In this document: positions 1 through 64,000 of the stretch, piece by piece
Position numbering within the stretch: the stretch's first letter is position 1
Layout of the letters: every line of letters begins with the position of its first letter
Origin: Bartonella tribocorum
GTDB lineage: Bacteria; Pseudomonadota; Alphaproteobacteria; Rhizobiales; Rhizobiaceae
Length of the DNA: 64,000 nucleotides
Reading direction: 5' to 3'
Assembly (NCBI RefSeq): GCF_002777915.1
Contig: NZ_NJGE01000004.1
Span: 1-64,000, forward strand
Translations under genes and position numbers: made by a program
Notes under the pieces: model-generated
Told to the model about the DNA's origin: nothing
Seen by the model: the letters and a program-made list of their open reading frames with translations, nothing else
Database searches by the model: none

Positions 1-322
1 GCAAGCATTGGTTTTGCATTGGTTTTCAAAACAAGCTCTCATAAGATAAAAGCAGCGTTTTTTACAAATGTAAGGCTTTAAAAACTGTTATAAACATTAG
101 TTGCAAACGTTTTTTATAAAAATCTCATTTTATGGTTAAAATGTTTAAACGTGCATTTAGAAAAGCTTTCATAAGCGTCTTTTCACTTTTCTTTAAAACC
201 TAATTTCTTTAAAAATCAACCCGCTCAAATTTGAGCTCGTTATCTTTAGAATAGAGCATTTCTAACTCAGTATTATTAAAATAATCACTTGAAATTATAC
301 CTATATAGATATATTAATAATC
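1..322. other. AT-rich non-coding stretch at window edge
   Basis: No open frame with coding character was found on either strand. The stretch contains AT-rich direct near-repeats but no recognised RNA or element. It should hold the promoter for the toxin-antitoxin pair that starts at 323. Confidence 0.5.
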
Positions 323-675
323 ATGAGTAAAATAAAATGTATCATATGGCTTGGATCTTCACTCAAAGATATAAAAAGTCTTCCTGATCTTATTCAACAA
401 AGGATTGGTTATGCTCTTTATCTTGCTCAGATAGGAGATAAAGGAGAAAACGTTAAGGTTCTCAAGGGGTTTGGATCCGCCAATGTTCTAGAAATTATTG
501 AACATGATATTCAAGGAACTTATCGCGCTGTTTATACGGTACAATATAAAAAAAATCTCTTTATGTGTTGCATTGTTTTCAGAAAAAATCGACCCATGGT
601 ATTGCAACACCAAAAACAGACATAAATCTGATTAAAGAACGTCTCAAATTAGCAAAACAATTAGAAGGGAATTAA
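323..675 (+). pseudogene. HigB/RelE-type toxin (phage Gp49-like family), frameshifted
   Basis: The first 75 codons (from ATG 323) read as a HigB-like mRNA interferase of the phage-derived Gp49/PF05973 type, with the family-like phrases IIWLGSSLKDIKSLP and LKGFGSANVLEI. The frame then fails in an A8 run (548-555) and ends early at 625. Adding one A gives YKKKSLYVLHCFQKKS, followed by GIATPKTDINLIKERLKLAK and a stop at 673-675. That is the expected family C-terminus and it ends one base before the antitoxin ATG. The gene is therefore one base short of intact. It may be inactivated, phase-variable, or rescued by slippage on the A run. The C-terminal residues supplied by the shifted frame are usually needed for RNase activity in this fold. 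Family assignment is from motif resemblance. Confidence 0.75.
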
Positions 676-676
676 A

Positions 677-1000
677 ATGATCAATGTTTTTCACGATAGT
701 TCCAATGTTTATACGGATCTTGGTTTTTCAGATTCTAAAGAGATGCTTATAAAAGCGCAACTTGCACATAAAATTAGTCAAATTCTTAAAGAAAAAAACT
801 TAACACAAAAGCAAGCTAGTCAACTTTTAAAAATGACCCAACCCAAATTATCTAAACTTTTAAGTGGAGAATTTCGAGGGATTAGTGAAATGAAAATGCT
901 TGAGTGTTTGGCAAAATTGGGAAATGATATCAAAATTGTTGTAAGCTCAGAAAAGGTTAAAACGCTTGAAGGACAGTTTGAAGTTATTTTTGCTTCTTAA
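677..1000 (+). CDS. HigA-like antitoxin, XRE/HTH_37 family regulator
   Basis: This 107-residue protein has a central helix-turn-helix (about residues 38-75, with LTQKQASQLLKMTQPKLSKL) of the HTH_37/XRE class found in HigA antitoxins. The N-terminal phrase VYTDLGFSDSKEMLIKAQLA is typical of that subfamily. It starts one base after the restored stop of the toxin frame, the usual toxin-first order of higBA operons. It is expected to bind and neutralise the toxin and to repress the shared promoter. The antitoxin is intact although the toxin frame is broken. Confidence 0.85.
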   Translation: MINVFHDSSNVYTDLGFSDSKEMLIKAQLAHKISQILKEKNLTQKQASQLLKMTQPKLSKLLSGEFRGISEMKMLECLAKLGNDIKIVVSSEKVKTLEGQFEVIFAS

Positions 1001-1423
1001 ACCTCTTTATGATTTGCTTTTTATGGTCTATTCATACATGCCAATCTTATATAAAAAATGGTCAATTTAAACATGCATAAATGTGTGGATTATTAAGTGA
1101 ATTCATATAAAATAATTGCACTCAATATATTGATTTTATTGTGTTTTTTGATATTATACTGAAATCGAAGTATTATCTGTATCATAGTTGTCCATGAGAT
1201 AATTACTCTTTTTAAGAAATACGAAAGCCTTCAATAAAAAATTATTGAAAACGTCAAGGATAGCACATGTTTTTACTAACTTTTACTAAAGTTTTTAAAT
1301 TTATATTAAGTCGTTATATTGATTTGTAATGATAATTTATTATTTCTTATGTTAAATGAACAAACTGAATATCCTATATTTTCCATTTAAAATTTGTTTA
1401 TATTCAATCAATTAAAATCACTT
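1001..1423. other. Gap with no recognised gene
   Basis: AT-rich sequence between the antitoxin and an integrase remnant. I see no open frame with coding character and no clear hairpin terminator. Confidence 0.4.
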
Positions 1424-1885
1424 GCTGCACATCACAAGAGTGACTAGAGTGTGGATAGAAAACGTCTTATGAACCTTCTCGGGACCAAAAGCTATAGCAA
1501 CACTGGAAAACTGGAAACAATGTATGATAGTATCGGCTTGCTCCTTCATAACTGTAAAGATGCTGGTATCCTAGTATATTATTCGCGGAGACTTTAGCAT
1601 TATACCATTCACAAGCATCATCACGAAATAGGTGCGGTATGCCCTAAGAGGTGCCTTTTTAAAACAAACTCATAAATTAATCAAAACAAGTTGCATCACA
1701 TTTGAGCTGTTATCTTGGTAAGTGAGGAACATTCCCCTATTCAAAAACGTGAAACATAAAAGTGTAATTTCCATTATTAAAAAGATATTGATGTGGGTGC
1801 TTTGAAAGTTGCAAAAACAAAATTAAAAGGAAATGGTCAAGCGATTGATTGCTTCGTACCTCCCCCACATCATTTTCTCTAAAAA
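1424..1885 (+). pseudogene. Decayed P4-type (DUF4102) integrase remnant
   Basis: Broken frames read YTIHKHHHEIGA near 1598-1640, matching the arm-DNA-binding domain signature (Y-T-I-H...R-x-E-M-G) of P4-like tyrosine recombinases. Further on, GALKVAKTKLKGNGQA (around 1797-1845) matches the integrase segment usually read as ...AFESRKAELKGDGKAG. Many stops and frameshifts are present. The sequence also aligns by eye with gaps near 22.1, 29.8, 36.1, 42.8 and 61.6 kb. Confidence 0.6.
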
Positions 1886-1929
1886 TTTTATGAAATTGAT
1901 ACGCATCCATCTTTAAAAAATTAAATAAT

Positions 1930-2237
1930 CTACCATTTAAAGATGGAAAATATTGAAGAATATAAATACATTCCTAAATTAATATATACACGTTTTGCTT
2001 TTTGAAAAATAAATATCATATTTTCCCAAAATAAATTATGATTGCCAGGATGATCTGGTAAAATAACTTTATTTAATAAAAAATTACTCTGTTTATTAAT
2101 AAGTAAATCTGCAGTATAATTATTATTCGTAATATTAACAGATGTTTCTCCTTGAAAAACTGTACGTTAAGATTCTTTCACAGCATATACAAAGATTAAT
2201 AATAGAGAAAATATAGCAAAAAATATTTTATATTCAT
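1930..2237 (-). pseudogene. Decayed small secreted protein gene (unknown)
   Basis: From an ATG at 2237 with a GAGGT motif upstream, the frame gives MNIKYF and then shifts. One extra T in the T6 run restores a hydrophobic leader (FFAIFSLLLIFVYAV). A TAA interrupts soon after. The frame then stays open for about 75 codons (phrases FQGETSVNITNNNYTADLL and DHPGNHNLFWENM) to a TAG at 1930. Two lesions in an otherwise coding-like frame suggest a recently lost secreted or periplasmic protein of about 100 residues. No family was recognised. Confidence 0.4.
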
Positions 2238-2506
2238 TTTTTAAATTTACCTCATTTAATAAATATTCATAATGAATTTAACATAAATCTATCTTTTTGT
2301 CTATATTATATTAAAAATAAAAAATAATATTACTTATCATATAAAATATGAGATAAGAAAAACTTAAAATTTATAATAAATTAATATTTAATTAATATTG
2401 TTTTTCATAAAAATAAAAAAGTAAAATAATAATACTATAAATTTTGAATATTCGTTCTATATCTTTCTCATGTACTGTAATATAAAACTTCATCCAAGAA
2501 TCAGAA

Positions 2507-3061
2507 CTACCCTTTCTCAGAATGAATAAGAGGAACGGTTTTTTTTATGGTAAGCGCTACAAAAGATGCAACAAGCACTTTCAAAAAACCACCAATTAAA
2601 AAACCCAATGAGCTCATTAAAACTGTCAGCAAAGGTATTTGTGTCATATACGCTGTCCATGGAATACCAAAAGCATAAACAACACCTATACCACCCACAG
2701 TATTTATCAAGAATAAAAATATAAAATTTAAGCGCTTCCCAAATAACTCAACCAATAAGCCAATGAAAAATGCTGCAAAAGGAAAACTGATGAGATAGCC
2801 ACTCGTAACTCCTGAAAAAACACTAACTCCACCACGACCACCAGGCAATAGAGGCAATCCAATCGCAATAAGAACAAGGAAAAGAAATGATGCGAGAGCT
2901 CCCCTTTTGGCCCCAAGTATAGACCCCGCTAACATTGGAGCCATAGATTGAGCTGTAATAGGGACTCCTAGAAAAAAAGGAAGATAAACAGGAGGGAAGA
3001 GACTCAAAACAGCATAAAGAGCGGCAAATAAAGCTATATAGACTAAATCTTTTGTATTCAC
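2507..3061 (-). CDS. bioY: BioY family biotin transporter S-component (copy 1)
   Basis: This is a 184-residue integral membrane protein with about six hydrophobic helices and the BioY hallmark LLPGGRGGVSVFSG. It is the substrate-binding component of an ECF importer for biotin. By eye it is about three quarters identical to the second bioY at 3384-3938 and starts with the same MNTKDLVYIALFAA, so the two are a tandem duplication. It lies 322 bases downstream of copy 2, so it may have its own promoter in that gap. No lesion is visible. Confidence 0.9.
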   Translation of the reverse strand: MNTKDLVYIALFAALYAVLSLFPPVYLPFFLGVPITAQSMAPMLAGSILGAKRGALASFLFLVLIAIGLPLLPGGRGGVSVFSGVTSGYLISFPFAAFFIGLLVELFGKRLNFIFLFLINTVGGIGVVYAFGIPWTAYMTQIPLLTVLMSSLGFLIGGFLKVLVASFVALTIKKTVPLIHSEKG

Positions 3062-3383
3062 TAAGTTATTCCTTCATTATGGCAAATTTAGTTATTTTAG
3101 TTATTATTGTATAATTAATCAAAAATATCGGCTTTATAAAAGCATACTTCCAATGCCTTGGATATAAAGAAAAATATTGTAATAATATTATCTATATGAA
3201 TCATATTAGATTCTACAATATTTTATTATGTCATAAATTACTACAGCTTAATTCATTAGACTTGTGATAGCATATAACTATCATATAGTAATAGCATGAC
3301 GAAATGATACATCTATTTTAGCTTATTCTTATTATGATTTATTTTAAATGTATTACATTATAATGATACCTTCAAAATAAAAC
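3062..3383. promoter_or_regulatory. Inter-bioY gap with palindromic sites
   Basis: The gap between the two bioY genes holds TTATCTATAT at 3188-3197, one base off the alphaproteobacterial BioR operator consensus TTATMKATAA. It also holds an inverted repeat TGATAG-7nt-CTATCA at 3265-3283. Both lie upstream of bioY copy 1. Whether either is a real operator cannot be decided by reading; in AT-rich DNA such matches can arise by chance. Confidence 0.25.
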
Positions 3384-3938
3384 CTATTTTTTCTGTGAAT
3401 TAATGAGAGGAATAGATCTTTTAATTGCGAGTGCAACAAAGGATGCAATCAATGCTTTTAAACAGTCACCTATCAAAAAACCTGAAGAAGCGATTAAAAC
3501 CTTCAGTAAAGAAACTTTGGTCATATATGCTGTCCATGGAACACCAAAAGCATAGACAATTCCTATACCACCCACAGCATTTATCACAAAGAATGTTATA
3601 AAATTTAAGCGCTGCCAAAATAATTCTACCACTAAACCAATAAAAAATGCGGCAAATGGAAAACCTATCAAATAGCCACTCGCAATCCCTGAAAAGACAC
3701 TGATCCCACCACGACCACCAGGCAATAGTGGCAATCCAATCGCAACAAGAACAAGAAAAAGGAGTGATGCAAGAGCGCCCCTTTTGGCCCCAAGTATAGA
3801 CCCTGCTAACATCGGTCCCATTGACTGAGTTGTAATAGGAATGCCTAAAAGAAAAGGAAGATAAACAGGAGGGAAAAGGCCTAAAACAGCATAAATGGCA
3901 GCAAATAAAGCGATATAGACTAAATCTTTTGTATTCAT
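3384..3938 (-). CDS. bioY: BioY family biotin transporter S-component (copy 2)
   Basis: A 184-residue, roughly six-helix BioY protein with LLPGGRGGISVFSG. It starts 14 bases after the stop of the EcfT gene and is clearly part of the bioM-bioN-bioY operon. It is the canonical partner for the EcfT/ATPase pair. Copy 1 at 2507 is a close paralogue, so either can be presumed to dock on the same energising module. Substrate assignment to biotin follows from the family. Confidence 0.93.
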   Translation of the reverse strand: MNTKDLVYIALFAAIYAVLGLFPPVYLPFLLGIPITTQSMGPMLAGSILGAKRGALASLLFLVLVAIGLPLLPGGRGGISVFSGIASGYLIGFPFAAFFIGLVVELFWQRLNFITFFVINAVGGIGIVYAFGVPWTAYMTKVSLLKVLIASSGFLIGDCLKALIASFVALAIKRSIPLINSQKK

Positions 3939-3952
3939 TTGATTCTGCTTTA

Positions 3953-4591
3953 CTATAAAAAACTCGGATTATTATGAGATACTGTATCAATAGTATCAGC
4001 ATCATAAGAACGCGCTTCCAACGCTTCAGCTACTTCTGAAGCCATTCTGATGGTCCGTATAATTAAAGGTATTGCAAGAGCGACAATATTCGTATTAAGT
4101 CCTCGTGCTTGCTGTGCTTCATGGACTTCATTAAACTTTTCGCTTAAAAGAGGAATAAATCTGATCGCCATAGAGATAACCATACTCACTTTTGATGGAT
4201 TTATACCAAAACAACGAAAGGGCTGAAGCCCTGCTTCAATTGCATCCACCATATCTGAAACTTTTGTTGTGAATGAAATAAGTGATGATAAAGAAAAAAG
4301 GACAACAAGGCGTAATATAACCTCAACTCCTGTAAGCCAACCGACAAAAATAGTTTGAAATAAAAATAGAAGAACTAAAAGCAATCCCATCGATTTAAAC
4401 TGTTTTATTACAGTGCTAAAAGGAACCTTGGCAACTCTATAGAATAAGGAAACCAACAATAAAAAGAATCCAAGAAGTGGTATAGATGAAACCATTATTA
4501 TAAAGGTTCCACATACTGTAAGAAACAACAATTTAACTCTAGGACTTAACCTATGAATAAATGTATCCCTTGGAATATATAAACCGATCAT
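3953..4591 (-). CDS. bioN: EcfT-type transmembrane component of biotin ECF transporter (BioN)
   Basis: A 212-residue membrane protein with a long hydrophobic N-terminal half and the two coupling-helix motifs of EcfT proteins, ARG at residues 162-164 and ARS at 193-195. These contact the ATPase. Its ATG overlaps the TGA of the ATPase gene by four bases (ATGA), which indicates translational coupling. With BioM and BioY it forms the biotin importer in the inner membrane. Confidence 0.9.
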
Positions 4592-5265
4592 GACATTCTT
4601 CTTATATACTCCTTGATAGCAATAAAAGGTACATCATCAATTGCTATCTCCCCCTTATCAAAAACTAGGACTCTATCAAACTTTTTCAAAAACTCCAAAT
4701 CATGCGATACAACGATTGCCGTTTGTGGTAATTCTTCTATCACTTGCGTAACACGATGCTTATTTCGCAAATCAAGGAGTGTCGTCGGTTCATCAAAAAT
4801 AATGTAATCTGGTTTCATGGCCACCACACTGGAAATAGCGACGAGCTGTTTTTGCCCACCACTTAATAGATGAACAGCGTGATTTCTGAAATCTTGAAGT
4901 TCATAGCGCTGTAAAATTTCATCTACACGCTCCTTAATTTCATCTTTACTAAGCTTCAAATTTTTAAGACCAAAGGATAAATCTTCTTCTACTAATGGTA
5001 AAACAATTTGGTTATCAGGATTTTGAAAAACAAATCCTACTTTACGCTTTACCGCCTTTGCATCACGTTTTGTATCAAGCCCATCAACACTTACAAAACC
5101 ATGAGATGGCAATTGGAGCCCATTGATAAGACGAACAAACGTACTTTTTCCAGAACCATTTGCACCAATAACAGCAATCCGTCTTTCGGTAAGTTGTACA
5201 GTAATATCCTTTAAAACACACAACTCACCAAAGACTTGTGTCACCTTATCAAATTTTATTCCCAA
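4588..5265 (-). CDS. bioM: ECF transporter ATPase (BioM)
   Basis: A 225-residue ABC ATPase. Walker [10 protein letters not shown] is at residues 34-42, the Q-loop QNPDNQ at 81-86, the signature LSGGQ at 134-138 and Walker B YIIFDEP at 154-160. QNPDNQ is typical of ECF/CbiO-type ATPases. It is first in bioM-bioN-bioY. The permease gene ends 36 bases upstream, so the whole block may be one transcript. Confidence 0.93.
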
Positions 5266-5301
5266 GGTTTATTCCAATCAAACCCGTTTTTTATTACCCT
5301 T

Positions 5302-6735
5302 CTATTGTTCCCGTTTAAGCTTATAGCCTAAAATTAAAAATAAGCACCATAGAGGAATAATAATAACTGCCAGACTCATATCAGGCATCTGTACAGGGAT
5401 ATACGTTTCAAGAAAAGGTATTCTTATTCCTATCATCTCAAAAAGTCGAGCCATTAATCCATTTTTCCCAAAACCACTTATAAACATTATACAAAATAAT
5501 AAAACAAGAAAGCATAAGCAAAGATAATTAGCGTAAGGATATAAACCAAACGCATAAATAAAATTTCCTTTTCTGTTCTCATGGGCCTTTCGAAATTTCA
5601 AATGAACAATAACAATAATAGCCCAAGTAATAAGTGCTGCTGCAGTTGCAAGAGCCATAATTCGCATAAAACTATTATCAGGAACTAAAGCATTAATAAC
5701 AAGAATTATTGCCGTACAGAACGATGAAAAAAGGATAGCAATATAAGGAACACGAGCAGCACTCAGTTTACTGAAAATATGTGGTGCATTTTTTTGTATA
5801 GCTAAACTATAAAGCATACGACCATTAGAATAAATGCCACTATTATAAACAGAAATAGCCGCCATAATAACCACAAAGTTCAAAATATGACCCGCAGCGG
5901 GAATTCCTACAGTTTCAAAAATTGTAACAAAAGGACTACCATCTTTTCCAATCATATTCCACGGACTGATTATCATTATAACGCTGATAGAACCAACATA
6001 AAAAATTATAATTCTCCACATAACTTGACGAATAGCCGCCGGTATTGTTTTTTGTGGATTAGACGCCTCTCCAGCAGCAATACCAATAAGTTCGGTTCCT
6101 CCAAAAGAAAACATTACGACAGACGTCGCCAAAATAACCCCTATAGCTCCATAAGGAAAAAAACCGCCGTGATCCCAAAGATAATGGATACTCGCTTGAT
6201 TTTCCCCTATTCCAGAGACAATGAGAAAAATCCCAAAAATAATCATACCAATAACAGCAGCAACTTTGATTAAAGCACAACCAAATTCAAATTCTCCATA
6301 AAAACGAACATTAAACAAATTAACTAACGTGACAAACAAAAGTACAATGAAGGATGACTTCCAATGATCAATCAAAATCCAGTGATCAAGATAGAATCCA
6401 ATCACTGTAAGTTCAGTCATGCTCACAAGAATATATAAAAACCAATAGTTCCAACCTGTTATAAAACCTGCTAAACTCCCCCAATATTTATAAGCAAAAA
6501 AACTAAAAGCACCTGATGCTGGTTCTTCTACGGACATTTCACCAAGCATTCGCATAATGAAATACATAATAAGCCCACCGATGAGATAAGCTAAAATGAC
6601 TGAGGGACCTGCTAATTGAATTGCCTCAGTTGATCCATAAAAAAGTCCTGTCCCAATAACACCACCCAAAGCAATCATTTGAATGTGGCGATTTTGAAGG
6701 CTACGCTTCAATTCATTATCCGTATCCTCAAGCAT
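5302..6735 (-). CDS. Amino-acid permease, APC superfamily (AAT family)
   Basis: A 477-residue transporter with about 12 transmembrane helices. The N-terminal block LKRSLQNRHIQMIALGGVIG followed by GTGLFYGS is the classic AAT-family (proline/aromatic/D-serine permease) signature. A second family motif, MFSFGGTELIGIAAGEA, lies near mid-protein. It takes up an amino acid by proton symport. The exact substrate cannot be read from sequence, although the proline-specific/ProY-like subgroup is the closest impression. A GGGGGAG ribosome site precedes the ATG. Confidence 0.88.
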   Translation of the reverse strand: MLEDTDNELKRSLQNRHIQMIALGGVIGTGLFYGSTEAIQLAGPSVILAYLIGGLIMYFIMRMLGEMSVEEPASGAFSFFAYKYWGSLAGFITGWNYWFLYILVSMTELTVIGFYLDHWILIDHWKSSFIVLLFVTLVNLFNVRFYGEFEFGCALIKVAAVIGMIIFGIFLIVSGIGENQASIHYLWDHGGFFPYGAIGVILATSVVMFSFGGTELIGIAAGEASNPQKTIPAAIRQVMWRIIIFYVGSISVIMIISPWNMIGKDGSPFVTIFETVGIPAAGHILNFVVIMAAISVYNSGIYSNGRMLYSLAIQKNAPHIFSKLSAARVPYIAILFSSFCTAIILVINALVPDNSFMRIMALATAAALITWAIIVIVHLKFRKAHENRKGNFIYAFGLYPYANYLCLCFLVLLFCIMFISGFGKNGLMARLFEMIGIRIPFLETYIPVQMPDMSLAVIIIPLWCLFLILGYKLKREQ

Positions 6736-6919
6736 TATTCTTCACTCCCCCTTGATATTGATTGCAATCTTTACACGAAAGGCTGATGATATCTTCGACT
6801 TATTTTTTTTTCAACAGAAATTATATAAAGAGAGCATAAACTTACTTTTTTGTCATAATGCAACTCTTAGTCTTTCTATGCATTATGCGAAATGTTCCAT
6901 TGAAACTACAGGAAGAAAT

Positions 6920-7240
6920 ATGCTTCGCCCTTTATTTAAATTAATGGCTTTCATTTTTTCTACATTAACAATTATAGCATTGGCTATTGATAATGCGCAC
7001 TCTGTCATAACATCACATTGGACAATAACCCCCCTTTATAAAATTCTAGTCAATCTTCTGCAAACAGATATCTATAGCCTTAATCAATCTTTATGCAAGA
7101 TAATGCCGGATTTTCTCTCCTCAATTTGTATTACGATCACTTATCTACCAGCATGGATTATCTTTGGTGCTTTAGCAATCGTATTTTGTATCTTAAACTA
7201 CGAAAAACCAAAACCTTTTCATAAAATATCATATATATAA
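6920..7240 (+). CDS. Small conserved alphaproteobacterial membrane protein
   Basis: The chosen ATG at 6920 follows AGGAAG with good spacing; the frame is open further upstream but that part lacks coding character. The 106-residue product has an N-terminal membrane segment (about residues 5-25), a loop with TPLYKILVNLLQTDIYSLNQ, and a C-terminal segment ending LPAWIIFGALAIVFCIL. This layout matches short rhizobial membrane proteins sometimes labelled PetM family, usually read ..LPAWAVFGVLAL... Function unknown. It is divergently oriented from the permease. Confidence 0.6.
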   Translation: MLRPLFKLMAFIFSTLTIIALAIDNAHSVITSHWTITPLYKILVNLLQTDIYSLNQSLCKIMPDFLSSICITITYLPAWIIFGALAIVFCILNYEKPKPFHKISYI

Positions 7241-8261
7241 AATGAAGAATAAATTTAATCTTGAAAAAGACTTCTAGAACTCACCGTACGATACACAACC
7301 TGTCGCTTAAAGTCCCTCATCCTATCAACACAACTAAAAGCCATTTGATCGTAAGAACGGGTTAAAACGCTTTACTATTATAATAAATATATAATTCAAT
7401 CACGATTTCTAATCGATAACATCATTTTATTTGCATCAATTCAAAAAAATTAGCGAATAAATTTACCCCCCGTAGCTAAGAAAACTCTATACAAAAAATA
7501 GAAATCCATTGAAATATCTATATTTTTCTGCAGCTGTTTTATAATCTACAAAAAACTTCCTTAGTTCTAGTATTAGAAATCACATATAAAAAATTTCTTC
7601 CAATATCAGCACACCTTATAAAATTGAAACTTCTTGAAATGAATAAAAAAATTTCTAAAGCTTATAAAAACTGTTCTACATGCTAAAAAATGCATCAATA
7701 AAAACTAATTTGTAAATAACACATAATCATGATAGAGTTCTTTTTACGTCTTTATCCCATTGTGGTATCCACCTCTATCTTATCTAAAAAAACACGAAGC
7801 TAGTACTAGAAAGATTGAAAAAAATATCTTCATAGGGGCCCGCTTCTCACATAAAATAGAATATCATTGGGCTGCTAATTCACATACTTGTTTTAAAGAA
7901 ACATCTCTCAATACGCCCAAGCCTATTTTGCAACATAGACCATGAATGATATAATAGTAAAGCCATGCAGTACCTCTATCTTTACGCTGTCAAGTAAAAA
8001 ACCGGTACCCTTACATATTTTTTCAGCCCTAAAATATTGCTACAGCCCTTGGTCCTTGAGATGATTCATCAGAAGCATTTTTAGCCATTTCTTAATAGTT
8101 TTTGAACCACACAGGCTCATCGCGTTTTTAGCTTGCAAAAACACGAGTCTAACTTATTCGATATGAGGGAGATCTAAAATGAGAGAATTTTATGCTACTC
8201 AATGTTTTAATTCAAGTTGAATAATGATAAATTATTACTAATAAATCGGCATGTTGCTTTA
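7241..8261. other. Long gap with possible gene remnants
   Basis: No intact gene was recognised. On the minus strand around 7257-7375 a frame of about 38 codons is open, containing RSYDQMAFSCVDRM and QVVYRTVSSRSLFQD with a stop at its end. It looks like the tail of a lost gene. A 61-codon + strand frame at 7760-7945 has no recognisable content. Confidence 0.35.
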
Positions 8262-8462
8262 TTAATAAACTGGCAAAATAACGGCTTCAGTAAGGCTTTG
8301 CTCTTCTAAATCTGAAAATCGTCTCACTAAAACATCAACTTTTTTAGACATCTCATCTAAACTTTTCCATTGATCAGCGATCATACGAGAAAGCTCCTCA
8401 ATAAATTTTTCTTGGTAAGCTAGCTTCGTTTCTAATTCTATCAACCGATTTTCATCTGACAT
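8262..8462 (-). CDS. slyX: SlyX family protein
   Basis: A 66-residue protein that is a continuous heptad-type coiled coil (IELETKLAYQEKFIEEL, then IADQWKSLDEM) with a short hydrophobic tail ending VILPVY. This is the SlyX layout; the family's role is unknown. The ATG at 8462 was chosen because GGTGGAG lies just upstream and SlyX homologues begin near there. An in-frame ATG ten codons upstream (8492) would add an unusual leader. Confidence 0.8.
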   Translation of the reverse strand: MSDENRLIELETKLAYQEKFIEELSRMIADQWKSLDEMSKKVDVLVRRFSDLEEQSLTEAVILPVY

Positions 8463-8932
8463 GATTCCAACTCCACCTTCAGTAAAAAACATGCTTAATT
8501 TTATCCCCCTTTTTTCTTTCTATAAAATTGAAAAGTAACCTCAACTAATTTTATTCGTCCTATTTTCACATTTACATAAGGTTTAATTTCCTAAGCACTT
8601 ATTCAACAAATTTCTTTTTCAACAAATTTCTTTCTTATCTTAGAATCAGAAAATATTTTTATCTTTACTAAGGTATCTTAACACCATTTTCTACCCTGAA
8701 GAACTAGGTTCCCAACATCTTAATTTGAACACTATCATAAATCGGAAAGCGTTTTATAGCATTAAGATCAACGAATACTGCCCCATGATTTTTGTACAGT
8801 TCTCCTCCTTCAATTATGATCACATCTTATAAATTATTTTATAAATTATTGAAAAAAATGCATACTTGCTTTTATACGTACTTTTAGCTATTACCCTCAA
8901 ATTAGTTTTGTCTCATTGACTTACAAATCTAT
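8463..8932. other. Intergenic region upstream of tRNA-Thr
   Basis: AT-rich, with no open frame of note. It should contain the tRNA promoter. A short direct duplication (TTCAACAAATTTCTTT repeated around 8602-8634) was seen. Confidence 0.4.
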
Positions 8933-9008
8933 GCCGCATTAGCTCAGTTGGTAGAGCACATCATTCGTAATGATGGGGTCGCTGGTTCGAATCCGGCATG
9001 CGGCACCA
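8933..9008 (+). tRNA. tRNA-Thr (anticodon CGT)
   Basis: A 76-base cloverleaf. The acceptor GCCGCAT pairs with ATGCGGC, and the D-arm contains AGCTCAGTTGGTAGAGC. The anticodon stem CATCA/TGATG encloses the loop TTCGTAA, giving anticodon CGT, which reads ACG threonine codons. The T-arm is GCTGG-TTCGAAT-CCGGC. The 3' CCA is encoded (9006-9008). All stems pair. Confidence 0.96.
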
Positions 9009-10348
9009 TTTTGTGTGATTAATACACTGAAATACATATATTCCACCCTTTGCAATTTATACAATTTCACCTAATTTGTTCTTATTTTTCCATATTTTTC
9101 TTTTGAGTAAAAATCTAGAGTTTCTTTTTTCCACCTCAAAACTCTATCTCACTTGTATGACTCTACAAAGTCCCACTTCGAAGACTCCAAGCTCGAATCG
9201 TTGTTATGGATGCACTAAAAAACTGTACATATTCACGAGTTGTGACATATCTATCGCTATGATTTAAAGAACATCTCATTTTCATATTATATAAATGGAC
9301 GAAGAAGCAGGAAGGAAAAAAATCTCCCTAACTTCAAGCTGCTTTTATCAAAATCTTTTGTATCCTTTGTGTTATTACACCTAAAAAATTTCAAAAGCTT
9401 GATTGATTTATTTAAGATGTTGCTGAAAACGTAGCCAATATAACATTAGAATTAGATAGAGCAATATCCTTGCCCCAAACGGCCCAACAAAATGCTTCAT
9501 ATGAAGAAAACGAAGGCATTATTCATATGAGTGAATACATAACTAAGGCTATTGTTCAATTGTTCAAATTTATTACAGTACAATATTTTTTAAAGGACTA
9601 TCAAATATCATTATTCTATATATTGAATATGCTCCTCTAATATATCGTTTCCTTTGAAAACAGACGGTAAGAGAAGGATAAAATATCCATTCTGTTCTTA
9701 TATAAACATATTTTATTTATAAAAAATTTATGTAACAATCTACTTAAAATCCTTAATCAATTTATTTTTTTAATAAAATTAAGCAACTAGAGAAAAAACA
9801 AATAATAATTAATTTAACTATAGCTTTTTTGTTAAATGTGTATAATACATTACGTATTGCACATGCTGATTCTAAGATAAATATCAGATATATTGTTAAA
9901 TATATTAATGTGTCTTTTTGTTTTTTATGGAAAATTTCTATGGTGTAATTTATGGATTATAATTAAAAAATTAATATGTTTTATTTCATTAGTTGTTATA
10001 TCTCTTATTTTTTATTGAATAAGTTCTCTTCTTTATCAGTATTATTTGAGTTTTTCAAGTAAAGTATTCAAATAATTTTGAATCAAACGTAAGAGTTTGT
10101 GAGTGAAATTTATCTGATTATAAATTGAATTTATTAAAAGTTATTGTCTTTAGACGAAGATCAATTGCTGCAAAATGAATAGTTGTTAGCATAATCTTTG
10201 TTCCAAAAAACGATATGGATCTCAAAAAGAACCCATTATGGATGTTTTTGATCTTTAGATTCTTTCACTGTTCTGTTCTTTAAAATGAGTAGATGTAAGT
10301 TTTCAATTCATATCCTGCTTTGTGTGGGTTTTTTATAGGACAAGGATA
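9009..10348. other. Long gap after tRNA with one gene remnant
   Basis: No intact gene. On the + strand around 9415-9640 a frame of about 65 codons stays open without a plausible start (phrases ANITLELDRAISLPQTAQQ and NEGIIHMSEYITKAI). It looks like the end of a decayed gene of unknown family. The last 300 bases precede the lysis cassette and should carry its promoter. Confidence 0.35.
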
Positions 10349-11011
10349 ATGCGAAAAATATCAAAAGAAGGGCTTGCACTGATTAAGCAATGGGAGGGCT
10401 TACGTTTAAAAGCCTATGAAGATTCTGGTGGAATATGGACTATTGGTTATGGGCATACAAGTGCAGCTGGTGCCCCGAGTGTTCATAAAGACATGCAAAT
10501 TACGGAAAAAGAAGCTGAAAAAATCCTTTGTCAGGACTTGAGAGAGTGTGAAGCCGTTGTTGTAAAAGCTGTTATAGTTCCTTTAAGTGACGAACAATTC
10601 GCGGCATTAGTATCATTTTGCTATAACGTAGGAATAACAGCTTTTTGTAAATCTACACTTTTAAAAAAGCTCAATAAAGGTGAATATGAAGTAGTACCAA
10701 CTGAATTGCAAAAATGGACAAGAGTTGGAGGGAAACGTATTCAAGGTCTTGTCAATCGTCGAGCCGCCGAAGCAGGATTATGGGCGAAAGGAGCTCATGT
10801 TGCCCCCAATTATCATGTAGTGGAAGCAGAAGGTGTGACAGGCATTGGCAAAATAGAAGCTCTTGCACCAATCATAGGCTCTTTTTCAGGGCTTGGGGGG
10901 CTTTTTGCAGGAAATGGTCCTGTCCAATGGGCCTTAGCAGGCATTATGGTCTTAGCTGCTGGTACAGCTATGGTATATATTGCTAAACGTTTTCAGGAGC
11001 ACCGCCTATGA
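10349..11011 (+). CDS. Phage-type endolysin, GH24 lysozyme with C-terminal membrane helix
   Basis: A 220-residue muramidase of glycoside hydrolase family 24. The catalytic triad spacing E-8-D-5-T is intact: Glu16, Asp25 and Thr31, with TIGYGHT following. The lysozyme domain covers about residues 5-150. A linker rich in Gly and Ala follows, then a hydrophobic helix at about 192-212 ending in a basic tail, which could anchor the enzyme or act as a holin. The ATG at 10349 follows AAGGA; an in-frame ATG nine codons upstream lacks such a site. It heads a lysis cassette and overlaps the i-spanin ATG by four bases. No capsid or tail genes are in the window. Confidence 0.92.
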   Translation: MRKISKEGLALIKQWEGLRLKAYEDSGGIWTIGYGHTSAAGAPSVHKDMQITEKEAEKILCQDLRECEAVVVKAVIVPLSDEQFAALVSFCYNVGITAFCKSTLLKKLNKGEYEVVPTELQKWTRVGGKRIQGLVNRRAAEAGLWAKGAHVAPNYHVVEAEGVTGIGKIEALAPIIGSFSGLGGLFAGNGPVQWALAGIMVLAAGTAMVYIAKRFQEHRL

Positions 11012-11235
11012 TCTTATGGATAAAAAAATATCTGACGACATCGTCAGCAATCATAGCAGCTTTTTTTATAGCTTTAGTAAAAGCCTTTTTTCTTGGTAAA
11101 AGAGTTGAGAAGCAAAAACAAACAAAGGAAGCTTTTAATATAGCAAAAACACGCCTTGAGGTAGAAAATGAAATTAACAAGAAAAGTAATGCTGATGTGC
11201 GCAATAAGCTTTCTAACTGGTTGCGCGACGAATGA
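11008..11235 (+). CDS. Putative i-spanin (Rz-like inner-membrane lysis protein)
   Basis: A 75-residue protein with one N-terminal membrane helix (about residues 11-29, AIIAAFFIALVKAFFLG) followed by a charged, helical, coiled-coil-like periplasmic region. This is the layout of phage Rz/i-spanins. The start overlaps the endolysin stop (ATGA), and a lipoprotein gene starts inside it in another frame. Position and topology support the call more than sequence similarity does. Confidence 0.7.
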   Translation: MILWIKKYLTTSSAIIAAFFIALVKAFFLGKRVEKQKQTKEAFNIAKTRLEVENEINKKSNADVRNKLSNWLRDE

Positions 11236-11383
11236 ACGAACCTCTTGTATTGGATGGCTGCCAATTTATTTGAATCGACAAGACATCAATGTCATTAGCC
11301 CCAATTTGGCAAGAGATATTCTAAAACATAATGAACAAGGTGAGCGTCTATGTGGGTGGAAATATACACGAAAAGTGAAATGA
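11168..11383 (+). CDS. Putative o-spanin (Rz1-like outer-membrane lipoprotein)
   Basis: A 71-residue lipoprotein with a short basic N-terminus and lipobox LTGC, the lipidated Cys at residue 19. It begins within the i-spanin gene in a different frame, the embedded/overlapping arrangement typical of Rz/Rz1 pairs, and extends 148 bases beyond it. With the i-spanin it would bridge the periplasm and fuse the membranes in the last lysis step. Confidence 0.7.
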   Translation: MKLTRKVMLMCAISFLTGCATNERTSCIGWLPIYLNRQDINVISPNLARDILKHNEQGERLCGWKYTRKVK

Positions 11384-12801
11384 TAAAAATCCAATTCCTT
11401 TGAAACATTAATCAGTGAAAAATTTTAAAGAGGTAAATATATTCAAATTAGAAGTAGAAGCACTTAAAGGATTAAAACACTTTATGTGCTCTCTTAATTT
11501 AATTGGCGTGACTTAATTAATTTAGAGTGACAGGGAGGTGCTTGGCTTGAAATAAAAAGATTGAACTGGTTATATTCGCATAAAGTAATTGAGTGTATCA
11601 ATATATTCTAAGAGCTATCTCTGTTCTCTGATCAAAGCAAAAGAAAATATGTGCTATGCATTGCGCTGTTATTGCCATTCAAAGATCTGATGATATAAAA
11701 GTTGTCTTCAGCAAAAATGATATCTAGAGACCTATCCATGCTTAAGAAGACCAGTCCACAGAACTGCACAGGGTTGTTGGCTTTTTGTACGATTTGTAAA
11801 TAATATTGTTTTAGCTTTTTTACCCTCATACTCCTGAAGATAAACTAAATCCTTTCGCACTGTGTCTACTTTTTTTGTTAAAGGAATGCACACATTGCGT
11901 GTGATATTGGTTGTTAATTTTGCTCAACGTCAAGCAATCCCTTGCCTATTTATATATGATGAGGAAAGCATCCTGTTATAAATGTCCATAAGAATGCTGC
12001 AAAAATTGATATCAGCAAAGCTTCTTTTATCACAAAGGGAAAAGAAGTTCTCTTGCTTGTAACTGGGGAAACCATGTAGATTTGTCTTGATGCGGCCGAA
12101 AAACTCCCAAAATATGAAATTATACTAACCGTTGTCAGTGTACCAACAATTCGACCTTTAGATGATACATCTGTATTAAAACTCTGCAAATCTCACCAAT
12201 CTGTCATTTGTTTGTGAAGAGCATAGCATTCAGGGGGCTTGGAGAAACAATTGCAAAATACTTATGGAATATAGCATTGCATGCAAATTTGTATTACTAG
12301 AAATACCAAATGAGCCAATCTGTAATGGAAAGCCAATGGAATTGTTTTGGCAAGTTATGAAATAAGTCAAGAAGGTATAACGAAAACTGTATTGGCAATG
12401 ACATAAGATACAAAAAATATTAAATTGCATTTTAATATGATCGCCAGTTCAAAACTATCATAAATCATTGATGAAAATAAAAAAATGGCTGAAGAGCATT
12501 AAATCGCGTTATCTTTCTTTCTAGGAAAGCATTTTATTTAAAAGATACTACACTGTATTTTTCATTGGTTTAAAATCCATTCCATAAAAGACAATATCAT
12601 ATTCATATAATATAATTATTCATTAGAATAAGCATAAATACTATAGATATTTATAGAATATATCTCCATTTTTATTATTAATTTATATATTACTGATAAT
12701 ACATATTGATTTTTAAATAAAATTATTTATATACCATATGTATTAATTGCAATTAAAAAACATAATTAATTTATTATACTTTTATAAATAGGAGAGAAAA
12801 A
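11384..12801. other. Long gap with decayed minus-strand genes
   Basis: No intact gene. On the minus strand 11950-12189 reads a hydrophobic 79-codon frame (phrases GRIVGTLTTVSIISYFGSF and ALLISIFAAFLWTF) that resembles the end of a multi-pass membrane transporter. Broken frames continue upstream to about 12430. Around 11780-11900 the minus strand also reads TKKVDTVRKDLVYLQEYE, weakly like the helix-turn-helix of a DeoR-type regulator. These look like remnants of a lost transporter/regulator locus; the families are not established. Confidence 0.35.
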
Positions 12802-12888
12802 ATGCTCACAGCATTATTTATATCTATTTTTTCTATATCAACAGTTGTTATGCCTTTACTGGCAGCGCTTGTTCCTTTTTATCCTTAG
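12802..12888 (+). CDS. Possible 28-residue hydrophobic peptide
   Basis: ATG at 12802 is preceded by AGGAGAG at ideal spacing. The 28 codons encode almost only hydrophobic residues (LFISIFSISTVVMPLLAAL), long enough for one membrane helix. An AT-rich hairpin with wobble pairs (12912-12934) followed by T-rich sequence lies just downstream and could end a short transcript. The type I toxin class has this shape, but no antisense RNA was demonstrated. It could equally be a chance frame. Confidence 0.4.
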   Translation: MLTALFISIFSISTVVMPLLAALVPFYP

Positions 12889-13103
12889 AATAAGCTTTTA
12901 AAAAAGTGAATAAAAGATGTCTTCAGTGTCTTTTTTGCTTTAATTGTTATTAAGATTTTTTCTTTATTGGACATTTTTTATCATTTTATGGAGAAGAATT
13001 TTGACCTTTTTTAACGTTAACTGTCAACATATCTGTAAAATATACAATTATGTTCTTCTATAAAAAGATTTTATTTTTCTAAAAGCAGTATAAAACACAA
13101 TTT
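12889..13103. other. Intergenic region, 3' side of lldD
   Basis: AT-rich, with no gene. It contains the weak hairpin at 12912-12934 described with the upstream peptide. Confidence 0.4.
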
Positions 13104-14267
13104 TCATTGTTTAAAGACATCTTTATTCACTAAACTTTCGCGTGTAATCTCTTTGAGTGTCTGAGCACCAGTCAGTGTCATAGCGACCCGCATTTCATTG
13201 GCAAAAAGATCAAGCAGGTGAGCAACACCTTTCTCACCTGCTGCTGCAAGAGCATAAACAAAAGCGCGACCAATCATCACAGCATCCGCGCCTTGTGCGA
13301 TCATGCGTACAACATCAAGTCCAGAACGCACACCAGAATCCACTAAAATAGTCAAATGATCCTTTACAGCTTCGGCAATTGCTGGCAACGCACGCGCTGT
13401 TGATAAAACACCATCGAGTTGGCGCCCGCCATGATTGGAAACAACAATACCATCAGCACCTAACTGTACTGCTTCTCGTGCATCTTCTGGATCAAGAATA
13501 CCTTTTAGAATCATTTTTCCCTTCCAGAAATCTCGGATCCATTGTAAATCATGCCAACCAATTGATGGATCAAAATTTGCCCCAAGCCAACCAACATAAT
13601 CATCCAATGCAATCTGCTTTTTGAGATAGGTGGAAACATTTCCAAGATCATGGGGGCGCCCCATAATACCAACGTTCCAAGCCCAATGAGGATGCGTAAA
13701 AGCTTGTAAAAAACGACGTAATCCAGCATAAGGACCAGACATCCCCGAATGTGCATCACGATAACGTGTACCTGGAACGGGCATATCAACAGTAAAAACC
13801 AACGTGCGTACACCAGATGCCCAAGCCCGCTCTAATGAATCACGCATAAAACCACGATCTTTGAGAACGTAAAGCTGAAACCAAAATTTCCCCCCAACCG
13901 CTTCCTGCACTTCTGCAATAGGGCACACTGAAACAGAAGATAGAGTAAAAGGAATCCCTTTTGCTGCTGCGGCACGCGCGGCTTGTACTTCACCACGGCG
14001 TGCATACATTCCCGTTAACCCAACAGGTGCAATAACAATCGGTAAATCAAGTCTCTGCTCAAAAAGCTTGATTGAAAGATCAACTGTACCAACTTGCCTT
14101 AGAATCCTTTGACGCAGTGCAAGAGCTTGAAGATCTGTATAATTACGCCGCAGTGTTTCTTCAGCATAAGCCCCACCATCAATATAGTGAAAAAGGAAAG
14201 GAGGAAGCCGACGCTTTGCTGCCTTCCGATAATCAAATGTTGAAGCAATAATCATTGATGGCACCAT
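13104..14267 (-). CDS. lldD: L-lactate dehydrogenase (FMN-dependent, LldD)
   Basis: A 387-residue FMN-dependent alpha-hydroxy-acid dehydrogenase that oxidises L-lactate to pyruvate at the inner membrane and feeds electrons to quinone. The active-site block [11 protein letters not shown] and the barrel strand [15 protein letters not shown] (flavin phosphate site) are intact, as is the N-terminal [13 protein letters not shown]. The length matches E. coli LldD. An ATG four codons in (14255) matches the usual MII..DYR start, but AGGA fits the upstream ATG better. It stands alone on the minus strand. Confidence 0.92.
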
Positions 14268-15291
14268 TGTTCCTAAATGAAAAGAGAAAACATTCCAAAA
14301 CGCATAAGAGCCCCTTGTACCTCCTATTTGATATTCTCACAAAACGCTCTATTGCATAGATAGAAATAACAGGGATTGCAACTTTCTAAAAAACTAATTG
14401 ATAAAAAAATATCTTTCTTTCTCTTTTCCAATTTTAAAACATTATAGTATGAAGTAAAATCAAAAACGTATGCACTCATAATTTATATATTATTGATGTA
14501 CAAAAATTTCTGTAAATAGAGACTTCTTCGAAAGCTATTACTTCGCCTATTGGTTTGTTGTAATTAAAAGCCGTTTCTTCCTCCAAAGATTATGCACATA
14601 ATCGTTTATAAGAATAGAAAGTCTATACTCATTAAGTATAAACCATAATTTCCCCAAAAGATGAAAAAAGCCTTTAATTAATAATTGAAATAAATCTGTT
14701 TTGTACATCCAGAAATCATCACATATTAATATTAAAAAATCATACCAGTTACTTTTTCAAAAAATTTTAATGTGCAGACGAATAAAAGACCTGCATCTTC
14801 AATAATTCTCTGGAAATATTATAAATCTATAAATGAGCTCCTAAAATTAAAACAATATTCATTAAAAATATTACTGAACTGTAGTGAAAAAATTATTTAT
14901 TGGCTCTTAATGATAAGTTTTATACCAAATAAAACATACTAGATATTTAAGCTCTAGAAAACTGAATTTTATAGGAAAATTAAGGTCTTGCATGTTTGTT
15001 TTGAAAAGCGAAGATTTTATTGTTATATCTAATTTTAGTAAGTCATTGATTTCTTTTCATAAGATATATGCATAACATATTGAATAAGTATTGAAACTAT
15101 TCTTCTTTTCATCATAAACGGAACTCGTATGAATAAAACTCTTCAAAAAGAAGTCAAAATTCCTCTCATATCCTCTAAAATGCAAAGACAGTCATAGCTT
15201 GTAAAACTGAAAATAGAGTGCATCGTACCGATTTTGTAAAGGACAAATTTCTTACTTAAAATACATTTTATCACAATTCGTCGTTTTCAGC
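14268..15291. other. Long gap, possible integrase-family 5' remnant
   Basis: No gene recognised. Around 15085-15200 a stretch with ATGAATAAAACTCTTCAAAA and CCTCTCATATCCTCTAAAATG resembles the 5' portion of the dispersed integrase remnants seen elsewhere, but no protein motif confirms it. Confidence 0.3.
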
Positions 15292-16380
15292 TCATTTAAA
15301 ATGCTTGGATAACTTTAAACCCTGTGCTTGATAATGTGATCCAACATCATGCCCATAAAGGATTGAGGGTCGATTAAGCATATGCTCATAGACCAAACGA
15401 CCAATAATTTGTCCATGCTCTAAGATAAAAGGAACTTCACGGCTCCGTACTTCTAAAACCGCTCTTGCCCCTTTACCACCCGCCTCTTTATGTCCAAATC
15501 CTGGATCAAAAAAGCCTGCATAATGCACCCTAAACTCACCCACTAAGGGATCAAAAGGAGTCATTTCTGCGGCATAAAGCGGAGGCACATGAACAAACTC
15601 TCGTGAAACTAAAATATAAAACTCATCAGGATCAAGAACCAGCTCCCTTTGTCCACGATCAAAAAGAGGTTCCCAAAAATCTAAAACGTGGGCAACAGCA
15701 CGTTTATCAATATCAATAACACTTGTATGATGTTTACCACGATAACCTATAAACCCGCTTTCGTCCCCTTTTAAATTAATGGAAAGTCCAATACCACCAG
15801 CGCTAATATTAGGAAGATCATCCGATATCAGTGTTTCTTGCCTTTGCAAAGCATGCAGCTCAATTTCATTTAAATAACTTTGCCCTTTTCTAAATCGAAG
15901 CTGTGATAAATGCGAGCCTGTACGAACCAAAATTGGAAATGTTCGTGGACTAATTTCCAGATAAAGCGGACCATGATAACCAGCACAAATTTTATCAAAC
16001 TCCTGAGCATTGTCCGTAATAACTCGTGTAAAAATATCTAATCGTCCCGTAGAGCTTTTTGGATTAGCAATAGCAGATAAAAATTCTGGTAAGGCTAAAT
16101 TTTCTAAAAGAGGAACAATATAAACACACCCCGTTTCCAAAACAGCTCCATCTCGTAAATCAAACTCATGTAACTTTAACCGTTCAAGCTTATCCAAAAC
16201 TTTTGTATCAAGACCCGGCATAAAGGAAGCACGTATACGATAAGCTTTCTCCCCTAAACGAAGATCAAGGCTTGCGGGTTGTATTTGAGATCTATCAAAT
16301 GGATATCGAGCTTTCAGAAAGTTATTATTAATCAAAGCTTGTATATCACTATCTGCTAAAATACCGCTTATACGCGCCAT
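15292..16380 (-). CDS. dcd: dCTP deaminase, long alphaproteobacterial form
   Basis: A 362-residue protein that deaminates dCTP to dUTP in thymidylate supply. It is about twice the length of E. coli Dcd, as is usual for the rhizobial 2'-deoxycytidine 5'-triphosphate deaminase family. Visible motifs include IQPASLDLRLG near residue 37, ANPKSSTGRLDIFTRV near 107, and a second half with HYAGFFDPGFGH. The ATG follows GGAAGGCA. It is divergent from mutL. Confidence 0.88.
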   Translation of the reverse strand: MARISGILADSDIQALINNNFLKARYPFDRSQIQPASLDLRLGEKAYRIRASFMPGLDTKVLDKLERLKLHEFDLRDGAVLETGCVYIVPLLENLALPEFLSAIANPKSSTGRLDIFTRVITDNAQEFDKICAGYHGPLYLEISPRTFPILVRTGSHLSQLRFRKGQSYLNEIELHALQRQETLISDDLPNISAGGIGLSINLKGDESGFIGYRGKHHTSVIDIDKRAVAHVLDFWEPLFDRGQRELVLDPDEFYILVSREFVHVPPLYAAEMTPFDPLVGEFRVHYAGFFDPGFGHKEAGGKGARAVLEVRSREVPFILEHGQIIGRLVYEHMLNRPSILYGHDVGSHYQAQGLKLSKHFK

Positions 16381-16651
16381 ATATGTTGCCTTCCCTTTTT
16401 ACACTGTTTCTTTTTTGACCTAGATGATAAATTGGTGCAAGCTATTTTAAGATGATAAAAATTATTTTTTCTATTTTTTTCAAGTAATTTGTTAATATTG
16501 CGAATAATGAAGAACATTTAGTATAATACGCTCTGAAAAAAAATAAGAAATATTTAGAAATAAGATCTCTCATACCTTCTCATTCTTGAAAGTTGCACAA
16601 ATAATGTTATCATAATTTTCCATAACCCCCTTAAGAACCCTGTTAGAATTT

Positions 16652-18508
16652 ATGATGATTATACGCCATCTTAGCGAAAATATTATTAATCAAATCGCCG
16701 CTGGTGAAGTTATTGAACGGCCAGCAAATGTTGTCAAAGAACTTGTTGAAAATGCTATTGATGCTGGTGCGACGCGCATTGAAATTATTACAGCAAATGG
16801 TGGAAAAAATTTTATAAAGGTAAGTGATAATGGTTGTGGGATTCCGGCAGATCAGTTAACTTTAGCCGTTTCTCGCCATTGTACCTCAAAGATCACCGAT
16901 GATGTACACAATATCTGCTTCCTTGGGTTTAGAGGAGAAGCCCTCCCTTCTATTGGTTCTGTTGCTAAACTTAAACTCATTTCACGAACAAAAGAGGCTG
17001 AGAATGCTGCTGAAATTTCCGTTACTGCTGGAAAAATTGTAGGCCCCAAACCAGCTGCAGCAAATCTTGGAACAATTGTTGAAGTTCGTGACCTTTTCTT
17101 TGTCACGCCGGCACGATTAAAGTTTATGAAAACTGATCGGGCTGAAACAAATGCTATTAGTGATATGATTAAGCGAATTGCTATCGCATTTCCACATATC
17201 CGCTTTTCTCTTTCAGGACTAGACAGAACATCTATGGAACTGCCTGCGACAGAAAATAATACGCAAGGACAATTACAACGTATTACCCAAATTATAGGAA
17301 AAGAATTTGCCCCTAACAGCATCGCACTGAATGCTGAACGCGAATCCGTACGCTTAACGGGGTTTGCTTGTTTGCCATCTTTCAACCGAAATAACAGCCT
17401 TTATCAATTTGCTTATGTTAATGGGCGTCCTGTGCGCGATAAATTTCTATGGAGTGCAATTCGTGGTGCTTATGCTGATGTCATGACACGGGATCGTTAT
17501 CCTGTCGCTATTCTTTTTATTGATCTCCAACCTACTGATGTCGATGTTAATGTCCATCCAGCCAAAGCTGATGTACGATTCCGTGATCCAGGATTAATTC
17601 GTGGTTTAATCGTTGGAGCAATTCGTGAAGCATTGCAGCAATCTGGTATTCGCCCTACTTCAACCCGCTCTGAAGCAATGCTTGCTGCATTTCAAACACA
17701 ACAATCATCGGCACAACAATCTTTGGGTAATTTTAAAAACGCTTACCAATCCTCTTCTTACAACCCGCAGGCTCATCATTTTGCCACCGCTTCAATGGTT
17801 CACAAACCGTTGGATAGTACCAGCTCTTTTGGTTTAAAAGAAGATGCCACTCCTATTATGGAAGGCTTAAATACACCAAGTGGAGATGCATATATTCCAA
17901 GCACTATACCTTCATCAGAAGAGTTATCTTATCCTCTAGGTGCAGCCAGAGCACAAATTCATAAGAACTATATTATCGCTCAAACTCAAGATAGTTTGAT
18001 CATTGTCGATCAGCATGCTGCCCACGAACGATTGGTTTATGAAGCACTCAAAAATGCACTTTATGCCAAACCACTTCCTTCACAATTATTACTCATTCCT
18101 GAAATTGTAGAACTCTCTGAAGAGGATGCAACATGCCTTTTAACGCACAAAGATGCTTTGCAAAAATTTGGATTAGGAATAGAACCATTTGGACCTGGTG
18201 CAATTCTTGTACGTGAAACGCCCTCTATGTTAGGAGAAATCAACGTACAAGCCCTTATTAAAGATCTCGCAGATGAAGCCGCTGAATATGATACAACAAA
18301 CAATTTAAAAGCAATGCTTGATTATGTCGCAGCAACGATGGCTTGTCACGGCTCCATACGGTCAGGACGCCTTTTACGCCCCGAAGAAATGAACACACTG
18401 TTACGACAAATGGAAGCAACGCCCAATACAAGTACATGTAATCATGGGCGCCCTACTTATATTGAACTTAAATTAGCAGATATAGAACGGCTTTTTGGCA
18501 GAAAATAA
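16652..18508 (+). CDS. mutL: DNA mismatch repair protein MutL
   Basis: A 618-residue MutL. The GHKL ATPase motifs are intact: [19 protein letters not shown] and GFRGEAL in the first 110 residues. The C-terminal domain has [12 protein letters not shown] near residue 453, which fits the DQHA(X)2E(X)4E endonuclease motif of MutL from MutH-less bacteria. It also has [10 protein letters not shown] and CNHGRPT, the other conserved metal-site blocks. The linker is Gln/Ser-rich. It nicks the new strand after MutS recognition. A second ATG one codon in is equally possible. It sits next to DUF2093/lpxK/waaA, as in other Rhizobiales. Confidence 0.97.
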
Positions 18509-18619
18509 ACGCTTAATCATTTTGACAAAAAAATTTTTTTTAAATTAATTCTGGACTGTATAATATATCTTATGGCATTTTTTTGAATAATAATGTCAAG
18601 TAAAAAGGAAATGTAGAAA

Positions 18620-18856
18620 ATGTTTTCTAATGATGAACGCGAAGCAAAAGTTCGTTATTCTAATAACGGATATGACATTGTAGAATATGGAACCTATACC
18701 ATTTGTGCCGTTAGCGGACAAAAAATCCCTATAGATGATTTAAAATATTGGAATCATCACCGCCAAGAAGCCTATGCCAGTTGTGAAATTTCTTATCACC
18801 GTGAACTTGAATGCAATCCATATCTCAAGCAATTGTTAAAAACACAAGAAGACTAA
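18620..18856 (+). CDS. DUF2093 family protein
   Basis: A 78-residue soluble protein with YDIVEYGTYTICAVSGQKIP then LKYWNHHRQEAY. This is the alphaproteobacterial DUF2093 family, whose function is unknown. AAAAAGGAAATG precedes the ATG. It lies between mutL and lpxK, the order common in rhizobia, and converges with lpxK with only 19 bases between stops. Confidence 0.85.
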   Translation: MFSNDEREAKVRYSNNGYDIVEYGTYTICAVSGQKIPIDDLKYWNHHRQEAYASCEISYHRELECNPYLKQLLKTQED

Positions 18857-18875
18857 TCTCTTAAAAGCTATAAAT

Positions 18876-19916
18876 TTAGCCTTTGCCTTTCGCACAAGAA
18901 AATTCACAGGAACGTTTTCTAAAGCGGGTTATAACCTCCTCAAGAAGCATACGGCAGAAATTTTTTTGAACAAAATCGACATTCACATCAAAAACAATAA
19001 GATTTTTCAAATCTTTTTGCGTATGAATTGTCTGTACACGAATATAATCTTTAGCCGTTGTCGCGAGCCATAAATTGTGCATTTTAGCCTTTTGTACAAG
19101 GCTTGTTAAATTTTTATCGGTGAAAAAATAGTGATCTGGATAGGTATAAGTTTGCACCACATGACCAGATAATTCTTTAATGGATTGAAAAAATTTATCT
19201 GGATTGCCAATACCCGCAAATGCTAAAAATGATTTTCCTGCAACCTCATCAGAGGCACTTGCCTTAAGATAAGCACGATACAAAGGCTTTCCCGTACGCG
19301 CAACGAGAAAAGCAATATGATCACACACATCTGAGTGGCCAATCAATAAAACACTATCCATAAAAAAAAATTGCGTTTTTAATGGTACACGTAAAGGTCC
19401 TGCTGGAAAGACAGCTCCATTGCCAAAACCACGCATCGCATCAACAACAAGTAATGCATAATCCATATAAAGGCGGCGGCTTTGAAAGCCGTCATCCATT
19501 AAAATAAGATTACACCCTTCTTGTTTAAGCCGTTGTGCTGCTGCATAACGATTAGCCGATACAGCGACAAAAGCATGCTGTGCCAGTAAAAGGGCCTCAT
19601 CTCCAACATCGCGTGCAGTGTCATATTTCTCATTGACAAGATGCACCCCTTTAACTGCCCCTCCATATCCCCGTGATACAACACCAGGGATAAAGCCAAG
19701 TTCTTTAGCCACTTTGGCAAAAGCGATAACAACCGGCGTTTTACCCGTACCACCACATGTAAAATTTCCAATACATAAAACCGGAAGATCAATCGCAGGC
19801 GGTTGTCTTGTCATAAAACAACGTGAAAAATAACCATATCCCCATGAAACTGGAGCTAATAAAAAACGCAAAAAGCTTTTATTTTTCCACCAAAAATGGG
19901 GGGCACTAATATGCAT
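18876..19916 (-). CDS. lpxK: Tetraacyldisaccharide 4'-kinase (LpxK)
   Basis: A 346-residue inner-membrane kinase that phosphorylates the lipid A precursor at the 4' position. The P-loop [12 protein letters not shown] lies near residue 52, followed by VSRGYGG and LMDDGFQ, all LpxK hallmarks. The ATG at 19916 was chosen because AGGGTGG precedes it and the protein then begins [10 protein letters not shown]. It overlaps the waaA stop by 11 bases, so the two are coupled. A longer in-frame start at 19955 is less likely. Confidence 0.93.
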
Positions 19917-21228
19917 ATCCACCCTGACTCTGACGTAACCCAGTTTGTATGACAAGAGGTTGTAAAAATGGATCTAAAATCTTTAATGTGCGCTCAAGTG
20001 CACCTGCCATACCTGTTGCTACCTCATGAGCCTTATCAACCATTTCTTGTCGCAATGTTTCATTTGTTAAAAGCTTATACACCTGAATCGCAAGCTGTTT
20101 TGTATCTTGAACCATATATGCTGCATCACGTACTAAAAATTGTTCGAACATCTCTTGAAAATTTGAAACATGAGGGCCCGTTAAAATAGCAGAACGAAGC
20201 AAAGCTAATTCCAATGGATTATGTCCCCCCTTTTCACATAACGACTTACCAACGAAAGAAACTTTCGATAAGCGAAGAAAAAGCCCCATTTCTCCAATCG
20301 TATCGCCCCATAAAATGTCGGTATTCATGTTTGGAAGAGTATTTTTGCTTCTCCGAATAAAACGTAAATTCTGATTGTCACATTTTTTGATAAGATCTTC
20401 TAAACGTTCAGGATGTCGCGGCACAATAATTGTCAATAAATCTGGCAAATAATTTTTAACAATCTTATGAACCTCAAAAGCAATCTCCTCTTCCCCTTCA
20501 TGCGTTGAAACAGCGGCCCAAACTGGACGATTGCCAATAGCATTACGATAACGTGCAAGCAATGCTTGATCTTCAACCAAAAAAACATCAGCCTTGAGGT
20601 TACCAGAAAACGTAACAGATTTTACACCAAGGGTATGGTAATAAATGACATCCCTTTCGTTCTGACTAATCGCCAAATCAATATCCTTAAAAATATGTTT
20701 GGCAAGAATGCGCCGTTTTTGCCAAGCTTTAAAAGAACGTTCAGACATATGGGCATTAACCAAAATCTGCGGAATACGCATTTTAGCAAGTTCTTTAATG
20801 CGCAGAGGCCAAATTTCGGATTCACAAATCAAAACGAGATCAGGCTTCCAATGACGAATAAAACGCCGCACGACAAAATCTAAGTCCAAAGGAGTATATT
20901 GATGAATCAACCGATTACCAAAATGTTTTTTCACGAGAGAAGAAGATGTCACAGTCCCTGTTGTCAATAATACGTTGATTTTCAATGATAAAATATGATT
21001 AATGAGTGGAACAAGTGCAAGTGTTTCTCCCACACTTGCTGCATGTAACCAAACTAACGAGCCTTGGGGACGTAAAAGTGAGCTTTTACCTAAACGCTCT
21101 TTTTTGCGACACCACTCTTCTTTTCCACGGATAGCACGAAAAAACAAATAAAAAGGGATAACAGGACATAAGCAAAAACCAATCATCCGATAGGTTAAAA
21201 GAGCCGCATGTGCCTTTAATTCTACCAT
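19906..21228 (-). CDS. waaA: Kdo transferase (WaaA/KdtA)
   Basis: A 440-residue GT30 glycosyltransferase that adds Kdo to lipid IVA at the inner membrane. The catalytic-region block [18 protein letters not shown] with the key Glu is present, as are the C-terminal [16 protein letters not shown] and [10 protein letters not shown] motifs. GAGGTGA precedes the ATG. It overlaps lpxK and works with kdsB at 58.4 kb in the Kdo branch. Confidence 0.95.
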
Positions 21229-22362
21229 TTAAAATCACCTCATCCAGCTGTTTTGAGATATCCATAGGCTTATTTTGTTAAAAATTTCATCAATACTATT
21301 GGTTACATCCATATTTTTTAAATTTTTCTATAAGAATAGCATATACACAATAGAATAGACAGATCATTGATTATACAATGCCTCTATTCCAACTTTCATC
21401 TACTATTCCATATGAAATATCCACATTCATAGCTATATTTTTTCAGATTTAAAGGCATTTCAAAGGTTAATAATACTCAGTTTTTATAAACCTGATATGC
21501 TGTACATTGTTCTGTTCCAATCACAATAATGTTACGCTTACATTGTTTTGTAAATTCCATATTTATCTTCGTACAACCAAGAAAAAATAGAGCAACAACT
21601 TCCTCAATTTGAAAACAACGAAAATTTCGATAGAATACTCTTTATGCAAAAAAGAGATAATAAATGAATAATCATCACCTTTGTGCCTTCTTTACAATGG
21701 GCATCTAAATTTAACTTATAAAGAAAGAAAAACCTTCGCTTTTACAATAAAAACTCACGCAAACAACCTTGTTATCAATAAATGATCCTTATTTTACCAA
21801 AAGCGCTCTAAAATTTATCGCCTTTAAACTCTTCTACGTACTCTGACATCACATCCATAAACTTAATCACACTGTATTCACATAATTAGGCAATATATTG
21901 ATGTATCATTATTTACCATAGCGTAATTTGCCCTGAATATTGTAAAATTTTTCTATTTAAAGCTAACTTATGTTGAAATAATCAAAACCTTTTGTTTACA
22001 CACCACAGGTAGAGGGAACATAGATAAAAAATACTGAAACAAGGAGGCAAAATGCCTCTTATTCCCTATATCAAGTGCTAAAGTTTATTCTTAATATTTT
22101 TAGCTCGCAAAGTGTATAATGATGTAAGCTTGTATTTTTATTAATATCTAAGCGTAATGATGATAGTGATGCAATAATGGATTTATACCTTGTGCGAACA
22201 CCATTATGAAATGAATTTGACTTCTTGAGAAATATTTCCTTCAGAAAGCATATGAATTTACAACAATAATAGCACCTACAGCGTTCTGTTTTTCTTAAAG
22301 GACAAACCTATGAGAAAGCACAACAAACAAACATGAGGTAGTGGATATAATAATCTCAAACT
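21229..22362. other. Gap where rhizobia usually carry a DUF374 acyltransferase gene
   Basis: Related genomes usually have a DUF374 gene between DUF4170 and waaA. Here there is 1.1 kb with no intact gene. Just before waaA the minus strand reads MDVTNSIDEIFNKISLWISQ and a stop inside the waaA ribosome site, possibly a gene tail. The left part (21975-22285) holds an integrase remnant. Confidence 0.4.
21975..22285 (+). pseudogene. Decayed P4-type integrase remnant
   Basis: It aligns by eye with the other copies: AATCAAAACCTTTTGTTTACAC, a CCTCTTAT...CT block, GCAAAGTGTATAATGATGTAA, AAGCGTAATGATG, AATGGATTTA and CAGAAAGCATATGAAT in the same order. No frame is open beyond about 30 codons, so only the family alignment supports it. 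Confidence 0.45.
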
Positions 22363-22608
22363 TTACTCTGTATCACCTGTTTCAATATCAAGAAACTGAT
22401 GCAAATCTACTATGTAATAACGTTGTAATGCATTATCTACACTGCTTTGCGCTTTTGCCTGCCATGCTTCTTGAGCGGATTGATAATCTGAGAAAATACC
22501 AACCACATCTAAACCATCAGGATTTTTAAATTGGTTGCTCTTAAGATTTTTTAATTCACCACCAAATACAAGGTGCAAATATTGTTTTTTTTCGTTGGCT
22601 TTAGTCAT
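22363..22608 (-). CDS. DUF4170 family protein
   Basis: An 81-residue soluble protein with YLHLVFGGELKNL and DVVGIFSDYQSAQEAWQAKAQ, the alphaproteobacterial DUF4170 family, function unknown. The ATG at 22608 follows GGAGG six bases upstream; the frame extends four codons further but without such a site. It lies after the phosphatase gene on the same strand, as in rhizobia. Confidence 0.85.
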   Translation of the reverse strand: MTKANEKKQYLHLVFGGELKNLKSNQFKNPDGLDVVGIFSDYQSAQEAWQAKAQSSVDNALQRYYIVDLHQFLDIETGDTE

Positions 22609-22654
22609 ATGTGCCTCCATATCATTCAGATAATTTTAGCGCGCTTTTATGTGA

Positions 22655-23458
22655 TTAAACTAACTTTGCTTGACGAACAACATCTATCATATCCTGACAG
22701 CAATTATTTTTACCAGCAATTAAAAGTCCATATTGATAAGGTTCAATTCCATAAGATAGTAAAGGGGCATCAAGCGATAAAAAACGCCCGCCACACTCCT
22801 GCAAAATAAGATCAGCCGCAGCAATATCCCATTCATGACAATTGGGACGAACTAATACGATATCAATCTCATCTTGAGCAACAAGAACAATACGATAAGC
22901 AAGAGAGGGGAGATGCTTATAAGGACTGATTCGATTGCGAAAATCATCTGGTAATTTTTGTACAAGCGATTTATCAAGCGAAATTTTATATTTTCGATGA
23001 ACCTGAAAGGCTAAACGAGGAAGTTTTATCCCATTTAATGTTGCCCCTCCACCCGTGACAGCGGCGTAAACATCTCCTTGAGCTGGGCATTGTAGAACGC
23101 CCACAATTGGACGCCCATTCTCAATAATGGCAACCGAAATACACCAATAAGGACTGCCAGAAAGAAAACCTCGTGTTCCATCAATAGGATCAACCACAAA
23201 GAAACGTTCATAACCTTGTTGTTCCCGATTATCCTTTGTTTCTTCTGAAATCCATCCATAATTTGGACGCGCTCCAAGAAGCTTTTCCTTCAAAAAATGA
23301 TCAACAGCAAAATCTGCCTCACTGACCGGTGAATTACCTTCTTTAATCCAAACATCCAACGTGCATCCAAAATACCGCATTGCTAAATCTCCTGCCTCTC
23401 GACAAACATCACGCAAAAGATTTAAATCAGAAGAATAATGCGTGTTATTTTCCTGCAA
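22655..23458 (-). CDS. Inositol monophosphatase / CysQ family phosphatase
   Basis: A 267-residue Mg-dependent phosphatase of the IMPase/FIG superfamily. The metal motifs are intact: WISEET, VDPIDGTRGFLSG near residue 92, and EWDIAAADLIL in the C-terminal part. The substrate may be 3'-phosphoadenosine 5'-phosphate (CysQ type) or an inositol phosphate; sequence alone does not decide. It appears to start at TTG, overlapping the pmbA stop by 14 bases, because no ATG occurs before residue 27. Confidence 0.85.
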   Translation of the reverse strand: MQENNTHYSSDLNLLRDVCREAGDLAMRYFGCTLDVWIKEGNSPVSEADFAVDHFLKEKLLGARPNYGWISEETKDNREQQGYERFFVVDPIDGTRGFLSGSPYWCISVAIIENGRPIVGVLQCPAQGDVYAAVTGGGATLNGIKLPRLAFQVHRKYKISLDKSLVQKLPDDFRNRISPYKHLPSLAYRIVLVAQDEIDIVLVRPNCHEWDIAAADLILQECGGRFLSLDAPLLSYGIEPYQYGLLIAGKNNCCQDMIDVVRQAKLV

Positions 23459-24776
23459 GTGTCATTCCTTCAATTAACAATGTTGGAGCCGCTGTCCCAT
23501 AACGCCGATCAATATCATTGGCCGGTGTTAAATGTGCTAACATATGAAGCAAATTAGAACCTAGCGTTACTTCGCTCACCGGATAAGAAATTTCACCATT
23601 TTCAATCCAAAAACCGGAAGCACCCCGACTATATTGACCGGTAATAAAATCAATGCCATGGCCGAATAATTCTGTCACATAAAACCCACTGCGTAAATCT
23701 TTTATCATATCGCAAGGCGATACTAAACCCGGTTCAATAGCAAAATTTGTACTTGTCGGCTGCACCAATGACCCCGAACGCGCACCACGCCCATTTGTTT
23801 TAAGCCCCAATTCACGTGCTGTAGATGACGAAAGAAACCAATTTTTTAAAATACCATTTTCAATAATATTGAGTGGTTGCCCCTCTATCCCTTCTCCATC
23901 AAAAGGATGAGAAGCATTTCCACGCAAAAGCAAAGGGTGATCGGTTACATTAACATCAGACTTCATCACTGCCTTGCCTAAAAAATCCTGTAAAAGACTC
24001 GTTTTACGAGCCACAGAAGCTCCATTGACCATAGAGGCGATATGCCCCGCAATTCCACGAGCCGTACGTGGATTAAAAATAACATCAACACCTCCTGTCG
24101 CTACACGAACTGCCCCCAAACGTCGAACTGCGCCAAGCCCTGCATTTTTTCCCACGGTTTCTGCGTCCTCTAAATCAGAAAAATGTAAGGCTGTTGTATA
24201 ATCATAATCCCGCTCCATCTGTGTCCCTTCCCCTGCAAGAGCACTGCAAGAACGTGAAAAGCAACTGGAGCGATAGGCTCCACAAAAACCATCGCTGGTC
24301 ACAAGAACAAAACCACTACGGCCATAAGCTGTTGCAGCACCTCCGGAATTGCTTACGCCTTTAACATCAAGAGCCGCTGCTTCTGTTTTTAAAGCATCTT
24401 CTGTTAAAAAATGACTGCTTGGCACAAAATCATCAAAAAGATCAAGATCTTTAGGATGCTTAACCAAACACTCTTTATCTGCCAAACCTTCAAATAAACT
24501 ATCGGGAGAAGCTTTAGCCATCGCAACAGCACGTTCTGCGAGCTCTTGCGGATAAGACGCTAAATTAGCAGAAACACTTGCTACTTTTTTTCCAACAAAA
24601 ACCCTTAGAGTAAAATCATTGCTCTCGGCTGCTTCTGTCGATTCAACTTTCCCAAAACGAACAGATACACTGGTGGAATGGACATGAACAATAACAGCAT
24701 CAGCAGCATCCGCCCCAGAACGCCTTGCTGCTTCAACCAATGAAACCGCTTTCTCAATCTGGTTTTTGTCAGTCAT
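23445..24776 (-). CDS. pmbA: Metalloprotease-like PmbA/TldE
   Basis: A 443-residue TldD/PmbA family protein. Typical features are the N-terminal HVHSTSVSVRFGKVES, central GVDVIFNPRTARGIAGHI and C-terminal YVTELFGHGIDFITGQYSRGASGFWIENGE (given here in outline only). PmbA/TldE lacks the metal-binding motif of TldD, with which it forms a heterodimer that cleaves small peptides. GGGAG precedes the ATG. It is first in the pmbA-phosphatase-DUF4170 block. Confidence 0.9.
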   Translation of the reverse strand: MTDKNQIEKAVSLVEAARRSGADAADAVIVHVHSTSVSVRFGKVESTEAAESNDFTLRVFVGKKVASVSANLASYPQELAERAVAMAKASPDSLFEGLADKECLVKHPKDLDLFDDFVPSSHFLTEDALKTEAAALDVKGVSNSGGAATAYGRSGFVLVTSDGFCGAYRSSCFSRSCSALAGEGTQMERDYDYTTALHFSDLEDAETVGKNAGLGAVRRLGAVRVATGGVDVIFNPRTARGIAGHIASMVNGASVARKTSLLQDFLGKAVMKSDVNVTDHPLLLRGNASHPFDGEGIEGQPLNIIENGILKNWFLSSSTARELGLKTNGRGARSGSLVQPTSTNFAIEPGLVSPCDMIKDLRSGFYVTELFGHGIDFITGQYSRGASGFWIENGEISYPVSEVTLGSNLLHMLAHLTPANDIDRRYGTAAPTLLIEGMTLAGK

Positions 24777-25792
24777 TATAGACTCCCTAAAATATTTTAT
24801 TATTTACATTGATAAACACTCTGACAAATTCATACAAATCAGAATATAACTCTTGTTTGTTCATTCATAAAATGATGCACGTCTCATGCATTCTTGTCTT
24901 TTTAATGCATTAAATCACTTCCCTTTTAGCTTCTTGATGAAAAGACGTAATATGTCGTAAAATCTCTTTAGTTTCAAGATTTCTCATGAGCCTTTATCAT
25001 TTTAAAAGCCAAATCTGCAACTCACCATCAGATCAACAGAAAACCTCGTAAATCAATAGAAGATTTAGCAATAACCCTTGGATTTAAGCTACAATCCTCA
25101 AAAATTCAAAAAGCATAAAACGTTCTAAACAACACGTCTTTTGCCCTCTGGAATGTCAAATAACTTCTCCCTCACTCCTATAGCTTTCTTTAATTCTCAA
25201 GCAAGAATCAAGAAAATGACTTATATCTCTTTATTTCTATAAGCTCTCTCATAAGAAAACAGTAATCTTGTCAATGAAATAAAACATCAACAGCGTAAAA
25301 AATATTTCCTTTCATTTAATGATTTCAACAAAATGAGCTTTCATAACCTTCTTTATCCTCATGATCAGTAATGTCACAGAGAACGCTTTTTATATTTGTT
25401 AAAAATAAGTCATAATCATAATTTATTGTTTTGCCATATGCATAAAAGAGCCCAATAGTATAAAACTCTCTCTATTAAAAACTCATCCATATTGAGACCA
25501 TTAAAACTGTTTAAGAAGAGATCAAAATGTCTCTTATGAATGCTCTTAAACGCAAAAGCTACCGCAATATTAGGAACTGGAGAATATCATCTTATAAGTT
25601 TTTATATACAAAATAAAATTCAATGAGCTCTATAAAATCTTTAGGAAAGAATTAATCCCATAAGATAATTTGATACGATTTCAACAGCTAACTTAAAAGC
25701 TGATTGGTTTGTGATATACTCATAACTGATTTCATTCTAACAAGGCTATAATTTCTGAATTTAAAAAAAATCAACTTCCCTATGAATATACA
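24777..25792. other. Long gap; weak integrase-family remnant
   Basis: No gene recognised. At about 25495-25590 a block with AAAATGTCTCTTATGAATGC then AACGCAAAAGCTACCGCAAT matches the 5' part of the dispersed integrase remnants. Nothing else stands out. Confidence 0.35.
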
Positions 25793-26239
25793 TCAGATGG
25801 CTTTATTTTCAGTAAGAGCACGTCTGCTCATTTCAATCATTGCATCACGAAGATGTAACTTAATTTTTGATCCAATCATCATTCCAAAGAAAGGAGACAA
25901 TAAACCAGACATCGTTACAGTATGACGAATTTTGTTTTTTGAAGAACCAGACTTTTTTGAACAAATATATTCATGATCAAAACTCATGCGTGTCAGAGGA
26001 AGTTTAGCGTAATCAGAAAAACAAACATTTTTTATAACTTTATCAAGGGTAAAAGTTACTGTTGGTCCTTTTTTAGGCTTCATGCGTCCTACGGCGCCTT
26101 CTTTGAAAGCACCAGAAAGTTCTACCCATTCAAGTTCATGATCCCAACAAGGCCATGTTGCTGCATCTTCCCACATAGACCAAATCTGCTCTGCACTTGC
26201 CTCTGTGCTAATTTCTTCACTATACGTCCATTTAAACAT
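25793..26239 (-). CDS. SRPBCC (START/polyketide cyclase-like) family protein
   Basis: A 148-residue protein with the SRPBCC opening FKWTYSEEISTEASAEQIWS followed by a W-x-x-W-D motif (TWPCWDHELEWVEL). The fold forms a hydrophobic ligand pocket; the ligand is unknown. The ATG at 26239 was chosen for the GGGGGGA upstream. It has no operon partner. Confidence 0.8.
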   Translation of the reverse strand: MFKWTYSEEISTEASAEQIWSMWEDAATWPCWDHELEWVELSGAFKEGAVGRMKPKKGPTVTFTLDKVIKNVCFSDYAKLPLTRMSFDHEYICSKKSGSSKNKIRHTVTMSGLLSPFFGMMIGSKIKLHLRDAMIEMSRRALTENKAI

Positions 26240-26727
26240 GATAATCCCCCCTTTCCACAAAATCGCTTAATCTTTAATGACAATGAGTAATATATTAATT
26301 ACCCTTAAAGTTCGCAAAACGATAAGCTATTTAAGATTCTAAAGTGTATTTAATAGGTAATGATTAACTTAACAAGCAATATTAATAAAATAAACACACA
26401 AATGTTCAGTATACATGAACACGATTGTCTACCTTAAATAAAAATAACTTTTTAAGTTCATACAATAACAAAGAAAGAACTTACACACCATTTAAGAGAT
26501 CAATGTAGGCTCAATAACTTAAAACTTTCAACGGTTAATAAAATGTTGATGATTAATGTTTTACCGAAAGAAATGAGACAAAGAGCATAATAAAAATTAA
26601 AATACATCAATTTCTTTAACATTCGAATCTTTTATTGATTTTCTGCTTAACCTTTACAGAAACCATATAAAATAAAGGAAACTTGTAAAGAAGTGCTTTT
26701 TTCGTCCAACCAGATAAAAAAACGCTC
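26240..26727. other. Gap between SRPBCC gene and rsmD
   Basis: AT-rich, with no gene, RNA or clear terminator. It should contain the promoter of the SRPBCC gene. Confidence 0.4.
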
Positions 26728-27294
26728 TCAAAATGTAAGCGATCGTAATTTATAAAGACGTATTGCTGTCTCACCATAAAAACGCTCATCATCGAGATAA
26801 AACACATCAGGTAAATGAATAATTGTATCTTTCTTTTCTTCAAGTACGAACAGTGTATCCGCTTTTGCCCACCCCCCTCGCAAAGCTTCTACAAAAGCAC
26901 GTTCACCTAAACAACGGCTATAAGGAGGATCAGCGCAGATAACATCAAATGGAAGCATTGTTCCAATCTTGCCAAGTTTGGTTGCATCACGACGCAAAAT
27001 CCGCCCTATCGACTGTAATTCAAAGGCTTCGATATTTTTTTGAAGCAACCCACGCCCCTCAACCGAGTTTTCAACAAAAACAGCAGCCTTTGCTCCACGT
27101 GAAAGGGCTTCGATACCTAAAGCACCAGTACCAGCAAACAGATCAAGGACACGTTTATTGATCCAAAATTCTTCTTCACGGCTAGAAAGAATATTAAAAA
27201 GGCTTTCACGCGTACGATCACTCGTCGGGCGAATCGACTGATCAATAGGCGAAAACAAAACACGCCCAGCAAATTTACCGCCGATGATCCGCAC
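26728..27294 (-). CDS. rsmD: 16S rRNA (guanine966-N2)-methyltransferase RsmD
   Basis: A 188-residue SAM-dependent methyltransferase for 16S rRNA G966. It opens [11 protein letters not shown], the family start, has [19 protein letters not shown] as the SAM site and the catalytic ADPPY. A GTG start at 27294 is preferred because GGAGG lies just upstream and homologues begin M-R-I-I-G-G. This makes it overlap the rluB end by 20 bases. An ATG 13 codons upstream is also in frame. Confidence 0.92.
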
Positions 27295-28675
27295 GTGGCC
27301 CTCCAAATCGCTTCGAAGCTTTTGCATCATCACGAGGTGATTTAGATTTTTTCATAGCACCACTAAACGATTTTACCTTGTCCTTTCTCTCAAAAGAATG
27401 CTTATCAGGACCACCTTTTATCATTTTCTCTTTATCCTTTAAAAAGCGATCTTTCTTACCAAAGCTGTGCGTCTCATCATAAGATGTTTTGCCACGTTTT
27501 TGAACAAAGCTTCCCCTCTTTTCTTTATGCAAATGATTGTCTTTTCGTTTTTCCTTGCCCCGATGAAAGGATTTTTTATCAGCCAAATCGCTCTTATGAG
27601 CGCGCGATTTCTCCTCACTATAGGAATCCTTCCTCCGTACACTCTGCGGACGTGCTCCAGGAGCCATCCAAACATTCGCACGGCGAGAACGCGGTAGGAA
27701 ACGCTCGGCTTTTCCTTCCTCACTTTTCCCCTTACTCACATTCTCATGAGACTTTGCTCTTAATCGTGCGCGATCATGCTCAACCGAACCATCTCTAGGA
27801 TAGCGCCGTATCGCTCTTTCACTTGAGAAAACCCAACCATCATTTGCAACAGGAACATCCTTCTGGCTTTGTTTTTCCGCAACAACTGGAGAATTTGAAA
27901 AGGGCTTCAGAATAGGAGCATCAAAATCTGCATTGGCTTGCATAATCAAACGTTCTCCCAACTGATCTCGTAACATCCGACCTTTTAATTCTTGCACAGC
28001 TCCTTCTTCTAAATCAGAGAGATGAAATGGACCATAAGATACACGTATTAAACGATTAACCGATAATCCCAATGCCCCTAAAACATTCTTTATTTCACGA
28101 TTTTTGCCTTCTCGCAAAGCGACAGAAAGCCATATATTCGCCCCTTGTTCACGTTCAATTGAGGCTTCAATTGAACCATAGAAAATACCATTAATCGCAA
28201 TACCATTTTTAAGGTTATCCAGCGCGCTCTGCTTCACTCTTCCATGAGCACGGACGCGATATTTGCGGACCCACCCCGTTACAGGAAGCTCTAATACGCG
28301 CGCTAAGCCACCATCATTGGTTAAGAGCAAAAGCCCTTCCGTGTTAATGTCAAGCCTTCCAACAGAAAGAACGCGCGGCATTCCTTTTGGCAAATGACTA
28401 AATACTGTAGGTCTGCCTTCAGGATCACGGTTTGTGGTGACAAGCCCTGCTGGTTTATGGTAAAGCCATAAACGCGTTCGTTCTATAGGCGATAAAGGTT
28501 TGCCATCAACTTTAATAATATCAGAGCGGCTAACATTAAAAGCAGGTGTTGTCACAACTGTACCATTCACAGAAATACGACCTGCAACAATCATCATTTC
28601 TGCCTCTCGACGTGAGGCAACGCCAGCACGTGCTAACCTTTTAGCAATCCGTTCACTTTCATTATTTTCATTCAT
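27275..28675 (-). CDS. rluB: 23S rRNA pseudouridine synthase RluB-like
   Basis: A 466-residue protein. The N-terminal S4 RNA-binding domain (about 8-60) is followed by the RsuA/RluB-type synthase with the catalytic [17 protein letters not shown] near residue 103. Residues from about 270 on form a very long Lys/Arg/Asp/Ser-rich, disordered tail. Such basic tails occur in alphaproteobacterial RluB and probably bind RNA. It is expected to isomerise U2605 of 23S rRNA. It is followed directly by rsmD. Confidence 0.9.
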
Positions 28676-28939
28676 TTGCGTTTCAAACCAATCTTTGCCA
28701 GTATGTTCAGAAAATTACTCACATGCACCATACCGCTTATCTTGAAAGAGGACGTAGCACAATCATTTATCATTTTCTATCCTTTAACAGCAATAACCTA
28801 TCCACTGACTCGCAAGTTTGTTTTAAACACCTAAAAAAATAAAGATATTCCTTTCATCATAAAAGAATAATAAATTATTTATTTCATAGTATTCCTTATT
28901 GAGAAATCGTTAGATTCTCTATGCCCTTGTAGACAAAAC

Positions 28940-29389
28940 ATGATGACTTTAACCCCCATGGAAATAGCCCTTTTGGAAGCACAATGGGCTGCACAAAAAG
29001 ATGAGGTACCCGTAGGTGCTGTCATTACACGCGGAAAAGCTATTATTGCACGCGCTGGTAACTTTATAAAATCTGCATATGATCCTACAGGACATGCAGA
29101 AATGCGCGCAATCCGTATGGCTTGCGAAGCATTGCAAAGCGAAAGGCTTCCTGATTGCGATCTTTATGTAACACTTGAACCTTGTGCTATGTGTGCTGCT
29201 GCCATTTCATTTGCACGCATACGACGTCTGTATTATGCAACGAATGATCCCAAGGGGGGAGCTATAGAAAATGGCCCACGTTTTTATCAGCAACCAACCT
29301 GTCATCACAAGCCTGAAATTTATGCCGGTTTTAAAGAAAAAGAAGCTGCTCAATTACTCAAAGAGTTTTTTATTCAAAAGCGATCCTAA
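28940..29389 (+). CDS. tadA: tRNA-specific adenosine deaminase TadA
   Basis: A 149-residue zinc deaminase that converts A34 to inosine in tRNA-Arg(ACG). The zinc motifs HAE (in TGHAEMRAI) and PCAMC (in TLEPCAMCAAAI) are intact, and FFI..RS ends the protein. It is divergent from rluB, as in many rhizobia. A second ATG one codon in is equally usable. Confidence 0.94.
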   Translation: MMTLTPMEIALLEAQWAAQKDEVPVGAVITRGKAIIARAGNFIKSAYDPTGHAEMRAIRMACEALQSERLPDCDLYVTLEPCAMCAAAISFARIRRLYYATNDPKGGAIENGPRFYQQPTCHHKPEIYAGFKEKEAAQLLKEFFIQKRS

Positions 29390-29635
29390 AAACAATTCTT
29401 CATCCATAACCTTCACTCTTTAGAAACTATCCTACTTCTTAAAAAAGACTATTCATCCTTCTGATATATCGAAAGCTATTTTGAAGCACTTTTCCTTTAA
29501 AACCTCTTTTAACATTGCATATTGCTTCTATGAGATGATGCTTTCATTTATAAGAATAATTGATTGTTTTGTATATAAAATATAAAGTCCAAAATATTAT
29601 AAAATATTCTCACTTCAAATCTATTTATAGTGAAT
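29390..29635. other. Gap downstream of tadA
   Basis: AT-rich, with no gene or clear terminator before the integrase remnant. Confidence 0.4.
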
Positions 29636-29960
29636 CAATAAAAATCTCTTTCTTACACATCACAAAGTGTGATTACCCGTCTGGATAAAAAACAATTCAA
29701 AAAAGACTAAAAATATCCCTTATAGAGACTCTTTACTGCCAAGTGACTATCGCAACATTAGTGGCTAGCAAATACAATGATGATATCAGCCTGTTCCTTC
29801 ATAAGCATAAAAATAGAGGTGCACAATGGATTTTGCGTTATACTATCCACACGAGCGACAGCGTGAAATGGGTTCGAAAACCTTCATCGATTTTTCTTTG
29901 AGGAAAACGCAACACCACTCCTCTCTCGAGGTCTATTGCCATATTGCTATTTCACAGAAA
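29636..29960 (+). pseudogene. Decayed P4-type integrase remnant
   Basis: One frame reads HKNRGAQWILRYTIH (about 29807-29851). After a frameshift, ERQREMGSKTFIDFSLRK follows (about 29852-29905). Together these match the DUF4102 arm-binding domain of P4-like integrases (GxxW..RY.I...R.EMGLG....SL..AR). Upstream, CACATCACAAAGTGTGATTA and CCCTTATAGAGACTCTTTAC match the 5' part of other copies. This is the most legible copy of the domain in the window. Confidence 0.65.
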
Positions 29961-30063
29961 TAACAGCCTCCTTACCACAAAGGAAAAGCTTTGCGTGAAC
30001 GAGAACTTGATCTTATAAGCAATAGGAAGAATGTCTCACATACTTTAAGGTTTTTTCTTTTCC

Positions 30064-30555
30064 CTAGCGACCAGTAGGAGCAGTCTTTGCAGGTTGGCGA
30101 TAACTTAAAGGCGGTTCTGTGAGATAGCGGCGGTATTTTGGACTTCCAACTTGTGCTCTTTGACGACGTAGATATTCTTGTCTTTGTTTAGCATTCAACT
30201 GTGGAGGATTTTCTGAACCAACACCATTCACTGAAGACTCTTTGTGAGAAAAAGAAGGACTTCCTTGATGCTGCTTCGATGTTGCTATTTTATTGACAGA
30301 TCTATCTTGTTGTGGAAGCGGTAAAAATCTGCGTGAGCTAGAACTTGGTATCACAAGCTTTTGACGGGGTTTCATAACAATCTGACTGCTATTATTTACT
30401 GGTGTTAATGAAGCAATATTAGCAACATCTTCAAAAAACTGTATCGAAACCGGTTTACTTGTCCCATAGGTAGGAGCAGAGAAATTGCACCCCGTTAAAA
30501 CAAAGCATATCCCTAAAATTCCTGTTGGAAATATTTTTATTTCACGTTTTCTCAC
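30064..30555 (-). CDS. Putative lipoprotein
   Basis: A 163-residue protein with a basic start, hydrophobic stretch and lipobox LTGC (Cys23), then a Ser/Pro/Gln-rich, probably disordered body ending in a basic tail (YRRYLTEPPLSYRQP). Start is a GTG. A similar lipoprotein gene near ileS occurs in related rhizobia. No function is known. Confidence 0.65.
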   Translation of the reverse strand: MRKREIKIFPTGILGICFVLTGCNFSAPTYGTSKPVSIQFFEDVANIASLTPVNNSSQIVMKPRQKLVIPSSSSRRFLPLPQQDRSVNKIATSKQHQGSPSFSHKESSVNGVGSENPPQLNAKQRQEYLRRQRAQVGSPKYRRYLTEPPLSYRQPAKTAPTGR

Positions 30556-30732
30556 TGCTTATTCCATTTCCCAAGTATATGGCCGATTAATATTCCCGCT
30601 ATTTATGAGAGAATGGTCCATACACAAATTTCCCCCCTGCAGATAAAACAACGGAATTTACTCCGTACCACAAAAAACGATATCCATCAATATCAGAAAT
30701 CTACTTACATTTCTTTCCCTTGATCTAAAATT

Positions 30733-33648
30733 TTAAACCTTACCAAGAATTTTTAACTCTCGCAAAGCAGCTGCATCACGAGCAGAGACATCAGGATAAG
30801 TCGGATCACTCCCAACATCTTGTGTATAACGCCATGATCGCGCACACTTTTCCCCCAATGCCTTTTCTGGATATACACCAACACCTTCAACATCATTCAA
30901 AGTAAAAGCATCGGAAGGCATTGTATCCTGCGTAATTGTGAGAGCACTGGTGATACAGATCTCCGCCATATCCACATTTTCGAGCGCCTCTCGTAAAACT
31001 GGATTGGAAATAAAAACAATAGGAGCCGCTTCTAACGAGGATCCAATACGCTTATCAGCGCGCTCAAGCTCTAAAGCACCTGTCACAACTTTACGGACCT
31101 GCCGAATTTTTTTCCAACGTTCAGCCAAAGGTTGGTTTTGCCATTCTGCTGGTACAGAGCGAAATTGTTCCAAATGTACCGACTGGCTTTCTGGATAACG
31201 CTCTAACCAAGCTTCTTCCATCGTAAAAGGCAACATCGGAGCAAGCCATGTCACCATTCGTTCAAAAATCTCACGAACAACCTGCAAAGAAGCTTTACGT
31301 TTTTGTGACGAAGGTGCATCGCAATAAAGAGAATCCTTACGAATATCAAAATAAAATGCTGATAATTCAATGATTGAAAAATCTAATAATGCACGCATAA
31401 TTTTTTTAAAATCAAATTCATCGTAGGCACGATTAACCAACTGATCCAGTTCAAAAAGCCGATGTAATATCAATTTTTCAAGATCTGGCAGTGCGCCATA
31501 AGATATTTCTTCTCCTTCATCATACGCTAAAGTTCCAAGCATCCAACGAATTGCATTGCGCAGTTTACGATATGAATCCACATTGGTCTGAAGAATTTTT
31601 TTACCTAAACGCTGATCTTCCCAATAATCAGTTGTCATGACCCAGAGACGAAAAATATCAGCACCAGATGTTTTAATGATCTCCTGTGGAACAACCGTAT
31701 TGCCTAAAGACTTAGACATTTTTTTACCATTCTCATCCAAAGTAAAACCGTGTGTAATCACTGTCTTATAGGGCGAGCAGGCACGCGTACCACAGCTTTC
31801 CAAAAGAGAAGACTGGAACCATCCACGATGTTGATCAGAGCCTTCAAAATAAACATCAGCAGGCCATTTCAAATCAGCCCGATCTTCTAACACAAAGCTA
31901 TGACTTGCTCCAGAATCAAACCAAACATCCAGAATATCATAAACCTGCACCCAAGGCTCATGTGCCCGCTCACCTAAAAAACGCTCACGCGCTCCTTCAG
32001 CAAACCATGCATCTGCCCCTTCTGCTTCAAAAGCCCGTAAAATACGCTCGTTCACGCCTTCATCTTTTAGAACAACACCATCCTCATTGGCAAAAATACA
32101 AATAGGCACCCCCCAAGAACGTTGACGAGAAAGTACCCAATCAGGACGATCTTCTATCATAGAAGCGAGGCGATTTTGTCCAGAAGATGGCACAAAACGC
32201 GTTTTTGAAACAGCTTCCAAAGCTCGACTGCGTAAAGTTGAACCATCCCCCAAATCTTTATCCATTGAAATAAACCATTGCGGTGTATTGCGAAAAATAA
32301 CCGGTTTTTTCGAACGCCAACTATGGGGATAGGAATGCTTTAAACGCCCGCGTGCAAACAATCGATTTGCTTTAATTAAAGCATTAATGACCTCTCTATT
32401 GGCATCACCCATTTTTCCATTATCATCAATAACACGCGCAGGTCCTCCTTCACGATCTGGCCCAAAACCCGGAACATCTTTCGTATAGAAACCCGCATCA
32501 TCAACAGGAAAAGGTATCGATGAATCAATCCCTGCTTGCTCTAATAAGGACTTATAATCATTCCAAATTTCAAAGTCCTCACGCCCATGGCTTGGTGCTG
32601 TATGGACAAAACCTGTACCCGCACTCTCTGTCACATGGTCACCCTCAAGCAGTGCAATTTTATAATTATATCCTCCAGCCAAACCTTTGAGTGGATGAGA
32701 AAGAACGAGTGTTTTCAATTCATCAGCAGAAATAACACGCAAACGTTTTAAAACAAGTTTGGCTTTTTCTGCACAACTCATTGCCAAAGCATCTGCAAAG
32801 AGAAGTTTTTCTCCCGCTTGAGGACCAAAATCATTTTCAGCACTTTCAACTTCGTAAAAACCATAAGAAATCTGGGAAGAATAACTCACTGCACGATTGC
32901 CTGGAATTGTCCATGGTGTTGTTGTCCAAATAACGACATAAGCACCATATAAATCATCAGAATTTGCTTCAAGAATAGGAAACTTAACCCAAATCATCTC
33001 TGATTCATGATCATGATATTCAATCTCAGCCTCTGCCAAAGCTGTACGCTCCACAACAGACCACATCACCGGCTTAGAACCACGATAAATCTGATCTGAC
33101 ATAGCAAATTTTATCAATTCACTCGCAATGCGTGCTTCTGCACGAAAAGCCATTGTGGTGTAAGGTGTGTTAAAATCTCCCACGACACCAAGGCGTTTAA
33201 ATTCTTCACTTTGAACGCCCACCCAATGCTGTGCAAATTCACGACATTCTTGACGAAACTCGTTAAGAGGGACTTCGTCCTTATTTTTTCCTTGTGCGCG
33301 ATACTTCTCTTCAATTTTCCATTCAATTGGAAGCCCATGGCAATCCCAACCAGGAACATAATTTGCATTAAAACCGCGCATTTGGAATGAACGGACAACC
33401 ACATCCTTTAGAACTTTATTTAAAGCATGCCCGATATGAATATGACCATTTGCATAAGGTGGACCATCATGAAGAATATAAAATGGACGATCTTTTGCTT
33501 GTTGACGCAATTGCGCATAAAGTTCCATATTTTCCCAACGTGCTATCAATTCAAGCTCTTTTTGCGGAAGCCCCGCACGCATAGGAAAATTTGTTTGTGG
33601 GAGATAAAGAGTTTTTGAATAATCTATTGTTTCATTTTTCACAGTCAT
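30733..33648 (-). CDS. ileS: Isoleucyl-tRNA synthetase
   Basis: A 971-residue class I aminoacyl-tRNA synthetase that charges tRNA-Ile in the cytoplasm. The HIGH motif is at residues 71-74 ([10 protein letters not shown]) and KMSKS at about 640 ([12 protein letters not shown]). The editing-domain insertion with [18 protein letters not shown] is intact. The length is normal. It is flanked downstream by the lipoprotein gene. Confidence 0.97.
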
Positions 33649-33849
33649 TGTGAAATATTCCTGTCCACTTTTACGATTTCATTTTTGCATAACTTCCCTG
33701 AACCCTGCAACTCTGGTTTTTATCTATAAGGAAAGCCGAGCTTATCATTCGTATTAAGCAGCGATCAAGAAAATATATCATCACACTCTACGGGCTTTAT
33801 CATGAAATTTACAAGAAAAGAAACAAAAAAATGATCTTAAAAAAATAAA
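33649..33849. other. Intergenic region upstream of ileS
   Basis: Short AT-rich region between ileS (transcribed leftward) and the hbp terminator. It should hold the ileS promoter. Confidence 0.4.
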
Positions 33850-33870
33850 GGCTCCACTGCTAGTGGAGCC
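33850..33870 (-). terminator. Rho-independent terminator of large hbp gene
   Basis: A perfect nine-base stem, GGCTCCACT/AGTGGAGCC, with a three-base loop. On the minus strand it is followed by TTTATTTTTT. It lies 26 bases past the stop of the 33897 gene. Confidence 0.85.
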
Positions 33871-33896
33871 TCTTAGAAAATTACTCTTAAAATAAA

Positions 33897-35495
33897 TTAG
33901 AATTTATAAGCGACACCAACACGGAAATCATTGGTTTTGTAGTTAACTTCAAGTTTTTCTTTTGCAAATTTCTTTTTACCAAAATCGGAATAACGATATT
34001 CTGCGCGCACAATCACATTATCCAACACAGCAAAATCAACGCCACCGCCAACAGTATAACCAATCATGGTTTTTGTTTCATCAGTTAAGTTCTTAGAAAA
34101 AACGACACTTCCATCCTCACCCTTAACAGATATTGATACAGTGTCTTGGAACTGCCCATAAGCAATACCACCAGCAAGATAAGGCATAAAGCGATCAGCA
34201 GAAAAACCAACACGTACCCGTGTAGCCCCACCCCAATTTTGTTTGAAAGTATGATTTAAAGTTTCAACTTCATCCTCTTGATCAAGACCAAATTCAGAAG
34301 CCATTCTTTTCATTTGTTCTATACCATATACACTGGAATTGTCCTTATCCGCCGCTTGTGTACTCTGTGCTCCATGAGAATGAGAACCATGTGGATTAGT
34401 ACCACGCCCATGAGCACCAGAGCCATGTCCACCTGCATGAGATGTACCATGCTGATTAGAATGTCCACTACCATGGGCACTATGATGACCTCCATGCTGG
34501 GCTCCGCTTGTTCCATTGGAAGCTTTTGTCGCTGGTTCAGATGAGGCTGATCTCGCGAGTACGAGTGGCGCGCTCGGTATTGTTCTTTCTGCTAATGACG
34601 ATCCCGATGTAGCTGCATTTGCTGCTGGTTGGCTTGTTTCTGATCTTGTTGATGAAGCAGAGGATGTCGTTTTTTCTGCAACCGTTTTTGTAGACGCTAA
34701 TCCTGCATATGCGTTTGCTCCACTTGATCCTACTCCTGATGGTTGCTTTCCTGAGTTTGCTTCTGTGGTAGAGGACACTGATTTAGGTGCAGGCGGCTTT
34801 AATCCATTTGTTGTTGATTGATCTGATCGCCCTTGTACTTGTTGAACTGAACTTCCTGATCTAACTTGCGCTTGATTGGATTGTGTTGCTGCACCTCCTG
34901 CCGATGTAGCTCCTGTCCCTGCCGCTGATGAAGCTCCTGTACCTCCCGCTGGTGTAGCTCCTGCACCTGATGCTGCTGGAGTTCCTGCACCTGATGCTGG
35001 AGTTCCAGTACCTGCTGATGAAGTTCCTTGTGTGCTTGGTTGTGGGGTTGGAAGAGTTGGTGTTTCTGCTGATCTACGGGATCTTCCCACTGCACTTTCT
35101 ACTGTAATGTTATCAGCTGCACCTATAGTGATAGTCTTTGTGTGTTTTTTCCCAGACAACATTAAATCCGTATCGACACCAAAAATAAAGCTGTCACCGA
35201 GATCAATATTAGACCCTGCATAAAAACCACCTGCAAAACCTGAAAGTTTAGGAGAGAACTCTTTATCCAATGGGACACTCTTTTCTTGACCAACAAGAGC
35301 CAAATCAGCCTTGCTCGAAAAGCCCCCAGCCTGTACTCCTAAATAAAGACCGGTCCACGAAAAAGTAGGCGCAACAACGGCAGAAGAAGAAGTCGTTGAT
35401 GCTGGCTGATGAGGAATCAGCACATCAGCAGCTAGCGCTGTAGACGCTGAAATTAAAGAAAAAATAGACGCTGTTATTAAACGTTTTGTGTTCAT
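33897..35495 (-). CDS. Hemin-binding outer-membrane protein (Hbp/Omp31 family) with large His-rich insertion
   Basis: A 532-residue relative of the Bartonella hemin-binding proteins, beta-barrel outer-membrane proteins of the Omp31/Omp25 type. A signal peptide (about 1-22, ending ALA) is followed by SWTGLYLG and the end GVAYKF, typical of the family. Normal members are about 280 residues. This one carries an extra block at about residues 136-410, rich in Ala, Gly, Ser, Thr and Gln. Within it residues 334-374 hold 12 histidines in Gly/Ser spacing (such as HGGHHSAHG). The block sits where an external loop is expected. GGAGAGG precedes the ATG at 35495. The insertion is simple-sequence-like and probably variable. 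Confidence 0.88.
   Translation of the reverse strand: MNTKRLITASIFSLISASTALAADVLIPHQPASTTSSSAVVAPTFSWTGLYLGVQAGGFSSKADLALVGQEKSVPLDKEFSPKLSGFAGGFYAGSNIDLGDSFIFGVDTDLMLSGKKHTKTITIGAADNITVESAVGRSRRSAETPTLPTPQPSTQGTSSAGTGTPASGAGTPAASGAGATPAGGTGASSAAGTGATSAGGAATQSNQAQVRSGSSVQQVQGRSDQSTTNGLKPPAPKSVSSTTEANSGKQPSGVGSSGANAYAGLASTKTVAEKTTSSASSTRSETSQPAANAATSGSSLAERTIPSAPLVLARSASSEPATKASNGTSGAQHGGHHSAHGSGHSNQHGTSHAGGHGSGAHGRGTNPHGSHSHGAQSTQAADKDNSSVYGIEQMKRMASEFGLDQEDEVETLNHTFKQNWGGATRVRVGFSADRFMPYLAGGIAYGQFQDTVSISVKGEDGSVVFSKNLTDETKTMIGYTVGGGVDFAVLDNVIVRAEYRYSDFGKKKFAKEKLEVNYKTNDFRVGVAYKF
34266..35090 (-). repeat. Low-complexity insertion coding for Ala/Gly/Thr/Ser tract and His-rich core
   Basis: Imperfect tandem codon repeats (units such as GGTGCTACTCCTGC on the coding strand) encode repeated AGTGTPASGAG-like peptides at about 34880-35040. 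A separate stretch at 34374-34496 encodes the His-rich core. The reading frame is maintained throughout. Confidence 0.75.
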
Positions 35496-35550
35496 AAAAC
35501 CTCTCCAAATATCCAAAATGAGATGTATATAGAGCATCTTTTTTGAAAGA

Positions 35551-35575
35551 TCTGTAGCAAAAATGACACACTCAC
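35551..35575 (-). promoter_or_regulatory. Conserved hbp upstream box (copy at 35495 gene)
   Basis: Read on the minus strand as GTGTCATTTTTGCTACAGA. Nearly the same string lies upstream of the other three intact hbp genes at similar distance from the ATG. A CTATAT -10 candidate follows 19 bases after CTACAG. A promoter box bound by Irr (H-box) is reported for Bartonella hbp genes; this may be it, but I could not verify the identity. Confidence 0.6.
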
Positions 35576-35727
35576 AAAAAAATAAAGAAATTGTGAAAAT
35601 AAGGCTTCTTAACTATTTAAGATCGCATCCAATAAAAATTTATCAACGACATCATACTAAAATTATGTGCCTTAAAATTGGATTCATTTTCATTAAATTT
35701 TTCTATGTCTGTTAAGGGTAATATTCT

Positions 35728-35837
35728 TTAGAAATTTCTTTTTACCTAAATCTAAATAACGGTATTCTGCATGCAACAGAACATTGTCTGTCATTGAAAA
35801 TTAATGCCTGCAGAAGCTATGAAACCAATCATTGCCT
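35728..35837 (-). pseudogene. Decayed hbp 3'-end fragment
   Basis: On the minus strand, with frameshifts corrected, it reads MIGFIASAGINF, then MTDNVLLHAEYRYLDLGKKK. This matches the C-terminal strands of the intact hbp genes (MTDNVLLRAEYRYSDFGKKK). No upstream coding part is left. It lies between the 33897 and 36847 hbp genes. Confidence 0.7.
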
Positions 35838-36014
35838 TTTTTAAAACTCTGCATTCTCAGAGTTTTAAAAATCAAACATTCGCACTTTTAGATTCTTTGC
35901 ATAAATATTCCTATCCTACCACATTATTTTGACGTATAAGGGCAATTTTTTGTTTTATATGTTTAATAAAAAAACTAATGCTGTCGGGTTTTCTCATTTG
36001 AAACCTGTTCTAGG
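35838..36014. other. Intergenic region between hbp fragment and integrase remnant
   Basis: AT-rich, with no gene seen. Confidence 0.4.
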
Positions 36015-36310
36015 TTGAAGCAATCAAAACCATATTTTTTGTATGTCACAAATGGGATGAGCATATGAATAAAACATTAAAGAAAGAATTAGATACTTCT
36101 CATGAACGCTCTTAAATCCAAGGTGTCTGTCCACAACATTGCTGGCTAACAAAGTGTGTAATATTGCCAGCTCACTCTTTTTTATTAAGTGTAAAGGTAA
36201 TGGTGCTTAAGAGATTTTATATATTTCATAGGAAATTTGCCTCTACACCATTCACAAACGCAGTCCCGAAATGGGAAAAAATATTGAGAAATGTATCTTA
36301 AACTAAGCGT
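36015..36310 (+). pseudogene. Decayed P4-type integrase remnant
   Basis: It opens ATGAATAAAACATTAAAGAAAG, then has CTTCTCATGAACGCTCTTAA, AACAAAGTGTGTAATATTGCC and, in frame, YTIHKRSPEMG (around 36247-36280). Order and wording match the copies at 29.8, 42.8 and 61.6 kb. Multiple stops. Confidence 0.6.
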
Positions 36311-36786
36311 CTGAATATACAATAACAACTATATTCCGTCTTGCATAAGGGAGTATAATCCCATTAAAAGAAACGCAATAAACAAAAAAACAAGACAATG
36401 CGTCATGTTTATTATTTAAAGGACATTGTTCTAAATACTTTTAAAAGCTGCAAAGCCTAATTAACAGAAGATAGTAAGGTTGGAAACTAATTTCTATTTT
36501 TACAACTTTATATTCTTCTCCAATGAGAGAATGTATTTTTCTTTCAGACATTACTCCAACAGATATACGTAATACGATCGCTCGCACTTGGCTTATAAAA
36601 GAAAAATGAAGTTGATCACTGATTATGATCTTTTCTTAATTTCTGAGATTAGTAGAATAATATTAACGATATAAGATATTATAGTCGTTATAAAACCGAT
36701 TATAATATCTATTTGTATTCCATAATACAAAATACTATAATGAGACAAAAGGGTTTAAGAAAGATAAAATGGAGCGCTAATAAACT
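36311..36786. other. Gap inside the hbp region
   Basis: AT-rich, with no intact frame or recognised motif. Confidence 0.4.
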
Positions 36787-36811
36787 AAAAGCCTCGTTAA
36801 ACGAGGCTTTT
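36787..36811 (-). terminator. Terminator of hbp gene at 36847
   Basis: Stem GCCTCGT/ACGAGGC (36791-36807, loop TAA) flanked by AAAA/TTTT, which extends the stem or gives the U-tract on the minus strand. Confidence 0.8.
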
Positions 36812-36846
36812 ATACTTTTTGTACTTATAATTTCAGTTTTATGAAA

Positions 36847-37731
36847 TTAGAATTTGTATGCAACACCAACACGGAAGTCATTGGTTTTGTAGTTGAATTC
36901 ACGTGTATCGTTTGCGAATTTCTTTTTACCAAAATCAGAGTAACGGTATTCTGCACGCAACAAAACATTATCTGTCATTGCAAAGTCAACACCACCACCA
37001 ACAGTGAAACCAACCATTGTTTTGGTGTCATCGGCCCAAGTACCACCCGTCAAATCTATGTTTTGCTTATTTCCTATTGGTGGATTTTCACCCCCTTCGT
37101 CTTTCTGTTCAACTTTAGCTCTCTCTCCTTTTCCTGCAACGGATTGAACACCTTGTACTTGTGCATAAGCAATACCACCAGCAACATAAGGCATAATGCG
37201 GTCAACAGCAGAAAAACCAATACGAACGCGTGTAGCACCAGACCATTTTTCTTTGTAATTGTGTGTTTCCGTTACCTTATCACCCTTTACAAATTCTTGG
37301 GGACCTTTTAGTTCAACCTTAGCTTTTTTAAGGGCAGTATTAAAATCTGTTGCTTGACCATCAGTCAGTATCAATTCACGGGCTGTTTTTGATTCTTCGC
37401 GGCCTGCCCAAATAGCATCGGTTTCAACACCGAGAATGAGGCCATTTCCGAGGTCCACGTTAGACCCTGCATAAACACCACCCATAAAACCAGAAGGATT
37501 AGGTGTGTTATCTTTTTTGAAAAGCTTTTTGTCTTCTCCTGGAATAGTTACTTTAGTTTTACTGGAAAAGTTTCCAACTTGACCACCAATATAAAAACCT
37601 GTCCAAGAAAATGAAGGGGCAGCGATAACTGCTGGAGCTGTTTCATGAGGAATGATAACATCAGCAGCTTGTGCCGCAGAAGCCGAAATTAAAGCGACAA
37701 CAGAAGTCGCTATTAACGATTTTGTATTCAT
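36847..37731 (-). CDS. Hemin-binding outer-membrane protein (Hbp family)
   Basis: A 294-residue Omp31-like beta-barrel with signal peptide (cut near AQA, residue 22), SWTGFYIGGQVGNFSSK, mid-barrel GATRVRIGFSAVDR and C-terminal AEYRYSDFGKKKF then GVAYKF ending in Phe, as outer-membrane insertion requires. Family members bind hemin at the surface and adhere to host matrix. Start follows AGGAGCAAA. It has its own box and terminator, so it is probably monocistronic. Confidence 0.92.
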   Translation of the reverse strand: MNTKSLIATSVVALISASAAQAADVIIPHETAPAVIAAPSFSWTGFYIGGQVGNFSSKTKVTIPGEDKKLFKKDNTPNPSGFMGGVYAGSNVDLGNGLILGVETDAIWAGREESKTARELILTDGQATDFNTALKKAKVELKGPQEFVKGDKVTETHNYKEKWSGATRVRIGFSAVDRIMPYVAGGIAYAQVQGVQSVAGKGERAKVEQKDEGGENPPIGNKQNIDLTGGTWADDTKTMVGFTVGGGVDFAMTDNVLLRAEYRYSDFGKKKFANDTREFNYKTNDFRVGVAYKF

Positions 37732-37783
37732 AATTTTGCTCCTAAATTAACTGTAAATGATCTTATAAGGCTATAGAGTAAAA

Positions 37784-37805
37784 AGCTGTAGTGAAAATGT
37801 CACAA
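37784..37805 (-). promoter_or_regulatory. Conserved hbp upstream box (copy at 37731 gene)
   Basis: Minus strand reads GTGACATTTTCACTACAGCT, the same box as upstream of the other hbp genes with two or three changes. A TATAAG -10 candidate lies 18 bases after CTACAG. Confidence 0.55.
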
Positions 37806-37918
37806 TTATAAATAAAAAGCCCATAAAACAGCGGTTTTGTCAAAGATAAAAACTTCTTGGAAATTTAATTTTTTATTAATACTTTGTATTCATAATTGGT
37901 CTTTTGACAAAATCAGCG

Positions 37919-38100
37919 CTTGTAAGAGATCTCAACATGAAAATCATTGTTTTGCAGCATAGTTTAAGATGGTCTTTTGCAAATTGCTTCTTACCAAAAC
38001 CTGAGTGATGGTATTGTGTATGCAACAAAACATTGTCTGTCATTGCAAAGTCAACACAATCACCTATATTGTGTAACAAACTGTTATCATCGTTTTAGTG
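37919..38100 (-). pseudogene. Decayed hbp 3'-end fragment
   Basis: Minus strand reads VDFAMTDNVLLHTQYHHSGF then GKKQFAKDHLK, clearly the last barrel strands of an hbp gene, followed by KTMIFM where intact copies have KTNDFR. No signal peptide or 5' half is present. It lies between two intact hbp genes. Confidence 0.85.
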
Positions 38101-38300
38101 GTTCATATTCCGCCTTAAAAAACAGTATAGGCTAACCCTACCTAAAAATATTCCTGTAACTTATGTCAAAGCGACTCCTATGTTGAGGTAACTCTAGAGG
38201 CAAGGCTCTACTCAAGGATATTCATCTCACATACACACCTCATGTGGGAATTACATGCGCTTACCGCCCTCAATGGTAAAGCTTTTCAATATAATAAGAA

Positions 38301-38321
38301 AAGGCCTCGTAACGAGGCCTT
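38301..38321 (-). terminator. Terminator of hbp gene at 38358
   Basis: Stem AAGGCCTCG/CGAGGCCTT with a three-base loop; TTTTCTTATT follows on the minus strand. Confidence 0.8.
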
Positions 38322-38357
38322 GGTATTTTTTGTGTATCTAATTTTATTTATATGAAA

Positions 38358-39191
38358 TTAGAATTTGTATGCAACACCAACACGGAAGTCATTGGTTTTA
38401 TAAGATATTTTATTGCCGTCCTTTACAAATGCTTTTTTACCGTAGTCTGAGTAACGGTATTCTGCACGCAACAGAACATTGTCTGTCATTGCAAAGTCAA
38501 TACCACCACCAATGGTGAAACCAACCATCGTTTTTGACTTATCAGACAATTTAGCAGAAGCGATTTCGGCACCACCAGCTTCAACCGCCTTAAGAGTATC
38601 AACCACCTGCAGCTGCGTATAAGCAATACCACCAGCAACATAAGGCATAATACGGTCAACCGCTGCAAAGCCAATGCGAACGCGTGTAGCACCAGACCAC
38701 TTCTCTTTAATAGAGGAACTCTCTATACGCTTGTCAGTTGCCTTAATATCCGAAATATGTTTTCCTGTAGCTTCCGTAGCTTTAGCTGTTGTCAGCTCAG
38801 TTTTGAAGTCTGCAACGCCATTTTCCCCAATGACCGCTGAAGACGTTTTTGATTCTTCACGGTCTGCCCAAACTGCATCGGTTTCAACACCTAGAATGAT
38901 GCCATTGCCAAGATCTACGTTGGAACCTACATAAATACCACCCATGAAACCGGAAGGCTTAAATGCGGAATCTTTATCTGTAATTTTCTTTTTTGTTTCT
39001 GAGTCATATACATCAACTTTACCTGAAAAGTTTCCAACTTGACCACCGATGTAAAAACCTGTCCAAGAAAATGAAGGGGCAGATATAACTGCTGGGGCTG
39101 TTTCATGAGGGACAATAACATCAGCAGCTTGTGCCGCAGAAGCTGCTGCCATAGCGATAACAGAAGTTGTTACTAAAGATTTTATATTCAT
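38358..39191 (-). CDS. Hemin-binding outer-membrane protein (Hbp family)
   Basis: A 277-residue Omp31-like barrel with signal peptide (AQA near residue 22), SWTGFYIGGQVGNFSGK and GVAYKF end. The first part is nearly identical to the 36847 protein while the mid loops differ. The ATG at 39191 was chosen because AGGAGCAAAG precedes it and it aligns with the other family starts; an in-frame ATG ten codons upstream is less likely. Confidence 0.92.
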   Translation of the reverse strand: MNIKSLVTTSVIAMAAASAAQAADVIVPHETAPAVISAPSFSWTGFYIGGQVGNFSGKVDVYDSETKKKITDKDSAFKPSGFMGGIYVGSNVDLGNGIILGVETDAVWADREESKTSSAVIGENGVADFKTELTTAKATEATGKHISDIKATDKRIESSSIKEKWSGATRVRIGFAAVDRIMPYVAGGIAYTQLQVVDTLKAVEAGGAEIASAKLSDKSKTMVGFTIGGGIDFAMTDNVLLRAEYRYSDYGKKAFVKDGNKISYKTNDFRVGVAYKF

Positions 39192-39246
39192 AAACTTTGC
39201 TCCTAATTTATTTATGAACACAGTGCTACAAGATTACACGGAGAAA

Positions 39247-39272
39247 AGCTGTAGTAAAAATGACACAGTCAC
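39247..39272 (-). promoter_or_regulatory. Conserved hbp upstream box (copy at 39191 gene)
   Basis: Minus strand reads GTGTCATTTTTACTACAGCT. The spacing to the ATG is similar to the other copies. Confidence 0.55.
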
Positions 39273-39480
39273 AGGAAACGGAGAGCTTGCCGAAAATAAA
39301 ATTGCTTCATAACTTCATTTTATACGAGAAACTACAAATTACATATGTAAATAACTTATTGATTTTAAATGAAATTGTTATTTATTGTTTTATGATTTCT
39401 TTTTAAGAAAATCTTAATAATATTTTTTTACGTCTACTATAAATGTGGAATGTGTGATAATATAGCAACAGAAAATGACA

Positions 39481-39505
39481 GAAGCTCTATCAAAGATAGA
39501 GCTTC
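39481..39505 (-). terminator. Terminator of hbp gene at 39529
   Basis: Perfect 11-base stem GAAGCTCTATC/GATAGAGCTTC with loop AAA, 24 bases past the stop. Confidence 0.8.
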
Positions 39506-39528
39506 TTCATTATTTAACTTACTTGCTA

Positions 39529-40362
39529 TTAAAATTTGTAAGCAACACCAACACGGAAATCATTGGTTTTGTAAGAAGTCTCATATTTATCATTTGAGAA
39601 TTTCTTTTTACCAAAATCGGAGTAACGATATTCCGCACGGACAATAATATTATTGGTCATTGCTAAATCAGCCCCCACACCAAGGGTGTAGCCAACAAGG
39701 GTCTTTGTTTCATCAGACAGAGTACCAGAAGCGATGACTTTGTCTGAATCTTTTCCTGCTATTGAAATCGATGCTATATCTTGAAGCTGTGTATAGGCAA
39801 TACCACCAGCAACATAAGGCATAATGCGTTCAGCAGCAAAACCAATACGTACACGTGTTGCACCAGCCCACTTTTCTTTAAAAGTAAAACTGTTTGTTCG
39901 TTTAGCACCTTCTTTGAGTGCATCTTTACCGATATTAATTGAAGCGTCTTTTAAGAGCTTGTTAACATAATCGATGTGCTCTGGGGCAATGACATACGTT
40001 TTTCCTGTCTTTGTGTCATCCTTATTAGACCACATGATATCTGTATCAACACCTAAAATAAGGCCATTGCCAAGATCAATATTAGAACCTGCGTAAAGCC
40101 CACCCATAAAACCAGATAATTTTGGCAAATAATCATCACTTACTGGAACCTTTTGTCCTTTAGCGAGAATATCCATCTTCGTTTTACCCGAAAAACCACC
40201 AATCTGCCCACCAAAGTAGAAACCTGTCCAAGAAAAAGTTGGGGCAACAATAACGGGAGCAACAGGTGTTGGACTCGGGGGAACAATAACATCTGCTGCC
40301 TGCGCTGCTGAAACTGAAACAAAAGCGAAAGCAGAAGCTGTTATTAACCATTTCATATTCAT
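39529..40362 (-). CDS. Hemin-binding outer-membrane protein (Hbp family)
   Basis: A 277-residue Omp31-like barrel. Signal peptide ends AQA; SWTGFYFGGQIGGFSGK, GLILGVDTDIMWSNKDDTKTG, GATRVRIGFAAERI and the C-terminal AEYRYSDFGKKKF are present. Its N-terminal third is closer to the 33897 protein (GGFSGK, PKLSGF) than to the two middle copies, suggesting two sub-lineages. GGAG precedes the ATG. Confidence 0.92.
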   Translation of the reverse strand: MNMKWLITASAFAFVSVSAAQAADVIVPPSPTPVAPVIVAPTFSWTGFYFGGQIGGFSGKTKMDILAKGQKVPVSDDYLPKLSGFMGGLYAGSNIDLGNGLILGVDTDIMWSNKDDTKTGKTYVIAPEHIDYVNKLLKDASINIGKDALKEGAKRTNSFTFKEKWAGATRVRIGFAAERIMPYVAGGIAYTQLQDIASISIAGKDSDKVIASGTLSDETKTLVGYTLGVGADLAMTNNIIVRAEYRYSDFGKKKFSNDKYETSYKTNDFRVGVAYKF

Positions 40363-40429
40363 ATTTTTTCTCCATAGCTGAAATATTTATTTGAACACGT
40401 CATGTCATATAGAGCCGTAAATCCAGATA

Positions 40430-40454
40430 TCTGTAGCAAAAATGATACACTCAT
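40430..40454 (-). promoter_or_regulatory. Conserved hbp upstream box (copy at 40362 gene)
   Basis: Minus strand reads GTATCATTTTTGCTACAGA, with a CTATAT -10 candidate 18 bases after CTACAG. Confidence 0.55.
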
Positions 40455-41688
40455 AAAAAAAACAAATCCAATCAAAGCACCCTTAATGGCTTGATCTGTA
40501 GTCAATGAAAATTAAATGATGCTCATGCATAAATGAGTTCCCCTCGTCATATTTTCTCTTCTTTATGAATTTTGCAAAAATTATCTTTTCGTCTGTAATA
40601 TTGAAGATGCTCTCATCATTAAATCATTTTATTTAAAGTAACCAAAATCATCCGCCTACACGTTACAAATGAACAAATGTGTGTATAACTTTTAAGAACA
40701 ATAAAATGCTTCTTATGAAATTTCTCAATATCAAGGACAGCGAGAACTATTACGATATTGAGAACAAACCAAATGCCACCATTCCATTTAAGTTCATACA
40801 AATAAATTTATACAAACAATGTTTTTAGCTTCATCATTTGTAAGACCAAATGCGCATAGCCTGTGATTGTTTTTTACTGTAAAGGATGTGTATTGCAGAT
40901 AAACAAAGTTTCGAGGAACTTCATGGATTGCAACAAGATCATAGTTCAACTTACTTGCTCTTTGTTTTTACTTTCAGCATTTTCATTGTTTTTGAAAGAT
41001 TGACTATTTTTTTACCTCAGACTTATAGAAAGTCTTTTTCAAAGCTTCAGCCTTCTTTGTAAGTGCTCTACTTCATACTCTTTTATAAACTAAATTGAAA
41101 AAAATAAGAAACCTTTCTTAAAATTTTCAGACAAAACCTTGCTTTTAAAATCATGAATTTGGCAGAAAAGATATTTTATCTTAACGCATAGATAAATAAA
41201 GGATACTTTATTATAGTCGAAAAATCCTAATCAGACCCTGTATGCAAACAGCCTAGATTCTTGCTGAACGGGTTTGCCTTTATTCCCCGCTCATGTGATT
41301 TACTTAACCAAAGGTTTTATAGACCAAATCTTATTCTTGATCCACAACCATATTCTAAAAACACTTAAATAAGAGAGATCTCTATAGCTTAATATAACCA
41401 CACGTCAAATGAGAAAATTTACGAAATATGCGATATAATAGAGCAATCCAAAATCCACATGTTACTATAATTCCATGAAATTTGTAACGTGTAATCGCCA
41501 TTATACAGTGTACTCTTTCACCGAAATCTCCCTGCTCCTATCTTTTCTGAAAAGTATCACCAATAACCCAATGCATAATCATAATACCCTTCGCGAACAA
41601 ATAACCTCCCCCCTGTTTTAAAGTGATAAAAAATAGTTCCTTTCCTCAATTCCCGAACATACACCCTTTGATATTGTTTTCTTACTTT
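40455..41688. other. Long gap with a weak integrase remnant
   Basis: No gene recognised. At about 40655-40760, CACGTTACAAATGAACAAATG and AAAATGCTTCTTATGAAATT match the 5' part of the dispersed integrase remnants. At 41287-41365 a block shares about two thirds of its bases with 46519-46600. Confidence 0.35.
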
Positions 41689-42006
41689 TTAAAAACTCAT
41701 TGGACCTCGTCTAAATAAGTTTGGCCGTTTTTTCTTTCCTGGTCCTTTTTTAGGCTTTTTACCAGAATATGATACAGGTACTAACTTATCTGCTGTTATG
41801 CATTGGCTGTTATTTGTGCAAGAAAGTTCCATTTGAACAACTTCAGAGAAGATCTTGCTCAACTGTTTCCCAGAAAAAAAATCTCTAGGAGGAACAACAG
41901 CAGATATGCCCTCTATGAACTTTTGAGAAGATAAAAAGCTCGCACCCTGCGCTAAAGAAATTGAAGAAAAAGTAGCAAAAGCTGTAATAAAATATTTTAT
42001 GTTCAT
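41689..42006 (-). CDS. Small secreted protein with Hbp-like leader
   Basis: A 105-residue protein that begins MNIKYFITAFATFSSISLAQ, closely like the leaders of the neighbouring hbp genes (MNTK/MNMKxLITAS...AQA). The remainder is unrelated: a middle with two Cys (LSCTNNSQCITAD) and a very basic Lys/Pro/Gly tail. It may be a remodelled hbp gene or a small surface peptide. The upstream region weakly resembles the hbp box (TTTTCACTTTTTATCTATAG). Function unknown. Confidence 0.55.
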   Translation of the reverse strand: MNIKYFITAFATFSSISLAQGASFLSSQKFIEGISAVVPPRDFFSGKQLSKIFSEVVQMELSCTNNSQCITADKLVPVSYSGKKPKKGPGKKKRPNLFRRGPMSF

Positions 42007-42163
42007 AAATTTAACCTCGTGTAATATCCATAATGGATTTTACCTAGTGTCTTCATGGCAAATTTCCAGAAAAAATAGCATATCTATAGATAAAAAGTGA
42101 AAATCCTCAAAAAACAAAGTTTTGGAGCATTTTAATTTTAAAATAAATGCACATTACCCTACT

Positions 42164-42200
42164 CTACCAACATAGAAATCATTTGTTTGGCAATGAATAA
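42164..42200 (-). pseudogene. Possible hbp 3'-end scrap
   Basis: Minus strand TTGCCAAACAAATGATTTCT followed by ATGTTGGTA lines up with the hbp end that encodes KTNDFRVGV. Only about 35 bases are recognisable. Confidence 0.4.
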
Positions 42201-42344
42201 AAGCACGAAGTATCGTCTGAGACAATAAACGACACAAGTGTCATATCAACATATTAATTTAATTTATAATTTTCCCCCTATTTAATAAAACCCGTCAGCA
42301 TCATAAGATCATTTCATTTCAAACTTATTCATGATGCATGAAGA

Positions 42345-42435
42345 AAAATTATTTGCTTACATGTCATAAATGAAGTTGATATATGGATAAAACTCTGGAA
42401 AAAAGGCGTTTTTTCTTATGAAGCCATTTAAATAA
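42345..42435 (+). pseudogene. Short integrase-family 5' remnant
   Basis: ACATGTCATAAATGAAGTTG, TATGGATAAAACTCT and TCTTATGAAGCCATTTAAAT recur in the order seen in the other copies. No protein motif survives here. Confidence 0.35.
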
Positions 42436-42639
42436 AAAAATATTAGAACATTTTGACTTGGTAAAAAGCATACTCCTGCGATTTTTTTTTAGATCACTTT
42501 CTAGATGTCATTCTTTGTATTGTTCCGTGTAATCATGGTTTATAGATTAATTCCACAACATTTTGATTTATAATGATATATATATCGTTATTCATAGTAA
42601 ATTAGAACCGCGGATACCATACATCTCCCTCATGTTGGA

Positions 42640-43166
42640 TCAACCAAAACCATTTGTTTGCACATTAAAAGTGGGGAAGCTTACGTAGCGTGAAACTGTA
42701 CAATAAAAATTGCCTCTTATAAACCGTTTCAAGCACCAAGGGCTGTCACAAAATTGCCTGTTGATAAAGTATGTGATAGCGGCTTGTTAACTCCATAAGC
42801 GTAAAGAGATGGTGGTGATCAATAGATTTTATAGCCTCTTGGAAGCTTTATCATTATACAGTTCATGAGCACCACCGTAAAATGGGCTCGAGAACCTTAA
42901 GAAAGTTTTCTTTAAAAAGCATATGCATGAGCAACCCAAATATATTCCGTTTAGGGTGTTTTATTTTGCATGAGGGACGTGACTCCGATAAAGAATATGA
43001 AAAAAATGAGAAAATGCGTAATTTGCATTACTTAACAGATATTACTTTAGATCCTTTTGAAAGGCGTAAAGTAGAATTAATAAGGGTAAGGATGGAAATT
43101 GTTTTTCACATTGATGCCTTCATTATTCTTCCCAAATTAGACCGTATACCAGTTTCAGAGATTTAA
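42640..43166 (+). pseudogene. P4-type integrase remnant with 94-codon open frame
   Basis: The frame at 42882-43166 reads MGSRTLRKFSLKS, CFILHEGRDSDKEYEKNEKM, LHYLTDITLDPFERRKVELI and ILPKLDRIPVSEI. These correspond to consecutive blocks of P4-like integrases (MGLG...SL..AR, LREGRDPIKER, FESRKAELKG, VLPKLGRIPVSEI), from the end of the arm-binding domain to the start of the core-binding domain. The first part (42640-42880) is in broken frames, and the catalytic R..H.R..Y domain is absent. It is therefore a fragment although the open frame could be annotated as a gene. Confidence 0.7.
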
Positions 43167-43341
43167 GCCTCCCCTCTCTATCGTATGTTTCTAGGCTCTC
43201 TTCAAAATTTCTCTTTGTTTTTAAATAAAGGCTGTTACAAACATAACAAAGAATATGAATTCGTAAATGAACTTTTATTGTCTAAACTTCAAATCAAACA
43301 GCACTTATATTGTAATCATTATCTGAATAATATGAGAGAAT

Positions 43342-43380
43342 AGAGGACAAAATGCCAACACTATCAACATTTTGTCCTCT
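43342..43380 (-). terminator. Long hairpin downstream of rnd
   Basis: A perfect 13-base stem AGAGGACAAAATG/CATTTTGTCCTCT with a 13-base loop, 41 bases past the rnd stop. There is no strong U-tract, so it may be a terminator or a 3' stabiliser. Confidence 0.55.
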
Positions 43381-43420
43381 TACACTAATAATTTACGCTA
43401 TTAAAAGCCAATTTTTAAAG

Positions 43421-44041
43421 TTAGCTATGCGCAAAAATATCAACTTCCCCCCACCCTAAAAGGTCAAGCCTAGCTCTCATAGGCAAAAATTGAAAACATG
43501 CCTTGGCGACACTTTCTCGCTCTTCGCGTCTTAAACGTTCTTCAAATATAACCTTTAAACGATGCAAATATAACACATCCGACGCAGCATATTCAATTTG
43601 TGCCTGCGATAACGTTTCTGCCGCCCAATCCGAAGATTGTTGCTGTTTAGAGATATTAACATTCAGCAATTCATTACAAATTTCCTTCAAACCATGACGA
43701 TCCGTATAGGTACGTGTAAGCTTTGAAGCGATCTTTGTACAAAAAACAGCCTCTGGCATAACATTAAATGTATGCGCTAAAATAGCAAGATCAAAACGCC
43801 CAAAATGAAATATTTTGGTTACTGCGTTATCTTTAAGAAGCTTAACCAAATTAGGGGCATTCTTTTGTCCTTTAGCAATCTGTATAATATCAGCAGTCCC
43901 ATCTCCAGAAGAAATCTGAACAACACATAAACGATCACGATGTGGTTGTAATCCTAAAGTCTCAGTATCAATCGCAATGGCATCAGTCTTATAATTATCT
44001 AAGTTTGGCAAATCACCTTGATGAACGCGAATCTCAGCCAT
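43421..44041 (-). CDS. rnd: RNase D-like 3'-5' exonuclease
   Basis: A 206-residue DEDDy exonuclease. The acidic motifs are AIDTETLGL (near residue 23), FHFGRFDLAIL and AASDVLYLHRL. It is the short form, without the C-terminal HRDC domains of E. coli RNase D, which is usual in Rhizobiales. Likely acts in tRNA or structured RNA 3' trimming. It overlaps the stop of the M20 peptidase by eight bases. Confidence 0.88.
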   Translation of the reverse strand: MAEIRVHQGDLPNLDNYKTDAIAIDTETLGLQPHRDRLCVVQISSGDGTADIIQIAKGQKNAPNLVKLLKDNAVTKIFHFGRFDLAILAHTFNVMPEAVFCTKIASKLTRTYTDRHGLKEICNELLNVNISKQQQSSDWAAETLSQAQIEYAASDVLYLHRLKVIFEERLRREERESVAKACFQFLPMRARLDLLGWGEVDIFAHS

Positions 44042-45428
44042 TCACCCTCCTATTTGCTAAAGCAGTAAGAATACGCGCCCAAGACCGCTGCCCCTTATGA
44101 AACGATTTTAGATTATATTTTTCATTAGGTGAATGAATACGATCATCAGCCAACCCAAAACCAACCAAAAGAGTTTCCATACCAAGAATTGACTTAAAAT
44201 CTGCTACAATTGGAATCGAGCCCCCCATGGCTGTTAATACAGCAGGAACTTCCCACTCTTGTGATAGAGCATCCTTCGCCGCCTTAGTAAAAGATGAATC
44301 ATCAGAAAGCTGAAGTGCCGGAGAAGAACCATGATTCTTAAATTCAACCGTACAATCAGCAGGAATTGAGCTACGTACATAATCACGCAATGCTTGGCGT
44401 ATCTTCTCTGGATCTTGCTTATGGACTAGGCGACATGATACTTTTGCACTCGCTTGAGACGCAATAACCGTTTTCATCCCTTCCCCTTCATAGCCACCAC
44501 TAATACCATTAATTTCCATGGTAGGACGTGCCCACACAAGCTCTAAAATGCTCCGCCCTTTTTCACCAGATGGAACGGAAAGACCTATAGGACCAAGAAA
44601 ACTTTCAGCAGTACAATTAAGCGCATTCCATGATTGTAAAATATGTGGAGGAGTTTCTTCTACGCCATCATAAAAACCAGGAAGTGTTACCTTATTATTT
44701 TCATCGTGAAGCCCTGCCAAAACTTTAGCTAAAATACGAATTGGATTAGCTGCTGCTCCCCCAAAATAACCAGAATGCAAATCACGATTTGCTGCTGTGA
44801 TAAAAATCTCTTCCGCCATAATTCCCCGAAGAGAAAGAGCAATAGATGGTGTATTCGCGTCCCACATCGACGTATCACAAACCAATGCGTAATCAGCCTT
44901 AAGTTCATCTTTATTGGCTTTTAAAAAAGGAATAAGAGAAGGAGAAGCACTTTCTTCCTCACCTTCACATAAAATAGTCACTTTAACAGGAAGCTGTCCT
45001 GTTTCTTTCTTATATGCACGACATGCTTCAATAAAAGTCATGAGCTGACCTTTGTCATCTGAAGCTCCACGAGCACAAATAACTTTCTCTCCATTTCTCT
45101 CTTTTAAAGAAGGTGTAAATGGATCATCCTCCCATAAACTCAACGGATCAACAGGTTGAACATCATAATGCCCATAAAACAACACGTGCAAACAATCATC
45201 TGAAGGACCTGGATGATGCCCAACAACCATTGGATGACCCGGTGTATCACGGCGTGAAGCCTCAAAACCAATGCTTTTTAAATCCTCTACTAACCAATCA
45301 GCTGCGCTACGACATGCATCCTTATAAGCTGGGTCTGTAGAAATCGATTGAAAACGTAAAAGAGAAAAAAGGCGTTCAAGGCTCTTTTCTATATTTCCAT
45401 CAAGATGTGTTAGTACTTTATTCAGCAT
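44034..45428 (-). CDS. M20 family dipeptidase/metallopeptidase
   Basis: A 464-residue di-zinc peptidase of the M20 family (ArgE/DapE/carnosinase-like dipeptidases). Metal ligands lie in LFYGHYDVQPV, GASDDKGQLM and CEGEEESASPS, and the dimerisation insert is present. The ATG at 45428 was chosen since MLNKVLTHLDGN is a typical start and GAGAGGG precedes it; an ATG eight codons upstream is in frame. Probably cleaves small peptides. Coupled to rnd. Confidence 0.88.
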   Translation of the reverse strand: MLNKVLTHLDGNIEKSLERLFSLLRFQSISTDPAYKDACRSAADWLVEDLKSIGFEASRRDTPGHPMVVGHHPGPSDDCLHVLFYGHYDVQPVDPLSLWEDDPFTPSLKERNGEKVICARGASDDKGQLMTFIEACRAYKKETGQLPVKVTILCEGEEESASPSLIPFLKANKDELKADYALVCDTSMWDANTPSIALSLRGIMAEEIFITAANRDLHSGYFGGAAANPIRILAKVLAGLHDENNKVTLPGFYDGVEETPPHILQSWNALNCTAESFLGPIGLSVPSGEKGRSILELVWARPTMEINGISGGYEGEGMKTVIASQASAKVSCRLVHKQDPEKIRQALRDYVRSSIPADCTVEFKNHGSSPALQLSDDSSFTKAAKDALSQEWEVPAVLTAMGGSIPIVADFKSILGMETLLVGFGLADDRIHSPNEKYNLKSFHKGQRSWARILTALANRRVNG

Positions 45429-45505
45429 AAAAAAAACCCTCTCAAGCCTCATTATTGTAAAAATCTGACTTTAAGCTTCTTGTAGAATTTTGCAAGACAT
45501 CTTAT

Positions 45506-46381
45506 TCATTTTTGACACTGAGAACAGTAAAAACTTGAACGTCCAGCCTGCACAATACGTACAATAGGCGTCCTGCATTCCAAACATTCCTTGCCTTCTC
45601 GTCCATAAACTGAAAAAGCATGCTGAAAATAACCAAGTGAACCATCTATCTGCATATAATCACGTAAAGAAGAGCCACCTGCTAAAATAGCGTCAGAAAT
45701 TACAGTGCGTATATTCTGTGCTAAAGAATCTGCAAGTTCACGTGCATAGACCGTTTTTGATGCCAATGTAAATGCACCACGCTGTGGAGATAAGCGACTC
45801 TGCCAAAGCGCCTCACAAACATAAATATTTCCAAGCCCCGCAACAACAGATTGATCAAGTAAAACACCCTTGAGAGACATTTTTTTATTAACAAAAGCCT
45901 TTTGTAAATAACGACCAGAAAACGCATGACTCATAGGTTCAAGCCCTAGCTTATTTAAAAGCGGATGTTTATCAAGCTTGTTCGTCTCAACTAAAAGCAT
46001 AAACCCAAAGCGACGCACATCATTATAAATAAGATGATAAACTTCACCATTTCTGGTCTGAATATCCATGACGAAATGATCATGCTTAACCAATTTACTG
46101 GTCGTTGAAAAAGCTTTTCTTAAAAGACCATTCTCTATACGCCATGAACCAGACATTCCTAAATGGCTTAAAATCGTTTCATCCTGAGAAAGATGAAATA
46201 ATAAATATTTCGCACGCCGACCAAGTTCTAGAATTTTTCTGCCAATAAGCCGTTCAGAAAAAGCCTCAGGAAAAGGAAAACGCAAATCTCTACGATTAAG
46301 TTTGACAGAGATTATCTTTGCATCAGTGACAACAGACTCAAGTCCACGACGAACCGTCTCTACTTCAGGAAGCTCAGGCAT
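45506..46381 (-). CDS. mutM: Formamidopyrimidine-DNA glycosylase MutM
   Basis: A 291-residue Fpg glycosylase/AP lyase for 8-oxoguanine. Residues 1-12 are MPELPEVETVRR with the catalytic Pro2 and Glu3. The C-terminal zinc finger CLECRTPIVR...FYCSQCQK is complete. The ATG at 46381 fits because the catalytic proline must be residue 2; an in-frame GTG immediately upstream would spoil that. Confidence 0.96.
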   Translation of the reverse strand: MPELPEVETVRRGLESVVTDAKIISVKLNRRDLRFPFPEAFSERLIGRKILELGRRAKYLLFHLSQDETILSHLGMSGSWRIENGLLRKAFSTTSKLVKHDHFVMDIQTRNGEVYHLIYNDVRRFGFMLLVETNKLDKHPLLNKLGLEPMSHAFSGRYLQKAFVNKKMSLKGVLLDQSVVAGLGNIYVCEALWQSRLSPQRGAFTLASKTVYARELADSLAQNIRTVISDAILAGGSSLRDYMQIDGSLGYFQHAFSVYGREGKECLECRTPIVRIVQAGRSSFYCSQCQK

Positions 46382-46384
46382 CAC

Positions 46385-46660
46385 TCTTCTTTAATAATTA
46401 TGCACTTTCCAGTCATATTACTCATAAATTGATCTCTTCTCCACCCTTAAAGAATAAAAATTTCTACCCCCATCTGGTCTGTAAACAATCGCAATTCTTG
46501 TAAAATGGACTTCTCTTGACTTCATACGCATGTGAGTTACTTAAAAAAGGCTCTATGATCAAGCCCTATCTTTGAATATTTATTCACGTACTCTAGAAAC
46601 ACTTTCCCTGTCAAGAAGACTTGATCTCCCTCCAATGACACCTTTTACGGCATAATGGGA
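46385..46660. other. Intergenic region with possible dispersed repeat
   Basis: 46519-46600 resembles 41287-41365 (CATGTGAGTTACTTAA...AAAGG...AAACACTTT). No gene. It contains the mutM promoter side. Confidence 0.35.
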
Positions 46661-47908
46661 TTAAGCCCATTCGCCCTTACGAAATACAGGAACTCTTACA
46701 CCTGCCTGCGTAAGACCATCTATGTCAATTTCACCAGAGCCAATCATCCAATCAATATGAATAACACTTTTATTACCACCCCGTGCTGCAATCTCTTCTG
46801 ATGTTAATGATGCTCCATTTAAAAAGCATTTGGAATAACACTGCCCTAAAGCAATGTGACAGGCTGCATTTTCATCAAATAGGGTATTATAAAAAAGAAG
46901 GTCACTCTTAGAAATTGGTGAAGAATGAGGCACAAGGGCAACTTCGCCCAACCGACTTGCACCCTCATCACTTTGCAAAACTTGCTGTAAAACTGCCTCA
47001 CCTGTTGATGCACGGGCCTCAACAATACGCCCCGCTTCAAAACGTACTTCAATATTATCAATCAGTGTTCCTTGATAGGAAAGGGGTTTTGTTGAGCGAA
47101 CAAAACCTTCAACTTTATGAGCATGAGGGGTCGTGAAAACTTCTTCTGTCGGAATATTAGGATTGCAAACAACACCATTTTGAGCAACGGATGCACCACC
47201 ATGCCATTCATGATCATCTGCCAAACCAACTGTTAAATCAGTCCCTGGTCCTGTGAAGTGCAAAGCAGAAAAACGCTGCTCATTAAGCCAAGATGACCGT
47301 TTCTTCAAATTTGCATTGTGGACAGTCCACGCCTGCACAGGATCTTCTCCTGTAACGCGTGAAGCAGAAAAAATTGCATCAGCTAATTTTTTAATCGCCT
47401 CATTAAGCGGTAAAGAAGGAAACATCACCTCAGCCCACCCTGCTGTTGGATAAGCAACAATTGACCAATTCATAGCAAAGTTCGATATTTGCTTGAGTGC
47501 CGGCTGATAAGCCATTGAAGTGGCTTTATTTAAACGTGAAACCTTATCAAAATCCTGATTGGAAAGGAGCAAAGGATTATCCCCAACAATCGCTAAACGT
47601 GCAGCCCCATTTTCAAAAGCCTTCGCCATTCCCTCATAGAGCCAAGAAGGGGCACAATCAAAACTAGCCGTATGAGCATTTTCAAAACGTGTAAGCGATA
47701 ACATATCATCACTAAAAATGGGTGTAATGACACCAGCACCAACCTTATAAGCATGATAGGCAATACGCCGAACAAAAGGGAGGGCTGAAACTGGAGCAGT
47801 TAAAATAAGATTCTGCCCCTCTTGTAAATTTAACCCCACTTTTACCGTAACTTCTGCAAGACGATTAAGCATTTCAGGCGAAATTACCTCATGAATATCA
47901 AAGTACAT
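46661..47908 (-). CDS. M29 family aminopeptidase
   Basis: A 415-residue protein of the thermophilic-type M29 aminopeptidase family (AmpS/PepS-like). It opens ...LAEVTVKVGLNLQEGQNLIL and contains HFTGPGTDLTVGL, NIPTEEVFTTPH and HIDWMIGSGEIDIDG, which hold the expected metal ligands (Glu, His, Asp). Removes N-terminal residues from peptides in the cytoplasm. Stands alone. Confidence 0.9.
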   Translation of the reverse strand: MYFDIHEVISPEMLNRLAEVTVKVGLNLQEGQNLILTAPVSALPFVRRIAYHAYKVGAGVITPIFSDDMLSLTRFENAHTASFDCAPSWLYEGMAKAFENGAARLAIVGDNPLLLSNQDFDKVSRLNKATSMAYQPALKQISNFAMNWSIVAYPTAGWAEVMFPSLPLNEAIKKLADAIFSASRVTGEDPVQAWTVHNANLKKRSSWLNEQRFSALHFTGPGTDLTVGLADDHEWHGGASVAQNGVVCNPNIPTEEVFTTPHAHKVEGFVRSTKPLSYQGTLIDNIEVRFEAGRIVEARASTGEAVLQQVLQSDEGASRLGEVALVPHSSPISKSDLLFYNTLFDENAACHIALGQCYSKCFLNGASLTSEEIAARGGNKSVIHIDWMIGSGEIDIDGLTQAGVRVPVFRKGEWA

Positions 47909-48084
47909 TACCCATACCCTTCTTTAAATAAAATGTGTTCCCGCCGCCATATTTTAAATTGTTTTTCCAGATCCTTTTCATTTACTGTCTCTACGTCTAT
48001 TTAGGCGTATCACTCTTACTAAAAAGTTCACTTAATTCACAAACGGCAATGGGTCGCATCTCCCTTCTTTGGTCGTGCAAAAAC

Positions 48085-48921
48085 TTACCAGTTTCTGTGT
48101 CGTTTTTCTAACATTGCAACAATTGCATTTAACTGATCTGATGAAGGCAACGCCATAATTGTTTTATTTTCCTCTTTCCTAGCAAGATGTTGAGGCGCAT
48201 AAGTTGGAATGGGAACCTTATCAAGCTGTACCACAGCAAAAGACGTAGGTTGTACTGTCTTGGACTGTGCTATTTCTGTTGAAGGAGATGCTCTTTTCTC
48301 TGCTTTTACACCCTGACTTTCTAAGCCTTCATCGATAAAGCTTGGCGCATAACCAGAACGTTCTTGAGCAAAGGCATAAGCAACATCATAAGGGCGATCA
48401 TTCGTGGGAACTTGAAGTGATCCATCAGGGGCTCGCTTTTCATAAAAAGCATTGCCCCCTGCAACATGAACATAGTGCATATTTTTGTAAGGAAAGGATA
48501 AACCAGCGGTATGAAAAAACTTAGCGTGTTTAACTTTCTTGTCTCGTTCACCCCGTAAAACAGCATCAGCAGCCTCTCTTACACGAGCAACAGATGCTTT
48601 CTCCGTCATAGGACGCGTTAAAACACCAGGAGCAAATTGTTTATATTGACCAACAACACCACAAATCGTCCTAGGATAGGCCGTTGAATTAACACGATTC
48701 ATAACAACCGTCCCAACGGCAATCATTCCTTCACGACTTGAACGATTTGATTCAAAATACATCGCACGCATAAGGCATTGGCGCTCTGTCAATGGATACG
48801 TAACTGTTTTTGTATTCTTATTATTTACTTTTCCAGCCTCTAAATGATTTGCAGCACACCCCACAACAACCAACGGCGCTACACAACAGGTAACAAAAAT
48901 ATTCCAACGATTTTTTTTCAT
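48085..48921 (-). CDS. SleB-like cell-wall hydrolase, putative lipoprotein
   Basis: A 278-residue protein with lipobox VVGC (Cys19) and a Hydrolase_2/SleB domain (about residues 45-155): CLMRAMYFESNRSSREGMIA with the catalytic Glu, VMNRVNSTAYPRTICGVV, and AKFFHTAGLSFPY. The C-terminal part is low in motifs. Likely a lytic transglycosylase or amidase acting in peptidoglycan remodelling from the outer membrane. The ATG at 48921 is preferred over an in-frame TTG three codons upstream. Confidence 0.85.
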   Translation of the reverse strand: MKKNRWNIFVTCCVAPLVVVGCAANHLEAGKVNNKNTKTVTYPLTERQCLMRAMYFESNRSSREGMIAVGTVVMNRVNSTAYPRTICGVVGQYKQFAPGVLTRPMTEKASVARVREAADAVLRGERDKKVKHAKFFHTAGLSFPYKNMHYVHVAGGNAFYEKRAPDGSLQVPTNDRPYDVAYAFAQERSGYAPSFIDEGLESQGVKAEKRASPSTEIAQSKTVQPTSFAVVQLDKVPIPTYAPQHLARKEENKTIMALPSSDQLNAIVAMLEKRHRNW

Positions 48922-49424
48922 CTTAGGCAATACATTCCTATAATCTCTGAGCTATTCAAATTTTGAAATGAGCTTTAAATGTATCTCTCAATAAAGTATA
49001 CAGCTAATTGTTATCACTCAGTAAAATTTTAATACAAATGGTAATCAAAAACTATCTATGCAAAATAAAAAATAAAAAACTCTTAATTTATAGATCAATA
49101 TTATCGCTCCTCATGGCACAATATAGTCCTATAACAATACACACGCTGCAATCGCAATAAAATAATACAGATCCCCCTTTAATATAAATATTAACTTAAT
49201 GTAAATCTTAACAAAATGTCAGAAAGAAAATTCCCCTCCAGCTACAGTACAGGCGATGGTATCATCTAATATACAAATATGTCAAATCAAGAGTTAACCA
49301 TCTGCCATGTTTAGCCTGAAAAAATTCTTTGTTACTTCTTTGTGCTTTTTCATAATATAGTTATTATTTATATTCTTTTTATGTTCTTTCTACAGCTCTA
49401 TATTGTAAGAAAATGCTCAATGTA
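48922..49424. other. Gap between SleB gene and phoU
   Basis: AT-rich, with no gene. It should contain the promoter of the SleB-like gene. Confidence 0.4.
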
Positions 49425-49443
49425 TCTACAAGCTTATTGTAGA
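49425..49443 (-). terminator. Weak hairpin after phoU
   Basis: Stem TCTACAA/TTGTAGA with a five-base loop lies 15 bases past the phoU stop on the minus strand. No U-tract, so termination is uncertain. Confidence 0.35.
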
Positions 49444-49457
49444 GATTTAAGAAAAAT

Positions 49458-50180
49458 TTAATCTATTTTCTTCTCACCTACGCCAACCTTATACGTAAGG
49501 TCATCGCGAGGACGATCAGAAGACATATGATAACCTGTTATGATATAATGCAGCATTTCAGCAATATTGGTAACATGATCACCTATACGTTCTATATTCT
49601 TTAAACAAAACAGTAAGTGCGTACAAACCGTAATATTGCGCATATCTTCCATCATATATGTCAAAAGTTCACGAAAAAGAGAAGTATACAAAGCATCAAT
49701 CTTCTCATCACGCTCACGCACAGCATCAACACGCTCTAATCGGCGACTTTTATAAGCATCTAAAACTTCTTTTAATTGATTGAGAGCTAAGGCTGTAATT
49801 GTTTCAAGACCATGATAAAAGGACGCGGATTGACGTATTTCTGAAAGAGCAACAGTCCTCTTCGCAATGTTTTTAGCCATATCCCCAATCCGCTCAAGAT
49901 CAGAAGAAATACGAATGGCGCCAATAATTTCACGCAAGTCTACAGCCATCGGTTGACGCTTGCAAATAATAGCAACCGCTTTTTCATCAATATCACGTTC
50001 TGCTTCATCTAAAAATACATCATCGGTAATCACTGCCGTTGCAAGTTGAAGATCACTACATACAACCGATGCAACAGAACGTTCAATCATTCTTTCCGCA
50101 TGGCGCCCCATTTCTGTAATCCTTGCTTTTAGATATTTTAGTTCTGCATCATAAGAACGAACAGTATGGTTCATAGACAT
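49458..50180 (-). CDS. phoU: Phosphate signalling regulator PhoU
   Basis: A 240-residue all-helical protein with two PhoU repeats; motifs DLREIIGAIRISSDLERIGD and CLKNIERIGDHVTNIAEM are the two metal-cluster blocks. It signals Pst transport state to the PhoR kinase. It is last in pstS-pstC-pstA-pstB-phoU. GAGGAG precedes the ATG. No phoB or phoR gene follows it here, unlike many rhizobia. Confidence 0.95.
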   Translation of the reverse strand: MSMNHTVRSYDAELKYLKARITEMGRHAERMIERSVASVVCSDLQLATAVITDDVFLDEAERDIDEKAVAIICKRQPMAVDLREIIGAIRISSDLERIGDMAKNIAKRTVALSEIRQSASFYHGLETITALALNQLKEVLDAYKSRRLERVDAVRERDEKIDALYTSLFRELLTYMMEDMRNITVCTHLLFCLKNIERIGDHVTNIAEMLHYIITGYHMSSDRPRDDLTYKVGVGEKKID

Positions 50181-50201
50181 ATCTTACACTCCTCAATTCA
50201 C

Positions 50202-50960
50202 CTATCCAAAACGCCCCGTGATATAATCTTGCGTTCGTTGTTCTTTTGGTGAAGTGAAGATCATTTCAGTTGCACCAACTTCGACCAAATGCCCTAAATG
50301 AAACATGGCCGTATATTGAGAAACACGTGCCGCCTGTTGCATGGAATGTGTTACAATAACAATTGTATAATTTTGTCGTAACGCATCAATAAGCTCTTCA
50401 ATCCGAGCCGTCGCAATAGGGTCAAGAGCTGAACAAGGCTCATCCATCAAAATAACTTCGGGACTAACCGCAATGGCACGCGCAATACACAAACGCTGTT
50501 GTTGTCCTCCTGATAAACTTGTCCCAAGATCATGAAGACGATCTTTTACTTCTTCAAATAAACCGGCCTGCCTCAAACTCTTTTCAACCACATCATGCAA
50601 TTCGGCGCGCGTCTTAACTAAACCGTGAATTCGCGGCCCATAGGCAACATTCTCGAATATAGATTTTGGAAAAGGACTGGGCTTTTGAAAAACCATTCCA
50701 ACACGAGCGCGCAATTCGACAACATCAATCCTCTGGTCATAAATATTTTCCCCATCTAAGGTAATAAGACCTGTTATTTTAGCCCCTTCAATCGTATCAT
50801 TCATACGGTTAAAACAACGCAAAAAAGTCGACTTTCCGCATCCTGATGGACCAATCAAAGCAGTAACTTGATGTTCAGGAATATCAAGAGTAATACCATG
50901 GAGTGCTTCTTTATCTCCATAAGAAACCTTTACATCCTGACCACGCATTTTAATCTTCAT
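50202..50960 (-). CDS. pstB: Phosphate ABC transporter ATPase PstB
   Basis: A 252-residue ATPase with Walker [10 protein letters not shown], signature [14 protein letters not shown] and Walker [14 protein letters not shown]. The [15 protein letters not shown]-type Q-loop region reads [19 protein letters not shown], specific to PstB. Energises high-affinity phosphate uptake. Confidence 0.96.
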
Positions 50961-51011
50961 GACAAAAACTCACCTTACAAAAATCTTACCGAAGTTGTTA
51001 TTTTATTAAAA

Positions 51012-52301
51012 TCACTGGCGACGTTCGAATCGTCGACGTAAAAAAACCGCAGAAATATTCATGATCGCAAGAAAAATCATTAATACAATAATAGCCCCCG
51101 ATGTCTTTTCAACAAAAGCGCGCTCTGCTTCACCCGCCCACATAAAAATTTGAACAGGCAAAGCTGTTGCTGGATCCATGGGAGTCATAGGAATATTAAC
51201 AACAAAAGCAACCATTCCAATCAAAAGCAAAGGCGCAGTTTCACCCAAAGCTTGGGCTACTCCGATAATTGTACCTGTTAAAATACCAGGTGCTGCTAAA
51301 GGAACAATGTGATGAAAAATCATTTGTGTTTTTGATGCGCCCAACCCTAAAGCAGCCGAGCGGATAGAGAGAGGAACAGCCCGCAAAGCAGAACGTGTTG
51401 CAATAATAATCGTAGGAAGAGTCATGAGCGCTAAAACAAGACCACCAACAAAAGAGGCTGAACGTGGTAATCCTAAAAAATTAACAAAAACAGAGAGTCC
51501 TAAAAGACCGAATACAATTGACGGAACCGCTGCAAGGTTATTGATATTAACTTCAATAAAATCTGTAAATTTATTTTTACGTGCATATTCTTCCAAATAA
51601 AGAGCTGTTGCTATGCCTATCGGAAGTGAAACCAATAAAACGATGCCTATCATATAAAGGGAACCAATAATCGCAACACCTAATCCCGCAATCTCAGGAC
51701 GACTTGAAGCGCCAAATGTAAAAAAACCAATATTAAATGTTTTATAAAGCGTGCCATCATGCGCTAAACGCCTTATCCATTCTACCTGTCGATTAGAAAC
51801 TTTGCGGTTTTTTTCTGCTACATGCAGATCAATCTGTCCCTTATAAGCAGAATCAATATCCGCAGCTGCCAAAACTTTGATTTTTTGCATTGTGCCAATC
51901 AGTTTTGGATTTTTTGTCACCATTTCACGCAGTTGCACACGAACACCATTTGAAAACATACGGTTAATGTCTCGCAAAGAGGCTCGATCATTTTGATTGA
52001 CATTAAGTTTTTTTGCTAAAGCATTGCGCACAAGAAGCGGATAATTGGCTGTTATGAGGACTTGTGGTTTTATTTGACGTTCACCACTTGGATCAATGAT
52101 CTTTTCATCCAAATAAATTGATAATGTCATTTCACTTTGAAAAAAAGCTGTATAGCCTTGACTAATGATAGACCATAAAAGCGCAAATAAAAAAAACAAA
52201 CCAATAAAAATAGCAATCAAACCATAGGCGCGAAAACGACATTCAGCCCTATACCGACGCTTAAGGCTAATATTGCGACGAGGAAAAAAATCTTCATTCA
52301 T
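51012..52301 (-). CDS. pstA: Phosphate ABC transporter permease PstA
   Basis: A 429-residue permease. The N-terminal 170 residues form the extra periplasmic domain (DUF3333 type) common in alphaproteobacterial PstA, after one membrane helix. The core permease carries GIATALYLEEYARKNKF and the EAA-type loop ALGLGASKTQMIFHHIVPLA. Its ATG overlaps the pstC stop (ATGA). Confidence 0.94.
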   Translation of the reverse strand: MNEDFFPRRNISLKRRYRAECRFRAYGLIAIFIGLFFLFALLWSIISQGYTAFFQSEMTLSIYLDEKIIDPSGERQIKPQVLITANYPLLVRNALAKKLNVNQNDRASLRDINRMFSNGVRVQLREMVTKNPKLIGTMQKIKVLAAADIDSAYKGQIDLHVAEKNRKVSNRQVEWIRRLAHDGTLYKTFNIGFFTFGASSRPEIAGLGVAIIGSLYMIGIVLLVSLPIGIATALYLEEYARKNKFTDFIEVNINNLAAVPSIVFGLLGLSVFVNFLGLPRSASFVGGLVLALMTLPTIIIATRSALRAVPLSIRSAALGLGASKTQMIFHHIVPLAAPGILTGTIIGVAQALGETAPLLLIGMVAFVVNIPMTPMDPATALPVQIFMWAGEAERAFVEKTSGAIIVLMIFLAIMNISAVFLRRRFERRQ

Positions 52302-53758
52302 TCATATTGTTCCCGATACCTACGCACAATATAAAGAGCTAGAATATTCATCAAGAGTGTCATCACAAAGAGTGTCATCCCCAAAGCAAAAGCCACCAGA
52401 GTTTGTGGAGAATTAAACTCAAAATCACCGGTCAATTGATTAACAATCTTAACAGTCATCGTAGTCATTGCTTCAAAAGGATTGAGTGTTAAGTTTGCTG
52501 CAACACCTGCTGCCAAAACGACAATCATTGTTTCCCCAATGGCACGCGATGCCGTCAACAAAATGGCCCCCATAATCCCTGGAAGTGCTGCTGGTATAAC
52601 GACTTTTTTAATTGTTTCAGATTGCGTTGCCCCTAAACCATAAGAACCTTCACGTAAAATACGTGGAACAGCCGTAATAACATCATCAGACAAAGAAGAA
52701 ACAAAAGGAATCAACATAATTCCCATCACAATACCAGCCGTTAAAACACTTTGTGCCATAATAAAACCTCCCCCATCTGAGAGAGAAGCTGAGAGATCAC
52801 GTAAAAATGGTCCGACAACCTTCAAAGCAAAAAAACCATAAACAATGGTTGGGATGCCAGCCAGAACTTCCAATAATGGTTTTACGATTGCTCGTAACCG
52901 CGCAGAAGCATATTCTGCCATATAAAGAGCTGAAAATAAGCCTATAGGTACAGCAAAAAGCATGGCGACAAATGCAATATAAAGTGTACCAGCAAGGAGC
53001 GGTATTAAACCAAATTGTCCACCTTCATCGCTTAAACCACTCGCGGAAAAACGCGGATCCCAAACCGTTCCCAAAAAGAAATTTGAAAAGGATACAGACT
53101 GGAAAAAACTTATTGTCTGAAAGAACAGAGAAAGTGCAATGGCGATTGTTGTCAAAACAGCAACAATAGAAGCACAGGCCAATCCAATAATAATTAAAGT
53201 TTCAACCTTATTGCGCGCACGTTGATAAGGCGTAATTTGTATTATTCCACAGATAAAACCAAAGGAGGCAATAGCAAAAAGAAAACCATAACCAATAACT
53301 TGAAGCTTTTCAAAAGAAAATACCCATGACCGTGCTATTTTGAACACATCATCCGACACTTCATGAGGTAAAATCAATCCTTTCGCAAGTAATTGTGCCT
53401 GCACTTCCTTATAAGAAGCTGTAGAAAGATCTCCTTCAAAACGCTGAATCATTTTGGTAAGACTTCGAAGAGTCTCCCAAAGTAGATCATGATTGACAGG
53501 TTCTGTTATATGCTCACTATACGCCAAAAGCTCTCGAGAGGCATTATATTCTGAATAAATTGTACTCCCAGCATCCCACAAAATTAAAAAAATAGAAGCT
53601 GGAATAACAGTAATTAAAAATGTCCACCAGCCATAATAATACGCACGAGAATGCATTTTATGTTGTCTGTATTCAAGACTGCGTGCTCGCATATAAGAAA
53701 TACAAAAACCACAAAATCCAAGAAGTAATAACAAAAAAACGATGAAGGAAACGCACAT
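52298..53758 (-). CDS. pstC: Phosphate ABC transporter permease PstC
   Basis: A 486-residue permease, longer than E. coli PstC because of N-terminal membrane and periplasmic segments usual in alphaproteobacteria. The core has VPIGLFSALYMAEYASARLR, GIPTIVYGFFAL and the coupling loop SYGLGATQSETIKKVVIPAA. Pairs with PstA. Confidence 0.94.
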   Translation of the reverse strand: MCVSFIVFLLLLLGFCGFCISYMRARSLEYRQHKMHSRAYYYGWWTFLITVIPASIFLILWDAGSTIYSEYNASRELLAYSEHITEPVNHDLLWETLRSLTKMIQRFEGDLSTASYKEVQAQLLAKGLILPHEVSDDVFKIARSWVFSFEKLQVIGYGFLFAIASFGFICGIIQITPYQRARNKVETLIIIGLACASIVAVLTTIAIALSLFFQTISFFQSVSFSNFFLGTVWDPRFSASGLSDEGGQFGLIPLLAGTLYIAFVAMLFAVPIGLFSALYMAEYASARLRAIVKPLLEVLAGIPTIVYGFFALKVVGPFLRDLSASLSDGGGFIMAQSVLTAGIVMGIMLIPFVSSLSDDVITAVPRILREGSYGLGATQSETIKKVVIPAALPGIMGAILLTASRAIGETMIVVLAAGVAANLTLNPFEAMTTMTVKIVNQLTGDFEFNSPQTLVAFALGMTLFVMTLLMNILALYIVRRYREQYE

Positions 53759-53834
53759 GTTATCTTTCAGTTTTTATAAAAAAATAGCACCGAAAATACC
53801 TACTCCGGCAATCCAATAAATTATTCTCAGAAAA

Positions 53835-54881
53835 TTATTTCAACATCATTACCCTACCAGCAGAAAAATCAGAACGCTGTGCTTGGCGCTCTTTTTCAGG
53901 AGCAACAATCAAACCATATTCAGCCAAAGGCCCCTCTGGACCAATCATTTGATCAGAAAGAAAAAAATCAACATATTCTCGCAAACCTGGAACAATATCT
54001 AAATGTGCTTTCTTAATGTAGAAAAAAAGTGGACGAGAAACCGGATATTGTCCTCTCGAAATTGTCTCAACTGTTGGCGAAAAACCGTTAATATCGGCAA
54101 CTTTTAGCCTATCAGCATTATTTTGATAAAAAGACAAACCAAAAATACCAACCCCTGTTTTATTCGAAGTTAAACGCGCAAATGTTTCAGAATAATCACC
54201 ATCAATATCAACCGCTTTTCCATCCTTACGGACCGCAATACAAGCAGCGTGTATCTCCTTATCATTCATTCCCAAAGACTTCATCACCCCAACTGCCCCA
54301 CTCTCTCTACAACCCACAGCAAGTAATTTTTCTTCAAAAACTTCACGTGTTCCGTGCTTCTCTCCAGGAATATAAGCTGCTATCATCCAATCAGGAAGAG
54401 CACTATTGATTGCACTCCATTTCAAAACATGATTGGGCTGCAACGTGCCATTTATAATAACTCGAGCTGCAAGGGCCTTATAAACATCTACCGGCTGTAA
54501 CTTCCAATCAGGACCCTTAATATCTGTTGCAAAAACAATGCCATCATACCCTATGCGTATTTCCTCAATATCTTTCACACCAGCATCAAAACAAGACTGC
54601 AATTCACTCGATTTCATTGCTCGCGAAGCATTAACAATATCAACGGTCTTCTCCCCAATACCACGGCAGAACCCCTTAATACCCGCTCCTGTCCCACCCG
54701 ATTCGATAACAGGAACCTTAAAATGGGGATAGATTTCTCCAAATGTCTCCGCAACAATCTTTTGATATGGTAAAACTGTAGATGAGCCAGTAACCTGGAT
54801 TTGATCGCGTGCATTACCTATCCTTACGGACAGCAGTAATGCAACAACCAATCCCATTCCAATTGATAAGACTCTGCTCAT
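53835..54881 (-). CDS. pstS: Phosphate-binding periplasmic protein PstS
   Basis: A 348-residue periplasmic binding protein with a signal peptide (about 1-24, ending GNA) and phosphate-loop motifs TGSSTVLPY and SGGTGAGIKGFCRG. First gene of the operon. GGGAG precedes the ATG. I could not find a convincing Pho box upstream. Confidence 0.94.
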   Translation of the reverse strand: MSRVLSIGMGLVVALLLSVRIGNARDQIQVTGSSTVLPYQKIVAETFGEIYPHFKVPVIESGGTGAGIKGFCRGIGEKTVDIVNASRAMKSSELQSCFDAGVKDIEEIRIGYDGIVFATDIKGPDWKLQPVDVYKALAARVIINGTLQPNHVLKWSAINSALPDWMIAAYIPGEKHGTREVFEEKLLAVGCRESGAVGVMKSLGMNDKEIHAACIAVRKDGKAVDIDGDYSETFARLTSNKTGVGIFGLSFYQNNADRLKVADINGFSPTVETISRGQYPVSRPLFFYIKKAHLDIVPGLREYVDFFLSDQMIGPEGPLAEYGLIVAPEKERQAQRSDFSAGRVMMLK

Positions 54882-55031
54882 CTATAAACTCCCTAAAGAT
54901 TGAGGACAAAGCCTCTTAATTTATATTAATTTATATCGTACGGTCATTCTAGTTCACATTTGCAACATCACAAATATAAAAAACAACATGGATCATTTTT
55001 TTAACAAAATCATGGTTGGATTCTGTGTAAA

Positions 55032-55970
55032 TTAATTTGAACGTTTAAACTCAACAATATCCCAAAACAGATGTGCAATATCTGTACCGCAGAAGCGTTT
55101 AATTTCACGAATTCCTGTAGGAGATGTTACATTAATTTCTGTTATATAATCTCCAATGACATCAATCCCCACAAAAAGAAGACCACGTTCCTTTAAGGCT
55201 GGACCAATGCGTTCACAAATTTCATAATCACGTTTTGTTAACTCAACACTTTCCGCACGGCCTCCAACATGCATGTTAGAACGCACATCTGTTTTTGTCG
55301 GAATGCGATTAATAGCTCCAACAGGTGTACCATCAAGCAAAATAATCCGTTTATCTCCTTTTCGTACTGCCTCTAAATAACGTTGAACAATAAAAGGTTC
55401 GCGATAAATATCTGCAAACATTTCCAACAACGACGCTAAATTGCGATCATCTTGTTTTAAATAAAAAACACCAGAGCCTCCATTCCCATAAAGTGGTTTC
55501 ACAATAATATCGCCAAAGGTTTCTCTAAAAGCTGTTATTTCTTCAATATCTTTGGTAATTAACGTTTCAGGCATCAAATCAGAAAATTCCGTCACAAAAA
55601 TTTTTTCTGGACTGTTTCGTACCCATGTCGGATCATTCACAACAAGTGTTTTAGGATGAATACGCTCTAATAAATGAGTCGTGGTGATATAATTGAGATC
55701 AAAAGGGGGGTCTTGGCGCAAAAGAACCACATCCATATCTCTTAATTCCGTGCGAACAGGCTTTCCTAACTGATAATGCTTTCCCTCTTCATCATGGACA
55801 GTCAAGGGTTCCAATCGTGCAATCACACAACCATCGCATAAAGATAAACGATCTGGTGTATAATGAAAGAGAGAGTGTCCACGTTCTTGCGCAGCTAAAG
55901 CGAGTGCAAATGTCGTATCTCCTTGAATCCGAATTGTTGAAATATGATCCATCTGAATGGCAATTTTCAT
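55032..55970 (-). CDS. gshB: Glutathione synthetase GshB
   Basis: A 312-residue ATP-grasp enzyme that joins gamma-glutamylcysteine and glycine. Motifs: [13 protein letters not shown] start, [29 protein letters not shown] and the C-terminal [18 protein letters not shown] precedes the ATG. Divergent from the MoeB-like gene. Confidence 0.95.
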
Positions 55971-56057
55971 AAATAAATTCTCCCTATCCTAAAAGCAGAC
56001 TGGTCTATGCACCATAAACTTAGTAAACAATAAAAGAACGATGACAAGAGAAAAATC

Positions 56058-56852
56058 ATGACACAAGAAACAGATACAAAATTCAATAACGAAGAAATCG
56101 AACGCTATGCACGCCACATCATTTTGCCTGAGATTGGTGGTGCGGGGCAACAAAAACTCAAAAAAGCGCGGGTTCTTGTCGTGGGTGCTGGTGGTCTTGG
56201 AGCGCCTGTCTTAACTTATTTGGCTGCCGCAGGTGTTGGAACCCTTGGAATTGTCGATAACGATACTGTTTCACTTTCCAATTTACAACGCCAAGTTATT
56301 CATAACACAAATGCAATAAACCAAAGCAAAACAGACAGTGCTGAAACCACTATAAAAGCAATAAATCCCCATGTTATGGTTGAAAAACACACCCTACGCT
56401 TAGATAAAAGTAATGTGGATAAACTGATCAATGCCTACAATATCATTGTTGATGGAAGTGATAATTTTACCACACGCTATCTTCTTGCTGATCACGCTGC
56501 CCAATGCAAAAAGCCTTTAATAAGTGGTGCTGTAGAACGTTTTAATGGCTCATTAACCGTCCTTATGCCGTATAAAGACAATAACCCTCACTATCGCGAT
56601 TTATTCCCCACCCCTCCTGCTCCCGATAGTGTTCCAACATGTGCTGAAGCTGGAATCATTGGTGTTTTACCCGGTGTTATTGGAACCCTACAAGCAATGG
56701 AAGCGATTAAAATGATCACAAATATCGGAGATCCATTAGTAGGAAAGATTCTTCTCTATAATGGATTATTAGCGCAATTTAATGTTGTTATCTATAAACG
56801 ATCAAATTCTAAAGAAAATACCATAGGGATTAAGAGGCCTAGAGAGTCATGA
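56058..56852 (+). CDS. ThiF/MoeB/HesA family adenylyltransferase
   Basis: A 264-residue E1-like enzyme. The nucleotide site VVGAGGLGAPVLTYLAAAGV (about 41-60), the Asp/Arg block DNDTVSLSNLQRQVIH and the conserved Cys region PTCAEAGIIGVLPGVIGT (Cys195) are intact. It would adenylate the C-terminal Gly-Gly of a ThiS/MoaD-type sulfur carrier. The four zinc-binding cysteines of classical MoeB are missing: the first pair reads HYRD (178-181), and no C-terminal pair exists. There is no rhodanese domain. ThiF or MoeB role is undecided. Confidence 0.88.
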   Translation: MTQETDTKFNNEEIERYARHIILPEIGGAGQQKLKKARVLVVGAGGLGAPVLTYLAAAGVGTLGIVDNDTVSLSNLQRQVIHNTNAINQSKTDSAETTIKAINPHVMVEKHTLRLDKSNVDKLINAYNIIVDGSDNFTTRYLLADHAAQCKKPLISGAVERFNGSLTVLMPYKDNNPHYRDLFPTPPAPDSVPTCAEAGIIGVLPGVIGTLQAMEAIKMITNIGDPLVGKILLYNGLLAQFNVVIYKRSNSKENTIGIKRPRES

Positions 56853-56861
56853 TTTTATCCC

Positions 56862-57076
56862 TACTCATTTTAAAAACTTTCGCGATATGCGTTGAAACTG
56901 GAACACTGATGTTTTACCACAAATTATCGAAATGCTGTAAATAATGGAAACGATTAAACTCATCACAAAAATTGAAGACCTTTTGTGGAAAAACCTCCTT
57001 TATAATGGATTATCGGCATAATTTCATGTCATCTTTTATAAACGATTAAATGCTCATGCAAAAAGCGCTACCATCA
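56862..57076 (+). pseudogene. Decayed tandem copy of the MoeB-like gene 3' end
   Basis: It follows the intact gene by only about ten bases. It aligns with its last 210 bases, for example GGAAACGATTAAACTCATCA against GGAAGCGATTAAAATGATCA, then CTCCTTTATAATGGATTATC against CTCTATAATGGATTATTA. Stops and small deletions break the frame. Confidence 0.85.
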
Positions 57077-57747
57077 GTATTCTTGTGGAAAGAATTTTCG
57101 AGGTGGATAAAAATATAAGCCACATAACTCTATTCAACCATTTTTCTTTTCACGCAAAAATGTTACGAAAGTACTTCTTTCAAACTATAACCTATCACTA
57201 AATAATCTAACCCATATTTTAGTTATCGATACTATAAAATCAATGATCTGTACCTACACCTCTAACCTCAAAAGAAAACATCTATGCCTTATAAAATGCC
57301 CTTTAGGATTATTGAACGTATAAAAACAATCAATTGTCTTTGTTCATAAGAAAAACGCATGGAGATTGATGTGTACAGAAGAATTAAGATAAACCTCATG
57401 TAGAGCTTTAATCACACAATTATTGCATTCAAAAGCAGAAAGCTGTCGCTCATGAAGTGATAATCCTTCAGTGATAATTTCACAGACAAATATATGTTAT
57501 ATGTGGAAAAAGTTAAGCAAACAGGTCTTGAAAACCAATCTGCAGATAAAAGCGTCAAGCATGCATTTTCTTAAAAAATAGCTCTAAAAAAGTGGGGAGA
57601 TATGCAATATTTAAGTGTATTCTGTTTTACATGGGGAGGTTGCCCTTATCAAAACATTAATAAAAACTCTTTCGATAAAACCTTAAAACTAAAATCATAA
57701 ACAAAATTAATCATCCTTCTTTCTAAAATGAGCCATTATGGTATAAG
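57077..57747. other. Gap with an unexplained frame
   Basis: No gene recognised. Around 57470-57570 a + strand frame reads KVKQTGLENQSADKSVKHAF and a stop, with no proper start; possibly another gene remnant. Confidence 0.35.
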
Positions 57748-58311
57748 TTAGCTTGGCTCGTTCACTTCATCATTATCCATTGGTATGGCAACAGGATGAT
57801 CGGATAAACTGCGTAAATAAAGCAAAAGATCGGCACGATCTTGGTCATTTTTGATGCCACGGAAAGACATAGTGGTCCCAGGGAATGCTTTACGTGGAGA
57901 ATGCAAATAACGATCTAACGTTACAAAATCCCATTTTTGATCAGAATGTGCACGCAACGCCCGTGAATACGCAAAACCTGCTGCTGATGCCAAAGGACGA
58001 TTAACAATCTCCCAAAGAACTGGACCAACGCGCCCTGCTTGATTGCGTCCAGAAGTATGGCATATGGCACATTGACGAAAAATTTTACGCCCATTTTCAA
58101 AATCGCCTTGTTGAAGGCGGCTATTTAGTGATATAGGGATATTAGATTCTTCCTGTTTTTCCTCCAATGTATCATTCTTGGTAACTGTGTGATAATATTG
58201 AACTGAAGTAGGATGATCGTAAACTATATCACTGAGCGTGGAAATTCCCACAACAATAACCAGCACACATAAACAAGCGCCAATAAAATAGATAACTTTC
58301 GAGCAATCCAT
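57748..58311 (-). CDS. Membrane-anchored c-type cytochrome (CycM-like)
   Basis: A 187-residue protein with one N-terminal membrane helix (about 6-28), a polar linker and a class I cytochrome c domain: heme motif CAICH (81-85) and axial Met148 in PGTTMSF. Resembles CycM/c552, which passes electrons from the bc1 complex to the oxidase. Located next to kdsB and pheA as in rhizobia. Confidence 0.9.
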
Positions 58312-58419
58312 AAAAACTCAAATGTTCACGGTTTCATTACCATTTGTAGTATAGGCTTTTTCTTTATAACACACAACATCATAAATATATCCACTACAGA
58401 TGACATTTGGAATCTTGCA

Positions 58420-59151
58420 ATGGCTCTTGAACCGATTATTCTTATTCCTGCCCGTATAGGCTCAACCCGTCTTCCCCAAAAAGCTCTTGCTGAAATTGGT
58501 GGGAAGCCGATGATTGTTCATGTCGCAGAACAAGCCAAAAAAGCAGCAGTAGGGCGTACGATCGTTGCAACAGATCACAATGATATCGCCAAAGTTGTTG
58601 CAGAATATGGACATGAATGCATCATAACACGAGGAGATCATAAATCTGGATCTGATCGTATTTATGAAGCTTTAATGCGTATTGACCCTGAACAACGCTA
58701 CAATGCTATTTTAAATATACAAGGTGACCTCCCAACGATCATGCCTCGCGAAATTATCCATGCGTTACGCCCTCTAGAAAATAGTTTTACTGATATCGCA
58801 ACCTTGGGTTCTCAAATCATTGAGGAAGATGAAAAAAGAGATCCCAATGTTGTCAAAATCATTGGAACTCCGCTTTCTCAAAATCGCCTTCGTGCTCTTT
58901 ATTTCACGCGCGCCACAGCTCCCTATGGAGATGGTCCTCTTTATCATCATATTGGAATATATGCCTACCGGCGCAAAGCACTTGAGAAATTTGTATCATT
59001 CAACCCCTCTACACTCGAGATGCGTGAAAAACTTGAACAATTACGTGCATTAGAGCACAATATGCGGATCGATGTGGAAATAGTCGATACGATTCCTTTA
59101 GGTGTAGACACACAACGTGATCTCGATAGAGTACGTAAGATTTTGGCATGA
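58420..59151 (+). CDS. kdsB: CMP-Kdo synthetase (KdsB)
   Basis: A 243-residue nucleotidyltransferase that activates Kdo as CMP-Kdo, the donor for WaaA. Opens [20 protein letters not shown], the CTP site; NIQGDLPTI and [12 protein letters not shown] are further family blocks. Its stop overlaps the pheA ATG by four bases. Confidence 0.95.
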
Positions 59152-60011
59152 AAACACTCAAAAAAACCAATAAAATCTCTTTCCAAGGAGAATACGGTGC
59201 TAATTCGCACATTGCTTGCTCTAATATGTTCCCCAATATGGATGCTGTGCCCTGTGCTACTTTTGAAGACGCCCTTAATTTGGTGGAAAATGGGAAAGCT
59301 GATCTTGCTATGATCCCGATTGAAAATACTCTTGCTGGACGTGTTGCAGACATTCATCATCTTTTACCACAATCATCGCTTTATATTATTGATGAATATT
59401 TTTTACCTATCCATTTTCAATTAATGGTTTTGCCCGGCGTTACCCATGATGAAATTAAAACCGTCCACAGTCATACGCATGCCCTTGCACAATGCCGAAA
59501 AATCATACGAAACAACGGTTGGAAACCTGTTGTTTCTGCCGACACCGCTGGAGCTGCAAAATTTATTAAAAAAAGTGCTCAACGTTCACAAGCCGCCTTA
59601 GCACCGCTGATCGCAGCAGAACTCTACGGGCTTGATATTCTTGAAAAAGATGTTGAAGATAACTCTCATAATATTACCCGTTTTGTCATCCTTTCGCGGT
59701 CCAAACGACATGTCCCAAAGCCTACAAATGGCGAAAAAATTATCACCAGTCTTCTTTTTAGAGTGCGCAATGTCCCCGCTGCTCTCTATAAAGCTATGGG
59801 AGGATTTGCAACAAACGGTATCAATATGACAAAATTAGAAAGCTATCAAATCGGCGGAAATTTCAATGCAACACAATTCTTTGTTGATATTGAAGGACAT
59901 CCTGAAGATCCCATGATGAAACTCGCCTTAGAAGAATTGTCTTTCTTTTCTGCTGAATTGCGTATTATCGGCACTTATCCAGCACAAAACGATCGAACAT
60001 CGCATATATAA
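59148..60011 (+). CDS. pheA: Prephenate dehydratase
   Basis: A 287-residue stand-alone dehydratase in phenylalanine synthesis. N-terminal [12 protein letters not shown], catalytic [11 protein letters not shown] and the end of the catalytic domain [10 protein letters not shown] are intact. The C-terminal ACT domain (about 195-275, [13 protein letters not shown]) gives Phe feedback. No fused chorismate mutase is present. Translationally coupled to kdsB. Confidence 0.95.
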
Positions 60012-60578
60012 AAGCAACAAAACCACCAGCATTTTTCGCTGATATCGAAGAATATTCTAAAAATCCTATAATGCCATGTGTCCTAGAGAAAATCGTTTTT
60101 TATGCTAAACGCGCTTCATCATGAATGCTAAAGCAGAAAAAAAGAAAAACATCCAATAACAGAATATACAAATTGCTTTGATAATGTTTTTTGATAAATT
60201 ATATGATAAATAGCAATTCAACGTGTACAAAGGTCTATATAAAGAAAAAAATAACCGAAAATGAAAGCATTTGTATCATCCATTTTCTTTCATATAAAAG
60301 TAAGATTCTTTAAAAAATATATCATTTCCTATAGCAGTTTATTCCAACAAAGATAACGAACTTCTTAAATTAACACTAAAAATAATTTAACTTATCATCA
60401 AAGTATATTTGAGATAACAGATTATTCAAACCTCTTGAATTCAAGTAATTTCAACGTGCTTTTTATAAAACTAAGCTAAGCTATGCCGTTTAATCATATT
60501 TTTGTATCACGTTTGAACTTTTCTATTTACAAAATCTGATTTATGATTCATCCCGTTTTAAGAAAAAAGGAGAGGATA
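60012..60578. other. Gap before secreted protein gene
   Basis: AT-rich, with no gene recognised; it contains the promoter region of the 60579 gene. Confidence 0.4.
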
Positions 60579-60983
60579 ATGAAAAAAATCTTCCCGCAAG
60601 GATTATTAGCTGCACATATTCTCGTCTGCTCTAGTGTTGCGTTTGCTGGATTTGGTGAGAGAGAATGGAATTTTGCGCCAGATGAAAGTGTTACAATTAT
60701 TCCCTCCGATATAGTCCGTCAAGGAGTCGAATATTCTTGCGAAGCATTTAAACCGAAAAAAGTATCCTTTACTTTATCGTACTCTGCTCCCTCTGACTTA
60801 GACAAACTACACATTGTTGTTGATGATGAAAAGAAAATAACCCACGATAAGGAAAAGAAGATCTTTACGCTCAAAGATGTAAAATCCCTCAATATAGGTT
60901 TCCCTCCATCAGGAAATTATATTTTCAAAAATATTACGAAGGAAAAAGTTACTGGTATAGATTGTGATGCAGGAGATTTTTAA
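60579..60983 (+). CDS. Small secreted protein, unknown function
   Basis: A 134-residue protein with a clear signal peptide (about 1-22, ending AFA) and a mature part that looks like a single beta-rich domain with two cysteines (in EYSCEAF and GIDCDAG) likely to form a disulfide. GGAGAGG precedes the ATG at 60579; the frame extends further upstream without such a site. No family was recognised. Confidence 0.65.
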   Translation: MKKIFPQGLLAAHILVCSSVAFAGFGEREWNFAPDESVTIIPSDIVRQGVEYSCEAFKPKKVSFTLSYSAPSDLDKLHIVVDDEKKITHDKEKKIFTLKDVKSLNIGFPPSGNYIFKNITKEKVTGIDCDAGDF

Positions 60984-61494
60984 TAATATTTCTCATCAAC
61001 ATCTAAGTTTCAGTAAAATTATCTTGTTTTTTCAATCCGACATGATGAATTATGAAAGCTGGATTCGTAAAAGGGATTTTTTGCTGGTAGAAATGGATAT
61101 TTAAAGAATTTTTGTAGCAATTTAAATTGCTCTGTATTCTCTACCATCAGGCTCATTTTTAAATCAGTAAAACAAGTTCGGCCTTCGTAATAGATTAAGC
61201 TTAGAGCATTAAAAGTGCATTTACACAAATCACTTAGATTAAAAAGGAAAGTAATATTTTTTAGGTCTTAGGTGTGTTTCTTATTTTGCTCAGCATGATA
61301 AATCAGAAAAATGAAAAGAACTATTCCAATATATAACCGCACATGGAGGTCATATGAATAACCCGCACTACATTTTTTAGTGCTGTGAATGCTAGAAACT
61401 AAATTTTATTTTAAATCATATTCATCTGGGCTTATGAAACCGTTTATCTCTCTTTTATCCCCTTAATAAAGAATCTCATTATTTACAGCTATAA
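60984..61494. other. Gap, no gene recognised
   Basis: AT-rich intergenic DNA downstream of the secreted protein gene. Confidence 0.4.
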
Positions 61495-61790
61495 ATGGAA
61501 GTAATGTGTGAGTAAAAACAATTAAAAAAGGAATAAAAATACCTCTTATGAATCCTCTTAAATAAATATGGGGGGCTGTTAAATAGTATGAGGGTGCCGG
61601 CTATCCTTTATATTAAGCATAAAGATGGTAATACAAAATGGATTTACACTTTAGAGGCAGTAGATACATACTTTACAAGTGATGTTGTGAAATAACGTTA
61701 GAGCTATAGAAAAATATTTCTTTAAAAAGCATGTGAATGGATCAATCCTCAATTTCTTCGTTGTTTATATCTCAATAAATTAAACGCAAA
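61495..61790 (+). pseudogene. Decayed P4-type integrase remnant
   Basis: GTGTGAGTAAAAACAATTAA, ATACCTCTTATGAATCCTCT, GCATAAAGATGGTAATACAA and AATGGATTTACA follow the order of the other copies, then TCTTTAAAAAGCATGTGAAT as in the 42.8 kb copy. Frames are broken. Confidence 0.55.
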
Positions 61791-61866
61791 AAAAATTCTT
61801 TCTTGTTCTTATGATATTTTTCATTTCTGAGCTTGATTTTTCATTCCAAATCGACAATATGAGCTT

Positions 61867-61963
61867 GGGAGGTTGGTGGTGGACGAACTACTCGCCAACT
61901 GGGTCAGGTCTGGAAAGAAGCAGCCCCAACGAGTTCTAGTACGGGTCATCGTACCGGCCTCCT
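61867..61963 (+). ncRNA. ffs: Signal recognition particle RNA (4.5S, small bacterial type)
   Basis: The conserved SRP domain IV core is present: GGTCAGGTCTGGAAAGAAGC then AGCCCCAACGAG, with the GGAA-type tetraloop and asymmetric loop. The ends pair (GGGAGG with CCTCC), and the stem GTACGGGT...GTACC is visible near the 3' side. It sits just upstream of dnaX, the usual alphaproteobacterial location. It binds Ffh for membrane-protein targeting. Confidence 0.93.
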
Positions 61964-62190
61964 ATTTCGCTGAAGCGATTATTTTTGTGCTATGTTTTAG
62001 CAAGGTATTTTCAATCTTCAGAGCAGCATTTTTATGCAGCACTTAAAGGGTTTGGTTGTTTTTAAGCAAATTATCCCATAAAAGTAAATTGATTGAGAAA
62101 AAATCCTTTATATATGAGAGTGTAGTATTGACCTATGCTTTGTGTATGATCAAAATGTACGCATAAAGAACTTCGAAGTTGGAAACATTC

Positions 62191-64000
62191 ATGGAAAATG
62201 TACCGGTAGAAACAGCCTATCGTGTTCTTGCTCGTAAATATCGACCACAAAATTTTTCTGACCTCATTGGTCAGGAAGCTATGGTGCGTACTCTCACCAA
62301 TGCCTTTGAAAAAGGTCGTATTGCACAAGCGTGGATGTTAACAGGGATTCGTGGCGTAGGTAAAACCACAACGGCACGTATTTTGGCACGCGCGCTTAAT
62401 TATAAAACAAAAGATATTGACCAACCAACAACCGTATTGGACACTCTTGGTGAACATTGCACACAAATTATCGAAGGACGCCATATTGATGTTATAGAAA
62501 TGGATGCCGCTTCTCATACGGGCATTGATGATATTCGTGAAATTATTGAACAAATACGCTATCGTCCTGTTTCTGCGCGCTATAAGGTTTATATTATCGA
62601 TGAAGTCCATATGCTCTCAACGCAAGCCTTTAATGGTTTGTTGAAAACTCTTGAAGAACCACCATCCCATGTAAAATTTATTTTTGCCACAACAGAAATT
62701 CGCAAAGTTCCCATTACAATTCTTTCGCGTTGCCAACGTTTTGATTTGCGACGGATTGAATCAAAAGCTTTGAGTGCGCATTTGCACCAAATTGCCAAAT
62801 ATGAAAAGGTCGAAGTAGAAGATCAAGCACTTTCTATGATTGTTCGTGCTGCAGAGGGCTCTGCACGTGATGCATTATCCATTTTTGATCAAGCGATTGC
62901 CCATAGCAATGGCAATGTTAACGCCACCGCAGTGCGTACAATGCTAGGATTAGCTGACCAAGCACGTATTATTGATCTTTTTGAATTTATTATGAAGGGT
63001 GATGTTATCAATGCATTACATGAATTACGCAATCAATATGATGCAGGCGCAGATCCCCTTACTATCTTAACAGAATTAGCCGATTTTAATCATCTGGTCA
63101 CGCGTTTACGTTTCACACCAGAAATAGTGGAAGATTTCTCACTGACTGAAGAACAACGTTTAAGAAGTTTAGACTTTTCAAAAAAACTTTCCGTTCCTGT
63201 TTTATCCCGAAACTGGCAAATGTTACTCAAAGGCATACAGGAAGTTAATCAAACTGCACGTCCACTTCAAGCAACTGAAATGCTTTTAATTCGTCTTGCA
63301 CACACAGCTGACCTTCCAACTCTTGATGAAGCTTTAAAAAAACTTACGCAAGAAAAAACACCTCTCACGCTCATTACAAACTCTTCTCATCAAGAATCAA
63401 TCAGTGCAAATAATATAACAAAAGAAACAATAGTCGATGCCCGTACTGTCTCGAGCGTTTCAAATGCGTTACCAAATCAATCAAACCTAAAAACATCCTT
63501 GCAAGACCCATTAGACCACTCTTTAAAACCAGAAAATTTCGTTAAAAGTCAAACTCCTGACAACACAAAAGCCCAAGAGGGCACAGAAACTGTTGAAGCT
63601 TCTCAAGCTACTGACTTTTATGAAAATATTGCAAATTTATCGCATTCTGTCACGCAAACAACAGGAGAGATTAGTGAACCTAAAACTCTCGTGATTAATT
63701 CTTTACACGATATTGTTAAATTAGCCGAACAACATAATGACGTGCCTTTCAAACTCCTTGTTAAAGAATTTGTTCACCCCGTTTCTTTTGAAACTGGACG
63801 TATTACTTTAAGACTTTCTGAAAATACCCCCAAATTTCTTGCTCATGATATCGAAAAAAAAATCTCTCAATGGGCTAAAAAACGCTATGTAATAACTTTT
63901 GTTAAGGAAGGAGGCGGTCCAACCTTACAGGAAGAAAGTGTCGCGATTCAAAAGACTCTTTTTTCCCATGCAGAGACAGATCCTGATATTGCGAAAATCC
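62191..64000 (+). CDS. dnaX: DNA polymerase III subunit gamma/tau (partial at window edge)
   Basis: 603 codons are present and the frame is still open at the window end. N-terminal LARKYRPQNFSDLIGQE, Walker A GIRGVGKTT (52-60), Walker B YIIDEVHML and the sensor/SRC region TILSRCQRFDLR are intact. The zinc module has only one of the usual four Cys (LGEHC), a common alphaproteobacterial state. It loads the sliding clamp. The region after about residue 390 is the polar tau linker and tail. Confidence 0.96.
   Translation, partial: MENVPVETAYRVLARKYRPQNFSDLIGQEAMVRTLTNAFEKGRIAQAWMLTGIRGVGKTTTARILARALNYKTKDIDQPTTVLDTLGEHCTQIIEGRHIDVIEMDAASHTGIDDIREIIEQIRYRPVSARYKVYIIDEVHMLSTQAFNGLLKTLEEPPSHVKFIFATTEIRKVPITILSRCQRFDLRRIESKALSAHLHQIAKYEKVEVEDQALSMIVRAAEGSARDALSIFDQAIAHSNGNVNATAVRTMLGLADQARIIDLFEFIMKGDVINALHELRNQYDAGADPLTILTELADFNHLVTRLRFTPEIVEDFSLTEEQRLRSLDFSKKLSVPVLSRNWQMLLKGIQEVNQTARPLQATEMLLIRLAHTADLPTLDEALKKLTQEKTPLTLITNSSHQESISANNITKETIVDARTVSSVSNALPNQSNLKTSLQDPLDHSLKPENFVKSQTPDNTKAQEGTETVEASQATDFYENIANLSHSVTQTTGEISEPKTLVINSLHDIVKLAEQHNDVPFKLLVKEFVHPVSFETGRITLRLSENTPKFLAHDIEKKISQWAKKRYVITFVKEGGGPTLQEESVAIQKTLFSHAETDPDIAKI

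Follow-up and report, generated by a model that had tools for sequence, protein, structure and literature searches.

The window, a 64,000-nucleotide stretch from a Bartonella assembly (2.19 Mb, 98 contigs), contains three consecutive lysis genes of phage type on its forward strand. The first (10349 to 11011) encodes an endolysin of 220 amino acids in the phage lysozyme family GH24, which matched PF00959 (Phage_lysozyme) with an E value of 6.6e-48 (162.6 bits against a cut-off of 22.3) as well as phrog_7 and NF058676. The catalytic motif of GH24 is a Glu-8-Asp-5-Thr triad, and residues E16, D25, and T31 of the endolysin have this spacing. Nearest to it among solved structures were chains named Lysozyme (9kbq, 2.2e-33; 6et6, 5.9e-31). 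The endolysin stop codon overlaps the start codon of the second gene in an ATGA (11008 to 11011), and this gene (11008 to 11235) encodes a 75-residue, Rz-like i-spanin (phrog_1026, E value of 2e-12) with an N-terminal transmembrane helix. The third gene (11168 to 11383) encodes a 71-residue, Rz1-like o-spanin lipoprotein (phrog_1275, E value of 6.2e-18) with a lipobox, LTGC, recognized by eye. It starts 160 bases past the i-spanin start, hence in a different frame, and overlaps the i-spanin gene by 68 bases. An inner-membrane protein with one transmembrane helix, paired with an overlapping, out-of-frame lipobox lipoprotein, is the arrangement of two-component spanins of the Rz/Rz1 type. The lysozyme triad, transmembrane helix, lipobox, ATGA coupling, and overlapping spanin pair listed in a first-pass annotation of this DNA were all recovered in profile matches, reading frames, and hydropathy. 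A chance set of open reading frames was rejected on the profile matches and on the presence of an endolysin orthologue in 23 further genomes, 17 of which have both spanins intact. At the level of predicted function, we regard the endolysin, i-spanin, and o-spanin as confirmed, intact phage-type lysis genes.

The set had also been called complete, which holds for these three genes and not for a holin. Among Pfam and PHROG profiles, no holin family passed its cut-off for any of the three cassette proteins, the best holin-type score being that of the i-spanin against PF05106 (E value of 0.051, 14.4 bits, cut-off of 23.8), and the holin gene of a canonical holin-endolysin-spanin cassette is not represented among them. 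Nor does the endolysin have the N-terminal signal-anchor-release helix of SAR endolysins, as its most hydrophobic segment is C-terminal: the Kyte-Doolittle maximum (19-residue average) falls at residue 194, and a transmembrane helix is predicted at residues 194 to 212 (10928 to 10984, forward strand). An AlphaFold model, in which this C-terminal fold was predicted for the window endolysin alone (mean pLDDT, 74.9), has a catalytic domain extending to about residue 149, a stretch with pLDDT under 50 (residues 152 to 188) that includes a short helix at 173 to 185, and a long helix at 191 to 219 in a block of pLDDT 63 to 77. The C-terminal columns are conserved over 43 aligned Bartonella endolysins, with G190, Q193, and A197 invariant, so the helix region is not peculiar to the orphan endolysin. 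Holin-independent lysis has been reported for the endolysin M4Lys (PMC8943055). As described in that source, the Enc34 and M4Lys endolysins resemble the window endolysin in having an N-terminal catalytic domain, a proximal helix, and a C-terminal transmembrane helix, but their catalytic domain is PHA02564, another family than Phage_lysozyme. Judging from hydropathy and the structure model, the C-terminal helix of the window endolysin might perhaps act in place of a holin.

The cassette lies between a tRNA-Thr gene (anticodon CGT; 8933 to 9008, forward strand, found by ARAGORN) and lldD (13104 to 14267), recognized by its match to the FMN-dependent dehydrogenase family, and its lysis genes are the only three in this interval that are recognizably intact. 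Next to the tRNA, which borders the remnant on its left, positions 9043 to 9424 have 70% DNA identity over 400 nt to the tRNA end of a larger prophage in another Bartonella genome (G065). Short remnants of three phage genes were detected by tblastn at E values of 2e-4 to 5e-4, which apply to the 3 kb searched, with dozens of ORFs tried and unrelated background beginning at 0.008: a piece of the prophage gene at the tRNA end (9337 to 9431, reverse strand; YqaJ-type recombinase/exonuclease family; query, the G065 prophage ORF at 732154; E value of 5e-4), residues 401 to 441 only of a tail baseplate-hub (gpD-type) gene (9416 to 9544, forward strand; 2e-4; 42% over 43 amino acids; query, PF05954 and phrog_52), and residues 140 to 165 of a 385-residue tyrosine-type phage integrase (11846 to 11920, reverse strand; 4e-4; 62% over 26 amino acids; query, PF00589 and phrog_1). 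The DNA of the last is 77% identical over 75 nt to the G065 prophage integrase. With pieces of a tail gene and an integrase on either side, the earlier description of a cassette standing alone among gene remnants proved apt. Immediately before lldD is an ancestral spacer common to genomes without the insertion (12568 to 13103; 70.6% by blastn to the lldD-side spacer of G024 [L188] and G023 [L191]), and in these two genomes the site is empty, tRNA-Thr and lldD being about 1.15 kb apart. Elsewhere in the window, a pair of small ORFs at 323 to 1000, one Gp49-like (PF05973) and one with a helix-turn-helix (PF13744), resembles a toxin-antitoxin system; on inspection by eye, the first ORF appears to shift frame close to its end.

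The G065 prophage, of the prophage I type, has one end at this tRNA-Thr, its attachment site, and the last 16 nt of the tRNA are repeated exactly beside its integrase. A corresponding attR copy of the tRNA 3′ end was not found in the window at up to 4 mismatches in 16 nt or 8 in 24 nt. Larger prophage I copies (L163, L179, L057, and L076), which we named by their resemblance to the description in PMC2697382, have gpD before and the integrase after the lysis genes, at midpoint distances from the endolysin of 1.0 to 4.1 kb and 1.4 to 4.9 kb, respectively (about 1.7 and 1.6 kb in compact copies). The window preserves the order gpD, endolysin, Rz, Rz1, integrase at the tRNA-Thr. It is thus like prophage I, as far as that type is described in PMC2697382, in gene order, in endolysin family, and in the tRNA-Thr site used in G065, and unlike it in two respects: tail genes and further phage genes persist in the larger copies, whereas this site retains only lysis genes and debris, and the window endolysin falls in a separate clade. 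Given the remnants that flank the cassette and the G065 prophage at the same tRNA, the cassette is most simply read as the lysis end of a phage attached at tRNA-Thr. A plasmid origin was rejected, a single 53-base match having been returned from a plasmid collection. Among phage records, 2960 matched the endolysin, none of them over at least 80% of the query, and the 15 listed were 47 to 50% identical over the catalytic part.

The remnants are clearer in orthologous loci than in the window. Integrase fragments in those loci are 37 to 84% identical and mostly stop near residue 165; among the 16 nearest genomes, they end at residues 153 to 166 in 13 (the window and 12 of its 15 nearest orthologous loci), and gpD fragments start at residues 401 to 410 in 6 (the window and five orthologous loci). 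Eight more distant orthologous loci have fewer remnants or other limits, with a gpD piece (300 to 430) in L105, a longer integrase piece (36 to 223) in L107, and neither in the remaining six, which limits the shared-breakpoint evidence to the 16 nearest genomes. These comparisons lend good support to an origin from a prophage I-like phage that was inserted between tRNA-Thr(CGT) and lldD and whose lysis genes, at its integrase end, are now the cassette. From the shared breakpoints, loss of most of the phage before the 16 nearest species separated likewise appears well supported.

We asked how the cassette is distributed by searching 71 Bartonella genomes. The endolysin family has at least one copy in 70 of them, the exception being a genome that is 86% complete, and an orthologue of the window's copy (at least 77% identity) was found in 24, the window's genome included. 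The 47 genomes without a copy at this level include some that are close by lldD identity (G040, G052, and G054). Within the examined flank, lldD or the permease was present in 14 of 17 named loci at 78% identity or above (L010 to L026). Copies in a prophage I context are 67 to 75% identical to the window's, and the window's own genome has three more endolysins with open frames at 69 to 71%. In a tree of 124 distinct full-length proteins, from which duplicates, sequences containing stops or X, named doubles of orphan loci, and loci L174, L176, L178, L180, L181, and L183 had been excluded, the 24 orthologues form a single clade with support of 100/100 (bootstrap not fully settled), and no prophage copy falls inside it. 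Copies with a YopJ-like gene (PF03421) nearby are intermixed with prophage I copies in the tree, where context labels follow an automatic rule with distances taken between midpoints and the class "other" is mixed, including BaGTA-adjacent and insect-type copies. YopJ-family acetyltransferase genes adjoin the endolysin lying beyond BaGTA in L006 (2680 to 4678, assigned by PF03421) and, by tblastn, in L156 (7766 to 8743) and L162 (11038 to 11967). In two genomes (G022 C2:1815225-1816884 and G027 C1:2193154-2195037), the part encoding the endolysin C-terminal helix recurs several times in tandem behind an open-frame endolysin.

The endolysin frame is open over its 220 codons in all 24 orthologues, with a dN of 0.087, a dS of 0.548, and a dN/dS of 0.159 (276 pairs; Nei-Gojobori method, own script). 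Outside the overlap, dN/dS was 0.098 for the o-spanin and 0.324 for the i-spanin (18 intact rows of 24). In 13 of 14 loci with both genes (L017, which carries a stop, was left out), dN/dS was 0.161 for the endolysin and 0.131 for lldD, and dS of the two genes was correlated (r = 0.89), both results coming from 78 pairs that are not independent. Compared with 15 near orthologues, the endolysin DNA has a mean identity of 0.90 without gaps; the flanks reach 0.72 upstream (14 measured) and 0.59 downstream with many gap columns, these means including L100, whose flanks are unlike (0.30 and 0.31). Purifying selection on the endolysin is thus indicated by a frame open in 24 of 24 orthologues and a dN/dS of 0.16, while the flanks have decayed. 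Decay also reaches the cassette in some lineages. Of the 24 orthologues, 18 have an intact spanin pair; it is broken in L097, L098, L100, L101, L110, and L111, by eye through a homopolymer length change in the i-spanin of L097, L100, and L111. The E-D-T triad is kept in 20 of 24 and changed in L098 (D to Y), L110 (D to A), and L111 and L112 (both T to A); a triad change occurs in 1 of 100 non-orphan endolysins. Altogether, 7 of 24 orthologues have one or both of these defects and 17 have neither, and the pair L098 and L101 has a dN/dS of 0.13 despite broken spanins in both. The claim that selection has kept the cassette is therefore upheld by an endolysin dN/dS (0.16) set beside that of lldD (0.13) and has to be qualified for the seven carriers with decay. 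Vertical inheritance in place, with purifying selection on the endolysin and spanins and decay in some lineages, appears well supported by these alignments. Lysis genes under purifying selection within a defective prophage are one mark of a domesticated module of the DLP12 type, and the cassette shows this pattern.

A terminator-like hairpin followed by a T-run lies about 20 nt before the endolysin start (10314 to 10334, forward strand). A scan for such a stem and T-run within 70 nt of the start codon found it in 97 of 110 endolysin copies, compared with 39 of 1120 control ORFs and 7 of 550 shuffles; the 110 copies are the tree rows (of 124) left after removal of rows not matching from residue 1, lying near a locus end, or containing N. 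By context, it is present in 22/22 YopJ-side, 17/17 tail-fiber-side, 29/30 prophage I, 19/24 orphan, and 10/17 other copies, mostly 17 to 24 nt from the start where the distance was printed (37 nt in L109). In most stand-alone and prophage copies it thus comes immediately ahead of the ribosome-binding site. Among seven BaGTA-adjacent copies tested, six gave no match (L132 to L134 and L136 to L138) and L135 did; L138 has, by eye, a longer-looped form. Over 64 distinct non-orphan rows, the helix with the best pairing was selected, and 97% of its cells are paired (30 to 63% when slid by 2 or 3 columns). One of its pairs occurs as A-T 37, G-C 13, and G-T 12 and another as C-G 36, T-G 14, and T-A 11, and these are, as aligned, compensatory changes in the stem of the non-orphan copies. 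The gap between hairpin and start is too short for an ordinary promoter, and the hairpin may be a stop that a transcript from upstream must pass for the lysis genes to be expressed, possibly as an antitermination gate. An eLife article of 2025 reportedly names antitermination, in its title, as what connects BaGTA loci that differ in phage origin. In a search for a BaGTA-type promoter, leader profiles compared with the BaGTA-ROR stretch of G023 gave no similarity to the BaGTA operon leader. The matches in G023 were its lysis copy, relatives nearby, and a weak match at 1627530 to 1627660, which looks like a dispersed repeat and has no lysis gene behind it.

The first-pass annotation had proposed that the cassette could serve release of the Bartonella gene transfer agent (BaGTA), pointing to lysis genes unlinked from the GTA cluster in other alphaproteobacteria. 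As a marker of BaGTA, we used homologues of the cluster protein BAnh110860, which were found in 66 of 71 genomes; PF05136 was rejected as a marker, being found in only 45 of 71 and appearing to mark prophage portals. In 27 of the 66, a full-length endolysin follows the marker on its strand, at most 14 kb downstream; 8 of these 27 have a marker of just some 50% identity, 4 to 13 kb from the endolysin. Another 20 lack an adjacent copy and have an endolysin 48 to 175 kb upstream on the opposite strand. The remaining 19, in which the marker's contig carries no full-length endolysin, were set aside, leaving 47 that were judged. The orphan cassette is missing from 36 of these 47. Such a lack of linkage does not hold in Bartonella, as shown by the 27 genomes and by B. 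australis (G006), in which an endolysin stands on the same strand behind the BaGTA tail-fiber gene and small ORFs, with BaGTA gene coordinates that match those in Table 2 of PMC3610622. A small ORF after this endolysin has a lipobox by eye and no Pfam or PHROG family match. Two carriers of the cassette (G053 and G070) have a BaGTA-adjacent endolysin as well. In the window's genome, the best marker match is on contig C33, on which no endolysin match was found, and the cassette is on C4; Terminase_6N had no match in this genome. The single endolysin match in G001 is at the distant YopJ-side place. In B. grahamii, the sole copy among the 80 loci examined is prophage-type (71%; L076, strain ATCC 700132, which is not the strain studied for GTA). 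Broken endolysin relics lie 2 to 4 kb from the BaGTA marker in G024 (C1:15940-16461) and G049 (C55:13564-13812), in both of which a distant copy is present, as if the adjacent endolysin had been lost and replaced. G023 (1,931,047 bp), which we take to be B. henselae Houston-1, has no orphan orthologue, an empty site, and an endolysin beside BaGTA. Absence of the cassette from GTA-producing strains had been set beforehand as evidence against a GTA role, and G023, on its presumed name, would be such a strain. GTA-mediated transfer has been shown in B. henselae (PMC9662315).

The name of one profile bears on the same question. NF058676 is an NCBIfam equivalog called "gene transfer agent endolysin BgtA," and the window endolysin exceeds its cut-off (397 bits against 315) over nearly its full length. 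However, 9 of 10 non-orphan Bartonella copies also exceed it (tested on L163, L162, L006 to L008, L153, L157, L170, L192, and L196), with 413 bits for the prophage I endolysin and 306 bits, under the cut-off, for an insect-type copy. Since the model also scores prophage copies and so merges them with GTA copies, the name BgtA neither discriminates nor settles function. Furthermore, the window endolysin differs from BgtA in its location away from the BaGTA cluster and in its distribution, with orthologues in 24 of 71 genomes compared with 66 of 71 for the BaGTA marker.

Three other explanations for the cassette can be weighed against these results. Use of the cassette in BaGTA release would be in keeping with its conservation under selection, its score for BgtA, the naming of antitermination for BaGTA in an article title, and the nine carriers that have no BaGTA-adjacent copy though the contig shows a distant one, and BaGTA has been described as released "possibly through lysozyme-related proteins" (PMC6899734). 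Yet the 47 genomes without the cassette hold another endolysin of the family in 46 cases and the BaGTA marker in 42, G023 among them pairs BaGTA with an adjacent endolysin, and the 66 marker genomes include 27 with an adjacent copy (two carriers among them) and 20 with one farther upstream. The BgtA model does not discriminate, the hairpin is missing from six of the seven BaGTA-adjacent copies tested, and the leaders do not resemble that of the BaGTA operon in G023. We consider this explanation unlikely; a general role in BaGTA release is not supported by the genome comparison, and a contributing role in carrier species is possible. Selection might instead act through phages, either by recombination with resident prophage copies or because the cassette serves an induced resident prophage I. 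In several genomes (L174, L176, L179 with L180, and L181), prophage I genes are indeed found at most 20 kb from the cassette, and copies in that context are 67 to 75% identical. However, the orphan copies form one clade without prophage members and their dS tracks that of lldD, which makes large-scale gene conversion unlikely, and we find selection through phages distinctly unlikely.

The cassette could also be a functionless leftover that survives by chance or was acquired recently, as the debris of the flanking phage genes, the decay in 7 of 24 orthologues, and the other endolysin copies in the window's genome might suggest. A dN/dS of 0.159 at a mean dS of 0.55, 15 gapless endolysin alignments beside flanks that have lost alignment quality, and constraint persisting between L098 and L101 though the spanins are broken in both speak against it. 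A recent neutral remnant was rejected on the dN/dS and flank comparisons, and a neutral leftover is, in our judgment, very unlikely. Overall, the best explanation, to which we assign a probability of roughly 0.75, is a retained prophage I-like lysis module that has been domesticated by its host. Prophage origin and retention of the cassette are very probable on the gene order and substitution patterns, and its use in real lysis or envelope turnover is somewhat favored.

A comparable case is the defective prophage DLP12 of E. coli K-12, whose lysis module has been described as domesticated, with a measured effect on vesicles (PMC7918800). Both are lysis operons that have outlived their phage and include an endolysin and two spanins; DLP12 differs in its measured effect and in having a holin, none being found among the Bartonella cassette proteins. 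The cassette is, in these terms, an old prophage lysis module that selection maintains in some members of the genus, comparable in kind to that of DLP12 (PMC7918800), and we infer that it is kept by the host as a domesticated lysis or envelope module. In such a module, the hairpin ahead of the endolysin start would halt transcripts arriving from upstream, and only read-through or antitermination would carry them into the lysis genes. Once expressed, the endolysin would cut peptidoglycan, perhaps with help from its C-terminal helix where a holin would otherwise act, and the spanin pair would open the outer membrane. The trigger may be an antiterminator supplied by a co-resident phage or by BaGTA, or else a signal for envelope maintenance like that described for DLP12 of E. 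coli. We can only speculate that the cassette is a domesticated switch gated by antitermination, an additional device in carriers for release of BaGTA particles or vesicles, drawn from a second phage source besides BaGTA; this extension is doubtful.

The locus offers a comparative case of phage genes kept by a host, in which a lysis module is under selection while integrase and tail genes have become debris. Since Bartonella genomes contain several related endolysins, the annotation "gene transfer agent endolysin BgtA" is no guide to function, and automatic naming by NF058676 will label prophage and orphan copies as GTA endolysins. A deletion test would be needed before any one cassette is credited with GTA release. 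The hairpin that precedes most Bartonella endolysin genes represents a testable control point for lysis across the genus.
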